DNA from: Bryobacterales bacterium
GTDB lineage: Bacteria; Acidobacteriota; Terriglobia; Bryobacterales; Bryobacteraceae
DNA: 46,684 nucleotides
Direction: 5' to 3'
NCBI GenBank assembly: GCA_025463005.1
Contig: JAOAPR010000081.1
Coordinates: 1 to 46,684 of the forward strand
Positions within the stretch are counted from its first letter, which is position 1. Each line of letters starts with the position of its first letter. The translations under genes and the position numbers were made by a program. Under the pieces are notes generated by a model. The model was given only the letters and a program-made list of their open reading frames with translations. It searched no databases and was not told where the DNA came from. This document shows, piece after piece, positions 1 to 46,684 of the stretch.

Positions 1-825
1 ATCACCGACGAGTTCCTCGAACCGATCACCATTGTTGACGCCCGCAATGAACCGGTCGGACTGATTCGCGAGGGCGATGCTTGTGTGTTCTTCAACTATC
101 GCGCCGACCGCGGCCGTCAGATGACCCAGGCGCTGGTCGAATCGACCCTGAAGGTCCATTTCACGACGATGACGCAGTACGATAAAGCGTTCGCCGTGCC
201 ATTCGTGCTGGCGCGTGAGCATCCCAATAACATTCTGGCTAACGTCATGGGGGCAGAGCATTGGAAGAACCTGCGCGTTGCCGAGACCGAGAAGTACGCG
301 CACGTCACGTACTTTTTTAATGGCGGCAACGAGAAGCCCTACCCCGGAGAAGAGCGCGAACTGGTTCCGTCGCCCAAGGTGGCGACCTATGATCTCAAGC
401 CCGAGATGAATGCGGAAGGAATTACGGAAGTGGTGGTCAAAGCCATCGAGAGTCAGGGCTTCGACATTGTCGTTATGAACTACGCGAACGCCGACATGGT
501 CGGGCACTCGGGAAAGATGGAGCCCACGGTGCGCGCGGTGGAAGTCGTCGACGCCGGCCTAGGCCGGATCTATGCGGCGCTCCGGCGCGCGGGCGGCCGC
601 TGGATCATCACGGCCGATCACGGCAATGCCGAAACCATGATTGATCCGGTGACGAAGGGTCCACACACGTACCACACTACGAATCCGGTCCCGTTCATCG
701 TAGTGGATGAGGAGAAACGTCCGCTTCGTTCCGGCGGCGCGCTGCAGGATATCGCTCCGACTGTACTGGGAATGCTGCATGTCGCGCAGCCCAAGGAAAT
801 GACGGGTCAGGATCTGCGGAAGTGA
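1..825 (+). CDS. gpmI: 2,3-bisphosphoglycerate-independent phosphoglycerate mutase, C-terminal part
   Basis: The reading frame is open from base 1, so this is the C-terminal 274 residues of a gene that starts outside the window. The enzyme interconverts 3- and 2-phosphoglycerate in glycolysis in the cytosol and uses two metal ions. Visible family signatures are TDEFLEP near the start, [10 protein letters not shown] (bases 91-120), [14 protein letters not shown] (478-519), the metal-binding ADHGNAE (613-633) and [11 protein letters not shown] (664-696), followed by the usual C-terminal [10 protein letters not shown] stretch. The family is about 510-550 residues long, so roughly half is missing. 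The stop overlaps the GTG start of the next small gene by four bases. Motif identity makes the call firm. Confidence 0.96.
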
Positions 826-1097
826 CCGTAACTCGCAAAATCATTGTCGTCTTGGCCGCACTTTTTTCGATTTCTGCAGTGCTGTTTGTAGTTCAGGGAG
901 GTTTTGGAGGTGGTCACGGCCGATTCGACTGGTTCATCGGGATTGTGGGACTACCGTGGATCCTGTTGCCGTGGCCGGAAGGTTTCGTAAACTTCGAGCC
1001 AGTGTGGCTGTTGGCCGCTCCGTTTCTAATAGATATCCTATTGGTTCTTGGAATCGCGAAGATTGTGAAACTTGCGAGGGGGCAGGGTCGCGGATAA
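822..1097 (+). CDS. small membrane protein, unknown function
   Basis: The start is GTG, overlapping the gpmI stop in the pattern GTGA, which suggests translational coupling. The 91-residue product has a hydrophobic segment at about residues 6-26, a glycine-rich turn, and further hydrophobic stretches at about 33-45 and 60-80, ending in a basic tail (KLARGQGRG). It looks like an inner-membrane protein with two or three spans and no recognisable catalytic motif. I do not recognise the family. It is kept as a gene because of the overlap and the clear membrane pattern. Confidence 0.6.
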
Positions 1098-1112
1098 GCT
1101 CTTAAGAACCTG

Positions 1113-1976
1113 TCATTGCCGCTCGAGCCTTTGGATCACGTCCAGCACCACGGTCCCAACGATCTCGAGGCTCTGCGCGCTCAGCTTGTCCATGGTGTCT
1201 TCGTCGGTGTGCCACGGCTCGTAGTCGAAATCGATCAGGTCCAGCGCAGGGATGCCGCGCTTGAGGAACGGCATGTGATCGTCTTCGATAGTGATGGCTT
1301 CATCGACGAAGTAAGCTTTGTAGCCCAGGTCCGACGCGCTGCGCCACACCAGTTGCCGCAGCTTAGCATTCGAATTCTGCTCTTGCTTGATGTTCAGGTG
1401 CTTGTCGCCGATCATGTCGACATTGATCAACCCTTTAATCTTCGCGGCGGTGCCATCCTTGAACCATCGCTCGGCCAGGTGGCGGCTGCCGTACAGGTTG
1501 TCGTCGCCCGCCCACTCGGTCCGCACGGCCTCCTCGCCGTCCAGCCAGACCAGGTAGACGTCATCGGTCCGAGGCTGACCGGCCAGCACGCGGGCGAGCT
1601 CCAACAGGAGCCCGGTGGACGATCCGCCATCGCTCGCGCCCACAAACTTCCGGCCTGGAAACAGCTTGGTATCGTAATGCCCCGTGATCACCACCGTCTT
1701 TCCGCTTTTGCCTGGGAACCTGGCGATGATGTTCTTCATCGCGATGGGACCCTTAGGAGTCTGCGGGGTGAACGCGTCTTCCGTCACCTGGCACTTGCAC
1801 GTCTTGAGCTGCGTGAGAATGTACGCCTGCAACTGGTGATTCGCATCCGAGCCGGATGGCCGCGGACCAAAGGCGACGGCATGGCGGGTGAACTCAAGTG
1901 CGGACGTCCCGGAGACGCCGGCGGCGGATACCGCCAGGGGCAAAAACGCGATCAGGAAGGCTTGCGCGCGGAACAT
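1113..1976 (-). CDS. secreted glutaminyl-peptide cyclotransferase-like M28 metallohydrolase
   Basis: The product is 287 residues and starts at the ATG at 1976, which gives a clean signal peptide (MFRAQAFLIAFLPLAVSAAG). A longer open frame upstream only shadows the neighbouring methyltransferase. Motifs in order are GPRPSGSDAN, GHYDTKLFPGRKFVGASDGG, WLDGEEA, NLYGSRHLAERW, NVDMIGD and WHTDEDTMDKLS. The HYD-FVGA-D and DGEEA-YGSRHLA patterns are those of animal-type glutaminyl cyclases, whose single zinc is bound by Asp, Glu and His, more than of ordinary M28 aminopeptidases. The inferred role is N-terminal pyroglutamate formation on exported proteins; a plain M28 peptidase is the alternative. 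It overlaps the upstream methyltransferase by 25 bases and is last in a leftward cluster. Confidence 0.85.
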   Translation of the reverse strand: MFRAQAFLIAFLPLAVSAAGVSGTSALEFTRHAVAFGPRPSGSDANHQLQAYILTQLKTCKCQVTEDAFTPQTPKGPIAMKNIIARFPGKSGKTVVITGHYDTKLFPGRKFVGASDGGSSTGLLLELARVLAGQPRTDDVYLVWLDGEEAVRTEWAGDDNLYGSRHLAERWFKDGTAAKIKGLINVDMIGDKHLNIKQEQNSNAKLRQLVWRSASDLGYKAYFVDEAITIEDDHMPFLKRGIPALDLIDFDYEPWHTDEDTMDKLSAQSLEIVGTVVLDVIQRLERQ

Positions 1977-2641
1977 ATATATCCCAGTGTAAAAGACCGG
2001 TCGCGATCGAGCGGGTCGAGCAGCGGCAGCACCAGCGCCGGCGGCGCAAAAAACACCGCGGCGACCAGCATCAGAGGCCCGGGAAAGAATTGCAAGGCGT
2101 TCAGCAGCCGCCGCGCGATCAGCCTGAAAATGCCCCCGACGGGCTGGATCGAAATCTCGGAAAATCCGGCTTGCCGCAGCAGGTGATCGAGCGCATAGCG
2201 CGTAAACCGCCCGTAATCGTGCGGCTGCTGGTGCTCCTCCCATTGCAGCGGCGCGACCAGCAGCAATCGGCCCCCGGGCGTTAGTGCGCGGCTCAGCTCG
2301 CAGAGTACGCGGGCCGGATGCAGAACGTGCTCCAGCGTGACGATGTTGATGGCGGCCTCAAACGTGCCGTCGGGGAAGGGAAGAGCCTCCAGGTCACCCA
2401 GCACGTCTAAACCTAAGTAGTTCCACGAGCGATCGCCGATGCCCAGATCGAGCCCCAAGTATCGCTGGGCCGCAAAGTGATGCTTATAGTCGCCTTCGCC
2501 CGCTCCGGCGTCGAGCACGCGGGCCCCGCGCGGCAGTTGCTGGGCGAAATTCGCCACAGAGTCCTCGATGGCCGCTTCGAAATGCATCACGTAGCGCGCC
2601 ACCGGACCCGGCATCAGCGATCGCAGGTGGTGGTAGATCAC
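1952..2641 (-). CDS. class I SAM-dependent methyltransferase
   Basis: This 229-residue protein has a Rossmann-type methyltransferase core. Motif I is VLDAGAGEGDYKHHF at about residues 42-56, the acidic loop is YLGLDLG, motif IV is AAINIVTLEHVLHPARVL, and motif VI is LTPGGRLLLVAPLQWEEHQQ. The start is GTG at 2641, overlapping the upstream gene stop as GTGA, so translation is probably coupled. The PHDYGRFTRYALDHLL segment is typical of methyltransferases in surface-polysaccharide clusters. Two hydrophobic stretches near the C terminus hint at membrane association. The substrate cannot be read from sequence. The gene sits between a second methyltransferase and the M28 enzyme, downstream of a glycosyltransferase, so a role in glycan modification is likely but inferred. 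Confidence 0.85.
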   Translation of the reverse strand: MIYHHLRSLMPGPVARYVMHFEAAIEDSVANFAQQLPRGARVLDAGAGEGDYKHHFAAQRYLGLDLGIGDRSWNYLGLDVLGDLEALPFPDGTFEAAINIVTLEHVLHPARVLCELSRALTPGGRLLLVAPLQWEEHQQPHDYGRFTRYALDHLLRQAGFSEISIQPVGGIFRLIARRLLNALQFFPGPLMLVAAVFFAPPALVLPLLDPLDRDRSFTLGYICSARKPS

Positions 2642-3633
2642 GGTTTCTTGCGCGCGTCGCTTTTACGAGCTTCGACCATGATGGTCGACCCGGCTCGGCA
2701 CACTGCTTCGAGCAGCGTAAATGGCGCGGACGCAGCCACCAGGGCCGCGTACAGCAAGTCCTTCCACAGGCGTTGCCGAGGTGTTTCGGCGACCCGCCGG
2801 ACGCGCCGGGCCATCGGATCGAGTTTGGGCGCGAGACTGGTGGCCAAGCCCGCAGGATTGTCGCGCAGCGAAAAATGCTTGTGCCGCACTACCTCAAATC
2901 CGCAGTTCTCGAGCAAGCGGTCCAGATCGGAGGCGCGGAAATCGGTGAGATGACGCGGGACGTCGATTCCGCTCCAGCGCTCGCCGAGCAAAAGAAATTG
3001 CCAGCAGGCGGCGTTGGGCACCTGAACAATCAGGCGTCCCTCCGGCATCAGTAGTTCGTGCGCCGCGCGCAAGTAGCTGGCCGGATCATAGAGGTGTTCC
3101 AGGACGTGAAACATGGTGACGGCAGCGCAGCTCCCTGGAGCGAACGGCGCCTGCGAAAGAGTTGCGCATACCGCGGGAACTCCCGCGCGCGACCACGCCG
3201 CGTGCGCGGCATCCACGGAAAAATCGAGGCCGGCCACCGGACCCGTCCGCATGACAGCGCCGCGCTCCGCCAACATCTGGAGGAACAAGCCGCCTCCGCA
3301 GCCTGCGTCCGCGATAATTCCCTTGGCCTCGGATTCGCGTAGCGCCCGCTCGACGAAGTGCAGATGATCGCGCAGAACGAACCGGCGATACCGTTGTTCC
3401 AGACGATCGACCGCAGCCGGCTCCGGCACGTACCAGTAATCCGGTGGATAAAACCGTTGCAATTCGTCCGGGGCGGGCTTCGGGTACAGGCGGATCAGGC
3501 GGCAGGAGGCGCACTCCACTACCTGAAAGATACAGTCGGTGGTGCCGTACAACCGGTCCGTCGCTCTGAAGAGTTCACGGATTTCCGTGTGGCCGCAGAC
3601 AGGGCAATTGTGTTCGGACCTTAGTTCGCCGAT
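2638..3633 (-). CDS. SAM-dependent methyltransferase with N-terminal zinc ribbon; start codon uncertain
   Basis: The conserved region begins with a zinc-ribbon-like CPVCG...CASC module, followed by a methyltransferase core: IIADAGCGGGLFLQML, AGLDFS, AAVTMFHVLEHLYDPASYL and LLMPEGRLIVQVPN. This is the family that methylates sugars or lipids in surface-polysaccharide clusters. No ATG, GTG or TTG lies near the start of the homologous part. The open frame continues about 280 bases into the glycosyltransferase gene, where its translation is low-complexity and clearly a shadow. A GGGAG sequence stands eight bases before an in-frame ATC at 3633, which I use as a tentative start. A rare start codon, a start inside the upstream gene, or a sequence error are all possible. 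The product is about 331 residues. Confidence 0.8.
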   Translation of the reverse strand: MGELRSEHNCPVCGHTEIRELFRATDRLYGTTDCIFQVVECASCRLIRLYPKPAPDELQRFYPPDYWYVPEPAAVDRLEQRYRRFVLRDHLHFVERALRESEAKGIIADAGCGGGLFLQMLAERGAVMRTGPVAGLDFSVDAAHAAWSRAGVPAVCATLSQAPFAPGSCAAVTMFHVLEHLYDPASYLRAAHELLMPEGRLIVQVPNAACWQFLLLGERWSGIDVPRHLTDFRASDLDRLLENCGFEVVRHKHFSLRDNPAGLATSLAPKLDPMARRVRRVAETPRQRLWKDLLYAALVAASAPFTLLEAVCRAGSTIMVEARKSDARKKP

Positions 3634-4676
3634 TCGGAAAGCTCCCGCAGCCCGATCCGGTTCGCCAGCAGCAGTTTGCGGATTTGCCGTCCGCTCAGTC
3701 TGCGCTTCTGGCTCAGGGCTCGCCGCTTGCGGAGCATGCCCGGGATCATCGGGGTCGCCTGCGCCATTCCGCGCAGGAGGGCCAGCGCTGCCGTGAACTT
3801 CCCGCCCATTCCCGGATAGTGGCGCATCTCTCCCCGGTTGCGGACCGCTGCCCACATTCCCGCCCCGATCCTCGCCAACAGATAGGCGCCGTTCACCCAC
3901 AGCAAACTCCAAGGAAACAGCTTTACGGCCAGCAGAACGCGATTACGCTCAATCAACGTCAGCCGGCGGGCGGATCCAATCCCTAGGGTGGCGCCCCGGT
4001 GATGCCGCACTACGGCATCGGGGGTGTACAAACATCGCCAGCCTGCCCAGCGGGCCCGCAGGCCCAGTTCGGCGTCATCGGCGTACGCGAAAAAATCCTC
4101 GTCGAATCCGCCAATGTCCTCTAGCATCGCACGCCGGTACATAGCTGCGCAGCCATCCGGCCAAAGCACCTCCTCCATCCGGTTGAACTGGCCGCGGTCG
4201 GTTTGGCCGGACCCCCTGCCGCGGTTTTGTCCGTCGGGATAAATGAGGTGGCCGCACTTGTCGATCTTCGTGGGATCCTCCCACACCAGGACCTTAGATG
4301 CCGTCATTCCGACGTCCTCGCCTTGCCGAATCGCGAGTTCTAGGGCCTCCAGCCAGCCTGGCTCGGCTTCCGCATCGTTATTGAGCAACGCTACCAGCGC
4401 GGCGTTTGTGGCTGCAATTCCCTGGTTATTGGCGGCGCAGAAGCCTAAATTCACCGGGTTAGCAATCAGACGGAGCTGAACCGGGTAGCGCTTCGCCATC
4501 TCTTCGACGAGAGCAGGAGAGCCGTCCGTGGAGCCATTGTCGACCACGATCACTTCGAAGGAACGGTGACTCTGTCGGGCCAGCGAATCGAGGCACGCCC
4601 GGAGCAATTCTTTACGATTCCAGTTTGTGACAACCACCCCCACTACTGCGTCAGATTTTTGGGGGAACAAATTCAC
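3621..4676 (-). CDS. glycosyltransferase family 2 (rhamnosyltransferase-like)
   Basis: The 351-residue protein has a GT-A fold signature: VVGVVVTNWNRKELLRACLD at the N terminus, VIVVDNGSTDGS, ANPVNLGFCAANNQG, the metal-site-like LLNNDAE, and the acceptor region GGFDEDFFAYADDAELGLRARWAGW. Proteins of this type transfer sugars, often rhamnose, from nucleotide donors to growing polysaccharides at the inner face of the cytoplasmic membrane. A hydrophobic stretch (about 250-275) and a basic C terminus suggest membrane attachment. It is the first gene of a leftward group with two methyltransferases and diverges from the RodZ-like gene, with a 66-base AT-richer gap between them that probably holds both promoters. 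Confidence 0.9.
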   Translation of the reverse strand: MNLFPQKSDAVVGVVVTNWNRKELLRACLDSLARQSHRSFEVIVVDNGSTDGSPALVEEMAKRYPVQLRLIANPVNLGFCAANNQGIAATNAALVALLNNDAEAEPGWLEALELAIRQGEDVGMTASKVLVWEDPTKIDKCGHLIYPDGQNRGRGSGQTDRGQFNRMEEVLWPDGCAAMYRRAMLEDIGGFDEDFFAYADDAELGLRARWAGWRCLYTPDAVVRHHRGATLGIGSARRLTLIERNRVLLAVKLFPWSLLWVNGAYLLARIGAGMWAAVRNRGEMRHYPGMGGKFTAALALLRGMAQATPMIPGMLRKRRALSQKRRLSGRQIRKLLLANRIGLRELSESAN

Positions 4677-4742
4677 GGAATGATGTATTATAGTCCTTCA
4701 GGGTAAAGTCCTGGAACTCCAAAGCCGAAAGTAAATGTAGTT

Positions 4743-5633
4743 ATGACCTCCGTTGGAAGCATTCTCCGGAGCGCACGCGAGCGCCACGGCCGAGGTGTAG
4801 CAGAGATCGCCGGTGAACTCTGCCTCACGCAGCATTACTTACTCGCCATCGAAGATGACGACGTAAAGAGCCTGCCAGGCGTTTTCTTCTATAAGAATTT
4901 CGTTAAGCAGTATGCCGCAATCGTCGGAGTGAACGAAGCCGAGCTTCGCGCGGGCGTCGACGCTCTGACCGCGGCTGCCGAGGAACCGGTTTTGCCGGGA
5001 GCATTGGCGCAATCGCCAGTACGTCCGATGGACCCGATTGTCGCCGACAATAATCGCCGCTACTTTGCCAACGCCAGACTAGGGGTCTCTGTGGCCGGCC
5101 TCGCGGCGGCACTGCTGGCTTGTTCAGGCTTCTATGCGTGGTGGAGCCGGCCCGCCCAAGCGGCTGCAACCGCGCGCCGGACGCCGCCCCCAATGATCCA
5201 ACCGGCGCCACCCTCCCTGCCGGTGGTTTCAACTGTTGTTCCCGTGCCTGCGGTTTCCACACCGACGCAGAATCCCGCCGCTGAGACAGCGCCCGTTAAA
5301 GTGACCGCCGAGGCGCTAACGCAGACGACTGTCGACGGAATCAATCACGTAGTCCTGAATCTCTCGGCCACCGAGAAGACGTGGCTCTCAATCACCAGCG
5401 AGGGCAAGCGCCTTTTCTCCGGGTTTCTGGAGCCCAGCCAGACCAAGACGCTCACCGGACTCGAAGTCGCGCGAATGACTGTCGGGAATGCGGGCGGAAT
5501 CGAAGTTCGTCTGAATGGCAAGCCGATTGGGCCGATCGGGAAGAGCGGGCAGGTCCGCGTGGTGGTATTCACGCCGGATAATTTCCAAGTGCTGCCGCTA
5601 GAGACTCCTGTCCTGGCCAGCGAAACGCTGTAG
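4743..5633 (+). CDS. RodZ-like helix-turn-helix membrane protein (HTH_25/DUF4115)
   Basis: The 296-residue protein has the RodZ layout. An N-terminal helix-turn-helix (GSILRSARERHGRGVAEIAG ... YLLAIEDDDVKSLPGVFFYK) covers residues 5-60, a single membrane span is at about 116-138 (LGVSVAGLAAALLACSGFYAWW), then a Pro/Ala-rich linker, then a C-terminal DUF4115 beta domain (EKTWLSITSEGKRLFSGFLE ... VRVVVFTPDNFQVL). In model bacteria RodZ links MreB to the cell-elongation machinery. The family membership is clear, but whether this copy is the cell-shape protein is inference. It is transcribed away from the glycosyltransferase cluster. Confidence 0.88.
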   Translation: MTSVGSILRSARERHGRGVAEIAGELCLTQHYLLAIEDDDVKSLPGVFFYKNFVKQYAAIVGVNEAELRAGVDALTAAAEEPVLPGALAQSPVRPMDPIVADNNRRYFANARLGVSVAGLAAALLACSGFYAWWSRPAQAAATARRTPPPMIQPAPPSLPVVSTVVPVPAVSTPTQNPAAETAPVKVTAEALTQTTVDGINHVVLNLSATEKTWLSITSEGKRLFSGFLEPSQTKTLTGLEVARMTVGNAGGIEVRLNGKPIGPIGKSGQVRVVVFTPDNFQVLPLETPVLASETL

Positions 5634-5653
5634 TCCGGCTAAAACCGGCTGCC

Positions 5654-6535
5654 CTACCTTTTCTCTGTAACCGTCACAGGTTGATCCAAACGGAAGCTGA
5701 TCTTTGTCTCCGCGGGTAGCACCGCGGGCTTTCCACGCGTCGCTGCGACCACTCCGCCTCCCGCCGCACCGCCCGTGGCAGCTCCGATCGCCGCACCTTT
5801 ACCCCCTCCGGCAATCGCACCAATGGCGGCTCCGATGGCTGCCCCGATACCGACCTTTTCCGTGTCCTCGGTCTTCGAAGCTGGCCCTTCTTTCTCAAAA
5901 CGCCCGGTGCGAAGCTCCAGTTTCTGCCCGTCCGATGTCATCAGGCTGGTGAGTTCCAGCGAAAGGTGAGCCAGACCTCTGACGCGCCCCGCTTCCACCG
6001 CATCTACCAGGCGTCCGGTGGCGCGCGCTCCTCTTTCGGCGATCACCAGGCCGTCCACCACCAGCGGCTGGTCGAGAGTGGCGAAGAAAGTGTCGCCTTG
6101 TTTGCTGCGCTCGGTCGATATCGATTCGCCCAGCCGCACCGTCAGCAGTGTGCCACTCGCGATCGTGACTGAACGCGGCTGCGGAGGCTCGGGTCTGGTC
6201 TCAACGGGGGCGGGAGCCGGTACCGGCGTTGCTACGGGACGCGGTTCTGGTGCAGGAGGAGCCTCCTCTACCTTCGTTTGTTCGACCGGAGCGGGTGCCG
6301 GGGGCGCAGGTACAGGTGCAACCGGTTTTTCCACGGCGGCTACGGTCTTCTTTTTCGATGGGGGTTTCGTTGCCTGAATAGTGGTTGCCTCGGGAGCAGG
6401 GGCTGGCGCCGCCACTGGCGCGACTGCGGCGACCGGCTCCGCCTCCACTTTCGCGGTCCGGTGTGACTGGACGTAAAACACGGCCGTGGCCGCCAGTAGG
6501 CCACCCAAGAATCCCAGCAGAAGTTTCGAATTCAT
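5654..6535 (-). CDS. membrane-anchored Pro/Ala-rich protein with glycine-zipper segment
   Basis: The 293-residue protein begins with a hydrophobic anchor (LLLGFLGGLLAATAVFYV, residues 5-22). A long Pro/Ala/Val/Lys linker to about residue 125 probably spans the periplasm, TonB-fashion. A beta-rich part follows (SGTLLTVRLGESISTERSKQ). Near the C terminus is a Gly/Ala-rich stretch (IGAAIGAAIGAIAGGGKGAA, about 230-250) resembling glycine-zipper membrane segments of outer-membrane lipoproteins. The final LPAETKISFRLDQPVTVTEK matches the ends of similar acidobacterial proteins. An envelope protein is likely; no enzymatic motif is visible and the precise role is unknown. It converges with the RodZ-like gene. 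Confidence 0.65.
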   Translation of the reverse strand: MNSKLLLGFLGGLLAATAVFYVQSHRTAKVEAEPVAAVAPVAAPAPAPEATTIQATKPPSKKKTVAAVEKPVAPVPAPPAPAPVEQTKVEEAPPAPEPRPVATPVPAPAPVETRPEPPQPRSVTIASGTLLTVRLGESISTERSKQGDTFFATLDQPLVVDGLVIAERGARATGRLVDAVEAGRVRGLAHLSLELTSLMTSDGQKLELRTGRFEKEGPASKTEDTEKVGIGAAIGAAIGAIAGGGKGAAIGAATGGAAGGGVVAATRGKPAVLPAETKISFRLDQPVTVTEKR

Positions 6536-6620
6536 GTCCGCCTCCCTCTAATTCTTAAACGTGCCTTCCGCCTGGGGAGTTTCGGCGCATGTAACCTCAA
6601 GACGCTAAAATAGATTCATA

Positions 6621-7625
6621 ATGTTCCCGCGCGGGTTCCAGATCGGAGCCACTCAAATACAGCCGGCGACCGTGCTTGCGCCCATGGTGGGGGTCACCGA
6701 CACCGTGTTCCGCCGCATGATCCGGGCCCAGGGGGGATGCGGTCTCATCATGACCGAGTTCACCAGCTCGCATGGCGTTGTTGCGACGTCCAAGTCCAGT
6801 CGCCCCACGCGAGCGTTCCGCTATTTGTACTTCGACCCCGAGGAGCATCCCATCTCCGCTCAGCTCTTTGGGTCCGATCCGCAGGTGATGGCCGATGCCG
6901 CGCGTTACTGTCAGGATCTGGGCTTCGATCACGTCGACATCAACTTCGGATGCCCGGTGAAGAAAGTGGTCCGGTGTAACGGCGGCTCGGGCCTGCTGCG
7001 CGATCTACCTTTAGTCGAAAGACTTCTCCGCGCGGTGAAGTCGGCGATTTCCATCCCGCTGACGATGAAATTTCGCGCGGGCTGGAATGACAAGGAATTG
7101 GTCAATGTGCAGATGGCCAAGCTAGCCGAAGATTGCGGTCTGGCGGCGATTGCGCTTCACCCGCGCACGCGCGAGCAGGGCTATAGCGGCCACGCCGATT
7201 GGACGCGCATCGCCGAGGTGAAGGCGGCGGTGAAGATCCCGGTAATCGGCAACGGCGATATTCTCACGCCCCAGGACGCGGTCCGCATGGTGGAAGAAAC
7301 CGGCTGCGACGCTGTGATGATCGGCCGCGCGGCTTCATCGAATCCCTGGATCTTCCGCCAGATCTCGGATTACATCGCCACCGGCACTTACGAAACGCCC
7401 TCTGAGACCGCCCGTTACGAAATTATGCGGCGCTATTACATGATGCTGCTCGCTCACCAGTCGCCGGATGCTGTGGGAAAGATGAAGCAGTTCGCCACCT
7501 ACTTTACGCACGGCGTTCGGAACGGATCCAAGCTGCGCGCCGACATTTACCAGGCCACTGAATCCACGGGAATCCTGGACCTGGTGGATGCCTTCTTCGA
7601 GCGCGAGCTGTTGCATACGGTTTGA
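6621..7625 (+). CDS. dusB: tRNA-dihydrouridine synthase
   Basis: This 334-residue flavoenzyme reduces specific uridines of tRNA to dihydrouridine in the cytosol using FMN and NADPH. The sequence shows LAPMVGVTDTVFRRMIR near the N terminus, INFGCPVKKVVRCNGGSGLL with the catalytic Cys of GCP, FRAGW, HPRTREQGYSGHADW, IPVIGNGDI for phosphate binding, and GCDAVMIGRAASSNPWIF. Length and motif order are normal for DusB. The ATG at 6621 has a weak upstream ribosome site. Its stop overlaps the TTG start of rnhA by four bases, so the two genes are probably cotranscribed and coupled. Confidence 0.95.
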   Translation: MFPRGFQIGATQIQPATVLAPMVGVTDTVFRRMIRAQGGCGLIMTEFTSSHGVVATSKSSRPTRAFRYLYFDPEEHPISAQLFGSDPQVMADAARYCQDLGFDHVDINFGCPVKKVVRCNGGSGLLRDLPLVERLLRAVKSAISIPLTMKFRAGWNDKELVNVQMAKLAEDCGLAAIALHPRTREQGYSGHADWTRIAEVKAAVKIPVIGNGDILTPQDAVRMVEETGCDAVMIGRAASSNPWIFRQISDYIATGTYETPSETARYEIMRRYYMMLLAHQSPDAVGKMKQFATYFTHGVRNGSKLRADIYQATESTGILDLVDAFFERELLHTV

Positions 7626-8056
7626 AACACGTTCAGCTCATTACAGACGGGGCCTGCCTGGGCAATCCCGGGCCCGGAGGCTGGGCTTGCATCCTGCGCT
7701 ACAACGGCCACAAACGCGAGCTGGTCGGATCAGCGCCGCACACCACCAACAACCGCATGGAGCTGACCGCCGTTATCGAGGGTCTGAAGGCCTTGCGGGA
7801 GCCGTGTGAGGTGGAAGTGATCACCGATTCCGAGTACGTCAAGAACGGGATCACCAAGTGGATCCACGCCTGGAAGCGCAACGGCTGGAGGACCAGCGCG
7901 AAAAAGCCGGTCCAGAACCAGGATCTCTGGGAGGAGCTCGATCAGCAGGTCGCGCGGCACAAGATCCTTTGGACCTGGACCAAGGGCCACGCCGACCATG
8001 AGGACAACAATCGAGCGGATGAGTTGGCCGCTCTCGCGGCGCGTCAACAGGTATAG
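7622..8056 (+). CDS. rnhA: ribonuclease HI
   Basis: This 144-residue enzyme cleaves the RNA strand of RNA:DNA hybrids. All catalytic residues are visible: D9 in ITDGACLGNPGPGGWA, E47 in TTNNRMELTAV, D69 in VITDSEYVKNGI and D133 in NNRADELA, plus the conserved H123 of KGHADHEDNN. The start is TTG at 7622, inside the dusB stop, in the pattern TTGA. Length matches bacterial RNase HI without extra hybrid-binding domains. Confidence 0.97.
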   Translation: MKHVQLITDGACLGNPGPGGWACILRYNGHKRELVGSAPHTTNNRMELTAVIEGLKALREPCEVEVITDSEYVKNGITKWIHAWKRNGWRTSAKKPVQNQDLWEELDQQVARHKILWTWTKGHADHEDNNRADELAALAARQQV

Positions 8057-8159
8057 GGCCTGTTGTAGCGGTTGGCGCACAGCTGTGATGGGCGCGCGCA
8101 ACCGCCCTGCTGCGTAATCATAAAGTTAGCCGTGGAAGACCGCGTGCCAGCTTTCGAGC

Positions 8160-8894
8160 ATGCGCAAACACGCACTGGTCGGTTCTCTAGCGTTCCACGC
8201 CAGCGCCCTGCTGCTGTTATTAGTGCTGGGCACGGTGGCGCATCAGTCGAAACGGGTCCCGCCGGCGGTCATTCTCTTTGAGCCCCTGCATGCACCGCGG
8301 CTGCCGGCATTTAACGGGGGCGGTGGTCAGAATTCGCCTTTGCCCGCTCGCCGCGGCCGGGCTCCGCAGCCGGTGAAAAGCCGGGTATTCCTGCCGCCCA
8401 TGGTTGCCGTCAACGATCGTCCTCAGTTGGTGGTCCAGCAGGCGCTGCTGGAGTCACCCGAAATCAATCTCGCGATGGTCGAGATTGGCGACCCGCTCGG
8501 AATCGGCAAATTGCCCTCCGGCGGGCTGGGAGGTCCAACGGGCATCGGCGACCATGGCCGGGGCGGCGTCGGTGACGGCGATGGTCCGCGGGTAGGAGGC
8601 TCGCCCGGAGCTTCGCTCGCCAGGATCACCCGTCATCCGGTGCTTCTCCATAAGGAGGAGCCCGAATACTCCGAGGATGCCCGCAAGGCGCGATTCCAAG
8701 GCACCGTGACGCTGCTGATCGATGTGGGGCTGGACGGGCGTCCCACCAACATCCGCGTCACGCAGGGAGTCGGGCTGGGGTTGGACGAACGCGCCGTCGA
8801 CGCGGTGACCCATTGGCGATTCAGTCCTGCGGTTGCAGGCGATCGTCCGGTGGTCGCGCCTGCGCTGATCGAAGTCGGATTTCACCTGCTCTGA
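8160..8894 (+). CDS. TonB-like energy transducer
   Basis: The 244-residue protein has a short cytoplasmic start, one membrane span (LAFHASALLLLLVLGTVA, residues 10-27), a Pro/Gly-rich periplasmic linker with a GIGDHGRGGVGDGDGPRVGG stretch, and a C-terminal TonB domain. That domain shows PEYSEDARKARFQGTVTLLI, GRPTNIRVTQGVGLGLDERA and AVDAVTHWRFSPAV. TonB proteins deliver proton-motive energy to outer-membrane receptors; this size and linker are typical of acidobacterial TonB paralogues. No exbB or exbD is adjacent. The last 13 bases overlap the convergent membrane glycosyltransferase gene. Confidence 0.85.
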   Translation: MRKHALVGSLAFHASALLLLLVLGTVAHQSKRVPPAVILFEPLHAPRLPAFNGGGGQNSPLPARRGRAPQPVKSRVFLPPMVAVNDRPQLVVQQALLESPEINLAMVEIGDPLGIGKLPSGGLGGPTGIGDHGRGGVGDGDGPRVGGSPGASLARITRHPVLLHKEEPEYSEDARKARFQGTVTLLIDVGLDGRPTNIRVTQGVGLGLDERAVDAVTHWRFSPAVAGDRPVVAPALIEVGFHLL

Positions 8895-10489
8895 TCCGGT
8901 TGCCTTACCACGCAGGCGCCTTCACCAGGAGGGGGATCGATTGCCGGGTCGAGCGCGACGACGGCTCCGCTCGGAGACTGGTAGACAACGCTTAAGGCGT
9001 GGCTCGCGAGGAACTGGCGATCGTCGGGCGCGTAGAACACGTATGCTCGTTGCCCGGGCGGATATCGGTCGTAATGCGGAAACCGAGGAAACGTTTCGCG
9101 ACCTGAAGCGACCCGGTAATAATTCATGCTGCCATCGTAGTGCCAGTTCACGGCCACGTCTTTCAGGCCGCAGGCATGGTTGTAATAGGCCAGGACCGCA
9201 TAGATCTTGTCAGTGTCCTGGTCGAATTTCCACTCCTTGAAGTAATTCAGTCGTAGACACAGCAGGAAATACGATCCCAGGACGACCATTAGAATCGTGA
9301 GACCCCGGCGGGACACTTCGCCCGCGCGCGTGGGAATGGGAACCGCCGCGAGGATGCCCAGGAACAGAGTGCTCAGAAAAACGATGTAGATTCCTGTTCG
9401 ATCCTTGGGCAGCAGCATTCCGTCTAGGCGGAAAACTATCGAGTGCATGATCAAGGCGGCCGCGACCGCGACTATCGGAACAGCCCCGAAAACCAGGAGC
9501 CACCCGCTCCGTGCATTCCGTAGCGAGCGCCAGTTGATCAATAGCAGCATCACTCGCCACGCCGCGAAAGCTCCGAACATCGGCAGAATGATTCCGGGAA
9601 CATCAACGAATAGCAGATCGCTCAATGACGGGGTCAATTCGGGGAAGGAGGCATCGTAGAGACTCACGAAGGTTTCCGCCAGGTGCGTCGCCCCGTAGGT
9701 CAGGGGTTCGGTCCAATGCAGGAGCGCCGAACCGGCCAGAGTGCCAGCCACGAGCAGGCCTGGTAAGAAGCAGGCGATGGCTAATTCGAGGCGGGTCTTT
9801 ATTGACTCGCGCGAAACGGAGCGCGGCGCGATCGGATTCTGGTTTTCCGTGTTGGCGGGCGTGGCGCCCTTCGCGCTTCCGAGTGATCCGCCTCCGGATG
9901 CCCAGAGATACAGCATTACGATGGTGGCGGCATCCACCAACGCAAACGAGAAATTGCTCACAAACGATAGAGCGACGCAGACCGACGCCAATCCGCAGGT
10001 AAGCGTGAGCGACCTGGAGTTTGCCGCGGTTTGGGGATTTTTCGCATAGGCCACCAGGCAAATTGCAGACAGCAGAAAACCTGATGCCAGACCGTAGCCG
10101 CGGGCCGCGACCAGGAAATCGAACGTAAAAGGGTTAAACACCAGGCAGACAAATAGAAACAGCCGCAAGAGAAAATCCTGATCGAGCAGGGTAGAAATGA
10201 AATAAGAGGCCAGGATGAAGATAGCGGCTCCGATCAGGGCGCCGGATCGAACTACAAGCGGCGACGTGCCAAAGACTCTCGTGAAAATCCAGGCCAGCAT
10301 CGAATTGAGCACGTGATTGTTGGCGTGCCCTGTCCAGTATGCAGGGTGCGTCGGGAGAACGAAGTTCACGTAGGTGACAGCTTCGTCCATAGTTATGGCC
10401 TGGACGTGCGCGCGGACGATGGCCCATGCCATCGCAAAGGCTGCGAGGCCGAGCAGGATTCGGCGCTGGCCGGTCGCACCAACTCTCAC
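8882..10489 (-). CDS. polytopic membrane protein, GT-C (family 39-like) glycosyltransferase
   Basis: The product is about 535 residues with roughly ten hydrophobic segments. After the first span the motif ITMDEAVTYVNFVLP appears; the acidic pair in this first periplasmic loop is the hallmark of dolichyl- or polyprenyl-phosphate-sugar dependent GT-C transferases. A soluble C-terminal part (about 450-535) includes NYYRVASGRETFPRFPHYDR. I chose the GTG at 10489 because it is preceded by an AGG and directly precedes the basic residues before the first span. The longer frame to 10564 runs into the leader of the divergent gene. Substrate unknown. Confidence 0.7.
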   Translation of the reverse strand: MRVGATGQRRILLGLAAFAMAWAIVRAHVQAITMDEAVTYVNFVLPTHPAYWTGHANNHVLNSMLAWIFTRVFGTSPLVVRSGALIGAAIFILASYFISTLLDQDFLLRLFLFVCLVFNPFTFDFLVAARGYGLASGFLLSAICLVAYAKNPQTAANSRSLTLTCGLASVCVALSFVSNFSFALVDAATIVMLYLWASGGGSLGSAKGATPANTENQNPIAPRSVSRESIKTRLELAIACFLPGLLVAGTLAGSALLHWTEPLTYGATHLAETFVSLYDASFPELTPSLSDLLFVDVPGIILPMFGAFAAWRVMLLLINWRSLRNARSGWLLVFGAVPIVAVAAALIMHSIVFRLDGMLLPKDRTGIYIVFLSTLFLGILAAVPIPTRAGEVSRRGLTILMVVLGSYFLLCLRLNYFKEWKFDQDTDKIYAVLAYYNHACGLKDVAVNWHYDGSMNYYRVASGRETFPRFPHYDRYPPGQRAYVFYAPDDRQFLASHALSVVYQSPSGAVVALDPAIDPPPGEGACVVRQPDQSR

Positions 10490-10548
10490 ACAACAACCTA
10501 GAGCTAGCCCAGTCTCGCACGATTCGAAACAGGCTAGAGTGGAAGAGG

Positions 10549-11106
10549 ATGATCCAAAAAACAATTTTGTGCTTAATTGTAGTGGCTGGATTCGCGTCCG
10601 CGCAGCCTTTCGGCGCCGGTTTGAAAGTCGGCGTGCCCGCGACCGACGCGTTCAAGGTTCTGCCCGCTCCGACCTTGGGGGTGTTCACAGGCGAGTCGCA
10701 TCGTTACACTATTGGTCCATACGTTGAGCTGAGGCTGCCCGCGAGGATGGCCGTCGAAGTGGATGCGCTATATCGCAGCTGTGATTTTCAAAGCGCCGGT
10801 GTGGGCGCGTCGGCCAGCTCGTGGGAATTTCCAGTGCTGATCAAGCACCGCTTCCCCGTGCCTTTAGTGAAGCCGTATTTCGATGCGGGCGTGAGCTTCA
10901 GCCGGCTCTCGGATATCAAGCTCTCCTCACTCAATCATCGGTCGAATTATGGAATTGTGGTGGGCGGAGGGGTCGAGTTGAACCTGTTCCTGATCAAGGT
11001 CTCGCCTGAGATTCGCTATACAGGCTGGGCTTTTCGGAATTTCGACGGCGCGCAGGTCCAGTCCAGGCGCAACCAGCTCGCAGTGTTGGTCGGGTTCGGC
11101 TTTTAG
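10549..11106 (+). CDS. outer-membrane beta-barrel protein
   Basis: The 185-residue protein starts at the ATG at 10549, preceded by GGAAGAGG. A signal peptide (MIQKTILCLIVVAGFASAQP) precedes alternating hydrophobic/polar strands such as GPYVELRLPARMAVEVDALY, LVKPYFDAGVSFSRLSDI and NYGIVVGGGVELNLFLIKVS, and the chain ends in LAVLVGFGF. A terminal Phe is the usual outer-membrane assembly signal. It fits a small eight-stranded OmpW- or OMP_b-brl-type barrel. Its stop overlaps the end of the convergent ABC transporter gene by four bases. Confidence 0.8.
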   Translation: MIQKTILCLIVVAGFASAQPFGAGLKVGVPATDAFKVLPAPTLGVFTGESHRYTIGPYVELRLPARMAVEVDALYRSCDFQSAGVGASASSWEFPVLIKHRFPVPLVKPYFDAGVSFSRLSDIKLSSLNHRSNYGIVVGGGVELNLFLIKVSPEIRYTGWAFRNFDGAQVQSRRNQLAVLVGFGF

Positions 11107-13055
11107 CGGCCGCGCATTAACCGCATCGCTTCCGCCATCGCAGCAGTTTCTCGAGCCTGGCCGCCGCCGGCTTCCTCTGGAACGGTGTCGCCCTCGCCGG
11201 GCGCAAGGAAGAGATTCGCTTCCACGCCGTGCTGCCGCGTATAGAGATCCCAATAGCGGCCTTGCTGCGCATACAGCGTTTCGTGGGTGCCGCGCTCGAC
11301 GATCCGCCCATTCTCGACCACCAGAATCTGATCCGCGCGCCTGATAGTGGACAGCCGGTGGGCGATCACGAAGGTGGTGCGTCCCTGCATCAGGTATCGC
11401 AGACCTTCCTGGATGAGCGCCTCTGATTCCGAATCCAGGCTGGACGTGGCTTCGTCCAGAATCAGAATCCGCGGATCCGCCAGAATCGCGCGCGCGATCG
11501 ACACGCGTTGCCGCTGGCCGCCCGAGAGTTTGACCCCACGTTCGCCGACCACAGTATCGTATTGCTTCTCGAATTTTTCGGCGAACTCGTCCACGCGGGC
11601 GATGCGGCAGGCTTCCAGGATCTGTTCCCTGGTCGCACCCGGACGGGCAAACGCGATGTTTTCTTCGATGGTGCCATCGAACAGGAAAGTATCCTGGAGT
11701 ACCACGCCCAATTGGGTCCGATAGCTGTCCAGGCGTACCGTGGAGAGGTCGAAACCGTCAACGGTAATCATCCCCGAAGTGGGGGTATGAAACGCCGCCA
11801 CCAGGCTAATGATGGTCGATTTACCCGATCCGGACGGCCCAACCAGCGCCGTCACCTTGCCCGGTTCGGCGTGAAAATCCACATCGAACAGCACGGGTTT
11901 GCCTGCTTCATATGAAAAGCTGACATCCTTGAATTCCACCGCGCCCTGAATGTTTCCGATGGCGACCGTCCGGCCTGGCTCGCGATCTTCGGGCCGCTCT
12001 TCCAGCACTTCGCGCGTCCGATCGAGCCCCGCGAACGCCTCCGTTAACTGCGTCCCGATTCCGACCGCCTGGAACACCGGGGCGATCAGGAACGCCAGAA
12101 ACGTAGTGAACATCACGAACTGTCCCAGTGAGATGTGGTCGGCGGCAATCTGCCGGGCGCCCACGTACATGATCGCGGCGCTGACGATTCCCATCAGCAC
12201 GGTGGAGGAAAGACCCATCACCGACATCATCGTCAGAGAGCGGAATACGTTGTCCAGCAGCTTTTGGACGCCTCTGCCGAAGACGTCCGCTTCACGCTCT
12301 TCCGCGTGATAACCCTTCACGACCCGCACACCACCGAGCGATTCGGTCAGTCTTCCGGTCACCTCTGCCGTGATCTTCCCGCGTTCCCGGAAGACCGGCC
12401 GGATTTTCGTAAACGCCTTGCTGAGAGCGAACGCGAATATACCCACCGACACGGCGGTGACCGCCGTCATGCTCGGACTGATGGCCAGCAGAAACCCTAA
12501 CGAGATCACCGCGGTCAACAGCCCGCCGACAAAATCGACAAGTCCGGTGCCGATCAGGTTGCGCACGCCTTCCACGTCATTCATGATTCGCGATACGAGC
12601 ACGCCACTCTTGTTGGTGTCGTAGTAGGCGACGGGCAGCAGACCGATGTGCCGCTGGACCTTCTGGCGCAGCTCGGCGATCAGGCGCTGTCCGGCTTTGG
12701 AGAGGATCTGGGTGAGCGAAAACGACGTAATGCCCTGAATCAACGTCGCGCCCAAGATGCCCAGGACCAGCGGGGTCAGCAACGCTAACTGCTGCTTGCC
12801 AATGACGTTGTCGATCAGGTATCGCGTGGAAATGGGGAGTACCAGGCCGCTGAGGCGGTTCACGATCATCAGCAAAAAGCCGAGTGCCAGAATCTTGCGA
12901 CGCGGCAGAACCAGCTCGCGGAGCTGCGGCCACACGTCACGCAGGCCAGGCTGACGTTTCTTGCCGCCCGTACTGGTGGGGCCGCTAACCTCGCCCGATC
13001 GGCGCGGCCGGTCGCCGTGCCCCATCCCCGGCATTCCTATTCCTCTTGCTGCCAT
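11103..13055 (-). CDS. MsbA-like ABC exporter (fused membrane and ATPase domains)
   Basis: The 650-residue half-transporter has six predicted spans (residues about 55-340) followed by an ATP-binding cassette. Visible motifs are Walker A GPSGSGKST, Q-loop LGVVLQDTFLFDGTIEENI, signature LSGGQRQR, Walker B ILILDEATSSLD and the H-loop AHRLST. This layout belongs to type IV exporters such as MsbA or multidrug exporters, which act as homodimers in the inner membrane. The N terminus carries about 45 extra basic, Gly/Pro-rich residues. Substrate is unknown; lipid or drug export is the usual assignment. It diverges from the DUF72 gene with only 24 bases between start codons, so the promoters must overlap. 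Confidence 0.93.
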   Translation of the reverse strand: MAARGIGMPGMGHGDRPRRSGEVSGPTSTGGKKRQPGLRDVWPQLRELVLPRRKILALGFLLMIVNRLSGLVLPISTRYLIDNVIGKQQLALLTPLVLGILGATLIQGITSFSLTQILSKAGQRLIAELRQKVQRHIGLLPVAYYDTNKSGVLVSRIMNDVEGVRNLIGTGLVDFVGGLLTAVISLGFLLAISPSMTAVTAVSVGIFAFALSKAFTKIRPVFRERGKITAEVTGRLTESLGGVRVVKGYHAEEREADVFGRGVQKLLDNVFRSLTMMSVMGLSSTVLMGIVSAAIMYVGARQIAADHISLGQFVMFTTFLAFLIAPVFQAVGIGTQLTEAFAGLDRTREVLEERPEDREPGRTVAIGNIQGAVEFKDVSFSYEAGKPVLFDVDFHAEPGKVTALVGPSGSGKSTIISLVAAFHTPTSGMITVDGFDLSTVRLDSYRTQLGVVLQDTFLFDGTIEENIAFARPGATREQILEACRIARVDEFAEKFEKQYDTVVGERGVKLSGGQRQRVSIARAILADPRILILDEATSSLDSESEALIQEGLRYLMQGRTTFVIAHRLSTIRRADQILVVENGRIVERGTHETLYAQQGRYWDLYTRQHGVEANLFLAPGEGDTVPEEAGGGQARETAAMAEAMRLMRGR

Positions 13056-13079
13056 TCATTTCAGTGTAGCCTGCGATAG

Positions 13080-13787
13080 ATGGCTACTCTTTTCGCAGGC
13101 ACTTCAGGATTCGCCTACCCCAGCTGGAAACCGGACTTTTATCCGCCCAAGCTTCCTGCCAAGGACTTTCTCAAGCACTATGCAACCCGGCTGAATTCCG
13201 TGGAAATCAACTACACATTCCGCCAGTTGCCAAAGACAACAACCCTAGAGAATTGGATTAATGCGACGCCGGAAAGATTCAGCTTTTCCTGCAAAGCGCA
13301 CCAGCGGATCACGCACATCATGCGGTTGCGGGAATCCGAGTTTACGGGCGTGTTCTTCAAGGCGATCGATCCGCTGCGGGCTTCACGTCGTTTAGGGCCT
13401 GTGTTATTTCAACTGGCGCCCAATCTAAAGGCGGATCTGGCCACACTGACAGCCTTCGTCGAGAAACTTCCCCGGGACATCCGGTGCGCTTTCGAGTTCC
13501 GGAACAATTCCTGGCTTATCGACGACGTCTATCGCCTGTTCGAAAAATACGGGATCGCGCTGTGCCTGGCGGAATCGGACAAATTCGAGGTTCCTGAGGT
13601 GGTGACGGCGGGTTTCGTCTACGTCCGGCTGCGGAAAGAGGACTATTCACTGGAGGAACGCGCCGTAATCGCCGACCGAGTGCGGGGGATGTTGGCTGGA
13701 GGCCGCGATGTTTATGTGTTCTTCAAGCATGAAGATACTCCGGCCGGGGCGGTCTATGCGGAGGAGTTGCTGAGGGCTGCCAAGTGA
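13080..13787 (+). CDS. DUF72 family protein
   Basis: The 235-residue protein has the DUF72 (YecE-like) signatures: FAGTSGFAYPSWKPDFYPPK at the N terminus, YATRLNSVEINYTFRQLP, FSFSCKAHQRITH, GPVLFQLAPNLK, IRCAFEFRNNSWL and the C-terminal YVFFKHEDTPAGAVYAEEL. The family forms a TIM barrel of unproven function; an endonuclease or metal-dependent role has been suggested for relatives. The length is normal. A GTGA overlap at its stop carries the start of the decayed hicA reading frame. Confidence 0.88.
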   Translation: MATLFAGTSGFAYPSWKPDFYPPKLPAKDFLKHYATRLNSVEINYTFRQLPKTTTLENWINATPERFSFSCKAHQRITHIMRLRESEFTGVFFKAIDPLRASRRLGPVLFQLAPNLKADLATLTAFVEKLPRDIRCAFEFRNNSWLIDDVYRLFEKYGIALCLAESDKFEVPEVVTAGFVYVRLRKEDYSLEERAVIADRVRGMLAGGRDVYVFFKHEDTPAGAVYAEELLRAAK

Positions 13788-13977
13788 AGGTTCGAGATCT
13801 CATCCGGCTGCCAGAATCAAAAGGTTGGAAACTGGTGCGGAACGTCAGGCAGTCATCGCATCTTCAAACACCCTGATCGGGCTAAGCTGGTCACGGTGGC
13901 GGGTCAAACAGGGACTGACGTGCCCGGACGGGACGCTTAGGACCAACCTCAGGGATTCAGGACTGGAGGACAAGTGA
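13784..13977 (+). pseudogene. hicA-type toxin remnant with two frameshifts
   Basis: Three reading-frame pieces together spell a nearly complete HicA mRNA interferase. The first runs from the GTG at 13784 (VKVRDLIRLPESKGWKLVR). After about 13844 a +1 shift gives TSGSHRIFKHPDRAKLVTVA and GQTGTDV. After about 13925 another +1 shift gives PDGTLRTNLRDSGLEDK and a stop at 13977. The GSH motif holds the catalytic His of HicA. Each break is explained by a single extra base relative to the family pattern. Two sequencing errors are possible, but the neighbouring hicB is also truncated, which favours real decay. The start overlaps the DUF72 stop. Confidence 0.75.
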
Positions 13978-14084
13978 GCATTAGGGGAGCGATAGAGGCC
14001 CATCTTGACGCGTTGCGTGAATCTGGAATTCCAGTGTCGCCGCCAGCTCACGAAGTCGGCGAGGTGGAAGTGACCCCCGCTTAG
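13974..14084 (+). pseudogene. hicB antitoxin remnant, C-terminal end only
   Basis: The 36-residue frame from the GTG at 13974 reads VSIRGAIEAHLDALRESGIP and then VSPPAHEVGEVEVTPA. This matches the end of HicB antitoxins, where an AIELHLEGLRE-type helix is followed by GEPIP and a V-rich tail. The N-terminal two thirds, the RNase-H-like partial fold that binds HicA, are missing. The GTG overlaps the hicA stop as in intact hicAB operons. With the damaged hicA it marks a dead toxin-antitoxin module between DUF72 and ku. Confidence 0.65.
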
Positions 14085-14087
14085 GAT

Positions 14088-14927
14088 TTATCCCCTCGCG
14101 CGCTTGCGCGCCGGACGAGCCTCTTCGGCTGCGGGCTCCGCGGTTTTTGCTGAAGCTGCGGGCTTCTTAGCTGCTGCGAGACTGGCCTTCAGGGCTTCCA
14201 TAATATCCACGACCTTCGATTCCTTCGGCTCAGGCGTGGCGACCACTTCTTCGCCCTGCTTCTTGGCCTCGATCATCTTCAGCAGATTGTCGCGGTAGTC
14301 GTCCTTGTATTTTTCTGGCTCGAAATCAGCCGCCAGCGCCTCGATCAGGCTGGTGGCCAATGCCAGCTCTTTCTCTTTCACCAGACTCAGGTCGGTGCGG
14401 AACTCATCTACCTTGCGGATCTCGTGGCTGTAATACATGGTGTGCATCAGCACCCCATTTTGGCCCGGGCGCAGGATCACGATATGTTCCCGGTTGTGCA
14501 TCGCGATTTTGGCAACCCCCACGTAACCGGTCCTCTTCAACGCATCGAATAACAGCGCGTACGGTTTTTCGCCGGCTTCGTCGGGCGCCATGTAGTAGGA
14601 CGTTTCGAGGTAGATAGGGTCCACTTGGTCGGATTTGACGAATTCCTGGATCTCCATGACCTTGGCCGTCGCAGGCGCTACCTTCTTGATTTCTTCGTCC
14701 TCGATCACGACGTAGCGGTCTTTTTCATACTCGTAGCCCTTGACGATCTCGCTGCGCGGAATGGGCTTGTCTTCGGCGGCGCAATAGATCATCTGCTTGA
14801 TCCGCGAGTTGTCGGCCTTGTGGAGCTGGTTGAAACTGATGCTTTCGCCGCGGGCCGCGCTGTACAATCTGACTGGGAAGGAAACCAGCCCGAAGGTGAG
14901 ATGCCCTTTCCAAACGGTAGAAGCCAT
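14088..14927 (-). CDS. ku: Ku DNA end-binding protein
   Basis: The 279-residue protein is a bacterial Ku. It forms a homodimeric ring on DNA ends and recruits LigD for non-homologous end joining. Signatures are STVWKGHLTFGLVSFPVRLY at the N terminus, HKADNSRIKQMIYCAAEDKP, VEIxxFV-type segment MEIQEFVKSDQVDPIYLETS, YYMAPDEAGEKPYALLFDAL and ILRPGQNGVLMHTMYY. The C terminus is Lys/Ala-rich (AAKKPAASAKTAEPAAEEAR), as in other Ku proteins where it contacts DNA or LigD. I chose the ATG at 14927, which has GAGGT ten bases upstream, over the in-frame ATG at 14957. It is divergent from ligD. Confidence 0.96.
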   Translation of the reverse strand: MASTVWKGHLTFGLVSFPVRLYSAARGESISFNQLHKADNSRIKQMIYCAAEDKPIPRSEIVKGYEYEKDRYVVIEDEEIKKVAPATAKVMEIQEFVKSDQVDPIYLETSYYMAPDEAGEKPYALLFDALKRTGYVGVAKIAMHNREHIVILRPGQNGVLMHTMYYSHEIRKVDEFRTDLSLVKEKELALATSLIEALAADFEPEKYKDDYRDNLLKMIEAKKQGEEVVATPEPKESKVVDIMEALKASLAAAKKPAASAKTAEPAAEEARPARKRARG

Positions 14928-15004
14928 GCTGTTAGATACCTCGCCCGAAAGATTCATTTTCTACTATAGCGCAAACATTCTAGGCTAGTTTTGTAATCAA
15001 AACA

Positions 15005-17518
15005 TTGTCACTTAAACGCTATTCCGAAAAGCGCCACTTCGAGCGGACTCCCGAACCGGCGCCCTCCAAGGCTACCAAGACCGGGGGCCCGCTACAGTAT
15101 TGTGTCCAGCGCCATCACGCGACCCATTTGCACTACGATCTGCGCCTGGAATCCGGGGGAGCGCTTAAATCATGGGCGGTGCCCAAGGGACCGACGCTCG
15201 ATCCGGGTGAAAAACGGCTGGCCATGATGGTCGAGGACCATCCCATTGAGTACGGAAGCTTCGAGGGCGTGATTCCCAAGGGGAACTATGGCGCGGGAAG
15301 CGTGATGCTGTGGGATCGGGGCACATACGAGATCCTGGGCGACGCCTCGGCCGAGGAACAACTTACACGCGGCGACTTCAAGTTCCGAGTGCATGGCGAG
15401 AAGATCACCGGCGAATTTGCGTTAGTTCGCATGAAGCGCGGCAAGGGGAACGAGTGGCTGCTGCTCAAGAAAAAAGATGCCGTCGCGCAGCCCGGATGGA
15501 ACACGGAAGATCATGCAGTCAGCGTGCTCACCGGCCGCACACAGGAGGAGATCGCTCGCGGCCTGGAGAAGCTTGACCGGCTGGAAGCCGGTCCTACTCT
15601 TCCCGATATAGGAGCGCCTATGTTGGCGCAGATCGGTAGGGGCGAGCCCGGCGAGCTCCCGATGGACGACAAGTGGATCTACGAGGTGAAGTGGGACGGC
15701 GTCCGCGCCCTGTGCTATATCCAAGGCGGCCAAGTCCGGATGGTCTCGCGCAACGGCAATGTGATCGACCGGCAGTATCCTGAACTCTCGATACTGCCGC
15801 ATCAAGTTAAGGCTCAGAACGCGATTATCGATGGCGAAATCGCCGCGCTGACCGAACGCGGCGTTCCCAGTTTCGAGCTGCTGCAGCGCCGCATCAATGT
15901 GATCGAGGCAAGCTCGGTAGCGACGCTGGCTCGACACCATCCCGTAGTGTTCTATGCCTTTGATCTTTTGTATTGTGACGGGCGCGATCTGCGCGGGCTG
16001 CCGCTCATCGAGCGCAAGAAGCTGTTGAAGGAAGTCCTCCAGCCCACCGACGTGATCCGTTATTCGGAGCACTTCAGCGACGGGAACGCGCTGCTCGAAG
16101 CGGCCCGCCAGCAAGGCGTCGAAGGGATCGTGGGGAAGCGTGCTTCGAGCTTCTATGAATCCCGCCGTTCCGGTGATTGGGTGAAATACAAGGTCCATTT
16201 GTCGGATTCGTTCATCCTGTGTGGATTCACCGAGGGTGAGCGCGATCATTTCGGTGCGCTGGTGCTGGGGATCCACGAAGGCGACAAAGCCGGCGGCAAA
16301 CTGAAGTGGGCCGGCAACGTGGGCACAGGGTTCGATCGCAAGACCATGAAGGCGATTTATGAGAAGCTCGCGCCGCTGGTGACGGAGCATTGCCCGCTCG
16401 AACCCGATAAGAACCTGCCGAAGAAAGACGTCACCTGGGTGCGGCCTGAGCTGGTCTGCGAGGTCAAGTTTGCCAACTGGACCGAAGAGGGAAGACTGCG
16501 CGCACCGGTGTGGATGGGCTTTCGACCCGACATCGATCCGTCGGACGCCATTCGCGAGAACGGCACCGAGGATTCTTTGAATCGTGATGCGCCGTCTGCA
16601 CGTTCGCAGTTGCTTGATCCGTCTTTGGCCGAGGAGAGCCTGGTGATCGACGGTCATCGGCTGAAGTTCACCAACCTCAACAAGGTCTTCTATCCGAAGG
16701 ACGGCTACCGCAAGCGGGATCTGCTGAATTACTATGACGCGGCGGCGCCGCTGATCCTGCCACATCTCAAAGACAGGCCGTTGTCGCTGAAGCGCTATCC
16801 CAACGGCATCGACGAGCCGTTTTTCTTCCAGAAGGAAGTGGCTGCGAGCTTTCCCAAGTGGCTCCGCACCGGCATCGCTGACGATATTCGTCATGTGGTC
16901 GGCGAAGATCGAGCGACGCTGCTGTTTCTGGTGAATCTGGGCTGCATCGATCACAATCCATGGATGAGCCGGATGCAGTCGCTGGAGCATCCGGACTATA
17001 TGCTGATCGATCTGGACCCGCAGGAGTGCGGTTACGAGAACATTGTGGAGGCCGCGTTGCTGGTGCGGCGGAAGCTGGATCGAGCCGAGCTGGAAAGTTT
17101 TCCGAAGACCACGGGTGGCGACGGGATGCACATTTTCGTGCCGCTGGAGCCTCGTTACACCTATGACCAGGTGCGGTCGCTCGCCGAACTGCTGGCGACC
17201 ATGGTCGCGCACGAGCGTCCGGATCTGTTCACCACGCCGCGTGCGGTTTCCAAGCGCGAAAAGGGGAAGGTGTATTTCGACTGGATGCAGATCGGCGAAG
17301 GCAAGACGATTTCAGCTCCCTATGCCGCGCGCGCGTATGCGGGTGCTCCCGTGTCGACGCCGCTCGCGTGGCACGAGGTTACGCCGAAGCTCCAGCCGGA
17401 GCAGTTCCACCTGGGTAACGCGCTGGCACGGTTCGACCGGGTAGGAGATTTGTTCGAAGGCGTGCTGAAGCGTCCGCAGCGGATGGAGGAAGCGGTGGAA
17501 AAGCTCGCCTCGCGCTGA
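15005..17518 (+). CDS. ligD: multifunctional ATP-dependent DNA ligase D (PE-LIG-POL)
   Basis: The 837-residue enzyme processes and seals double-strand breaks with Ku. The domains in order are a 3'-phosphoesterase (about 20-165: CVQRHHATHLHYDLRLESGG, VPKGPTLDPGEKRLA, EGVIPKGNYGAGSV), an ATP-dependent ligase (about 205-530, with nucleotidyl-Lys K229 in YEVKWDGVRAL, plus IIDGEIAAL and EGIVGKR), and a C-terminal primase-polymerase (about 550-830: FTNLNKVFYPKDGYRKRDLL, HNPWMSRM, YMLIDLDPQE with the metal aspartates, TTGGDGMHIFVP). The start is TTG at 15005 without a strong ribosome site; no better start exists before conserved sequence. It is divergent from ku across 77 bases. Confidence 0.96.
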   Translation: MSLKRYSEKRHFERTPEPAPSKATKTGGPLQYCVQRHHATHLHYDLRLESGGALKSWAVPKGPTLDPGEKRLAMMVEDHPIEYGSFEGVIPKGNYGAGSVMLWDRGTYEILGDASAEEQLTRGDFKFRVHGEKITGEFALVRMKRGKGNEWLLLKKKDAVAQPGWNTEDHAVSVLTGRTQEEIARGLEKLDRLEAGPTLPDIGAPMLAQIGRGEPGELPMDDKWIYEVKWDGVRALCYIQGGQVRMVSRNGNVIDRQYPELSILPHQVKAQNAIIDGEIAALTERGVPSFELLQRRINVIEASSVATLARHHPVVFYAFDLLYCDGRDLRGLPLIERKKLLKEVLQPTDVIRYSEHFSDGNALLEAARQQGVEGIVGKRASSFYESRRSGDWVKYKVHLSDSFILCGFTEGERDHFGALVLGIHEGDKAGGKLKWAGNVGTGFDRKTMKAIYEKLAPLVTEHCPLEPDKNLPKKDVTWVRPELVCEVKFANWTEEGRLRAPVWMGFRPDIDPSDAIRENGTEDSLNRDAPSARSQLLDPSLAEESLVIDGHRLKFTNLNKVFYPKDGYRKRDLLNYYDAAAPLILPHLKDRPLSLKRYPNGIDEPFFFQKEVAASFPKWLRTGIADDIRHVVGEDRATLLFLVNLGCIDHNPWMSRMQSLEHPDYMLIDLDPQECGYENIVEAALLVRRKLDRAELESFPKTTGGDGMHIFVPLEPRYTYDQVRSLAELLATMVAHERPDLFTTPRAVSKREKGKVYFDWMQIGEGKTISAPYAARAYAGAPVSTPLAWHEVTPKLQPEQFHLGNALARFDRVGDLFEGVLKRPQRMEEAVEKLASR

Positions 17519-17724
17519 GCTGAATCCGTGGTGTTGTGTGTTGTATGGTGTTACCACTGCAAGCAAGGTGTCGACTAACGGCTACTAGTCGCCGCTCGGG
17601 CGAATCCTTATCTCGACCTAAGCTACTGAGTACAAGCATCCATCTGACGGCATCCGAAGTGGCTCCCGGTCTGCTTTAGTACTGGGAGAAGAACGATCGA
17701 GCTGTCCTTGACGGGGCGCCATAC

Positions 17725-18213
17725 ATGATGAAGTTGCTGTTCTACTGGGGCCCGGGCAACCTGGTGACCAAGATCATCCGGCTTCTGACACATGGGCCCT
17801 ATAGTCACGTCGAATTGCAATTCACCGATGGCTGCAGGTTTTTTTCCTCGGGTCATGGCACATACAAGGGATCTCACATGGTCTGTGATCGCAAGATTTA
17901 CGATCGTTATTGGGACCAGGTCCTTATTCCGGCCACCCAGGAACAGGAGAACGTTGCAGAACTATTCAGTTTTCACCTGATCGGGATTCCCTTTGATTGG
18001 CGCGGACTGGTCAGCTTTCTGCTTCCCTTTTTCGATCGACGCCGGCCAGCCAAGTTTTGCAGCTCCGTCGTTTTAGACGTGTTGCAACAGAGCCTGCACA
18101 TGTTTCCCGGAGCGCAACTCAAAACTTCACCGAATGGCCTCCATCGGCTCTTTATTTCCGAGCATGCTCTAGTGGTTTCCGCACCTGTGTCGGATGCCAG
18201 GGCCTCTCAATGA
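17725..18213 (+). CDS. permuted papain-like (YiiX/NlpC-type) hydrolase
   Basis: The 162-residue protein resembles YiiX/YebB-like proteins, in which the papain-fold order is permuted so that His precedes Cys. H28 lies in HGPYSHVELQF and C112 in PAKFCSSVVLDVL; between them is the aromatic-rich LIGIPFDWRGLVSFLLPFF. Relatives act on amide or ester bonds in lipids or cell-wall peptides. There is no signal peptide, so a cytosolic or membrane-surface location is likely. The start ATGATG is used as annotated. The stop overlaps the ATG of the following CheB-like gene, implying an operon. About 200 bases upstream show no gene. Confidence 0.6.
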   Translation: MMKLLFYWGPGNLVTKIIRLLTHGPYSHVELQFTDGCRFFSSGHGTYKGSHMVCDRKIYDRYWDQVLIPATQEQENVAELFSFHLIGIPFDWRGLVSFLLPFFDRRRPAKFCSSVVLDVLQQSLHMFPGAQLKTSPNGLHRLFISEHALVVSAPVSDARASQ

Positions 18214-18797
18214 AAACTGCGCGGGCGGGAAAAGACTTTCCTGTCGTTTGTTTGGGCGGTGCGGATGGCGACCTCGACAGCTATACCGGGTTAATACGAC
18301 ATCTGCCCGCAGATATGGGTGTTGCGATTGTCATCGTTAATCACCTGAGAATCGTAGCCAACCTGCTTAACGAGAGTCTGCCGCGCCACACAGCGATGCC
18401 GGTCGAACTGATCACGGAACGACTACTCATTCAGCCGAACCGTGTGTTCATCATCCCGGAACAGCGTGATTTGCACGTTCTGGATGGAGAGTTCCGTCTA
18501 AAGCCGACATCCAAACCCACGGGATGGCCCGATGTTATTACGGTCTTTCTGCGTTCCCTCACGCAGAACTGGGACGGCCAGCTTATCGCCGTCATTCTGT
18601 CCGGCTATGACGGAGACGGGGCGGCGGCGTTATGCGGCATAAAAGAAGTGGGCGGCATTACGATCGCGCAGAGGGTCGACAACGGCGGACAACCGGATAT
18701 GCCTTTGAGCGCAATAGCCAGTGGATGTATAGATTTCATTCTCTCAGTTGAGAATATCGCCACCGAGATTGAGCGGATTGCGCACGCATCCCGATAA
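18210..18797 (+). CDS. CheB-type methylesterase-domain protein lacking the catalytic serine
   Basis: The 195-residue protein starts at the ATG at 18210, four bases inside the previous gene. The fold pattern of the CheB C-terminal domain is clear: FPVVCLGGADGDLDSYTGLI, LPADMGVAIVIVNHL, VELITERLLIQPNRVFIIPE and LIAVILSGYDGDGAAALCGI. H45 (NHL) and D136 (GYDGDG) of the triad are retained. The nucleophile motif, normally GASxGG, reads GGADGD here, with Ala18 where Ser is expected. There is no receiver domain and no chemotaxis gene nearby. It is probably a non-catalytic binding protein or has drifted to another role. Confidence 0.7.
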   Translation: MKTARAGKDFPVVCLGGADGDLDSYTGLIRHLPADMGVAIVIVNHLRIVANLLNESLPRHTAMPVELITERLLIQPNRVFIIPEQRDLHVLDGEFRLKPTSKPTGWPDVITVFLRSLTQNWDGQLIAVILSGYDGDGAAALCGIKEVGGITIAQRVDNGGQPDMPLSAIASGCIDFILSVENIATEIERIAHASR

Positions 18798-18893
18798 AGG
18801 GCAATATGCCCCCGATCGCGCGTCTAGGCAAGACGCCGGACCTTCGGCTGCGCCGAACAGCGATAATCGTTCCTTTGGAGGCAATTCCTATAA

Positions 18894-19463
18894 ATGTGGA
18901 ACGAGATGTTCGTCCTGATGGTGCCCGTGCTGGAGAAAGTGCTTCGGCCGATAGTGGTCTACCTGGCTCTAGTGGTGTTGTTGCGGATATTCGGCAAACG
19001 CGAGCTCGCGCAACTCAACCCGTTCGACCTGGTGGTGCTGTTGTCCTTGTCGAACACGGTGCAGAACGCCATCATCGGAAACGACAATTCGGTCACTGGA
19101 GGCCTGATCGGGGCCTCTACTCTTCTTGCGATCAACTACCTGGTGGTGCGTTTCCTGTTCAAACACCGCCGTCTTGACGAGCTGGTCGAGGGGAAATCGA
19201 CCACGCTGATTGACGGTGGCAAGGTGGTGCAGAAGAACCTCGCGCGCGAGCTCCTGTCACATTCCGAGCTGTTGACGGTGCTGCATCGGCAGGGATTTTC
19301 GGATGTGGACGAAGTGGAGCAGTGCGTCCTGGAGCCCAGCGGGACGTTTGCGGTCAAGAGGAAGGACCCGCCGACGAGTGATGTTCAGTATCTGGATCTG
19401 GTGCGACGACTGGAGGGCCTTGATGCCCGTCTGGCGGCGCTGGCCGGCGGAAAGAGCGCCTGA
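18894..19463 (+). CDS. DUF421 (YetF-like) membrane protein
   Basis: The 189-residue protein has two to three N-terminal membrane spans, LRPIVVYLALVVLLRIFGKR and LIGASTLLAINYLVVRFLF, around the family motif GKRELAQLNPFDLVVLLSLS NT. A cytoplasmic YetF domain follows: LVEGKSTTLIDGGKVVQKNL, ARELLSHSELLTVLHRQGF and EVEQCVLEPSGTFAVKRK. The biochemical function of this widespread family is not settled. A good ribosome site (GGAGG) lies 13 bases before the ATG. Confidence 0.88.
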   Translation: MWNEMFVLMVPVLEKVLRPIVVYLALVVLLRIFGKRELAQLNPFDLVVLLSLSNTVQNAIIGNDNSVTGGLIGASTLLAINYLVVRFLFKHRRLDELVEGKSTTLIDGGKVVQKNLARELLSHSELLTVLHRQGFSDVDEVEQCVLEPSGTFAVKRKDPPTSDVQYLDLVRRLEGLDARLAALAGGKSA

Positions 19464-19482
19464 AGCCATGTAGGATGGTATT

Positions 19483-19572
19483 GGAGGAATGGCCGAGTGG
19501 TTGAAGGCGGCGGTCTTGAAAACCGTTAGCGGGGTGACTCGCTCGGGGGTTCGAATCCCTCTTCCTCCGCCA
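19483..19572 (+). tRNA. tRNA-Ser(UGA)
   Basis: This is a 90-base type II tRNA with a long variable arm. The acceptor pairs GGAGGAA (19483-19489) with TTCCTCC (19562-19568), followed by discriminator G and an encoded CCA. The anticodon loop CTTGAAA presents TGA, reading UCA codons. The T arm contains GGTTCGAATCC. Confidence 0.95.
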
Positions 19573-19601
19573 CGTCTTCCTTAAGGACTGGTAAGTCGCC
19601 T

Positions 19602-19754
19602 ATGGCCGCCCGCACACAGAAGAAGCGTAAAGAGCCAGCCAAGAAGGCTATCGCGCCGCCATGGGGTGGGGCAAAGCGTCAGGAAGAGTCGCTGAAAGTA
19701 CACGGGGACAAGCTGGACACCCCCAAGAAGCCCGCGCGAAAAAAGGGGAAGTAA
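19602..19754 (+). CDS. small lysine-rich protein
   Basis: A 50-residue frame starts at the ATG at 19602, about 30 bases after the tRNA. It reads MAARTQKKRKEPAKKAIAPP at the N terminus and ends KPARKKGK. It is strongly basic, without hydrophobic segments, and resembles small nucleic-acid-binding proteins. It is followed after seven bases by another gene that also has a Lys/Ala/Thr-rich tail. Codon use matches the neighbours. Function unknown. Confidence 0.5.
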   Translation: MAARTQKKRKEPAKKAIAPPWGGAKRQEESLKVHGDKLDTPKKPARKKGK

Positions 19755-19761
19755 AGCTCCT

Positions 19762-20277
19762 GTGACCAATCGATGTCCGTTCTGTGGGAATTACGCATAT
19801 GCCGCGAGCGTCGGGGACGCTTACCGGATGGATTGCCGCTATTGCGAAATCCAAGTGGAAATAACGAAGAGGGCGTATGCTGCTCGATGCCCGAATCCCG
19901 TAGCGGTTCTCGATTATATTCGGGAAAAAATGAAGGGAAGTACCCGACCGCGCGTGGATATTGCGGATATGAAACGTCTGACGCCCCCGCGCCCTCTTGA
20001 GGAAGAGATGCCCACCAGCGACCAGACTGATAGCGACATGCTGACGACCGCGGCGAAGGCCATCGGGTCCACGCTGGGGAAAATCGCAGTCAAGGCCGGC
20101 ATCGCTAAGTCTGAAGCTGAGGAGCCTACGATCCCGAGGAAAGCGGCAAAGAAGACGCCAGCGGCCCAGTCGTCTGCCGGCACCAAACCAAAGACTGCTT
20201 CCAAGAGATCGCCCCGGACGTCGACCCGGCTTGCGACGGACAAGAAGCCCGCAACGCGGGGTCACAAGGGGAAATAA
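19762..20277 (+). CDS. zinc-ribbon protein with histone H1-like basic tail
   Basis: The 171-residue protein starts with GTG at 19762. The N terminus carries two Cys pairs, NRCPFCGNYAY and YRMDCRYCEIQ, spaced like a zinc ribbon. An acidic middle section (residues about 75-95) leads to a Lys/Ala/Thr/Pro-rich tail (KAAKKTPAAQSSAGTKPKTA and onward) like bacterial histone-H1-type DNA-binding tails. It probably binds nucleic acid; no specific family was recognised. It sits in a tight rightward group of three small genes after tRNA-Ser. Confidence 0.6.
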   Translation: MTNRCPFCGNYAYAASVGDAYRMDCRYCEIQVEITKRAYAARCPNPVAVLDYIREKMKGSTRPRVDIADMKRLTPPRPLEEEMPTSDQTDSDMLTTAAKAIGSTLGKIAVKAGIAKSEAEEPTIPRKAAKKTPAAQSSAGTKPKTASKRSPRTSTRLATDKKPATRGHKGK

Positions 20278-20279
20278 AC

Positions 20280-20501
20280 ATGCGGTGGGAGCACATCTTC
20301 GCATTCGCTCAAAACGGCACTGTTTATCGCAACGAGCCATTTCCTGGTAGCGCAGCCATCGCTGGCCCGAAACTCCCCATGAGCGTTCCGCAATACGTCT
20401 CCGAGATGGGCGCCAACGACGGGTATGAATTTGCCGGCAGTTACCCGAAGGACGATGGAGTGGTGATCGTTATGAAGCGCCAGCGGGGCCCCGAAGTATA
20501 G
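20280..20501 (+). CDS. small protein resembling DUF4177, unknown function
   Basis: The 73-residue protein has its ATG two bases after the previous stop and an AAGGGGA ribosome site overlapping the end of that gene. The pattern (WEHIFAF near the start, VPQYVSEMGANDGYEFAGSY and VVIVMKRQ at the end) resembles DUF4177-type proteins, in which a strand, a helix ending in GxxGWE and a final strand form a small alpha/beta fold. The resemblance is by eye only. It is the last gene of the three-gene group. Confidence 0.55.
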   Translation: MRWEHIFAFAQNGTVYRNEPFPGSAAIAGPKLPMSVPQYVSEMGANDGYEFAGSYPKDDGVVIVMKRQRGPEV

Positions 20502-20522
20502 AGGTCTTGAGACGCGAGTCTC

Positions 20523-21374
20523 TTACGGAAACATCCCCGCCCAGTTCATGATGGGGATGGAAGAGAATGCGGCGCCGTTGAACCTGATACCCATCGCAGA
20601 CAGGCGGTTGCTATCACTCTCGACATACAACGTGCCCAACCGGTTCGAGAGCGCAGGCATGCGATCCGTCAAGGCGAACGCGAGGTGCCCATTCGGCGGC
20701 AAGTTGATGAAGATCCGATCGATGAAATTACCGTTCAGGTCTGTCGCCGTAATTGTGATGCGGCTCGAGACATTTGAAGCTGGATTGACCAGGGCAATCG
20801 CCGTAATGAAGCCCTGGATATTATCAAACGGCAAGTAGAACTTGTAATCGTCAAACGCACTGAGGGGAACCAGGGACTCAAAGGTCGGCCGGCCGGGAAC
20901 CGACTGACGAAAGATTGCGTAGCCACCAAGCCGCCCGAGCGAAGAATCATATTGGAGGGTTGCCCACCCAACGCGAAGATCGGGCGTCACCGAAAAGAGG
21001 GCGAAATTAAAGCTGGTGCCGGGCGGCAACTGCCCTGCTGCTGCTGTGGTGGTGGTGATGTTCGATTGTGGATAGTCCTTGAAAGTCACGGCCATGGGGG
21101 AGCCGTCTTCCGCGTAGAATCGCATCGTGAAGTTCATCACGGAGTTGGACATGTTCAGGATCACGATGACGGTCTCCCACGAATTCCCCATTGCAATATG
21201 CGGGAAGACCTGGTCGGTGGTCCCAACAAAGGCGCTCTTGGGAGTTATAGTGGCGGGTTCCAGACGCGCTCCCTGAATGCGGTTCTCTTGTGGTTCGACC
21301 GCGTTGACAAAAACGCCGCCGTCCTGGGCACAGCAGAGCATTGAGTAAAACATCAATGCGAGCGCTACTTTCAT
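20523..21374 (-). CDS. secreted protein, unknown function
   Basis: The 283-residue protein has a signal peptide (MKVALALMFYSMLCCAQDGG) and a beta-rich mature part. Segments such as GNSWETVIVILNMSNSVMNF, PGTSFNFALFSVTPDLRVGW, YDSSLGRLGGYAIFRQ and PPNGHLAFALTD alternate hydrophobic and polar residues and suggest two Ig- or jelly-roll-like domains. I know this only as a recurrent type of acidobacterial secreted protein; no binding or catalytic motif is visible. It lies downstream of, and in the same direction as, the OmpA gene, with 97 bases between. Confidence 0.65.
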   Translation of the reverse strand: MKVALALMFYSMLCCAQDGGVFVNAVEPQENRIQGARLEPATITPKSAFVGTTDQVFPHIAMGNSWETVIVILNMSNSVMNFTMRFYAEDGSPMAVTFKDYPQSNITTTTAAAGQLPPGTSFNFALFSVTPDLRVGWATLQYDSSLGRLGGYAIFRQSVPGRPTFESLVPLSAFDDYKFYLPFDNIQGFITAIALVNPASNVSSRITITATDLNGNFIDRIFINLPPNGHLAFALTDRMPALSNRLGTLYVESDSNRLSAMGIRFNGAAFSSIPIMNWAGMFP

Positions 21375-21470
21375 TCCGCGTTCTCCTGTTGCTGGTTTTC
21401 GACCATATTGACCATCTCAAAATCAAACGGCTGGCCGAGGCGTCGAAGCACCTGAGCCAGCCGCGAGGAA

Positions 21471-23285
21471 CTAACGGGCCGCGATGGGCACCGTTACTGT
21501 GATTGCCTGGCCGATGATGTCACCGGAGATCACTAGCTCGACACGCCGATTCTGTTGCCGGCCTGCCGCGGTGTCATTCGTTGCGATGGGCTGAGTCTTT
21601 CCGAAGCCCTTGGTCGTTACCGAACCCTGCGCCATTCCCTGCTGGGTCAAGTAGTCGCGAACCGCCGAGCCACGGTGCTCGGAGAGCTCCTGATTGTAGC
21701 TATCGCCACCGACATTATCGGTGTGACCTTCCACATCCAGCCGCAACCCGGGGTGCCCCGAGACAATGCCGGCCACCTTGGCCAGCTTCTCCCGCGCTTC
21801 CGGCCGCAGAGTGAACTTCGCGGTGTCGAAGAGCACATCGGACAGATTGACGATCAGGCCGCGAGCCGTGTCACGCGTCTGGAGAATCGCGTTGAACTGT
21901 AACAGTAGCTGAGCTCGCAGATCTGCTTTGTCCGTCTCCAACTGTCCCTTCTCTCTTGCGATACGGTCAAGTTCGGATTGGGCAGCGGCCCTTTGCTCGT
22001 CATTGTCTCGTCTCAAGCGATCCGCTTCCAACTGCGAAGCCGAGGCCCGCAGCTCGTTTTCACGTTTGAGGCGATCCGCTTCGGTCTGCGCAGCCGAGGC
22101 CCGCAGCTCGTTTTCACGTTTGAGGCGATCCGCTTCGGTCTGCGCAGCCGAGGCGCGCAGGTCGTTTTCACGCTTGAGGCGATCCGCTTCGGTCTGCGCA
22201 GCCGAGGCGCGCAGGTCGTTTTCACGCTTGAGGCGGTCGGCTTCCGTCGAGGCGGCGGCCGTCTTGGCGTCGTTGTCGCGTTTCAGGCGGTCGGCTTCTG
22301 CCAGGGCGGTGAGGCGCGCGCTGGCTGCTTCTCTCGCGATGCGCGCTGTTTCGGATTCCGCAGCCGCGCGTCCGTTCTCGGCCCGATTTTCGCGGTCCGC
22401 GCCTGCCTGGCGCTCGTTGGCCAGCAGGTCGTCATCCTGGCGCTTCACAGCAATGGCGCGTGCATCCTCGGCGATCTGCACGGCCTGCCGCGCAGTCATG
22501 GTCACCGGCTTCGATCCGGCATTGCGCGCCCGGTATGCCTCGGCTTGCTTCAGATTGCTTTCAGCTTTCTGAAACGTCTCTGTGGCATAACGGTCCGCGC
22601 CGCTCGAACGCGCGATGTGCACCGCGTTTCGGGCTTCGTAGAGCTCCAGGGGCATCTTGTTGTTGACCTTCAAGTCGAGCACGTTCGCGAGATGCTCGTA
22701 TTGGCCTCTTTGGAGCAGTTCGTACTTGGCGTCGATGAGCTCGATTTTCCCCACAGTGTCGGGGCGAACTACATTTTCCATCACCACGACGTCACTCGGA
22801 CGGGATACCGCGAAGTAGGGTTCCGCCGTCACGAGCAGGCCGAACGCCTGCAGCTCCGTGGTCACGTTCAGTTTGCCGCTGGTCCCTCCGCCGCGGAGAA
22901 TTTCGCCCAGATTGGACGTGCGACCCTCCGGAGTGATGGCCCACAGTACGTAAGTGAGATACTCGGCGCCGAATTGTGTGGCGTCCGTCATATTGCGGAA
23001 CTCCACTTCGATTTCGATATAGCCCTTCTTACTCTCGACCTTGGCCTCACCATGCGCATTCGGCATGAGCGCGGTACCGCCGAAGTCGATCTTCGTGGCG
23101 CCGCTGCGGTGCTGGTAACTGATCGCCTTCGCGGTCCGTTCGGTCACGGTGACGCGATAGATAGGCGCCTGTCCGGTAGCGGCCCGGTTGGCATTTTCGT
23201 TTCTTTCTTTGGTCTGGTTCTGGGCCGGGGTCTGGGCCGATAGAGCGCCGCATGCCACCAGGACTGCAATTGTAAATCTTTTCAT
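21471..23285 (-). CDS. OmpA-family protein with coiled-coil repeats
   Basis: The 604-residue exported protein starts with MKRFTIAVLVACGALSAQTP; LVAC fits a lipobox and ASA-QT a type I site, so the anchoring mode is open. Residues about 40-200 form a beta-rich domain with GYIEIEVEFRNMTDATQFGA. A helical region follows with five tandem 18-residue units (TEADRLKRENDLRASAAQ and variants), predicted to be a long coiled coil. The C-terminal OmpA domain has VLFDTAKFTLRPEAREKL, LRLDVEGHTDNVGGD, LSEHRGSAVRDYL and GRQQNRRVELVI, which bind peptidoglycan. It probably ties the outer membrane to the wall across a long helical spacer. Confidence 0.88.
   Translation of the reverse strand: MKRFTIAVLVACGALSAQTPAQNQTKERNENANRAATGQAPIYRVTVTERTAKAISYQHRSGATKIDFGGTALMPNAHGEAKVESKKGYIEIEVEFRNMTDATQFGAEYLTYVLWAITPEGRTSNLGEILRGGGTSGKLNVTTELQAFGLLVTAEPYFAVSRPSDVVVMENVVRPDTVGKIELIDAKYELLQRGQYEHLANVLDLKVNNKMPLELYEARNAVHIARSSGADRYATETFQKAESNLKQAEAYRARNAGSKPVTMTARQAVQIAEDARAIAVKRQDDDLLANERQAGADRENRAENGRAAAESETARIAREAASARLTALAEADRLKRDNDAKTAAASTEADRLKRENDLRASAAQTEADRLKRENDLRASAAQTEADRLKRENELRASAAQTEADRLKRENELRASASQLEADRLRRDNDEQRAAAQSELDRIAREKGQLETDKADLRAQLLLQFNAILQTRDTARGLIVNLSDVLFDTAKFTLRPEAREKLAKVAGIVSGHPGLRLDVEGHTDNVGGDSYNQELSEHRGSAVRDYLTQQGMAQGSVTTKGFGKTQPIATNDTAAGRQQNRRVELVISGDIIGQAITVTVPIAAR
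22017..22286 (-). repeat. five tandem 54-bp coding repeats in the OmpA-family gene
   Basis: Units begin at 22017, 22071, 22125, 22179 and 22233, each exactly 54 bases, with a partial sixth from 22287. The middle units differ by only a few bases; the outer ones are degenerate. They encode the 18-residue heptad-like unit with the core EADRLKREN. High identity in the centre suggests recent unequal exchange and likely length variation between strains. Confidence 0.9.
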
Positions 23286-23327
23286 GATGTTTCCTTAGTG
23301 TTCTGCTTCATCGTTTATTTGCCTGGC

Positions 23328-24017
23328 TTATTGGCCTGACCCGCTTTTGTCCTCGCGCGCCGAATACTTATTCAGCAAGTTGACGAGCTTCGCAGCCGAC
23401 GGGGGTATCCGTCGTCTCTGGGTGACGATGGCGCGGTTCTCCAGCCTTTTGCCGTAGATATTTTCGTTGTCGTCCAGATCCTGCCGCAAGGTGGCTCCTT
23501 CCAGAGCGAGACCCGCAAACAAGCCCTGCGAGCGCGACCACGAGAGAATGTCGGCATGCAACTGGGCGTCGGTCTGAGCCGTGGCGGTGCGACCTACGGG
23601 GCCTGCCGCGACGGATCCTTCCGCGCCTAGCGTGAACTTACTCGAAAGCAGTTTGTCCGCTCCGCGTTCGTTCATCACCAGCATGATCAGGTCGGTCGAA
23701 GAGCCGCCGATCTGGAATCCCACACTTCCGCCTTCGATGCGGACGGTGCCCGGCGCGGACCAACCCGGTCCGACTTTGTTCCTGCAGGAAAGATATCCTT
23801 TTCCGTACTTGCCGCCGACAATGAAAGCTCCGGTCTTAAGTTCCGGTACGATCACGATACAGTGCGCATGCTCAAGCATCTCTTGGGGAATGCCCTTGTC
23901 CGGCGTTGCCATGACTTCCGAAAACACGGCGGCGGCCGCGTCCAATCGCTTTGCAGGCTCGTTGTCTTTGGCCATGAGCGGCGTGATAGCCACGACTGCT
24001 GCTAGAATCAGTTTCAT
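23328..24017 (-). CDS. secreted SYLF-domain (Ysc84-like) lipid-binding protein
   Basis: The 229-residue protein has a short signal peptide (MKLILAAVVAITPLMA). The SYLF pattern follows: KRLDAAAAVFSEVMATPDKG, IPQEMLEHAHCIVIVPELKT, FIVGGKYGKGYLSCRNK, WSAPGTVRIEGGSVGFQIGG and GRTATAQTDAQLHADILSWS, then SRSQGLFAGLALEGATLRQD and NENIYGK. SYLF proteins bind phosphoinositides or other lipids and are common among bacterial envelope stress proteins. The shared 24-bp motif lies 150 bases before its start and a second conserved block 50 bases before it. Confidence 0.85.
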   Translation of the reverse strand: MKLILAAVVAITPLMAKDNEPAKRLDAAAAVFSEVMATPDKGIPQEMLEHAHCIVIVPELKTGAFIVGGKYGKGYLSCRNKVGPGWSAPGTVRIEGGSVGFQIGGSSTDLIMLVMNERGADKLLSSKFTLGAEGSVAAGPVGRTATAQTDAQLHADILSWSRSQGLFAGLALEGATLRQDLDDNENIYGKRLENRAIVTQRRRIPPSAAKLVNLLNKYSAREDKSGSGQ

Positions 24018-24066
24018 TTCCTCACCTCTTTCGTCGCGCGCATAGTCACGACCTCTTTAGCTGGGG

Positions 24067-24107
24067 CACGTGCAGCACCGAGTCCGTGAAGTGTTGAATG
24101 CGCTCAG
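24067..24107 (-). promoter_or_regulatory. conserved leader block upstream of the SYLF gene
   Basis: On the plus strand this holds CACGTG, five bases, CCGAGTCCGT, six bases, then TTGAATGCGCTCAGC. The same arrangement, with few changes, occurs at 24473-24515 before the CsbD-like gene. In both cases CACGTG begins exactly 50 bases before the start codon. It may be a promoter, a leader RNA or a short leader peptide region. Confidence 0.5.
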
Positions 24108-24166
24108 CTTCTAGTTGGGACTGGAAGTGAGCATGACGAATGAGACCCCTGCAGGTAACCGTATGT

Positions 24167-24190
24167 GGTCAGTTGACTGCGTATGGTCAG
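24167..24190 (-). promoter_or_regulatory. copy A of the shared 24-bp operator-like motif
   Basis: Plus strand reads GGTCAGTTGAC, TGCG, TATGGTCAG. It aligns without gaps to copies at 24567 and 28202. On the minus strand it contains TGAC and GTCA half-sites in dyad arrangement plus a third TGAC. It lies 150 bases before the SYLF start. A partial extra half (GTATGTGGTCAG) immediately precedes it. Confidence 0.6.
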
Positions 24191-24237
24191 CGGTCGGGGA
24201 AGTGGAGTTAGCGTTGCGGAATCGCAGTGATCGGGGC

Positions 24238-24423
24238 TTAAGCTTGGCCGGCAGCCCGCGACCTGGATTTGCTGGTACGAATCGCCGGACTCGGTTGCTT
24301 TCCGATCCAATCCATCCACTCGTCGGTTTTCTTCCTGGCTTCTTCTTCTGCAAGCCCGTAGCGTTCTTGCAGCTTAGTGACGAGGTTTTTACGCCATTCT
24401 TTGGACATCTGATCCCAGGTCAT
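24238..24423 (-). CDS. CsbD-like stress protein (short)
   Basis: The 61-residue protein reads MTWDQMSKEWRKNLVTKLQE then RYGLAEEEARKKTDEWMDWI. The KLQERYGxxxEEA...DEW pattern is the C-terminal half of CsbD-type general stress proteins; the N-terminal KGK repeat portion is missing, and a basic tail (TSKSRSRAAGQA) follows. I use the ATG at 24423; a TTG at 24429 is also possible, and both follow GGGAG. CsbD proteins are small, hydrophilic and induced by stress, with unknown biochemistry. The shared upstream motif lies 144 bases before the start. Confidence 0.65.
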   Translation of the reverse strand: MTWDQMSKEWRKNLVTKLQERYGLAEEEARKKTDEWMDWIGKQPSPAIRTSKSRSRAAGQA

Positions 24424-24472
24424 TTTCAATGTTCTCCCGGCCCATTCGGATCACCAACCCCTCCGACGCGAG

Positions 24473-24515
24473 CACGTGGTTTGCCGACTCCGTTAAACCA
24501 TTGAATGTGCTCGGC
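24473..24515 (-). promoter_or_regulatory. conserved leader block upstream of the CsbD-like gene
   Basis: Plus strand shows CACGTG, five bases, CCGACTCCGT, seven bases, then TTGAATGTGCTCGGC, matching the block before the SYLF gene. A possible 30-residue leader frame (MCAEHIQWFNGVGKPR...) crosses it on the minus strand; the SYLF copy gives the related string ERIQHF in an open frame without an obvious start. Confidence 0.5.
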
Positions 24516-24566
24516 GCACATCTGTGTTGAGGACGTCGAAAGCGCCACGGCAAATAAACCAAAAGC

Positions 24567-24590
24567 CGTCAGGTGACTGCCTATGGTCAA
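24567..24590 (-). promoter_or_regulatory. copy B of the shared 24-bp operator-like motif
   Basis: Plus strand reads CGTCAGGTGAC, TGCC, TATGGTCAA. It lies 144 bases before the CsbD-like start and downstream of the small membrane gene. GTCAG, TGAC and TATGGTCA are identical in all three copies. Confidence 0.6.
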
Positions 24591-24617
24591 AAGCAGTGCA
24601 GGCGGCGAGAGGATGGG

Positions 24618-24848
24618 CTAAGGGCGTGCCCGTCTGATCTCAGCTTGCGGCGACAGCAGCTTCCCGCCAACGCCGTCGGCCATCAGCATCGAGCGACTTC
24701 CTACCTGGACGCCAAGCCAGAACATCAGCATGGACCCCATAAGGAGTAGTGTCACGGAGGCAATCAACAATGGGGGAACAAACAGGAAGAAAGCTGCGAT
24801 GCTGCCGATCAGGAGCGTACCGGAAAAGGCCAGAAAGAAACGTAGCAT
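24618..24848 (-). CDS. small two-span membrane protein
   Basis: The 76-residue protein has two hydrophobic segments, FFLAFSGTLLIGSIAAFFLF and LLIASVTLLLMGSMLMFWLG, then a short polar tail ending EIRRARP. The ATG at 24848 follows GAAGGA at good spacing. It looks like an inner-membrane hairpin of the kind found among envelope stress genes. I do not recognise a named family. Confidence 0.65.
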   Translation of the reverse strand: MLRFFLAFSGTLLIGSIAAFFLFVPPLLIASVTLLLMGSMLMFWLGVQVGSRSMLMADGVGGKLLSPQAEIRRARP

Positions 24849-24894
24849 TTGAATCCTTCAAAGAGCAGGCGTGATGCCAACCGGAAAGACTCGA

Positions 24895-26175
24895 CTATGG
24901 AACTTCAGCCGATAGGGTGGCTGGGGTGGCTTCCAGTTGGTCGACCTCGCCACGCAGCTTTGCCCATTCGGCGCTGGCTTTCTTGGTGGGCGGAGAGGCC
25001 GGTGGCTTGCGATCCTTGTAGTAGCCGAGGACATTGGCGCGCAGCTCCGGTGAGATCCCGGAGAACTTCCGATTCGCGAGTTTACCTAATAGCTGGTCGT
25101 AGGCCTGGTCTGTTCCCAGGTATTCGCCTGCGGCCAGCGGTTTCCCCACGTCAAAATTCTCGTTCGCCAGTTCCAGCCGGCCCGAGCTGACCTTCACGAG
25201 CAGCGCGCGATAGTCGTCGACAGTCGCGTTGAAACTGGCCATGAACATCTTCTCGACTTCCGGAGTCGGCGTGCGGAACGCGAGGGACTTGAAAGGACCG
25301 GACTTGGGAACGATCCGCACTACCCAGGTCATCAGCTTTGTGCCAAATCCAGGCCGATGATAGTCGGTTCCCCATTCTTTTTCGTAGCTGGAGCGAGAAA
25401 GATTGTAGAGAAACTTCTTCTTCGTCATGCCCGGAATTTCCTTGGTGACTTGGTCCTTCTTCAGTTGCCATGCCACTCGCGTCATGCTTGGAATGATGGA
25501 ACCGACGCTATATCGGAAAGACCCCAATGCGAGGTCCAGGTTCCCGAAAATATCCTTCATCTCGACGCCGTACGTGTCGAGGAACGCACGTTCGAGGACC
25601 GGCTTTGCCACCTTAAAGCCAATGAACGCATGGTAGCGGTCCGGGGCGTAACGGCCTTGCGCAATCTGCAGCACGTCGAAGCTGAACTCCGTCCGGATGT
25701 GCGAAAGCGGACTATCCCAATAAGTCACCGTCTTCCCGAATTTGGTGCGGAGCTCGGGATAGAGAATAGGCACCGCGAGATTGGTAGCGATCCGATGCCC
25801 GTTGTTATCGGCGGCATAGTGGGCCAGCGCACCCAGCGCAAACGCGTATTCATCGATATCGTGCGACTCGCGGATCAGCGCCAGTATGAAGTCTCCGCTA
25901 CGAACGTAGTGCGTCAGGTCGCTGAACAGCCGGCTGCTGAACGGATAGTACCCCATGTCCTGGATGATGCAGCCCCCGTAAACGTAGGCGTGAGCCTGTT
26001 CCAATTCCTCAGGCGTGGCCGCGGGAAATCGTTGGAGAAGCATTTTTTGGATGGAGGTATCCCAAAGAGAGTCGACGATCGCTTCATGGGTGAGTACTGA
26101 ATAGGCGGATGAGGTCGAGACTGAAAGCAGAAGCAGAAGCAGAAGCACTAGCCGACGAACGAAGGGGCGGGGCAT
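24895..26175 (-). CDS. secreted zinc-dependent phospholipase C-like protein
   Basis: The 426-residue product has a strongly hydrophobic signal (LVLLLLLLLSVSTSSAYS) and then YSVLTHEAIVDSLWD, where the mature N terminus and THE provide metal ligands. ALGALAHYAADNNGHRIATN carries the HYxxD...H metal site of the zinc-dependent phospholipase C / S1-P1 nuclease fold. GSIIPSMTRVAW and a coiled C-terminal end (EWAKLRGEVDQLEATPATLS) follow. Substrate is unknown; phospholipid hydrolysis in the periplasm is the family expectation. I chose the ATG at 26175, one base after the upstream stop; an ATG at 26199 would overlap that gene. Confidence 0.75.
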   Translation of the reverse strand: MPRPFVRRLVLLLLLLLSVSTSSAYSVLTHEAIVDSLWDTSIQKMLLQRFPAATPEELEQAHAYVYGGCIIQDMGYYPFSSRLFSDLTHYVRSGDFILALIRESHDIDEYAFALGALAHYAADNNGHRIATNLAVPILYPELRTKFGKTVTYWDSPLSHIRTEFSFDVLQIAQGRYAPDRYHAFIGFKVAKPVLERAFLDTYGVEMKDIFGNLDLALGSFRYSVGSIIPSMTRVAWQLKKDQVTKEIPGMTKKKFLYNLSRSSYEKEWGTDYHRPGFGTKLMTWVVRIVPKSGPFKSLAFRTPTPEVEKMFMASFNATVDDYRALLVKVSSGRLELANENFDVGKPLAAGEYLGTDQAYDQLLGKLANRKFSGISPELRANVLGYYKDRKPPASPPTKKASAEWAKLRGEVDQLEATPATLSAEVP

Positions 26176-26176
26176 C

Positions 26177-26908
26177 CTATTGAGCCCGCACATAGGCATC
26201 GAGTTCGCTCACTTTATAGTCCACATCGCGGGCAACCATCGTATGCTGGCCCAGGAACCGGACATTGGCCGTGGACTCCGAGCCCGTTTGCAGCCACATG
26301 CCACTGACATCGCCATAGATCAACACGATACGGGCATCCCGCAGCCACCAGGACGGGGGCTTCCCGGGCTCGCCTTCGGTGCGGCGAAGCAAGTAGGTCG
26401 TCGAGTCCACCCAGATTTGACCGCGGAGCAGGATTTTGTCTTTGCGGCGCGGACGCATCTCCAGCACGTAACAGCGTTGGCCGGTCATTTCTTCTTCGCG
26501 GAGAAAGCTGAAGTTGTAGTTGGCCAGGGTCATGTCAGTGGACCCGTAATTCTTCGCGATGTCGGTTTCGCTGTCGAGCATCAGACGAACGATCTTTTCA
26601 CCCAGGCCCGCACCGTTAGCCCGCTGGATTGCGTACTGTTTGAGATCCGGGGGAACGAACGTAATATCGGCAGTCACCTCGGATTTAGTCGTCTGTCGCT
26701 CTAAGCCGAACAGTTTATAGTCGCGGGTGAGCTTGTAAGGACGAAGGCGTGCCCGGTTTTCAGCACGGGCCTGGGCCATCCGGGTCAGGATGGTTTCCAC
26801 CGTAGGGACTGCGCTCCCACTCTGAGGCTGGGCAGATGCGCCGCCACCCATGCACAGCATACTTGCACTTAGGAAAAGCGAGCACGAAATTCGTTGGCGT
26901 ACATTCAC
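26177..26908 (-). CDS. LolA-like outer-membrane lipoprotein-sorting protein
   Basis: The 243-residue protein has a signal peptide (MNVRQRISCSLFLSASMLCM ending GGGASAQ) and a LolA/LolB-type open barrel pattern: VETILTRMAQARAENRARLR, YKLFGLERQTTKSEVTADIT, RCYVLEMRPRRKDKILLRGQ, IWVDSTTYLLRRTEGEPGKP and PSWWLRDARIVLIYGDVSGM. Such proteins carry lipids or lipoproteins across the periplasm; the acidobacterial versions are numerous and not all are true LolA. It lies one base upstream of the phospholipase-like gene, so the two probably form an operon. Confidence 0.7.
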   Translation of the reverse strand: MNVRQRISCSLFLSASMLCMGGGASAQPQSGSAVPTVETILTRMAQARAENRARLRPYKLTRDYKLFGLERQTTKSEVTADITFVPPDLKQYAIQRANGAGLGEKIVRLMLDSETDIAKNYGSTDMTLANYNFSFLREEEMTGQRCYVLEMRPRRKDKILLRGQIWVDSTTYLLRRTEGEPGKPPSWWLRDARIVLIYGDVSGMWLQTGSESTANVRFLGQHTMVARDVDYKVSELDAYVRAQ

Positions 26909-27057
26909 GACAAAACTCCATCTTCCGCGCTGCCTTTGAGGTCACTCTCGGGCAGGCCGTCTCCGATCGAAGACGACCGTTCCCGGAGTGTTGATTAGTA
27001 CAACTCTCACGAAGCAGGTGAAAGGCCACTTCTCGAGGGACGGCAACCAGACCGATT

Positions 27058-27879
27058 CTACCGCAGCCGCGTACGCTCATTCGTGCGCAGACTGCCACCG
27101 GCAAACTGATAATCTCCCGATACCACTTGGCCCTGCTGGGTATTAACGACGCAAGAATAGGTAATATCCCTGGATTCGTTCCAGCTTCTGGCGCTACCGT
27201 GGCCCTGGATCGTCTCCTGGTTCGGGCCCCTACCCCGTCCCTGGGCTTGTCCCCGGCCGCGGCTTTGACCCTGGCCCAGAACCTGCCCCGGTCCCCGATC
27301 GTCGTACTGGTTTTGACCCTGCCGGTCGGCAAAGTTGTCAAAGTCGATGTAGGAACCACGCCCGTTCTGTGTCAAAAAGCGCTGCCGAACCATATCCTGA
27401 CAGGCGCGCACGTCGTCGAAGAACGGCGCGGGAGCATTTACTACGTCGCCTTGCGAATTCCAGGTCACCTCAAAAGCGTACTCATCGCCGCCGCCTTGAC
27501 GATCCTCAATGGCGATCATAGCGGTGTAATTGTTCATGCGGCTGGGCTCTTGTGCCAGGTTCACGCGGCTGCGGCCAGCGGTCTGGCGGATCTGAAAGTT
27601 GTTGACGGAATTGTAGGGGAGCGGCTGGCTGCATGAGCTGCCGTCGTCGCGGCCCTTGGAACCTTCAAGGGTGCGCACGAAAATCGTATCGCCGCGCATC
27701 CGCACTTCGGCTCGATTGTCGACCCACAAGCGGACGTCGCAGCGGCCTTCCCGGGCCCGAGGATCCCAACCGGGCATTTGGCGCGCGTGCAGTTGCATGT
27801 CGCCTTGTCCGAACGCGGCGCTCGACATGAATACAGCCGCGGCAACCAGAAATATGCGATTGAGATTCCTTTTTGACAT
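27058..27879 (-). CDS. secreted protein with Gly/Gln/Arg-rich linker, unknown function
   Basis: The 273-residue protein has a signal peptide (NRIFLVAAAVFMSSAAFGQG). The N-terminal domain contains EGRCDVRLWVDNRAEVRMRG and SSCSQPLPYNSVNNFQIRQT, then DEYAFEVTWNSQGDV. A low-complexity stretch (QVLGQGQSRGRGQAQGRGRG) separates a final segment ITYSCVVNTQQGQVVSGDYQ. Cysteines occur in pairs compatible with disulfides. I do not recognise a family. It precedes the LolA-like gene in the same direction with a 149-base gap. Confidence 0.6.
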   Translation of the reverse strand: MSKRNLNRIFLVAAAVFMSSAAFGQGDMQLHARQMPGWDPRAREGRCDVRLWVDNRAEVRMRGDTIFVRTLEGSKGRDDGSSCSQPLPYNSVNNFQIRQTAGRSRVNLAQEPSRMNNYTAMIAIEDRQGGGDEYAFEVTWNSQGDVVNAPAPFFDDVRACQDMVRQRFLTQNGRGSYIDFDNFADRQGQNQYDDRGPGQVLGQGQSRGRGQAQGRGRGPNQETIQGHGSARSWNESRDITYSCVVNTQQGQVVSGDYQFAGGSLRTNERTRLR

Positions 27880-27910
27880 GAATCAAATTATCCTTTGCAA
27901 AAGCGGCAGC

Positions 27911-28063
27911 TTAAAGAACCGGCCGCCGCCCCTGAATCACTCGAATGAGGACGACCACCACTGCAAGCACCAGCAGAATGTGGATGAACCCAGACATGGT
28001 GTAGGCCGTGGCTAATCCCAGCGCCCACATAATCAGCAGAATTACGGCAATGGTCCAAAGCAT
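27911..28063 (-). CDS. lmo0937-family small membrane protein
   Basis: The 50-residue protein has an excellent ribosome site (AAGGAG) before its ATG at 28063. It reads MLWTIAVILLIMWALGLATA at the N terminus, then YTMSGFIHILLVLAVVVVLI and RVIQGRRPVL at the end. This is the characteristic pattern of the lmo0937/DUF5670 family of two-span membrane proteins, often stress-linked; the biochemical role is unknown. The third copy of the shared 24-bp motif lies 139 bases before the start. Confidence 0.9.
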   Translation of the reverse strand: MLWTIAVILLIMWALGLATAYTMSGFIHILLVLAVVVVLIRVIQGRRPVL

Positions 28064-28201
28064 TTGTTCAACGCTCCTTATCTCAGGTTGAGGGGAGGCA
28101 CGCCGGTGGCCGTTGATGGCGAAACAGTGTGAGCGCCTGCCGGCCCAACCGCTAAGGTGGCGGGCGACTGCGTTGCGCCCGATCCCGTTTCAGCCGCCCG
28201 C

Positions 28202-28225
28202 GGTCAGGTGACCAAGTATGGTCAG
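28202..28225 (-). promoter_or_regulatory. copy C of the shared 24-bp operator-like motif
   Basis: Plus strand reads GGTCAGGTGAC, CAAG, TATGGTCAG. This copy has the most perfect dyad on the minus strand, TGACC-N6-GGTCA. It lies 139 bases before the lmo0937-type start and 14 bases after the stop of the next upstream gene. Confidence 0.6.
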
Positions 28226-28238
28226 TCGGGCGGAACGA

Positions 28239-28832
28239 TCATGGCTTGCGGCGCAATATCTTCTTTTTAACGTCGGGCCAGAATTCCGAGCCGAGATTGC
28301 CCACCAGATCGAATCCGATTTGAGCCGAACCCTGCGCGAGGCCCAGCTTGACAGTGTTGAGCCGGTCGGGATACCACTCGTTGGAAAGAACCGCTGCGCC
28401 GTATGCGCTCCCAAAACGCCAGGTGGCTAGCGTCTCTGTGCCCGAGTCCGTGCGCGTGAAGATTGTCCCGCGGAAGGCGTGCTTGATCCGGCGCCACGCT
28501 CCGGTATCGTCAGAGCGATGATATCGAGGGTCCTGGCGCAGGGTCGTGTCGAGACCGAAGGCGAGAACATTGCGAAGTCCGGAATAGGCCAGCGTCGAGC
28601 CCAGACGCTTGCCGTAACCAACTCCGCCTTGTCCCCATTCCCGTGGGAAGTCTATTTCCTGAAGAAAGCCAGCATAGACAGCGGAACCGACGAGAGCCCC
28701 TGGGCCGTAGGCCTCGACGGCATGAAAGCGCAGTTTGCTCTGCCATCCGGCTGGATCCAGCTCCTGCGCAGCGCTCACAGCACCAAATTGCGTGCTTCCG
28801 ATCACAATCAGCAGCAGAGGTCTCATCAACAT
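28239..28832 (-). CDS. secreted/outer-membrane protein of an acidobacterial family
   Basis: The 197-residue protein starts at the ATG at 28832, preceded by AGAGGAAG. The longer frame upstream is antisense to the Gln-rich gene and is Leu-rich noise. A signal peptide (MLMRPLLLIVIGSTQFGAVS AAQ) precedes FPREWGQGGVGYGKRLGSTL, DTTLRQDPRYHRSDDTGAWR, TIFTRTDSGTETLATWRFGS and a terminal GSEFWPDVKKKI. The QDPRY, TRTDSG and EFWPD markers recur in a common acidobacterial hypothetical family, probably membrane-associated. Function unknown. Confidence 0.75.
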   Translation of the reverse strand: MLMRPLLLIVIGSTQFGAVSAAQELDPAGWQSKLRFHAVEAYGPGALVGSAVYAGFLQEIDFPREWGQGGVGYGKRLGSTLAYSGLRNVLAFGLDTTLRQDPRYHRSDDTGAWRRIKHAFRGTIFTRTDSGTETLATWRFGSAYGAAVLSNEWYPDRLNTVKLGLAQGSAQIGFDLVGNLGSEFWPDVKKKILRRKP

Positions 28833-28910
28833 GGTGCTTCCTCTGTGCACGAGATAGCCCAACTGGGCACGAGATCGACCCACTGGCTGTCCACGTGCCT
28901 GTGTGGAGGC

Positions 28911-29849
28911 ATGAAACTCGTGGCAGTAACCAGCACCGCCGCCGCCCTGCTGTTGTTCGGAGCGCTGATCCAGGTGTACGCACAGGGTGACGGGCAGGGC
29001 AACAAGCAAGGCGATAAGCAGGGAGATAAGCAGGATAAGGCGGATAGGCCGCAAGGCAAACAGGGCAAAAGCGAGCAGCAGAAGGGCGCTCCGCAGGCGA
29101 AGCAAGAGCAGCGGTCCCAAGGGCAGCAGCCGCAAGCTCAGCAGCAGCCGCAGGCTCAGCAGCCTCAAGAACAGCAACAACGGCAGCAGCGTGATCGGCA
29201 GCCCCAGCAACAACAACAGCAGCAGCGAGTTCAACAACAGCAGCAGCCACAGCGCGATCAGCAGCCGCAACAACAACAGCAGCAGCGTGTTCAACAACAG
29301 CAGCAGCCACAGCGCGATCAGCAGCCCCAGCAACAGCAACAGCAGCAGCGTGTTCAACAACGACAACAGGCCCAGCCCCAACAACAGCAACAGCCGGCCC
29401 AGCGAGCCCTCAGACAATCGCAACCGCAGCGGACGCAGCAGCAGGCGCGCGTGTGGCAGCAGCAGCGGGGATGGGTACAGCAGGGTGGCTGGCAGGGACA
29501 CGATACCTGGCAGCAGGATCGCGCCCGAAATTGGTCATCCGAACATCGCACCTGGGCGCAACGCGGAGGCTACGGCGGCTATTACGTTCCTCAGTCCAGC
29601 TTCAGTCTCTATTTCGGCAACCAGCATTTCTTCCGGCTCCGATCGCGCCCGGTTATTTACCAGGGTTATCCGCGCTTCGAGTACAGCGGGTATTCGTTCC
29701 TGCTAGTCGATCCGTATCCGGAATACTGGTCCGACGACTGGTATGCTTCCGATGACGTTTATATCGACTACGACGACTACGATAATGGATACTACCTTTA
29801 CAATCGCCGCTATCCCGATGTGAGGCTCGCGATCACGATTGCACTGTAG
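28911..29849 (+). CDS. secreted glutamine-rich low-complexity protein
   Basis: The 312-residue protein has a signal peptide (MKLVAVTSTAAALLLFGALI QVYAQ), then a Gly/Lys/Asp-rich segment, then about 110 residues dominated by Gln with regularly spaced RVQQQQQPQRDQQPQQ units. A Trp/Arg/Gln segment follows (QQRGWVQQGGWQGHDTWQQD). The C-terminal domain is Tyr/Asp-rich (DDWYASDDVYIDYDDYDNGY) after FSLYFGNQHFFRLRSRPV, a pattern seen in YXWGXW-type secreted proteins. GGAGG lies only one base before the ATG, so the start may be inefficient. It may be a surface or matrix protein; no enzyme motif. Confidence 0.65.
   Translation: MKLVAVTSTAAALLLFGALIQVYAQGDGQGNKQGDKQGDKQDKADRPQGKQGKSEQQKGAPQAKQEQRSQGQQPQAQQQPQAQQPQEQQQRQQRDRQPQQQQQQQRVQQQQQPQRDQQPQQQQQQRVQQQQQPQRDQQPQQQQQQQRVQQRQQAQPQQQQQPAQRALRQSQPQRTQQQARVWQQQRGWVQQGGWQGHDTWQQDRARNWSSEHRTWAQRGGYGGYYVPQSSFSLYFGNQHFFRLRSRPVIYQGYPRFEYSGYSFLLVDPYPEYWSDDWYASDDVYIDYDDYDNGYYLYNRRYPDVRLAITIAL
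29191..29375 (+). repeat. 60-63-bp CAG/CAA-rich coding repeats
   Basis: Three successive units in the Gln-rich gene contain GATCAGCAGCC-type anchors at about 29191, 29254 and 29314, spaced 63 and 60 bases, separated by CAG/CAA runs. They encode RVQQQQQPQRDQQPQQ. The mixture of CAG and CAA codons is what one expects of a protein-level repeat rather than a pure triplet expansion. Confidence 0.8.
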
Positions 29850-29863
29850 TTAAGGTCGAGAGA

Positions 29864-29908
29864 TGGAGCTGGCGGAGGGGCTTGAACCCCCGACCCTCTG
29901 ATTACAAA
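29864..29908 (-). repeat. displaced 3' end of tRNA-Thr(UGU): left attachment site of island 1
   Basis: These 45 bases match 40127-40171, the 3' part of the intact tRNA-Thr(UGU), at 43 positions; the two differences (GC for AA at 29880-29881) fall in the T loop. The match runs from the CCA end to the anticodon loop and stops abruptly. This is the usual footprint of a tyrosine-integrase element that enters a tRNA 3' end and restores the gene with its own copy. Confidence 0.88.
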
Positions 29909-30407
29909 ACCAGTATGACATCAGGCCCGTGCGTGTCGATGCAGATGGAGCGAGGGCATTTGAGGGAGGCTGCCGCAGCTTGCTGCATCCACCAGCACGG
30001 CCTTGGGATAAGACGCAGGGTAAGACGCCACAATGCGATTTGGAACGCTCCACGCTCGTTTCTGGCACTGCAAAGGACCTTCCTGGCCTGACTTGGGCGG
30101 TCTCCGCCCCCCGAAAATGGCCGGGGGCCACGACCCACGAAAAGAACAGTTTTTCTTACGTCTGGAATTCGGGACATAACGCGATGCATCACCAATGGTT
30201 TCGGTTCGCTGAGAACCCCCATATGTGACTACTCTCGAATCGCAAAATCGGGGCCATTCGAGGACACTCGGCCTGGGTACACCGAGCCCCAACCATCCGA
30301 TTATTTCAACCCCCCGGTTTTAACGTTTCGATTCCGACGGAAGCTGGGCAACCTACTTTTGCGCCACGCGCGGAATTTTTTTGGGTCCGGTACGCTGAAG
30401 AAAGCGC
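29909..30407. other. gene-free left end of island 1
   Basis: I see no convincing gene in these 499 bases. The open frames on both strands lack ribosome sites and recognisable composition. The segment holds the paired integrase-arm-like repeats at 30005-30027 and a GC-rich inverted stretch near 30098-30125 (CCCCCGAAAATGGCCGGGGG). It probably serves recombination and possibly transfer or replication. Confidence 0.5.
30005..30027 (+). promoter_or_regulatory. paired arm-type repeats, left end of island 1
   Basis: GGGATAAGACG and GGGTAAGACG stand in direct orientation with TAAGACG starting 12 bases apart, 97 bases inside the left core repeat. The same heptamer occurs twice at the right end (40085 and 40098), and I find no other copies in the element. 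This fits arm-type binding sites of the tyrosine integrase or excisionase. Confidence 0.55.
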
Positions 30408-30779
30408 ATGAGCAATCAACCCGACGACACAGTTGTTAGGCTTGGACCCGCTGAGCCGATGGCGACATTCGAGGACCTCCTTTCGCTGTCGCTGGAAATG
30501 ATCGACCTTCAGCGAGCCAGGATTGCACGAGCGGCGCAAGAAGAGATGGCCGAGGGCGCATTGAGGAAGGATCTCTCAGTTGAACTGAAGCGGCTGAACG
30601 GCATGATGACGACATACAACGATCTTCTGAATTCCCCGCAGTCAAGGATTGCGCCGCAACCACCGGAGGGACCAAGCTTGATGGAGAACCTCCTGAACAA
30701 ACTTCAGGAGTCGCAGGATAAACGAGCGCGAGGCGGGCGAAAGAAGCAAATCTGCTCGTCCTCAGAAGCTTGCCCCTAG
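30408..30779 (+). CDS. hypothetical coiled-coil protein
   Basis: The 123-residue protein is mostly helical and charged: SLSLEMIDLQRARIARAAQE, LRKDLSVELKRLNGMMTTYN and LMENLLNKLQESQDKRARGG, ending with a basic segment GRKKQICSSSEACP. No family was recognised. It could be a small accessory or DNA-binding protein of the element. Its stop overlaps the stop of the convergent Mrr-like gene by four bases. Codon use and isolation leave moderate doubt. Confidence 0.5.
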   Translation: MSNQPDDTVVRLGPAEPMATFEDLLSLSLEMIDLQRARIARAAQEEMAEGALRKDLSVELKRLNGMMTTYNDLLNSPQSRIAPQPPEGPSLMENLLNKLQESQDKRARGGRKKQICSSSEACP

Positions 30780-31342
30780 CTAGTTGTATTCAGGAAATCC
30801 AGGATTGCATGAACCTGCTCGTCGTCGATCGTGTGACAGGAGTAGCCATTCTCAAGAGGCGTCAAACGCTGGCCCGCAAAGCGCGGAAGATTGGCCCATG
30901 GCGGTGGCACGACCGAATCGGAGTAAAGCGACCTCGTTTCGTAGAGCCAGCGTCCTTCAACAACCGTAATCGTCGCGATTCCGCGCGCCCGCGCGAGTTT
31001 GATTGCGCCCTCCTGAAAACCGGATGTTGAGAAAAGCATGCCTTTGTGCGCGCCGGTGTCGCGAAGCTTGCTCTCAAGTGCGAGAACCTCGTCGCGAGCG
31101 ACAGGGCGGCCCTGATGTTTACACTCCGCGAGGACTACCAACAGCGCGCCCGAAAAGAGTGTCAAGCGGACGACGACATCGACCGCATACTCACCTCCTT
31201 GACCAGCCACTTTCTCTTGATGGGTAGCTTTCCAATCTTCGGCATGCATGGCGCCGCGAGTAAGCCAGTCCCGAACCTGCAACTCGAAATCTTTCGGCGT
31301 TATCTCCACCGGGTCAGACGGATTCAATGGATCGAGCCGCAT
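30776..31342 (-). CDS. Mrr-like PD-(D/E)XK restriction endonuclease
   Basis: The 188-residue protein begins with a helix typical of Mrr_cat (TPKDFELQVRDWLTRGAMHA) and continues GQGGEYAVDVVVRLTLFSGA, LLVVLAECKHQGRPVARDEV and KGMLFSTSGFQEGAIKLARA. D55 and E73-x-K75 form the PD-(D/E)XK core, and STSGFQEGA is the usual Mrr C-terminal signature. Relatives cut modified DNA (type IV restriction) or act as stand-alone nucleases. No methyltransferase is adjacent, so a modification-dependent or resident-defence role is likely. It is island 1 cargo. Confidence 0.85.
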   Translation of the reverse strand: MRLDPLNPSDPVEITPKDFELQVRDWLTRGAMHAEDWKATHQEKVAGQGGEYAVDVVVRLTLFSGALLVVLAECKHQGRPVARDEVLALESKLRDTGAHKGMLFSTSGFQEGAIKLARARGIATITVVEGRWLYETRSLYSDSVVPPPWANLPRFAGQRLTPLENGYSCHTIDDEQVHAILDFLNTTS

Positions 31343-31448
31343 GGCAACGTATCATAGCGCTGTTCACGTTTGGGAAAACACGCACAACGCGAGGACGCGC
31401 CCCGCCCAAAAGTGACGGATCAAGTAAGGGGCATACACCTCAGGAGCG

Positions 31449-31922
31449 CTATTTTTGCGCAGTCGGTCTTACCACCCACTTGCCGTCCTGTATGGCGAAC
31501 TCTCCATAATCGTCCTCAGAAACGGTATCCACGATGCTGAAGCCAGACAATGAAGCTTCCAGCGACTTCCTGAGATGGTTCAGCCCCCCGCCCGAGAATA
31601 TGAGCACGTCTCCGAAACCCTTGCAGTTAATCAGTACGAGTCCGCGGATAGCGGGCTGTTGAGAACTGGACATGATCGGACACGTGACCTGCAACCATTT
31701 GGCAGTGTCAAAATCCACCTTCGCCGAATTCTGAAGAGTAGTCAGACCGTTTTGTACGGCAGATCTCATGGTGCGCGCGTCGAGGAACTGCCAGATGTTA
31801 CCCGCGATTGAAATCAGAAGGAGCGCGGCTAGGGTTGCCGCCGCCCATCTTGCAGGCCCCGGCGCAACTTCCCGGCCGTGAATCTGGACTGGCTCAAGAT
31901 TGAGGTTCAAGAAGTCGCTCAC
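31449..31922 (-). CDS. single-span membrane protein, unknown function
   Basis: The 157-residue protein starts with GTG at 31922. A membrane span (WAAATLAALLLISIAGNIWQ, about 26-45) separates a short cytoplasmic part from an extracytoplasmic domain with TAKWLQVTCPIMSSSQQPAI, VLINCKGFGDVLIFSGGGLN and LEASLSGFSIVDTVSEDDYG. It probably forms an operon with the upstream secreted-protein gene (31-base gap). I do not recognise the family; cargo of island 1. Confidence 0.6.
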   Translation of the reverse strand: MSDFLNLNLEPVQIHGREVAPGPARWAAATLAALLLISIAGNIWQFLDARTMRSAVQNGLTTLQNSAKVDFDTAKWLQVTCPIMSSSQQPAIRGLVLINCKGFGDVLIFSGGGLNHLRKSLEASLSGFSIVDTVSEDDYGEFAIQDGKWVVRPTAQK

Positions 31923-31953
31923 AAGGATTCTCTTTTCGCGCGGCGAGCGATAC

Positions 31954-32364
31954 TCACCTGCAAGCGTCCTTCTTTAACCAATTGTAGATAGCACTCGCGG
32001 CGGTTTTCACACCGCTCTGGAAAATGAGCGGATCATCCGACCAACTATCAGTGTGTGACCAGACTAGGTCGCCCGACTTTAGAGTGAGAGTCGCTGTGAC
32101 CCGGTCATGTCGGGTGCCAAGTTCCCGCACGACGGAGTCGTCCGCAACTTCAAGCGTAGCGTCCGCATCTGCTGGCTTAGTAACGAGGGTCAAACAGCCC
32201 TGACGTTTCTCCATGTCCTTACGGAGGTCCGAGCGAATCTTCTCCGCCGCCTCGTTGTTGCCCGCTACGAACACCTTCTTGACTTCGCGCAGCCGCGCAT
32301 CGGGCTTATCCTTCGCAAACAACACACCCGCTGCCAGCCACAAAACTAAAGCGAATCGAAGCAT
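31954..32364 (-). CDS. secreted protein, unknown function
   Basis: The 136-residue protein starts at the ATG at 32364, which has GGAGGT at ideal spacing; the longer frame upstream lacks a signal peptide. MLRFALVLWLAAGVLFAKDK is the signal, followed by REVKKVFVAGNNEAAEKIRS, GCLTLVTKPADADATLEVAD and VTATLTLKSGDLVWSHTDSW. The pattern, a conserved-lysine first strand and a TL..SGD.VW strand, resembles small secreted acidobacterial proteins. Its presence inside the element suggests acquisition from a related host. Confidence 0.65.
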   Translation of the reverse strand: MLRFALVLWLAAGVLFAKDKPDARLREVKKVFVAGNNEAAEKIRSDLRKDMEKRQGCLTLVTKPADADATLEVADDSVVRELGTRHDRVTATLTLKSGDLVWSHTDSWSDDPLIFQSGVKTAASAIYNWLKKDACR

Positions 32365-32555
32365 CGACCACCTCCCGGAGTTTGACTGTACCGCCACGCA
32401 AGAAGGGCGAGAGTCTGCAATTCCGCCCTCAGGAGCAGGCGTCCGAAAAGAGACGCCAGTAACGAGACTATCAACTCCCATCCCATTTTGGGTTAATCCT
32501 AATCCGGGTTCCAGACTGACAAGTGACCTTTGTTTTAAAACCTTGGCCTCAGAGC

Positions 32556-32789
32556 GTGCGGAAATCAATCTTTACTCCGACGTACGGGCAGTTCCGCCGT
32601 CTCCTTGTGGAGGCCCGCGAACAGTGCGGGCTGACGCAGACCGAGGTAGCCCGTAAGCTGTCAAAGCCTCAGTCTTTCGTCTCGAAGTTTGAGCGGGGAG
32701 AACGCCGGCTCGATTTGGTTGAGTTTTTAGAGATCGCTCGCGCGCTGGAAATCGATCCTCTCAAGTTCATCAGAAAACTCGTCCGCTAA
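32556..32789 (+). CDS. XRE-family helix-turn-helix regulator
   Basis: The 77-residue protein is a single HTH_3 domain: FRRLLVEAREQCGLTQTEVA, RKLSKPQSFVSKFERGERRL and DLVEFLEIARALEIDPLKFI. This is the common small phage-repressor-like regulator of mobile elements. I use the GTG at 32556, which matches the usual family start (RKSIFTP); a GTG at 32523 would add 11 residues. It probably controls the element genes that follow. Confidence 0.85.
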   Translation: MRKSIFTPTYGQFRRLLVEAREQCGLTQTEVARKLSKPQSFVSKFERGERRLDLVEFLEIARALEIDPLKFIRKLVR

Positions 32790-32884
32790 ACGTCACAACG
32801 TTATATCTCGTTTAGAATCAGTATCAATTGTTTTTCTACAGAATAGTTATTGACACGAATCATCTCGGGCAGCATACTTGACCC

Positions 32885-33547
32885 ATGACGAAGGCTTTTG
32901 CGTACCTCCGAGTGAGCGGAAAAAGCCAATTGGGTGGGGATGGCTTCACGCGCCAGCTGCAGGCCATCAGAGACTACGCCAAGGCCCACGACATCCGCAT
33001 CGTACAGGTGTTCCGCGATGAAGGCGTGAGCGGCTCAAAGGACTTGGCGAACCGTCCGGCCTTTGTGGAAATGATGACAGCCCTCTACTCGAATGGAACT
33101 AAATTGGTGCTCATCGAGAGGCTGGACCGACTGGCCCGCGACCTTATGGTGCAGGAGACGATCATTGGCGACCTGCGCAAACATGATTTCGGCCTTGTAT
33201 CCGTTCACGAGCCCGACTTACTCCAAGATGATCCGAGCCGAAAACTGATGCGTCAGGTCTTCGGTGCTATAGCTGAATACGAGAAAACGATGATCGTACT
33301 CAAGCTACGGGGTGCTCGTGAGCGCGTCCGTGCCCGTGGTGAGACATGTGAGGGAGCAAAGCCTTTTGGTAAACTCGCTGGCGAGAGTGCGGTAATCGCC
33401 CGCATGTGTGCTCTTCGTGCGGATGGGCTCGGGTTCGATCGGATTGCAGCCAAACTAAATGCTGAGGGAATTTCGCCAAGGCGGGGCAGGCAGTGGTGGG
33501 GACTCACCGTCAACAAGATCCTGAGAGCTAACGCAGTCTCCCGGTGA
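32885..33547 (+). CDS. serine recombinase (resolvase/invertase family)
   Basis: The 220-residue protein has the catalytic domain of serine recombinases: AFAYLRVSGKSQLGGDGFTR with nucleophile S11, VFRDEGVSGSKDLANRPAF, VLIERLDRLARDLMVQETII with the active-site arginines, and DDPSRKLMRQVFGAIAEYEK. The C terminus carries a helix-turn-helix (ALRADGLGFDRIAAKLNAEG). Length is that of resolvases, not large integrases. It may resolve element dimers or invert a segment. The next gene begins three bases after its stop. Confidence 0.92.
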   Translation: MTKAFAYLRVSGKSQLGGDGFTRQLQAIRDYAKAHDIRIVQVFRDEGVSGSKDLANRPAFVEMMTALYSNGTKLVLIERLDRLARDLMVQETIIGDLRKHDFGLVSVHEPDLLQDDPSRKLMRQVFGAIAEYEKTMIVLKLRGARERVRARGETCEGAKPFGKLAGESAVIARMCALRADGLGFDRIAAKLNAEGISPRRGRQWWGLTVNKILRANAVSR

Positions 33548-33550
33548 CGC

Positions 33551-34294
33551 GTGCTGCGTGAAAGAAAAGCGAATCCGCCGCGTCTCACCTACCGAAGACT
33601 CCGCAACCTAATCGCTGGTCTCATCGAAGAGGGGAAGGGAATCACCGGCCCGCGCAATCGTTCTAAACGGCGCACTGTTGAGGAATGGCTAAGTCGCGCG
33701 CTGCGCGCCCTTACCCTCCTCGAAGTGGAGATGCCCTCCGTACTAGTCCGCTTCAAGAAACTGAAATTCCGACAGCTAGTACCGGAAGATCAATTCGACG
33801 AAACAAGTCACAGTGCCTACCGCGATGAAGCTGATCGACTGATCGATTTCGACTTTAGCGCACTCAAGCAGGCAGTCCGCGCGCTCGAACTCGCTCGTCA
33901 GGCAGTCGAGTTGCGGCTGTCGAGCGGACGAAAGCAGACACGAAACCAGACACGAAAGAAGACGTCTCCCCCACCCGCAACCGATAAGGTGATCGAAACG
34001 TCCCACCACGATAAGACCACGCCTAACAAGGGCGATAAGGGCCGTTCGTTTAATGCAAGGCGCCTAAGAGCCGCGCGCGACGCCCACCACCTCAACGTGG
34101 AACGGACGGCAGCGTGGTTCGGCGTGAGTAAACGGCATTACGTGAGATGGGAGCAAGGTCACACCGTCAAAATGCATCAGGACAACCACGGATGCTACGA
34201 GCGGTTCATCAAGTGCGCGGAAAATGGCATTCCCTTGCCCGATCGCTGTGACACCAAAATGTCACCGTCCCTGGTCACCAACAAAACACCCTAA
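33551..34294 (+). CDS. hypothetical protein with C-terminal HTH-like domain
   Basis: The 247-residue protein starts with GTG at 33551 and is probably cotranscribed with the serine recombinase. The N-terminal half is helical and basic (RLTYRRLRNLIAGLIEEGKG, VEEWLSRALRALTLLEVEMP). After a polar linker (RKQTRNQTRKKTSPPPATDK), residues about 165-205 read RRLRAARDAHHLNVERTAAW, FGVSKRHYVRWEQG, like an XRE-type helix-turn-helix. It may be an accessory DNA-binding factor of the recombinase or replication system. Family not recognised. Confidence 0.6.
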   Translation: MLRERKANPPRLTYRRLRNLIAGLIEEGKGITGPRNRSKRRTVEEWLSRALRALTLLEVEMPSVLVRFKKLKFRQLVPEDQFDETSHSAYRDEADRLIDFDFSALKQAVRALELARQAVELRLSSGRKQTRNQTRKKTSPPPATDKVIETSHHDKTTPNKGDKGRSFNARRLRAARDAHHLNVERTAAWFGVSKRHYVRWEQGHTVKMHQDNHGCYERFIKCAENGIPLPDRCDTKMSPSLVTNKTP

Positions 34295-34475
34295 AGCCAT
34301 CTCGACTTTCCAGCCCTCTCGGTCAATGATTGAACCTCCGGCAGCACTGGCGTGTCGGAGTTCGGGAACCGGGCGCTCTGCGCACCCCGAGGCCACGGCA
34401 CGTCGTCAATCAGGACCGTGCGGATAAACGTGGGCACGGTACTAGAAGTTGAACCTTGCCTTGGAAAGGAACAGG

Positions 34476-35117
34476 ATGAAGCTGCCCAATAGCGTTGAGA
34501 AGAGAAAAAAGGTCTTGGCAAGTCTCAAGGCTTCCCGAGGCTTCCTAAATTCAAATGCTGGGATCTCCTCTCTCGCGGTACGCAGAAACGAGGCTTTCGT
34601 TCACGAAGTTACGAAAATCGATCTGGCAGTTACCGTTCAGGAAAAGCTTGAACAGACGATCTTGTCCCACAACCGACCCGAGCTTGTAGGGCACCTTACG
34701 ACCGGACGACGTGTCGGGACTGACCTGTTCCTGAAGCTCGTACGAAGGTGGAGGATGGAATGTGGGCGATTGCATCCGCGAAACGCTTGCCCACAACGAG
34801 CCGCTCGACGATTCGAGTATTTGCTCGCTCTTGAATTCGGAAACCGTCCCAATGGTAGCGACAAAGGGCACCTCCACGGACACATTTTGATTTGGAATGT
34901 TGGGCGGGTCTCCATTCGAAACCTCAAGACACAATGGAGAAAAGTTACTAGTGCGCGAGTTGGGCCAGTGATTCAAAAATACAAGCCCCGCATGAGGGGC
35001 GTAGGGTACGCACTGAAGACTCTTCACACCGATGCGGATCTCATCACGTTTAGTCCGCGCGTGGTGCTTTATATGACGACGCTCACACATTTCCGAGCCA
35101 TAGGGCGGCAACGATGA
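34476..35117 (+). CDS. probable HUH-type rolling-circle replication initiator
   Basis: The 213-residue protein starts at the ATG at 34476, preceded by AAAGGAACAGG. The motif FEYLLALEFGNRP is followed by GHLHGHILIWN at about residues 131-141, a classic HUH metal-binding motif (HLHGH). GVGYALKTLHTDADL at about 176-190 holds a YxxK signature with candidate nucleophile Y178. The order EF-strand, HUH, YxxK is that of Rep and relaxase-type HUH endonucleases. The inferred role is nicking and replication of the excised element. The family was recognised by motifs only; overall similarity was not tested. Confidence 0.6.
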   Translation: MKLPNSVEKRKKVLASLKASRGFLNSNAGISSLAVRRNEAFVHEVTKIDLAVTVQEKLEQTILSHNRPELVGHLTTGRRVGTDLFLKLVRRWRMECGRLHPRNACPQRAARRFEYLLALEFGNRPNGSDKGHLHGHILIWNVGRVSIRNLKTQWRKVTSARVGPVIQKYKPRMRGVGYALKTLHTDADLITFSPRVVLYMTTLTHFRAIGRQR

Positions 35118-35136
35118 CGCGAAAGTTAGAACGCTT

Positions 35137-35394
35137 ATGAGCGAGGCCGTGGACATAATTACCCAAGCAATTCAGCGGGCAGTCGAATCCGGCGTCCGCA
35201 AGGCCCTAAACGTTTACGAGGCAACGAACCGGCGACTCCTTTCCGTGAAAGAAGCGGCCACGTATCTTTCATTAAGCGAACGCGAATTGTATAACATGAT
35301 GGCCAATCACCAGCTGCGAGCGGTACGGCATGGGCGCCGTACAATGTTCGACATCCGCGACCTAGATACTTGGATCGAGCGGAACAAGGTGTAA
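35137..35394 (+). CDS. excisionase-like HTH_17 DNA-binding protein
   Basis: The 85-residue protein has a helical N terminus (VDIITQAIQRAVESGVRKAL) and then a winged-helix domain of excisionase/AlpA type: RRLLSVKEAATYLSLSEREL, YNMMANHQLRAVRHGRRTMF and DIRDLDTWIERNK. Such proteins direct integrases towards excision. The gene sits ten bases before the tyrosine integrase, in the usual xis-int order. Confidence 0.85.
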   Translation: MSEAVDIITQAIQRAVESGVRKALNVYEATNRRLLSVKEAATYLSLSERELYNMMANHQLRAVRHGRRTMFDIRDLDTWIERNKV

Positions 35395-35404
35395 ACTCGC
35401 TTTT

Positions 35405-36520
35405 ATGCGTCGAACAGTACCGAGCGGGCGGATCTTTCGGCAGGCATACCGTGACCGCCACGGAAAGCGGCGTCTGACACGGGTTTGGTATTTAAAGTAC
35501 TACGTGAAAGGGAAGCCGGTGGTAGTCTCATCGAAGACCGAGGATAAGACCGCCGCGATCACGCAGCTAACGCAACGTGTCGCTGAAGCCTCAAGAAACT
35601 CGCAGACCGTGGGCCTGCACGAGAGAATACGAATGGATCAACTGTTCGACCTTCTTCTCGCATGGTACAGACTGAAAGAGCGACGGAGCACTTACGACGT
35701 CGAGCGGAAGATCGAGAAGCACCTACGCCCGTGGTTCGGAAAACTGAAGCCGCAAGCAGTGGGGGACGCTGAGCGGACGCGTTACATTCAGTTTCGACGT
35801 GCGCAAAAAAGACCTCCGACAAACGCCACGATTAATCGAGAACTGGCTTATGTGCGGCGTGCAATGAAATTGGGAGCGCAGCACGATCCGCCCTTGGTCT
35901 TGCATGTTCCGCGCTTCGAGATGCTACCGGAAGCCGATGCTCGTGAGGGGACACTTAGTCACGATCAATACCGCGCGGTTAGAGACTTGCTTCCGAACTA
36001 CGCACGGGTCGCGCTGGTTGTCGCCTATCACACAGGTGCTCGCAAGGGTGAACTGTGTCAGATCCGTAAGGATCGGATCGACCTCAAGGCGCGCAGGATT
36101 GAACTGCCCGGGCGAACCACGAAAACGAAACGCCCGCGATTCCTGCCGATCTATGGGGATATGGGACCCGAACTCGACATGGCCATATCCAGCGGGAACA
36201 AGGGATGCCCATTCCTCATCCAGCGTGACGGGGAGCCAGTGAAGGATTGGGAGAAAGCGTGGGTGACAGCCTGCAAAGCGGCTGGCCTGCCCGGTACCCT
36301 CTTTCACGATCTTCGAAGGACTGCACTTACTCACATGATTGAGGCTGGACTTTCAGAGAAGGAAGCGATGGAAATCAGTGGGCACCGCACACGGAGTGTC
36401 TTTGACCGATACCACATCGTGAGCGAGCGCCGGTTGCGCGAGATGGCTGAAAAGCTAGAAGTCCACCTGAAGACAAAGGAGAAACCCCTCCGGCGGATCG
36501 ATCCCACAATGGTCCACTAG
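35405..36520 (+). CDS. tyrosine recombinase (island 1 integrase)
   Basis: The 371-residue protein has an N-terminal arm-binding region (IFRQAYRDRHGKRRLTRVWY), a core-binding SAM-like domain (MDQLFDLLLAWYRLKERRST) and a complete catalytic domain. Catalytic residues are R213 in YHTGARKGEL, K242 in TTKTKR, H301 and R304 in LFHDLRRTALTHMIEAGLS, H327 in ISGHRTRSVFDRYH, and nucleophile Y336. All are intact, so the enzyme should be active. It most likely catalysed integration into tRNA-Thr(UGU) between 29864 and 40127. Unlike many such integrases, its gene is central in the element rather than next to an att site. Confidence 0.95.
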   Translation: MRRTVPSGRIFRQAYRDRHGKRRLTRVWYLKYYVKGKPVVVSSKTEDKTAAITQLTQRVAEASRNSQTVGLHERIRMDQLFDLLLAWYRLKERRSTYDVERKIEKHLRPWFGKLKPQAVGDAERTRYIQFRRAQKRPPTNATINRELAYVRRAMKLGAQHDPPLVLHVPRFEMLPEADAREGTLSHDQYRAVRDLLPNYARVALVVAYHTGARKGELCQIRKDRIDLKARRIELPGRTTKTKRPRFLPIYGDMGPELDMAISSGNKGCPFLIQRDGEPVKDWEKAWVTACKAAGLPGTLFHDLRRTALTHMIEAGLSEKEAMEISGHRTRSVFDRYHIVSERRLREMAEKLEVHLKTKEKPLRRIDPTMVH

Positions 36521-36666
36521 GACTTTGCGATGATTTTGATAGGTGAGGCAAGCTACAAATAATGGCTTCGTAGAACGTGCAGACTTCAAGTTGTTTGAAA
36601 GGCGCTCTCGGGTGAACCCTACTTCGAAAGTTTTTGTGGAAATGATGACGTGAAAGCGGTTACGTT

Positions 36667-37641
36667 ATGAATCCACACTCTTTCCACAGCGTAATCAACA
36701 TCCTATCAACTGTCGATAGTTCCCACAGCCAACTACCTGAAATGCAGGGCTCTTACAATTATGGTTCTCACCCGCTACCAGTCATGGCGAAACGAGCCCG
36801 TTCGAACAACACACAGATTCTTCTTTTTCCGAACGGCGAATCAGTGTCCCCACTCGATCCCGGAGCCTCCGAAAAGTCTGCGTCAGGCAGACGGGATCTA
36901 GCGGGTAGTTCGTCGATCTCAAGTTGCGAGGTAGTACTTTCAGGCTCATTTCGGCGGGACCTTGAAGGACTCCGAACCGTTCACGAGGAATTGACCGATC
37001 TAGGTTGCAAGATCCTCTCACCGACGCAGGTGGAACCCTCTCGGGAAGTCGATGGATTCGTGTTCATGAAGGGTGAGGAAGTCGAGAGTCCCGAACACAT
37101 TGAGTTGAAGCACCTCGACGCTATACAAAAGGCGGCTTTCGTCTGGTTGCACGCGCCGGACGGGTATGTGGGGTTGAGCGCCGCGTTAGAAGTGGGATTC
37201 GCTCACGCACAGGGTGTCCCGGTATTTTGCCGAACGCCCCTGACCGACGTAACTTTGAAATCCTTCGTGCGCGAAACGAATAGCGTCGCAGCCGTCGTGA
37301 GCTCCGCAAAGGAACACAAGCTTCCTGTTCCCACGCCAAACCTGAGCACTTTTCAACGGTACTACAAGCGAGTCGCTAGCCAGCGCGGATACGAGCGAGA
37401 AACCGCTCAGAACTGTCTTCTGCTGATGGTAGAGGAGGTAGGGGAACTAGCGCGGGCGATTCGCAAACGAGAGAAGTTGGTTCGCCATGGGCCCGCGCGC
37501 GGCAATTCAGGCGAATCGCAGGAACTTGCCGACGTGTTTCTTTACATCGTCCATATGGCTAACATCCTGGATCTTGACTTGGGCTCGGCTGTCCGCGACA
37601 AAGAACTAATGAACATAACGAAGTTCATCCGTTCTCGCTGA
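36667..37641 (+). CDS. nucleoside 2-deoxyribosyltransferase-like / MazG-like fusion protein
   Basis: The 324-residue protein joins two nucleotide-acting domains. Residues about 87-205 resemble the nucleoside 2-deoxyribosyltransferase fold: CEVVLSGSFRRDLEGLRTVH, IQKAAFVWLHAPDGYVGLSA and ALEVGFAHAQGVPVFCRTPL, with E175 in the position of the catalytic Glu. Residues about 228-320 are MazG-like: TAQNCLLLMVEEVGELARAI with the EExxE metal motif (256-260) and QELADVFLYIVHMANILDLD with E286 and D289. The first 86 residues are low-complexity and may be partly untranslated; an ATG at 36784 is an alternative start. The inferred activity is breakdown of nucleotides at the glycosidic bond and/or the phosphates. 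The AAA+ gene follows after three bases. Confidence 0.75.
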   Translation: MNPHSFHSVINILSTVDSSHSQLPEMQGSYNYGSHPLPVMAKRARSNNTQILLFPNGESVSPLDPGASEKSASGRRDLAGSSSISSCEVVLSGSFRRDLEGLRTVHEELTDLGCKILSPTQVEPSREVDGFVFMKGEEVESPEHIELKHLDAIQKAAFVWLHAPDGYVGLSAALEVGFAHAQGVPVFCRTPLTDVTLKSFVRETNSVAAVVSSAKEHKLPVPTPNLSTFQRYYKRVASQRGYERETAQNCLLLMVEEVGELARAIRKREKLVRHGPARGNSGESQELADVFLYIVHMANILDLDLGSAVRDKELMNITKFIRSR

Positions 37642-37644
37642 TCC

Positions 37645-40044
37645 ATGGACTTCAACGAGCTCACGGAAGAACGTCGTAGGGTTCGCGATCTTTGCCGGAA
37701 GCATGTCACTAGTTTGACTGCATTCAAGTTTCCTAAGGGAGCGAGCTTCGCGCTGTTCGCAGACGAGAAGAGAGGCTACACAGGGGAACTAAGGCATCTT
37801 ACTTCTACGGCAACATGTATTGAATCCCTCCGCGACTCCCACACGACGTGCACGCCTGAGGGAGCTTTGGACGAAATCGCCGAGAGTCTCGGAGTTGAGA
37901 CTAAGAATCTGAGGCGATCTGCGGACTCTGTGCGGCGAGTATCGGACGCTCTGGTTCGAGCATTCTATCGGGGCGCCGCGAAGCGTACTGACTGGGTGTC
38001 TGAAGGCTCAGCTCCAGTGTATTGTGCGAGTCGAGCCTTGCCACTGTTTCTGGATGGAACCACACGATGGACGAATAGGCACGCAAACCTGGTTAAACGT
38101 ATATACCGACAGCTGCACGGGGATTCGCAGCGGTTCGGGATCGGTGAGCAGAAGGAACGTCATCGGGCTGGAAATGGCGATGCGATGGCTTGGTACCCCG
38201 AGAACGCGTATCACACTTACTGGGGCCTTCGCGTGCACTCGGCGATTCAGAGCAGATATCGCACGGAGGCTGAGCACGCTCTCGACTTAAATCTTGGACA
38301 CATGAGCGCCGGAATGCGTTTATGGGCTCGGACCAAATTGACTGAAGAGGTTGCATTGCACTGGGCGCAGAGCGCGACTCTTGATTCAGACCAATTGGTG
38401 TGGGCACTAACCGCCCTTATTGAGTTTGGTGACGATGCCTCTTCCAATCTAAGAGATCAAGATTTAATTCGCAAGGCATTCGAAGCTCTCGGCAGCACAC
38501 AAGAACAGGTAGGTACCTGGCGCCACTATCAACCATTGTTCGTGTACAGCAATGTAGGAAATGCTTACTGCTACGTATATGAGAGCTTCACCTATTTATT
38601 GAAGGCCGTTCTTGTGAAGTTCGAAGCGCAGGAATTTCTGGAAGAGATCATGCGCAAGTTCGTTGATCGCCTTCGCAGATTGCGGGAGTATGCCGAGATG
38701 ACGCAGGTGCAGGTAGGAGAGGACCGCGATTCGGTTTCATGGTCTTCCGGGCACAGACCTGGCGATTCGAAGCCTGAGGGATGGGCAACTGCGAGTGTCT
38801 TTTCCTTCTTGCAGGCATACCGGCGCCTACTAGGCGTGCTGGCGCGCCGTGATTCGCTTCGGGCTTTGCCAGGAGGTGGGTTGCTCCGAGTTCCAGATCC
38901 GCTCAAGTCCCTGAAGGAACGCGGGGATACCTGGTCTACAGCTGGGGGAACAACAGTCGCTGACGATCTGATAACACTATTTGTGAATCCAGTTCGGATG
39001 GGCAGAGGCCAGGACTTTTCCGAACCGGACGATCAACCGATTGAAGAATGGCAAGCTCGTTCAGCTATTTTGTTCGGTCCTCCTGGAGCGAGCAAAACAA
39101 CCTTGGCTCGGTTGGTGGCTCGAGTGCTCGGGTGGAAGTACGTCGAGCTTCATTCCAGCCATTTCGTTGCGGAGGGTATCCAAGCGATTCAGAGCACCGC
39201 AGATCGAATTTTCCGCTACTTGATGGAGCTGGATCATGCGGTGGTTCTGTTTGATGAACCCGACGAGTTGGTTAGGGAGAGAGATGACTCATCGGACGCA
39301 TTTGGTCGTTTCTTGACGACCAGTATGCTTCCGAAACTTGCCGAGCTATGGAAGCAGCAGCGTATCATCTATTTCATCGCCACGAACCACGTTAGGTATT
39401 TCGATGCGGCTATTATCCGGAGCGAAAGATTCGATTTGCTTGCGCTAACACCTCCGCCGTCGTTCGCCAGGAAGCGGGGAGAACTGAAGAAGCGTCTCCA
39501 GATACTAACAGGGCGCGACGTCAATATCCGCGTGAGCAGGGAACAGATCGAAGCGAGCCTTGCACGCCTACGACCTCATTCGGACAAAGTGAAAGCGCAG
39601 ATGAATCTATCGGCCGAAACGGAATTGCCAGCCGAAACGGAACTACCAATTGCCAATCAACTTGCCAAATTTGTCCTTATTCGTTGGGACCAGATCGACG
39701 AACTTGCAGTTCAATTGGAGCGGCTAATTCCTAAGCGGGGTTCAATCACGGTTGATCCTGAATTGTTGACCAGCGCACTGCAGAGGGTCGTGGATCATAG
39801 ATTGGGCCGTTTGAAGACCTACTTGGACTATATGAGCGACGCCGAGCAGGCCCGCCGGGACTTCCAGCGGAAGCCGGTCTACGAGGTGAGGAACTTCTCC
39901 GGCACTAGTTTGCCACGAGGAGTTAGGCGTTCAGGCGAGAACCTCTGGCTAAAATGTGAATCTGGAGTCTGTCCGAGAAAGGTTGGAAAGTACGATGTTC
40001 TGCAAACAAACCTTCCTGGAGTGGTAGACCTAGACCCTGATTGA
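37645..40044 (+). CDS. large AAA+ ATPase paired with the NDT-MazG fusion
   Basis: The 799-residue protein has a long, mainly helical N-terminal region (1-470) that I do not recognise. It contains YPENAYHTYWGLRVHSAIQS and PEGWATASVFSFLQAYRRLL, whose spacing recalls alpha/alpha-toroid folds. A single AAA+ module follows: Walker A AILFGPPGASKTTLARLVAR (GPPGASKTT, 478-486), Walker B VVLFDEPDE (533-541), sensor-1-like FIATNHV and an arginine-rich RSERFDLLAL. Walker A has ASK in place of the common TGK. A short duplicated SAETELPAETELP stretch lies near residue 655. It is translated three bases after the fusion protein, so the two very likely act together, perhaps as sensor or effector-gating ATPase. 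Confidence 0.8.
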   Translation: MDFNELTEERRRVRDLCRKHVTSLTAFKFPKGASFALFADEKRGYTGELRHLTSTATCIESLRDSHTTCTPEGALDEIAESLGVETKNLRRSADSVRRVSDALVRAFYRGAAKRTDWVSEGSAPVYCASRALPLFLDGTTRWTNRHANLVKRIYRQLHGDSQRFGIGEQKERHRAGNGDAMAWYPENAYHTYWGLRVHSAIQSRYRTEAEHALDLNLGHMSAGMRLWARTKLTEEVALHWAQSATLDSDQLVWALTALIEFGDDASSNLRDQDLIRKAFEALGSTQEQVGTWRHYQPLFVYSNVGNAYCYVYESFTYLLKAVLVKFEAQEFLEEIMRKFVDRLRRLREYAEMTQVQVGEDRDSVSWSSGHRPGDSKPEGWATASVFSFLQAYRRLLGVLARRDSLRALPGGGLLRVPDPLKSLKERGDTWSTAGGTTVADDLITLFVNPVRMGRGQDFSEPDDQPIEEWQARSAILFGPPGASKTTLARLVARVLGWKYVELHSSHFVAEGIQAIQSTADRIFRYLMELDHAVVLFDEPDELVRERDDSSDAFGRFLTTSMLPKLAELWKQQRIIYFIATNHVRYFDAAIIRSERFDLLALTPPPSFARKRGELKKRLQILTGRDVNIRVSREQIEASLARLRPHSDKVKAQMNLSAETELPAETELPIANQLAKFVLIRWDQIDELAVQLERLIPKRGSITVDPELLTSALQRVVDHRLGRLKTYLDYMSDAEQARRDFQRKPVYEVRNFSGTSLPRGVRRSGENLWLKCESGVCPRKVGKYDVLQTNLPGVVDLDPD

Positions 40045-40080
40045 TCCGCGAGCCGTAGCGGGCCGGACTGGCGATTGTTT

Positions 40081-40104
40081 GGGGTAAGACGGTGGGGTAA
40101 GACG
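40081..40104 (+). promoter_or_regulatory. paired arm-type repeats, right end of island 1
   Basis: GGGGTAAGACG occurs twice, at 40081-40091 and 40094-40104, in the same direction as the left-end pair. The pair ends 23 bases before the right core repeat at 40127. Confidence 0.55.
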
Positions 40105-40126
40105 ACCCTCGGAAACGTCAAAAACA

Positions 40127-40202
40127 TGGAGCTGGCGGAGGGAATTGAACCCCCGACCCTCTGATTACAAATCAGATGCTCTACCAACTGAGCTACGCCA
40201 GC
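40127..40202 (-). tRNA. tRNA-Thr(UGU)
   Basis: This is a 76-base tRNA on the minus strand. The acceptor pairs GCTGGCG with CGCCAGC, discriminator T, and CCA is encoded. The anticodon loop TTTGTAA presents TGT. The D arm is TAGCTCAGTTGGTAGAGC. The 3' 45 bases are the right core repeat of island 1. Its 5' end lies eight bases from the displaced 3' end of tRNA-Gly, so it was once directly downstream of that tRNA. Confidence 0.95.
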
Positions 40203-40210
40203 CTTGTAGT

Positions 40211-40255
40211 TGGAGCGGGAGACGGGAATCGAACCCGCGACCAACAGCTTGGAAG
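40211..40255 (-). repeat. displaced 3' end of tRNA-Gly(UCC): left attachment site of island 2
   Basis: These 45 bases are identical to 44995-45039, the 3' part of the intact tRNA-Gly(UCC), and then diverge at once. The repeat runs from CCA to the anticodon loop, the same tRNA portion and the same length as in island 1. Confidence 0.92.
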
Positions 40256-40360
40256 ATTCCCGAGCGTTCGTAAATAAAAGACTTACGCGCCCAGGGCGTC
40301 GTTTACTGGCCCCGCAACCCATTCATTCCACGTTCAGGATATCAAAGGTTCGGGGTGAAC

Positions 40361-40377
40361 GGAGTAACTGGAGTAAC
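40361..40377 (+). promoter_or_regulatory. paired arm-type repeats, left end of island 2
   Basis: GGAGTAAC is repeated at 40361 and 40370, nine bases apart, in direct orientation, 106 bases inside the left core repeat. A matching pair with the same nine-base period lies at the right end. Confidence 0.5.
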
Positions 40378-40400
40378 GGAATTTGGCGGCGAATCTATTG

Positions 40401-41093
40401 CTAGCGCACCCTCGCGGCTTTCCGGCGGCCATCAAGGTAAACGCGGAACTCGTCCAAGCTCACCTTGTTGTGCCGGGCGTCATAGGTTTTGCCGTCCCGG
40501 TTGTACGGGCATGTCTTCTGAACTATCAGGAAGTTCCCTGGCCGTAGACAGCGGGCTATCCTCCGAGGCTCCTCTGGCAGCGACTCGGCTTCTGAGCTAT
40601 CGGTTTCGGAGTCATCATCGGGTTCGGGACTGTCGGGCGTCCAGGATGACGATACGTACTCGTCGCCGACGGTCATGAGTTCTTCTGTGTAACTATTCCG
40701 ACCAATGCTACCGATCCCGGTTGGCTCAAGCTGTCGCGTCTCCAGCCAGAAATAACTCCACTGCGGATCGGAACGGAATGAATCGAAGATCAGGCGCACG
40801 GGTTTCACCAAATACAGCGTGCCATCCGTTAATAGCTCGATGCATCCAGGCTCTCGGTCGCTCGCTTCCGCTCCTATGAGATCCATTCCGCCGCCGAACG
40901 GAAGCAGCATGTGATTCAGGTTCGGCTTTCCCACCTTGTTCAAAACGTCGGCGATAGCATCGAGTTCTTCCCACGTGGCGCGATTGGGAATAGCCACTGG
41001 AAATAGTCGCCGCTGAAGCTCCAGCCACTCGAATGCGTTGAGTGCCTGGAAGCGAGTATACGGTAGAGGGATTTCCTGAGATTGGACGTCCAT
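40401..41093 (-). CDS. hypothetical protein, island 2
   Basis: The 230-residue protein reads FQALNAFEWLELQRRLFPVA, LNKVGKPNLNHMLLPFGGGM and GCIELLTDGTLYLVKPVRLI, then FRSDPQWSYFWLETRQLEPT. An acidic Ser/Glu/Asp/Pro stretch (about 152-177) separates a basic C-terminal segment ending RRKAARVR. No signal peptide or membrane span is seen. I do not recognise a family. It is the leftmost island 2 gene and could supply transcription towards tRNA-Thr(UGU). Confidence 0.6.
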   Translation of the reverse strand: MDVQSQEIPLPYTRFQALNAFEWLELQRRLFPVAIPNRATWEELDAIADVLNKVGKPNLNHMLLPFGGGMDLIGAEASDREPGCIELLTDGTLYLVKPVRLIFDSFRSDPQWSYFWLETRQLEPTGIGSIGRNSYTEELMTVGDEYVSSSWTPDSPEPDDDSETDSSEAESLPEEPRRIARCLRPGNFLIVQKTCPYNRDGKTYDARHNKVSLDEFRVYLDGRRKAARVR

Positions 41094-41263
41094 GGCTCGA
41101 TTTTACCAAGGGCCGCAAGTTGCCGAGAAGCCGAACTGCCGGGTCGGCATAATTGACTTACCATTCTCACCGGCAGACGGTTCAAGCTGAAACGCGACAC
41201 CCTCGCCGCGTGGCAATGACATAATTTAGTTGACCCTCCCCCAGCGTTCAACAAAGGAGCGGT

Positions 41264-41440
41264 ATGAGCCACACTGGTCGTTACATCGTGTACTTCGGCG
41301 ATACGTCCTCGGTCGTAAAAGCTGAATCACCAGACGACGCTGTCACCATGGTCTCCCTCGACTATGAGAAGCAGTGGGGAGAAGGCGCATTCGATCAATA
41401 TGACGTCAGCGTCGAGCCGGAAGAAGTCGACGATTACTGA
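41264..41440 (+). CDS. small acidic protein, island 2
   Basis: The 58-residue frame has a strong ribosome site, AAAGGAG five bases before the ATG at 41264. It reads MSHTGRYIVYFGDTSSVVKA, then ESPDDAVTMVSLDYEKQWGE, and ends VEPEEVDDY. The strongly acidic tail and small size recall antitoxins, anti-restriction or DNA-mimic proteins, but no family was recognised. Confidence 0.6.
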   Translation: MSHTGRYIVYFGDTSSVVKAESPDDAVTMVSLDYEKQWGEGAFDQYDVSVEPEEVDDY

Positions 41441-41477
41441 TGGTCTGTAGCATTGGCCGAGATCCTCGGTGAGCGTG

Positions 41478-41699
41478 ATGGCGTCAAAACCTAAGAAGTT
41501 CCAGGGCGCAAGAGGTTATTTTACGGATGACGCAAAAATCAATATCCTGAAGGACTTCATGGCTGGTATGAGCGTCAAGGAGATCGCGAAAAAGTATAAA
41601 GATCCCGTCTTCGGCAAACCATACATGGATGAGCTCTGGGATATTCTTCGTGAAGAGGTCAGACGTCAGCACGCCTCTTCTAAACGCAAAATTGATTAA
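41478..41699 (+). CDS. small basic HTH-like protein, island 2
   Basis: The 73-residue protein reads MASKPKKFQGARGYFTDDAK, INILKDFMAGMSVKEIAKKY and then a charged end RREVRRQ-like segment (EEVRRQHASSKRKID). The GMSVKEIAKKYK part resembles the first helices of a helix-turn-helix as in transposase- or resolvase-type proteins. A GTG nine bases upstream is an alternative start. It follows the small acidic gene by 37 bases. Confidence 0.5.
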   Translation: MASKPKKFQGARGYFTDDAKINILKDFMAGMSVKEIAKKYKDPVFGKPYMDELWDILREEVRRQHASSKRKID

Positions 41700-41800
41700 A
41701 ATGCCACCCTTAGACCGTTTGTAATCAGGCGGATACGGGGAGACCCCATTGACTTCCAAAGCTTATCAGGCTATGCTGACTTTTCCCTTCACCAAATCTT

Positions 41801-42007
41801 ATGAAGGGACCACTCCATCTATACGTCGTTCGTTTCAATTCAGCCGCTGGCACTCACTTTCGGCGGGCAAAAACCAGACAGGAAGCACTAGCAATAGCCC
41901 GTGAGTTGCGGAGTGCGGGGCACTTTCCCCGCGTCCTCGACGTCCACACAGGGAAAACTATCTATGGCCGTCAGCCATTTTCAACTGACCAGCGAAAGGC
42001 AGCGTAA
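41801..42007 (+). CDS. small hypothetical protein, island 2
   Basis: The 68-residue frame reads MKGPLHLYVVRFNSAAGTHF, RRAKTRQEALAIARELRSAG and HFPRVLDVHTGKTIYGRQPF. The beta-alpha-beta pattern with a final VLDVHTGK strand is coherent for a small folded protein. There is no strong ribosome site, so confidence is modest. It converges with the nuclease gene. Confidence 0.45.
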   Translation: MKGPLHLYVVRFNSAAGTHFRRAKTRQEALAIARELRSAGHFPRVLDVHTGKTIYGRQPFSTDQRKAA

Positions 42008-42075
42008 CCTTCCCCGATTCGCCGTCGCTGCGATCCTCGGTCCGCGCAGCGGGATCGCTGGACTACCTCTCCAAC

Positions 42076-43485
42076 TTACTGGACTGCTTCTCTAAAGGAG
42101 CGGTACTGCCTTTGCATCCACTTCGATGGAGAGCCTCCCTTGCAAACGAGGTCCATCAGTTCATTCAACTGATGATCACAAAGTGTCAAAATTACCTTGC
42201 GATTGGACGCGGAGTCGTTCCATACTGAAAAGATCTTTCTCTGAATTGTTTCCGGGGGCTCGTTCCGACTTACTATAACTCCGAACCGCCCAATCCGATC
42301 TCCCAAGTAAGTAGCGGTCTGGTTGATTGTAGCCAGCTCTAGCTTGTCCATGTTCTTCGTCTCGAACATGATGACGATTCCGTCATGGGTGTTGCGGATG
42401 TAGTCCCAGAAGGTGTCGTCTGAATCATTCGAGAAGATTATGTCTCTACGTTCTGTGCCGTCAATCGTGCGGCTCTCCAGTTTGCCGTCGATCAATTCCG
42501 GGTTGAAGAGAAAATTGAGAATCTCCAATACGAGCCGCTGGTAATCGGCGGCGCGTTCGCGGCCAGACGGAATTGCCTTTAAACGCTCCTTCAAAGATTC
42601 TGCCTGTTGACACGCATTCTCGTCTATGTAGTCCACCGCAGGTTGAGCCTGCGCGGCTTGTTGTTCGCGAGAGCGCACGTATCGATCAATTAATGCGATG
42701 TCACGTCGGGTGATCGTTATTACGTCGCGTTTGCCCACCGGTTTGGTTTCCGCCCCCGGTTGGTCTTGGAGCGATTTCCGCGCGGCTCGCTGTGCTGCCA
42801 GATATGCGTTGAATTCGGTCCGCAGAAAGTCGTCGTAGTTGATCCAGGGAAGGGCACGGACCAGCCGACGCGGCACGAAAATGATGGGCGCACCATCGGA
42901 TTCACTTATCGGGAGATCCTCGTAGGAATCCTCCCATTGATTGCTCTCGTGGTTGTAGATGTGAGTTACGGGGACGCCTTGCTGCATAGGGAGGTTCCAG
43001 ATCTCGCATTGCCGCTGGGTATATCCAATTAAAAAGCGTTTCAGAATATTGGCTGCGATGTCACTCACGCGGTCCGGTCCGATGCCAGCAGAGACTAGCT
43101 GCATCTCTTCCACGTGGCGTACACCACGTTTTTGCAATTCTGGTGAGCAGGCTAAAGTCTCGATGATGAGTTCGGTCAGGTGCGTCCCGACACCGGAACC
43201 GCGTCTGCCATGCTGCGTGTAGCCCAGGCCGATGGCTGCCACCTCGGGAAAGTCGAGGATCCTTCGGGCTTCGTTCTGCTCCCCTCGGCGCAGGGCATCG
43301 ATGCCCACGTTAAAAACGCTTATTAGCGCCTCATGCAGATTCCGGTATTCTGGATCGCGACTCTTGTATAGGAGGAAGGGATCAATGCCGAGCGGAAGAT
43401 CGACGCCGATCCGGGGAATGACAAAATCCACGTCATACTGTGAAATGCCGCGAAGAAGAGGAGAGCGCGGATCGATTTCGGCCAT
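42076..43485 (-). CDS. predicted PD-(D/E)XK nuclease, island 2
   Basis: The 469-residue protein has an N-terminal domain (FVIPRIGVDLPLGIDPFLLY, LDFPEVAAIGLGYTQHGRRG, SGVGTHLTELIIETLACSPE, DRVSDIAANILKRFLIGYTQ) that I have seen only in unnamed proteins. The C-terminal part is nuclease-like: RAADYQRLVLEILNFLFNPE, TERRDIIFSNDSDDTFWDYI and DGIVIMFETKNMDKLELATI. E321, D348 and E375-x-K377 fit the PD-(D/E)XK core, and NQTATYLGDRIGRFGVIVSR forms the following helix and strand. It is encoded three bases after the coiled-coil gene. The inferred role is a two-gene nuclease-based defence or conflict system. Confidence 0.7.
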   Translation of the reverse strand: MAEIDPRSPLLRGISQYDVDFVIPRIGVDLPLGIDPFLLYKSRDPEYRNLHEALISVFNVGIDALRRGEQNEARRILDFPEVAAIGLGYTQHGRRGSGVGTHLTELIIETLACSPELQKRGVRHVEEMQLVSAGIGPDRVSDIAANILKRFLIGYTQRQCEIWNLPMQQGVPVTHIYNHESNQWEDSYEDLPISESDGAPIIFVPRRLVRALPWINYDDFLRTEFNAYLAAQRAARKSLQDQPGAETKPVGKRDVITITRRDIALIDRYVRSREQQAAQAQPAVDYIDENACQQAESLKERLKAIPSGRERAADYQRLVLEILNFLFNPELIDGKLESRTIDGTERRDIIFSNDSDDTFWDYIRNTHDGIVIMFETKNMDKLELATINQTATYLGDRIGRFGVIVSRNEPPETIQRKIFSVWNDSASNRKVILTLCDHQLNELMDLVCKGGSPSKWMQRQYRSFREAVQ

Positions 43486-43488
43486 CCA

Positions 43489-44337
43489 TCAATCCTCTTC
43501 CTGCTCGTCTTCGTCGGCTTCCTGATCTTCTTCGTTTTCAGACTCAACTGCGTGGTCACTGCTAGTCGCGAAATACTCCTCGATTGTGATTCGATCCAGG
43601 CGGTCGAGGTCGAAGTAGAAGCCCGCCGCATAGTCGCCCTTGATCCATGAGTCGAATGGGCTGTGGCCCAAGGTTTCCTCAAGATCCGCCTTTGAAGGAT
43701 ATTCTTCTTCCTCTGTGGCGTCCTGACTGAGTACCACGTCTAGGGCGGCTTCGATTGTTCTGGCCTGACTCAGCAGATTCCCAAGGCGGCTCAACTGTTG
43801 CTTGTTAGTGCTGTCGAATCGTTGCAGACTCTGCTGAACTGATCGGAGCGTTACAAGCACATCCGGGTAGACCGGATTGTCTCCGGCGGGAACAAATTCT
43901 TTCACGCGATCTAAATAGATATCGCCTTCAATCAGCCCCTTGGCATCCCGCACAATATGGTTGGATTGCTCGACGACGAGGTGAGTGACTTCGAGCATCG
44001 CCTTCCCCTTCGCTAGCTTGTCGATTTCTTGGTAAAAACCGGCTAAATGACTGGTGAGAGCGTCGCAGCGAGCAATATTCTTCCGCGCAAATTTGAGCGC
44101 GGTATCAACCCGAGTGACGGCCGCGCGAACGCTTTCTAGCTGTTGCGTTCGAAGATTTCGCTGTTCTTCCATAGCATTAACCCTTTCAGCCTCGGCCTTC
44201 GCACGTTTCTCAGCGCGAAGCGCTTTCGCCGCTGCTTTTGATTGTCCAGTGATGTGCTCAGCGGTCACGAGTTCTCCATCAGAGGCATGGAAACCCAAGG
44301 GTTGTTCACGGGTTGTGTCAATATTCCCCGAAAGCAA
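43489..44337 (-). CDS. coiled-coil partner of the PD-(D/E)XK nuclease
   Basis: The 282-residue protein has a long charged helix (SKAAAKALRAEKRAKAEAER, VNAMEEQRNLRTQQLESVRA), a helical middle with SNHIVRDAKGLIEGDIYLDR and VLVTLRSVQQSLQRFDSTNK, and a very acidic end (DHAVESENEEDQEADEDEQE). The frame is open to 44427, but the first 30 residues look untranslated; I take the TTG at 44337 as a tentative start. No enzyme motif is visible. The tight spacing to the nuclease gene suggests a structural or regulatory subunit. Confidence 0.6.
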   Translation of the reverse strand: MLSGNIDTTREQPLGFHASDGELVTAEHITGQSKAAAKALRAEKRAKAEAERVNAMEEQRNLRTQQLESVRAAVTRVDTALKFARKNIARCDALTSHLAGFYQEIDKLAKGKAMLEVTHLVVEQSNHIVRDAKGLIEGDIYLDRVKEFVPAGDNPVYPDVLVTLRSVQQSLQRFDSTNKQQLSRLGNLLSQARTIEAALDVVLSQDATEEEEYPSKADLEETLGHSPFDSWIKGDYAAGFYFDLDRLDRITIEEYFATSSDHAVESENEEDQEADEDEQEED

Positions 44338-44401
44338 GGCTCTAGGGGCAATGGATTTGATTACAAAAAGAATTATACCGCTCTGGGATTTATATTCCGG
44401 C

Positions 44402-44641
44402 CTAGCGTAGCCAACGTGCGGCAACACCGGCGGCGACTTCCATTAGCGTCGAGTCGGCCACGTTGAAGATCACCAGCGCGGTGCCGGAGCGAAGGATCTC
44501 GGTCAAGACTCGCGGCTCGTCGACACCGAGTATATAGGTCGATTTCACATCCCTGCCAGCGCCGAGCGCGGCCAGCAGGGGTTCGACGTCGGTGCGGTCG
44601 ACGACCGAGTCGGGCACCGGTACAACAATGATGCTGGTCAT
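44402..44641 (-). CDS. small hypothetical protein or gene fragment, island 2
   Basis: The 79-residue frame reads MTSIIVVPVPDSVVDRTDVE, PLLAALGAGRDVKSTYILGV and RSGTALVIFNVADSTLMEVA. Its GC-rich codon use differs from the adjacent island genes. The ATG overlaps the stop of the short upstream frame as ATGA, as in an operon. No family was recognised; it may be debris of an older element. Confidence 0.4.
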   Translation of the reverse strand: MTSIIVVPVPDSVVDRTDVEPLLAALGAGRDVKSTYILGVDEPRVLTEILRSGTALVIFNVADSTLMEVAAGVAARWLR

Positions 44642-44754
44642 CGCGACGCCGCCTGTCTGTAGGCTCCGCGTAGAGCGTTTTCGTGGCGGATCACCAGGGG
44701 CGTTTTGTCATCGCGCTCCAGACCCTGCGGCTCGATGCCCTTGTCGGCGTCCAT
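44638..44754 (-). CDS. short frame coupled to the next gene, possible fragment
   Basis: The 38-residue frame (MDADKGIEPQGLERDDKTPL, VIRHENALRGAYRQAASR) stops four bases inside the start of the following frame. The reading frame stays open upstream of the ATG into the antisense of the integrase remnant, so it may be the tail of a broken gene. Role unknown. Confidence 0.35.
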   Translation of the reverse strand: MDADKGIEPQGLERDDKTPLVIRHENALRGAYRQAASR

Positions 44755-44765
44755 CAATTCGGGCC

Positions 44766-44912
44766 GTGCTGCGCCGGACGAACTCCACGCTATCGAAGAA
44801 GCTGGGGGTCGACCCCAAGGTGGCGGCGGATCAGAGGGGACACGGTCTCGGTGTCTCTATAACGGTCTATGCAATTTCCGATTTGGCGCAGAAGCGGGCA
44901 GCCGTGAACCAG
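44766..44912 (+). pseudogene. tyrosine integrase remnant, C-terminal end
   Basis: About 49 codons encode the end of a phage-type integrase: VLRRTNSTLSKKLGVDPKVA, ADQRGHGLGVSITVYAISDL and AQKRAAVNQ. The second catalytic Arg (LRRT), the His of RGHG and the Tyr of VY are all in place, but the remaining protein and any start are absent. It points into the right attachment site at tRNA-Gly, the usual position for an element's own integrase, so it is probably the enzyme that brought island 2 in. Confidence 0.8.
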
Positions 44913-44930
44913 TCTGGAAGTGGCCTTATC

Positions 44931-44947
44931 GGAGTAAACGGAGTAAA
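44931..44947 (+). promoter_or_regulatory. paired arm-type repeats, right end of island 2
   Basis: GGAGTAAA is repeated at 44931 and 44940, nine bases apart, 47 bases before the right core repeat and in the same direction as the left-end pair. Confidence 0.5.
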
Positions 44948-44994
44948 GCGGCTGAGAAGAGGGTTTGGTGGGTTGCGCTATCTCGATGAAACTT

Positions 44995-45069
44995 TGGAGC
45001 GGGAGACGGGAATCGAACCCGCGACCAACAGCTTGGAAGGCTGTGACTCTACCACTGAGTTACTCCCGC
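44995..45069 (-). tRNA. tRNA-Gly(UCC)
   Basis: This is a 75-base tRNA on the minus strand. The acceptor pairs GCGGGAG with CTCCCGC, discriminator T, with CCA encoded. The anticodon loop CTTCCAA presents TCC. The 3' 45 bases form the right core repeat of island 2. Confidence 0.95.
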
Positions 45070-45108
45070 CCGGGTTTCCTCTGTTATTCTAACGCAATGC
45101 GCCGCCTT

Positions 45109-45117
45109 TGCTATACT
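45109..45117 (+). promoter_or_regulatory. extended -10 promoter for the tRNA-Tyr/tRNA-Thr/tuf group
   Basis: TGCTATACT matches an extended -10 element (TGnTATACT) 46 bases upstream of tRNA-Tyr. No good -35 hexamer stands at normal spacing. A GC-rich hairpin (CCCCCGATTCCGGGG) lies between it and the tRNA. Placement fits a strong stable-RNA promoter in the divergent gap. Confidence 0.5.
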
Positions 45118-45162
45118 GAACACTAGTCCAAAGCCCCCGATTCCGGGGCAGTAGATGGCATC

Positions 45163-45251
45163 GGACAGGTGGGTGAGTGGTTAAAGCCAACAGACTGTAA
45201 ATCTGTCACTCCTTGCGAGTTACGAAGGTTCGAATCCTTCCCTGTCCACCA
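45163..45251 (+). tRNA. tRNA-Tyr(GUA)
   Basis: This is an 89-base type II tRNA with long variable arm. The acceptor pairs GGACAGG with CCTGTCC, discriminator A, with CCA encoded. The anticodon loop CTGTAAA presents GTA. Confidence 0.95.
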
Positions 45252-45267
45252 GAGTTTTTAGGTTTAG

Positions 45268-45327
45268 GCCGTTGTAGCTCAGTTGGTAGAGCGTCCGTGA
45301 CGGAAGGTCATCGGTTCGGCGGTATAG
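45268..45327 (+). pseudogene. degenerate tRNA remnant
   Basis: GCCGTTG followed by TAGCTCAGTTGGTAGAGC is a perfect acceptor-side start and D arm, identical in the D arm to the next tRNA. The anticodon arm is collapsed (GTCCGTGACGGAAGG) and the T arm breaks off after ATCGGTTCG, with no acceptor complement. It looks like a tRNA that lost its anticodon arm and 3' end. Confidence 0.65.
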
Positions 45328-45328
45328 G

Positions 45329-45404
45329 GCCGACGTAGCTCAGTTGGTAGAGCACGTCCTTGGTAAGGACGGGGTCACCGGTTCAATTCCGGTCGTCGGC
45401 TCCA
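45329..45404 (+). tRNA. tRNA-Thr(GGU)
   Basis: This is a 76-base tRNA. The acceptor pairs GCCGACG with CGTCGGC, discriminator T, with CCA encoded. The anticodon loop TTGGTAA presents GGT. It lies just before the GIY-YIG and tuf genes, as thrT does before tufB in Escherichia coli. Confidence 0.95.
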
Positions 45405-45409
45405 GATTT

Positions 45410-45697
45410 TTGAAGTGGTACTTGTACGTGCTCGGCAGCGTTCCGACCGGTAAGCACTACATCGGAATCGCCTCAGACGTAGAGAAACGTCTGGTGGAGC
45501 ACAACACGAAATCCGGACGTTGGACCAGCGCCTTCAAGCCGTGGAAGCTGCTCGGTGCCGAGGAACACGCGGACCGCTCGGCGGCTGCGCAGCGAGAAAG
45601 ATTTCTTAAGAGCCGCGCTGGAATTGAGGCGCGAAAGGAGTTGATCAGAGAATGGCGAAGGAAAAATTCGATCGCAGCAAGCCGCATTGTAACGTAG
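45410..45697 (+). CDS. GIY-YIG nuclease-domain protein
   Basis: The 95-residue protein starts with TTG at 45410, just after the tRNA; the frame upstream only crosses the t[23 protein letters not shown] gives the GIY...YIG pair, [20 protein letters not shown] carries the conserved Arg, and [25 protein letters not shown] completes the small UPF0213-type domain. Family members are single-domain putative nucleases of unclear role. The last 46 bases overlap the start of tuf in another frame, so the two are probably coupled. Confidence 0.8.
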
Positions 45698-46684
45698 GCA
45701 CAATCGGGCACATCGATCACGGCAAGACCACGCTGACGGCGGCCATCACGCAGACGCTGGCCAAGCACAATCCCAAGGTGAAGTTCCGGAGTTTCGATTC
45801 GATCGACAACGCGCCGGAAGAAAAAGCACGCGGCATCACTATCGCGGTGGCGCACGTAGAGTATGAAACCGCCAAGCGGCACTACGCGCACGTCGATTGT
45901 CCCGGCCACGCCGACTACATCAAGAACATGATCACCGGCGCGGCGCAGATGGACGGAGCGATCCTGGTTGTCGCGGCGACGGACGGCCCCATGCCCCAGA
46001 CGCGCGAGCACATTCTGCTAGCTCGGCAGGTGGGAGTGCCTTACATTGTCGTCGCGCTGAACAAGGTCGACATGGTGGACGATCCGGAGCTGCTGGAGCT
46101 GGTCGAACTCGAAGTGCGCGAGCTGCTCACCAGCTACGGATTCCCGGGCAACGATCTGCCGGTCGTGAAGGTCAGCGCGCTGGGAGCCTTGAACAAGGAA
46201 GAGAAGTGGGAAAAGTCGGTGGAAGAGCTGATGGATGCGGTGGACAACTACATTCCGCAGCCGGCTCGCGAGAAAGACAAGCCGTTCCTGATGCCGATCG
46301 AAGACATTTTCTCCATTCAGGGGCGCGGCACTGTGGTGACCGGAAGGATCGAGAAGGGGATCTGCAAGGTCCAGGAAGAAATGGAAATCGTCGGCTTCCG
46401 CGATACGCGCAAGACGGTGGTCACCGGCGTCGAGATGTTCAAGAAGCTGTTGGATCAGGGCGAGGCTGGCGATAACGTCGGCTTGCTGCTGCGCGGTATC
46501 GAAAAAGACGACGTGGAGCGCGGGCAGGTAATCGCTAAGCCGGGGTCGATCAAGCCGCACAAGAAGTTCAAGGGCGAAGTTTACGTCCTGAGCAAGGACG
46601 AAGGCGGGCGGCACACGCCGTTCTTCAAGGGCTACCGGCCACAGTTCTACTTCCGGACCACTGACGTGACCGGGGTGGCGCAGT
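45652..46684 (+). CDS. tuf: elongation factor Tu, N-terminal 344 residues
   Basis: The gene starts at the ATG at 45652, with AAAGGAG upstream, and runs off the window. EF-Tu is the GTPase that delivers aminoacyl-tRNA to the ribosome. Visible are [20 protein letters not shown], the P-loop GHIDHGKT, switch [39 protein letters not shown] and SAL of the GTP site, and domain 2/3 motifs [13 protein letters not shown] and [20 protein letters not shown]. Switch I has IAV where Escherichia coli has INT; this occurs in acidobacterial EF-Tu to my knowledge. The tRNA-tuf arrangement is conserved across bacteria. Confidence 0.97.

What the first reader, a model, noticed from the sequence alone, without database searches (positions are those of the whole stretch)
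36667..40044. NDT-MazG fusion plus 800-residue AAA+ ATPase: candidate undescribed defence operon
Two genes three bases apart lie in an integrative element. The first joins a nucleoside 2-deoxyribosyltransferase-like domain (SGSF, APDGY, ALEVGFAHAQG) to a MazG-like pyrophosphohydrolase (EEVGEL, ELADVF). The second has about 470 unrecognised helical residues and one AAA+ module (GPPGASKTT, VVLFDEPDE). Both enzyme folds attack nucleotides, and an ATPase partner is common in systems that sense infection. Depletion of (deoxy)nucleotides on phage attack, gated by the ATPase, is a reasonable hypothesis. I do not know a named system with this architecture.
Basis: partly seen in the sequence, partly recalled or inferred. 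Interest (0 to 1): 0.88.

Follow-up and report, generated by a model that had tools for sequence, protein, structure and literature searches.

The report
Mobile nucleotide N-glycosidase–AAA+ ATPase operon
A small mobile element in a soil acidobacterium carries an unnamed gene pair, an enzyme predicted to break down nucleotides and a molecular motor; relatives usually sit beside DNA glycosylases, which suggests a system that strips abnormal bases from nucleotides and DNA.

Summary
36667-37641 encodes a nucleoside-deoxyribosyltransferase (NDT)/DNPH1-like domain fused to MazG; 37645-40044 encodes an AAA+ ATPase whose N-terminal half weakly resembles the terpene-cyclase toroid. The pair is cargo of a 10.3-kb element bounded by a 46-bp repeat of the tRNA-Thr end, which also carries an Mrr-like nuclease. 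In 7 of 7 loci with readable upstream sequence (window included) an NDT-like gene directly precedes this ATPase. It is rare (3 of 297 acidobacterial genomes, the window's own included); viral and phage searches found none. The new finding is a third partner: 6 of the 7 loci have a DNA glycosylase beside or one small ORF from the pair, AlkA-like in five (one a remnant at an assembly gap), AlkC-like in one. The window is the exception: it alone has MazG. Of six plasmid records matching the NDT domain, five place it with UDG, Nudix or RadA genes. I favour clearance of abnormal bases (MazG and the NDT-like N-glycosidase on the pool, a glycosylase on DNA) over bulk dNTP depletion. Defence is plausible but untested; genotoxin resistance is a serious alternative. 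I found no named system with this architecture. Activity, substrate and the ATPase's role are inferred.

The parts
36667..37641 (+). NDT/DNPH1-like N-glycosidase domain (about residues 85-215) fused to a MazG domain (about 226-320)
   Evidence: Pfam MazG E 1.5e-6; fold search led by NDT and DNPH1 structures
36922..37344 (+). NDT-like domain as matched by the family profile; putative nucleophile Glu175 at 37189-37191
   Evidence: E 1.3e-60; E175 invariant in A8; Glu in 13 of 14 family members aligned
37402..37593 (+). MazG domain with E257/E260 and E286/D289 (ExxE...ExxD)
   Evidence: Pfam residues 246-309; aligned with dCTP pyrophosphatase 1 and 2q73; residues checked
37645..40044 (+). ATPase: helical N-terminal region (1 to about 430) and one AAA+ module
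   Evidence: AAA E 1.6e-18 at residues 475-598
37645..38991 (+). N-terminal region of the ATPase with a QW-like motif, weakly similar to terpene cyclases (possible alpha/alpha toroid)
   Evidence: profile A9 against PDB: squalene-hopene cyclase E 0.0084, MstE 0.026; the model was too poor to confirm
29863..29908 (.). left attachment repeat
   Evidence: 46 bp, 95.7% identical to 40126-40171
40126..40171 (.). right attachment repeat, overlapping tRNA-Thr
   Evidence: tRNA-Thr(tgt) at 40127-40202, minus strand
35405..36520 (+). tyrosine integrase of the element
   Evidence: Phage_integrase E 1.2e-17; phrog_1 integrase
35137..35394 (+). HTH_17 DNA-binding protein (excisionase-like by position)
   Evidence: E 2.4e-14
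30776..31342 (-). Mrr-like restriction endonuclease, another cargo gene of the element
   Evidence: Mrr_cat E 2e-11; PADLOC PDC-S02 9.8e-7, type IV REase 8.7e-4

Best explanation
The pair is the mobile core of a system that clears abnormal (modified or damaged) bases. Shown: an NDT/DNPH1-like gene and this AAA+ gene are a conserved unit; most relatives add a DNA glycosylase of an alkyl-base family, and this copy adds MazG. Inferred chemistry: MazG turns an abnormal dNTP into the dNMP; the NDT-like enzyme breaks its N-glycosidic bond, giving free base and deoxyribose 5-phosphate so that salvage cannot restore it; in sister loci the glycosylase removes the same base from DNA. Inferred control: the AAA+ motor, through its toroid-like N-terminal region, senses the condition or remodels and loads the enzymes, roughly as RdrA stimulates RdrB in RADAR. 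Purpose, inferred: protection from base-modified phages or from base-modifying genotoxins. I put the chemistry at about 0.45 and the anti-phage purpose at about 0.3.
For: An NDT-like gene directly precedes this ATPase in 7 of 7 loci with upstream sequence, window included. Six of those 7 have a DNA glycosylase close by: AlkA-like after the ATPase in L016, L019, L021 and L038 copy A, with a remnant in L022 beside an assembly gap; AlkC-like upstream in L015/L018, one small ORF away (Pfam DNA_alkylation 1.8e-6; AlkC structure 5vhv E 2.4e-16). Two glycosylase families of different fold but overlapping alkyl-base activity (fold and activity recalled) suggest selection for the activity. In a second set, all 6 plasmid records that matched the L021 NDT, the NDT gene follows a UDG-superfamily gene (2), is fused to Nudix (1), precedes Nudix (1), follows radA by 8 bases (1) or precedes a Ppx-GppA-like gene (1). 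The nearest solved MazG relatives are 2q73 and dCTP pyrophosphatase 1, with the motif acids aligned. The nearest folds to the NDT domain are led by NDT and by DNPH1, a pool-sanitising dNMP N-hydrolase (PMC10603095, passages). The genome has another AlkA-like gene, 34% identical, among genes that look like ruvC and yebC by eye.
Against: The window has no AlkA-like or AlkC-like ORF near the pair or anywhere in the 46.7 kb searched, and MazG occurs only here among the loci searched. L020 shows no glycosylase downstream; its upstream side is cut by the contig end, so over all 8 loci the count is 6 of 8. By a weak alignment to an NDT structure the catalytic Asp is His in this family: His in 10 of 14 members, Asp in none; the Tyr of the DNPH1 triad was not tested. 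Activity is therefore not assured. The AlkC neighbour was noticed after the fact. An AAA+ protein has no known place in ordinary pool sanitation. Pool sanitation does not by itself explain mobility or rarity. NDT domains have been proposed as abortive-infection toxins that remove bases from DNA (PMC3710099, passages), which is another reading of the same fold.
Confidence: 0.45

Rival explanations
1. Abortive-infection nucleotide depletion: the AAA+ protein detects infection and unleashes NDT-MazG on the normal dNTP pool, stopping phage replication, as RADAR does by deamination.
For: MazG and an N-glycosidase in series would destroy dNTPs irreversibly; the element also carries an Mrr-like nuclease; rare and scattered; RADAR couples an AAA+ protein to a mononucleotide enzyme (PMC9994260, passages); MazG is among unvalidated predicted defence domains (PMC13092281, passages).
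Against: A DNA glycosylase is the usual partner (6 of 7 loci) and does not fit pool depletion; MazG is missing from the other loci searched.
Confidence: 0.22
2. Toxin-like reading: the NDT-like domain acts on another target, such as NAD, a signalling nucleotide or bases in DNA itself, and the AAA+ protein gates that activity.
For: NDT domains fused to AbiJ N-terminal domains were proposed to act on DNA as base-removing toxins (PMC3710099, passages); the catalytic Asp of true NDTs is not conserved; one relative fuses the domain to Nudix plus an NrtR winged helix, a family tied to NAD control (the tie is recalled); another fuses it to a region weakly matching the 8xMP membrane family, just under its cut-off (28.0 bits against 30). 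I recall, from no call, that the NDT-like effector of a retron degrades NAD.
Against: DNA glycosylase and MazG partners point to deoxynucleotides; top structural matches are nucleoside and dNMP enzymes.
Confidence: 0.12
3. DNA hypermodification: the NDT and glycosylase exchange rather than remove bases, installing a modified base in DNA.
For: NDT enzymes are transferases (recalled); another base-modifying domain, aGPT-Pplase, is among predicted defence domains (PMC13092281, passages).
Against: The HhH-GPD partners align to AlkA-type hydrolases including the putative catalytic Asp; I saw no base-synthesis gene in the loci read, though only selected neighbours were scanned.
Confidence: 0.06

Closest known systems
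RADAR (RdrA AAA+ ATPase and RdrB deaminase)
   Same: Adjacent genes for an AAA+ ATPase and an enzyme for mononucleotides (PMC9994260, passages)
   Different: No deaminase domain here; a fused N-glycosidase-like plus MazG domain instead; no function shown
Human sanitation enzymes DCTPP1, DNPH1 and SMUG1
   Same: A MazG-type dNTP pyrophosphatase, a dNMP N-hydrolase fold and, in sister loci, a DNA glycosylase: the same three levels
   Different: Human enzymes have no dedicated AAA+ partner that I know of; the window copy lacks the glycosylase; SMUG1 is of another glycosylase family; the DNPH1 acid/base Asp appears to be His here
Brig1-type DNA glycosylase defence
   Same: A DNA glycosylase protecting bacteria from phage with modified bases (PMC11078745, start of abstract and passages)
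   Different: 'deoxyribosyl' does not occur in that paper and 'AAA' only in oligonucleotides; the glycosylases here are AlkA- or AlkC-like and untested
IetAS (AAA+ IetA and protease IetS)
   Same: IetA models are the best PADLOC matches of the AAA core (E 3.9e-11)
   Different: 31.6 bits against a cut-off of 510 in NCBIfam; no protease found among the element proteins scanned
AlkZ-type genotoxin self-resistance glycosylases
   Same: DNA glycosylase in accessory or biosynthetic contexts (PMC9040887, abstract); two Streptomyces relatives of the NDT sit beside a UDG gene and biosynthetic genes
   Different: Different glycosylase families; no toxin cluster seen in the window element

Membership tests
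RADAR | adenosine deaminase RdrB gene | tested here: not met
   no deaminase among Pfam hits of either protein at E up to 1
RADAR | AAA+ ATPase encoded next to a mononucleotide enzyme | tested here: inconclusive
   adjacency conserved; that the enzyme acts on mononucleotides is inferred from fold
IetAS | full-length IetA | tested here: not met
   31.6 bits against 510; only the AAA core matches
IetAS | IetS protease neighbour | tested here: not met
   no protease among the window element proteins scanned; not every ORF was scanned
Nucleoside 2-deoxyribosyltransferase / DNPH1 superfamily | Pfam PF05014 gathering score | tested here: not met
   13.2 bits against 28.8; one distant relative reaches 28.2
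Nucleoside 2-deoxyribosyltransferase / DNPH1 superfamily | fold | tested here: met
   47 of the 50 best matches shown, probability mostly 1.00, best E 1.2e-3
Nucleoside 2-deoxyribosyltransferase / DNPH1 superfamily | nucleophilic Glu | tested here: met
   E175; Glu in 13 of 14 aligned members, Asp in one
Nucleoside 2-deoxyribosyltransferase / DNPH1 superfamily | acid/base Asp | tested here: not met
   His in 10 of 14, Asp in none; placed by a weak alignment to 6evs
MazG | Pfam score and ExxE...ExxD motif | tested here: met
   28.8 bits against 22; motif aligned with DCTPP1
alpha/alpha toroid (terpene cyclase fold) | fold of the ATPase N-terminal region | tested here: inconclusive
   profile hits E 0.008-0.034, variants of two proteins; model pLDDT 47, so no structural test
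Retron with NDT effector | reverse transcriptase | tested here: not met
   no reverse transcriptase among the element proteins scanned; not every ORF was scanned
AlkA-type DNA glycosylase (third gene of relatives) | HhH-GPD domain and putative catalytic Asp | tested here: met
   4 of 4 scanned above cut-off; Asp aligned and invariant; no copy in the window
Anti-phage defence system | protection from phage | not testable with these tools
   needs plating assays

The most novel reading that the evidence does not exclude
A mobile bacterial immune system that recognises abnormal phage bases and strips them at every level: MazG on the triphosphate, an NDT-like N-glycosidase on the monophosphate, and an interchangeable AlkA- or AlkC-type glycosylase on the phage DNA, coordinated by a new AAA+ family whose N-terminal sensor is a terpene-cyclase-like toroid.
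Probability: 0.15. Interest if true: 0.87.

Novelty: categorically new. Interest (0 to 1): 0.62.

Why it matters
If true, one accessory operon couples nucleotide-pool cleaning to base excision in DNA under a dedicated AAA+ motor, a combination I found in no named system. It would link phage defence or antibiotic self-resistance to a logic known from human DCTPP1, DNPH1 and SMUG1, and would give a testable role to an undescribed ATPase family. The component families are known; the assembled system and the ATPase N-terminal region are what is new. The label 'categorically new' means that each named system I tested failed at least one defining feature, not that a new function has been shown.

Tried and rejected
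Structure: the AlphaFold model of the ATPase (6 rows) was poor (mean pLDDT 47.2, pTM 0.41); the 50 Foldseek hits shown are AAA+ proteins and reflect the AAA core. The toroid reading rests on a weak profile match. The pdb_via library was not available.

Virus origin: not supported. No relatives in viral contigs with A3, A6, A9 or the window NDT-MazG protein (pattern scans of limited reach), nor in phage records with the L015 ATPase region or the L021 NDT.

IetAS: rejected; only the AAA core matches. G505 (L036/L037), a kinase-AAA protein by eye, was dropped as an AAA match. One search matched 32 plasmid records; I followed only Parabacteroides. The first NDT search had 9 of 297 genomes at E 0.001; five of these are weak matches (E 1e-5 to 2.5e-4), mostly to the MazG part, and were not followed.

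The Parabacteroides locus (ThyX, AAA, HIT, PRA-PH, DHFR) is a distant relative of the ATPase without an NDT gene and is not counted among the loci. A search for more of its kind found 0 of 112 genomes, which the tool itself calls uninformative. Searches used an alignment that included Walker A, so generic AAA candidates may have crowded out weak true ones.

Limits: L019 (titled Betaproteobacteria, 7.8 kb) and L020 (titled Bacteroidetes, 3.8 kb) are short MAG contigs and could be mis-binned, so spread beyond Acidobacteriota is not secure. The neighbours of the relatives were judged by eye and by Pfam on selected genes, not with PADLOC. Housekeeping names (ruvA, mnmE, ruvC, yebC, dnaE) are by eye. 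PMC4678834 is not held. That the architecture is not in print rests on nine searches and passages in PMC13092281, PMC11078745, PMC13160076, PMC12839542, PMC10853773, PMC3710099 and PMC9503650; the two 'toroid' papers mean rings around DNA. Most subscription papers are missing from the library, and supplements could not be read.
Full report
What is there. The window lies in an acidobacterial genome (inferred: a genome in its phylum draw is the record titled Acidobacteria gp7). Two ORFs, 36667-37641 and 37645-40044, are three bases apart. The first has a MazG domain above Pfam's cut-off and an NDT-like domain below it; the second has one AAA module and only marginal hits before residue 470.

The element. 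A 46-bp stretch at the tRNA-Thr end (40126-40171) recurs at 29863-29908 with 95.7% identity. Between the repeats lie a tyrosine integrase beside an HTH_17 protein, a serine recombinase, HTH proteins, an Mrr-like nuclease and the pair. This is an integrative element of about 10.3 kb with the pair at its tRNA end.

Conservation. In the 297-genome acidobacterial draw centred on the window, the ATPase N-terminal part matched 3 genomes and the NDT profile matched 4 at E 1e-5. All 3 ATPase genomes are among the 4 and have the genes adjacent. The hypergeometric probability is 9e-7; without G000, the starting point, it is 7e-5. The genome-contig scan gave 5 loci, of which L018 is the same locus as L015. 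Counting distinct loci with readable upstream sequence (window, L015/L018, L016, L019, L021, L038 copy A, L022), 7 of 7 have the NDT gene directly before the ATPase. L020 begins 151 bases before its ATPase and cannot tell. Other samples: 1 of 398 genomes in the phylum of L019 and 2 of 296 in that of L020, one of the latter a generic AAA match; in each the true match is the centre genome itself. A second acidobacterial search, centred on G299, returned 3 of 297: G299 and two genomes that agree with G257 and G286 in size, contig and position.

The third gene. After the ATPase, overlapping or abutting it, L016, L019, L021 and L038 copy A carry a gene of about 207 aa with an HhH-GPD domain, closest to DNA-3-methyladenine glycosylases, with the putative catalytic Asp aligned. 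L022 keeps the C-terminal 62 residues of the same gene beside an assembly gap (profile E 5.6e-37). L015/L018 has no such gene, but upstream on the same strand it has a protein whose best structural relative is AlkC (E 2.4e-16 over 104 residues); one small ORF lies between, and its stop overlaps the NDT start codon. So 6 of 7 loci have a glycosylase of an alkyl-base family close by. A check with the glycosylase profile and the AlkC-like protein found neither in the window nor in L020, so over the 8 ATPase loci the count is 6 of 8. The genome of the window has another AlkA-like gene elsewhere, 34% identical. MazG was found only in the window among the loci searched. Between L016 and L021 amino-acid identity is 0.65-0.69 and dN 0.22-0.28 for the three genes, with dS 2.2, saturated and 1.5: all three look to be under purifying selection. 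L038 copy A is a mosaic: its ATPase pieces resemble the window's (38% and 48%), while its NDT and glycosylase resemble L021's (67% and 75%). Its ATPase frame is broken.

Other contexts of the NDT domain. A plasmid search with the L021 NDT found 6 records; I read the region of each. Two Streptomyces place it directly after a UDG-superfamily glycosylase in a cluster with biosynthetic genes. One Streptomyces fuses it to Nudix and an NrtR winged helix. Vibrio has a Nudix gene next to it (the NDT-like gene itself is annotated as a pyrophosphohydrolase). Miltoncostaea has it 8 bases after a gene annotated radA. Nostoc has a Ppx-GppA-like neighbour. Thus 5 of 6 involve DNA repair or Nudix genes; the two UDG records are close relatives (72% identical NDTs). 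One more acidobacterial copy (L017) is fused to a region weakly matching a membrane family and has no such neighbour that I saw.

Chemistry inferred. MazG enzymes give dNMP plus pyrophosphate (established family activity). DNPH1 hydrolyses a dNMP to base and deoxyribose phosphate (PMC10603095, passages). In series they would destroy a dNTP beyond salvage. The nearest solved MazG relatives include dCTP pyrophosphatase 1. AlkA and AlkC excise alkylated bases from DNA (recalled). The common substrate is therefore probably an abnormal base in nucleotide and DNA form. Against this, the acid/base Asp of the NDT fold appears to be His here, so catalysis is unproven; and NDT domains have been proposed as abortive-infection toxins acting on DNA (PMC3710099, passages).

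The ATPase. A profile of the N-terminal region against PDB sequences gave terpene cyclases as the first eight distinct sequences (variants of two proteins: squalene-hopene cyclase E 0.0084, MstE 0.026-0.034), through QW motifs and, for MstE, over 110 residues. This is suggestive only. The AAA core resembles spastin, Vps4 and p97. A distant relative in Parabacteroides lies between a ThyX-like gene and HIT and PRA-PH genes, again nucleotide enzymes.

Purpose. Mobility, rarity and an Mrr-like nuclease in the same element favour defence; the Streptomyces UDG-NDT pairs among biosynthetic genes favour genotoxin resistance, for which glycosylases are known (PMC9040887, abstract). Both would use the same chemistry. 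RADAR shows that an AAA+ protein can act with a mononucleotide enzyme in defence (PMC9994260, passages). DefensePredictor lists MazG and other nucleotide-modifying domains as unvalidated predicted defence domains (PMC13092281, passages). Nine paper searches, and passages from the papers that looked nearest, showed no system with NDT, AAA+ and a DNA glycosylase.

Noticed in passing
window 30776-31342: Mrr-like restriction endonuclease inside the same integrative element, a second possible defence gene.
   Followed up: partly
L038:1209-4882 and 10120-13290: One Bryobacterales contig carries two NDT-AAA-glycosylase units on either side of a dnaE-like gene (named by eye); in one the ATPase frame is broken.
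   Followed up: partly
L023:2070-7356: Parabacteroides distasonis: ThyX-like, distant relative of the ATPase, HIT, PRA-PH and DHFR genes in a row.
   Followed up: partly
L043:3788-5381 and L044:3785-5372: Streptomyces: UDG-superfamily glycosylase followed by an NDT-family gene among biosynthetic genes.
   Followed up: partly
L041:4965-6104: Streptomyces NDT-like domain fused to Nudix and an NrtR winged helix.
   Followed up: no
L017:8887-9885: NDT-like domain fused to a region weakly matching the 8xMP membrane family, just under its cut-off.
   Followed up: no
L022:3183-3665: A second NDT-like ORF (PF05014 E 1.9e-9) just after the glycosylase remnant.
   Followed up: no
L021:6488-7660: Weak DUF5824 match (E 1.2e-4, under cut-off, 30 residues; 3 of 7 members) in the ATPase N-terminal region.
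   Followed up: no
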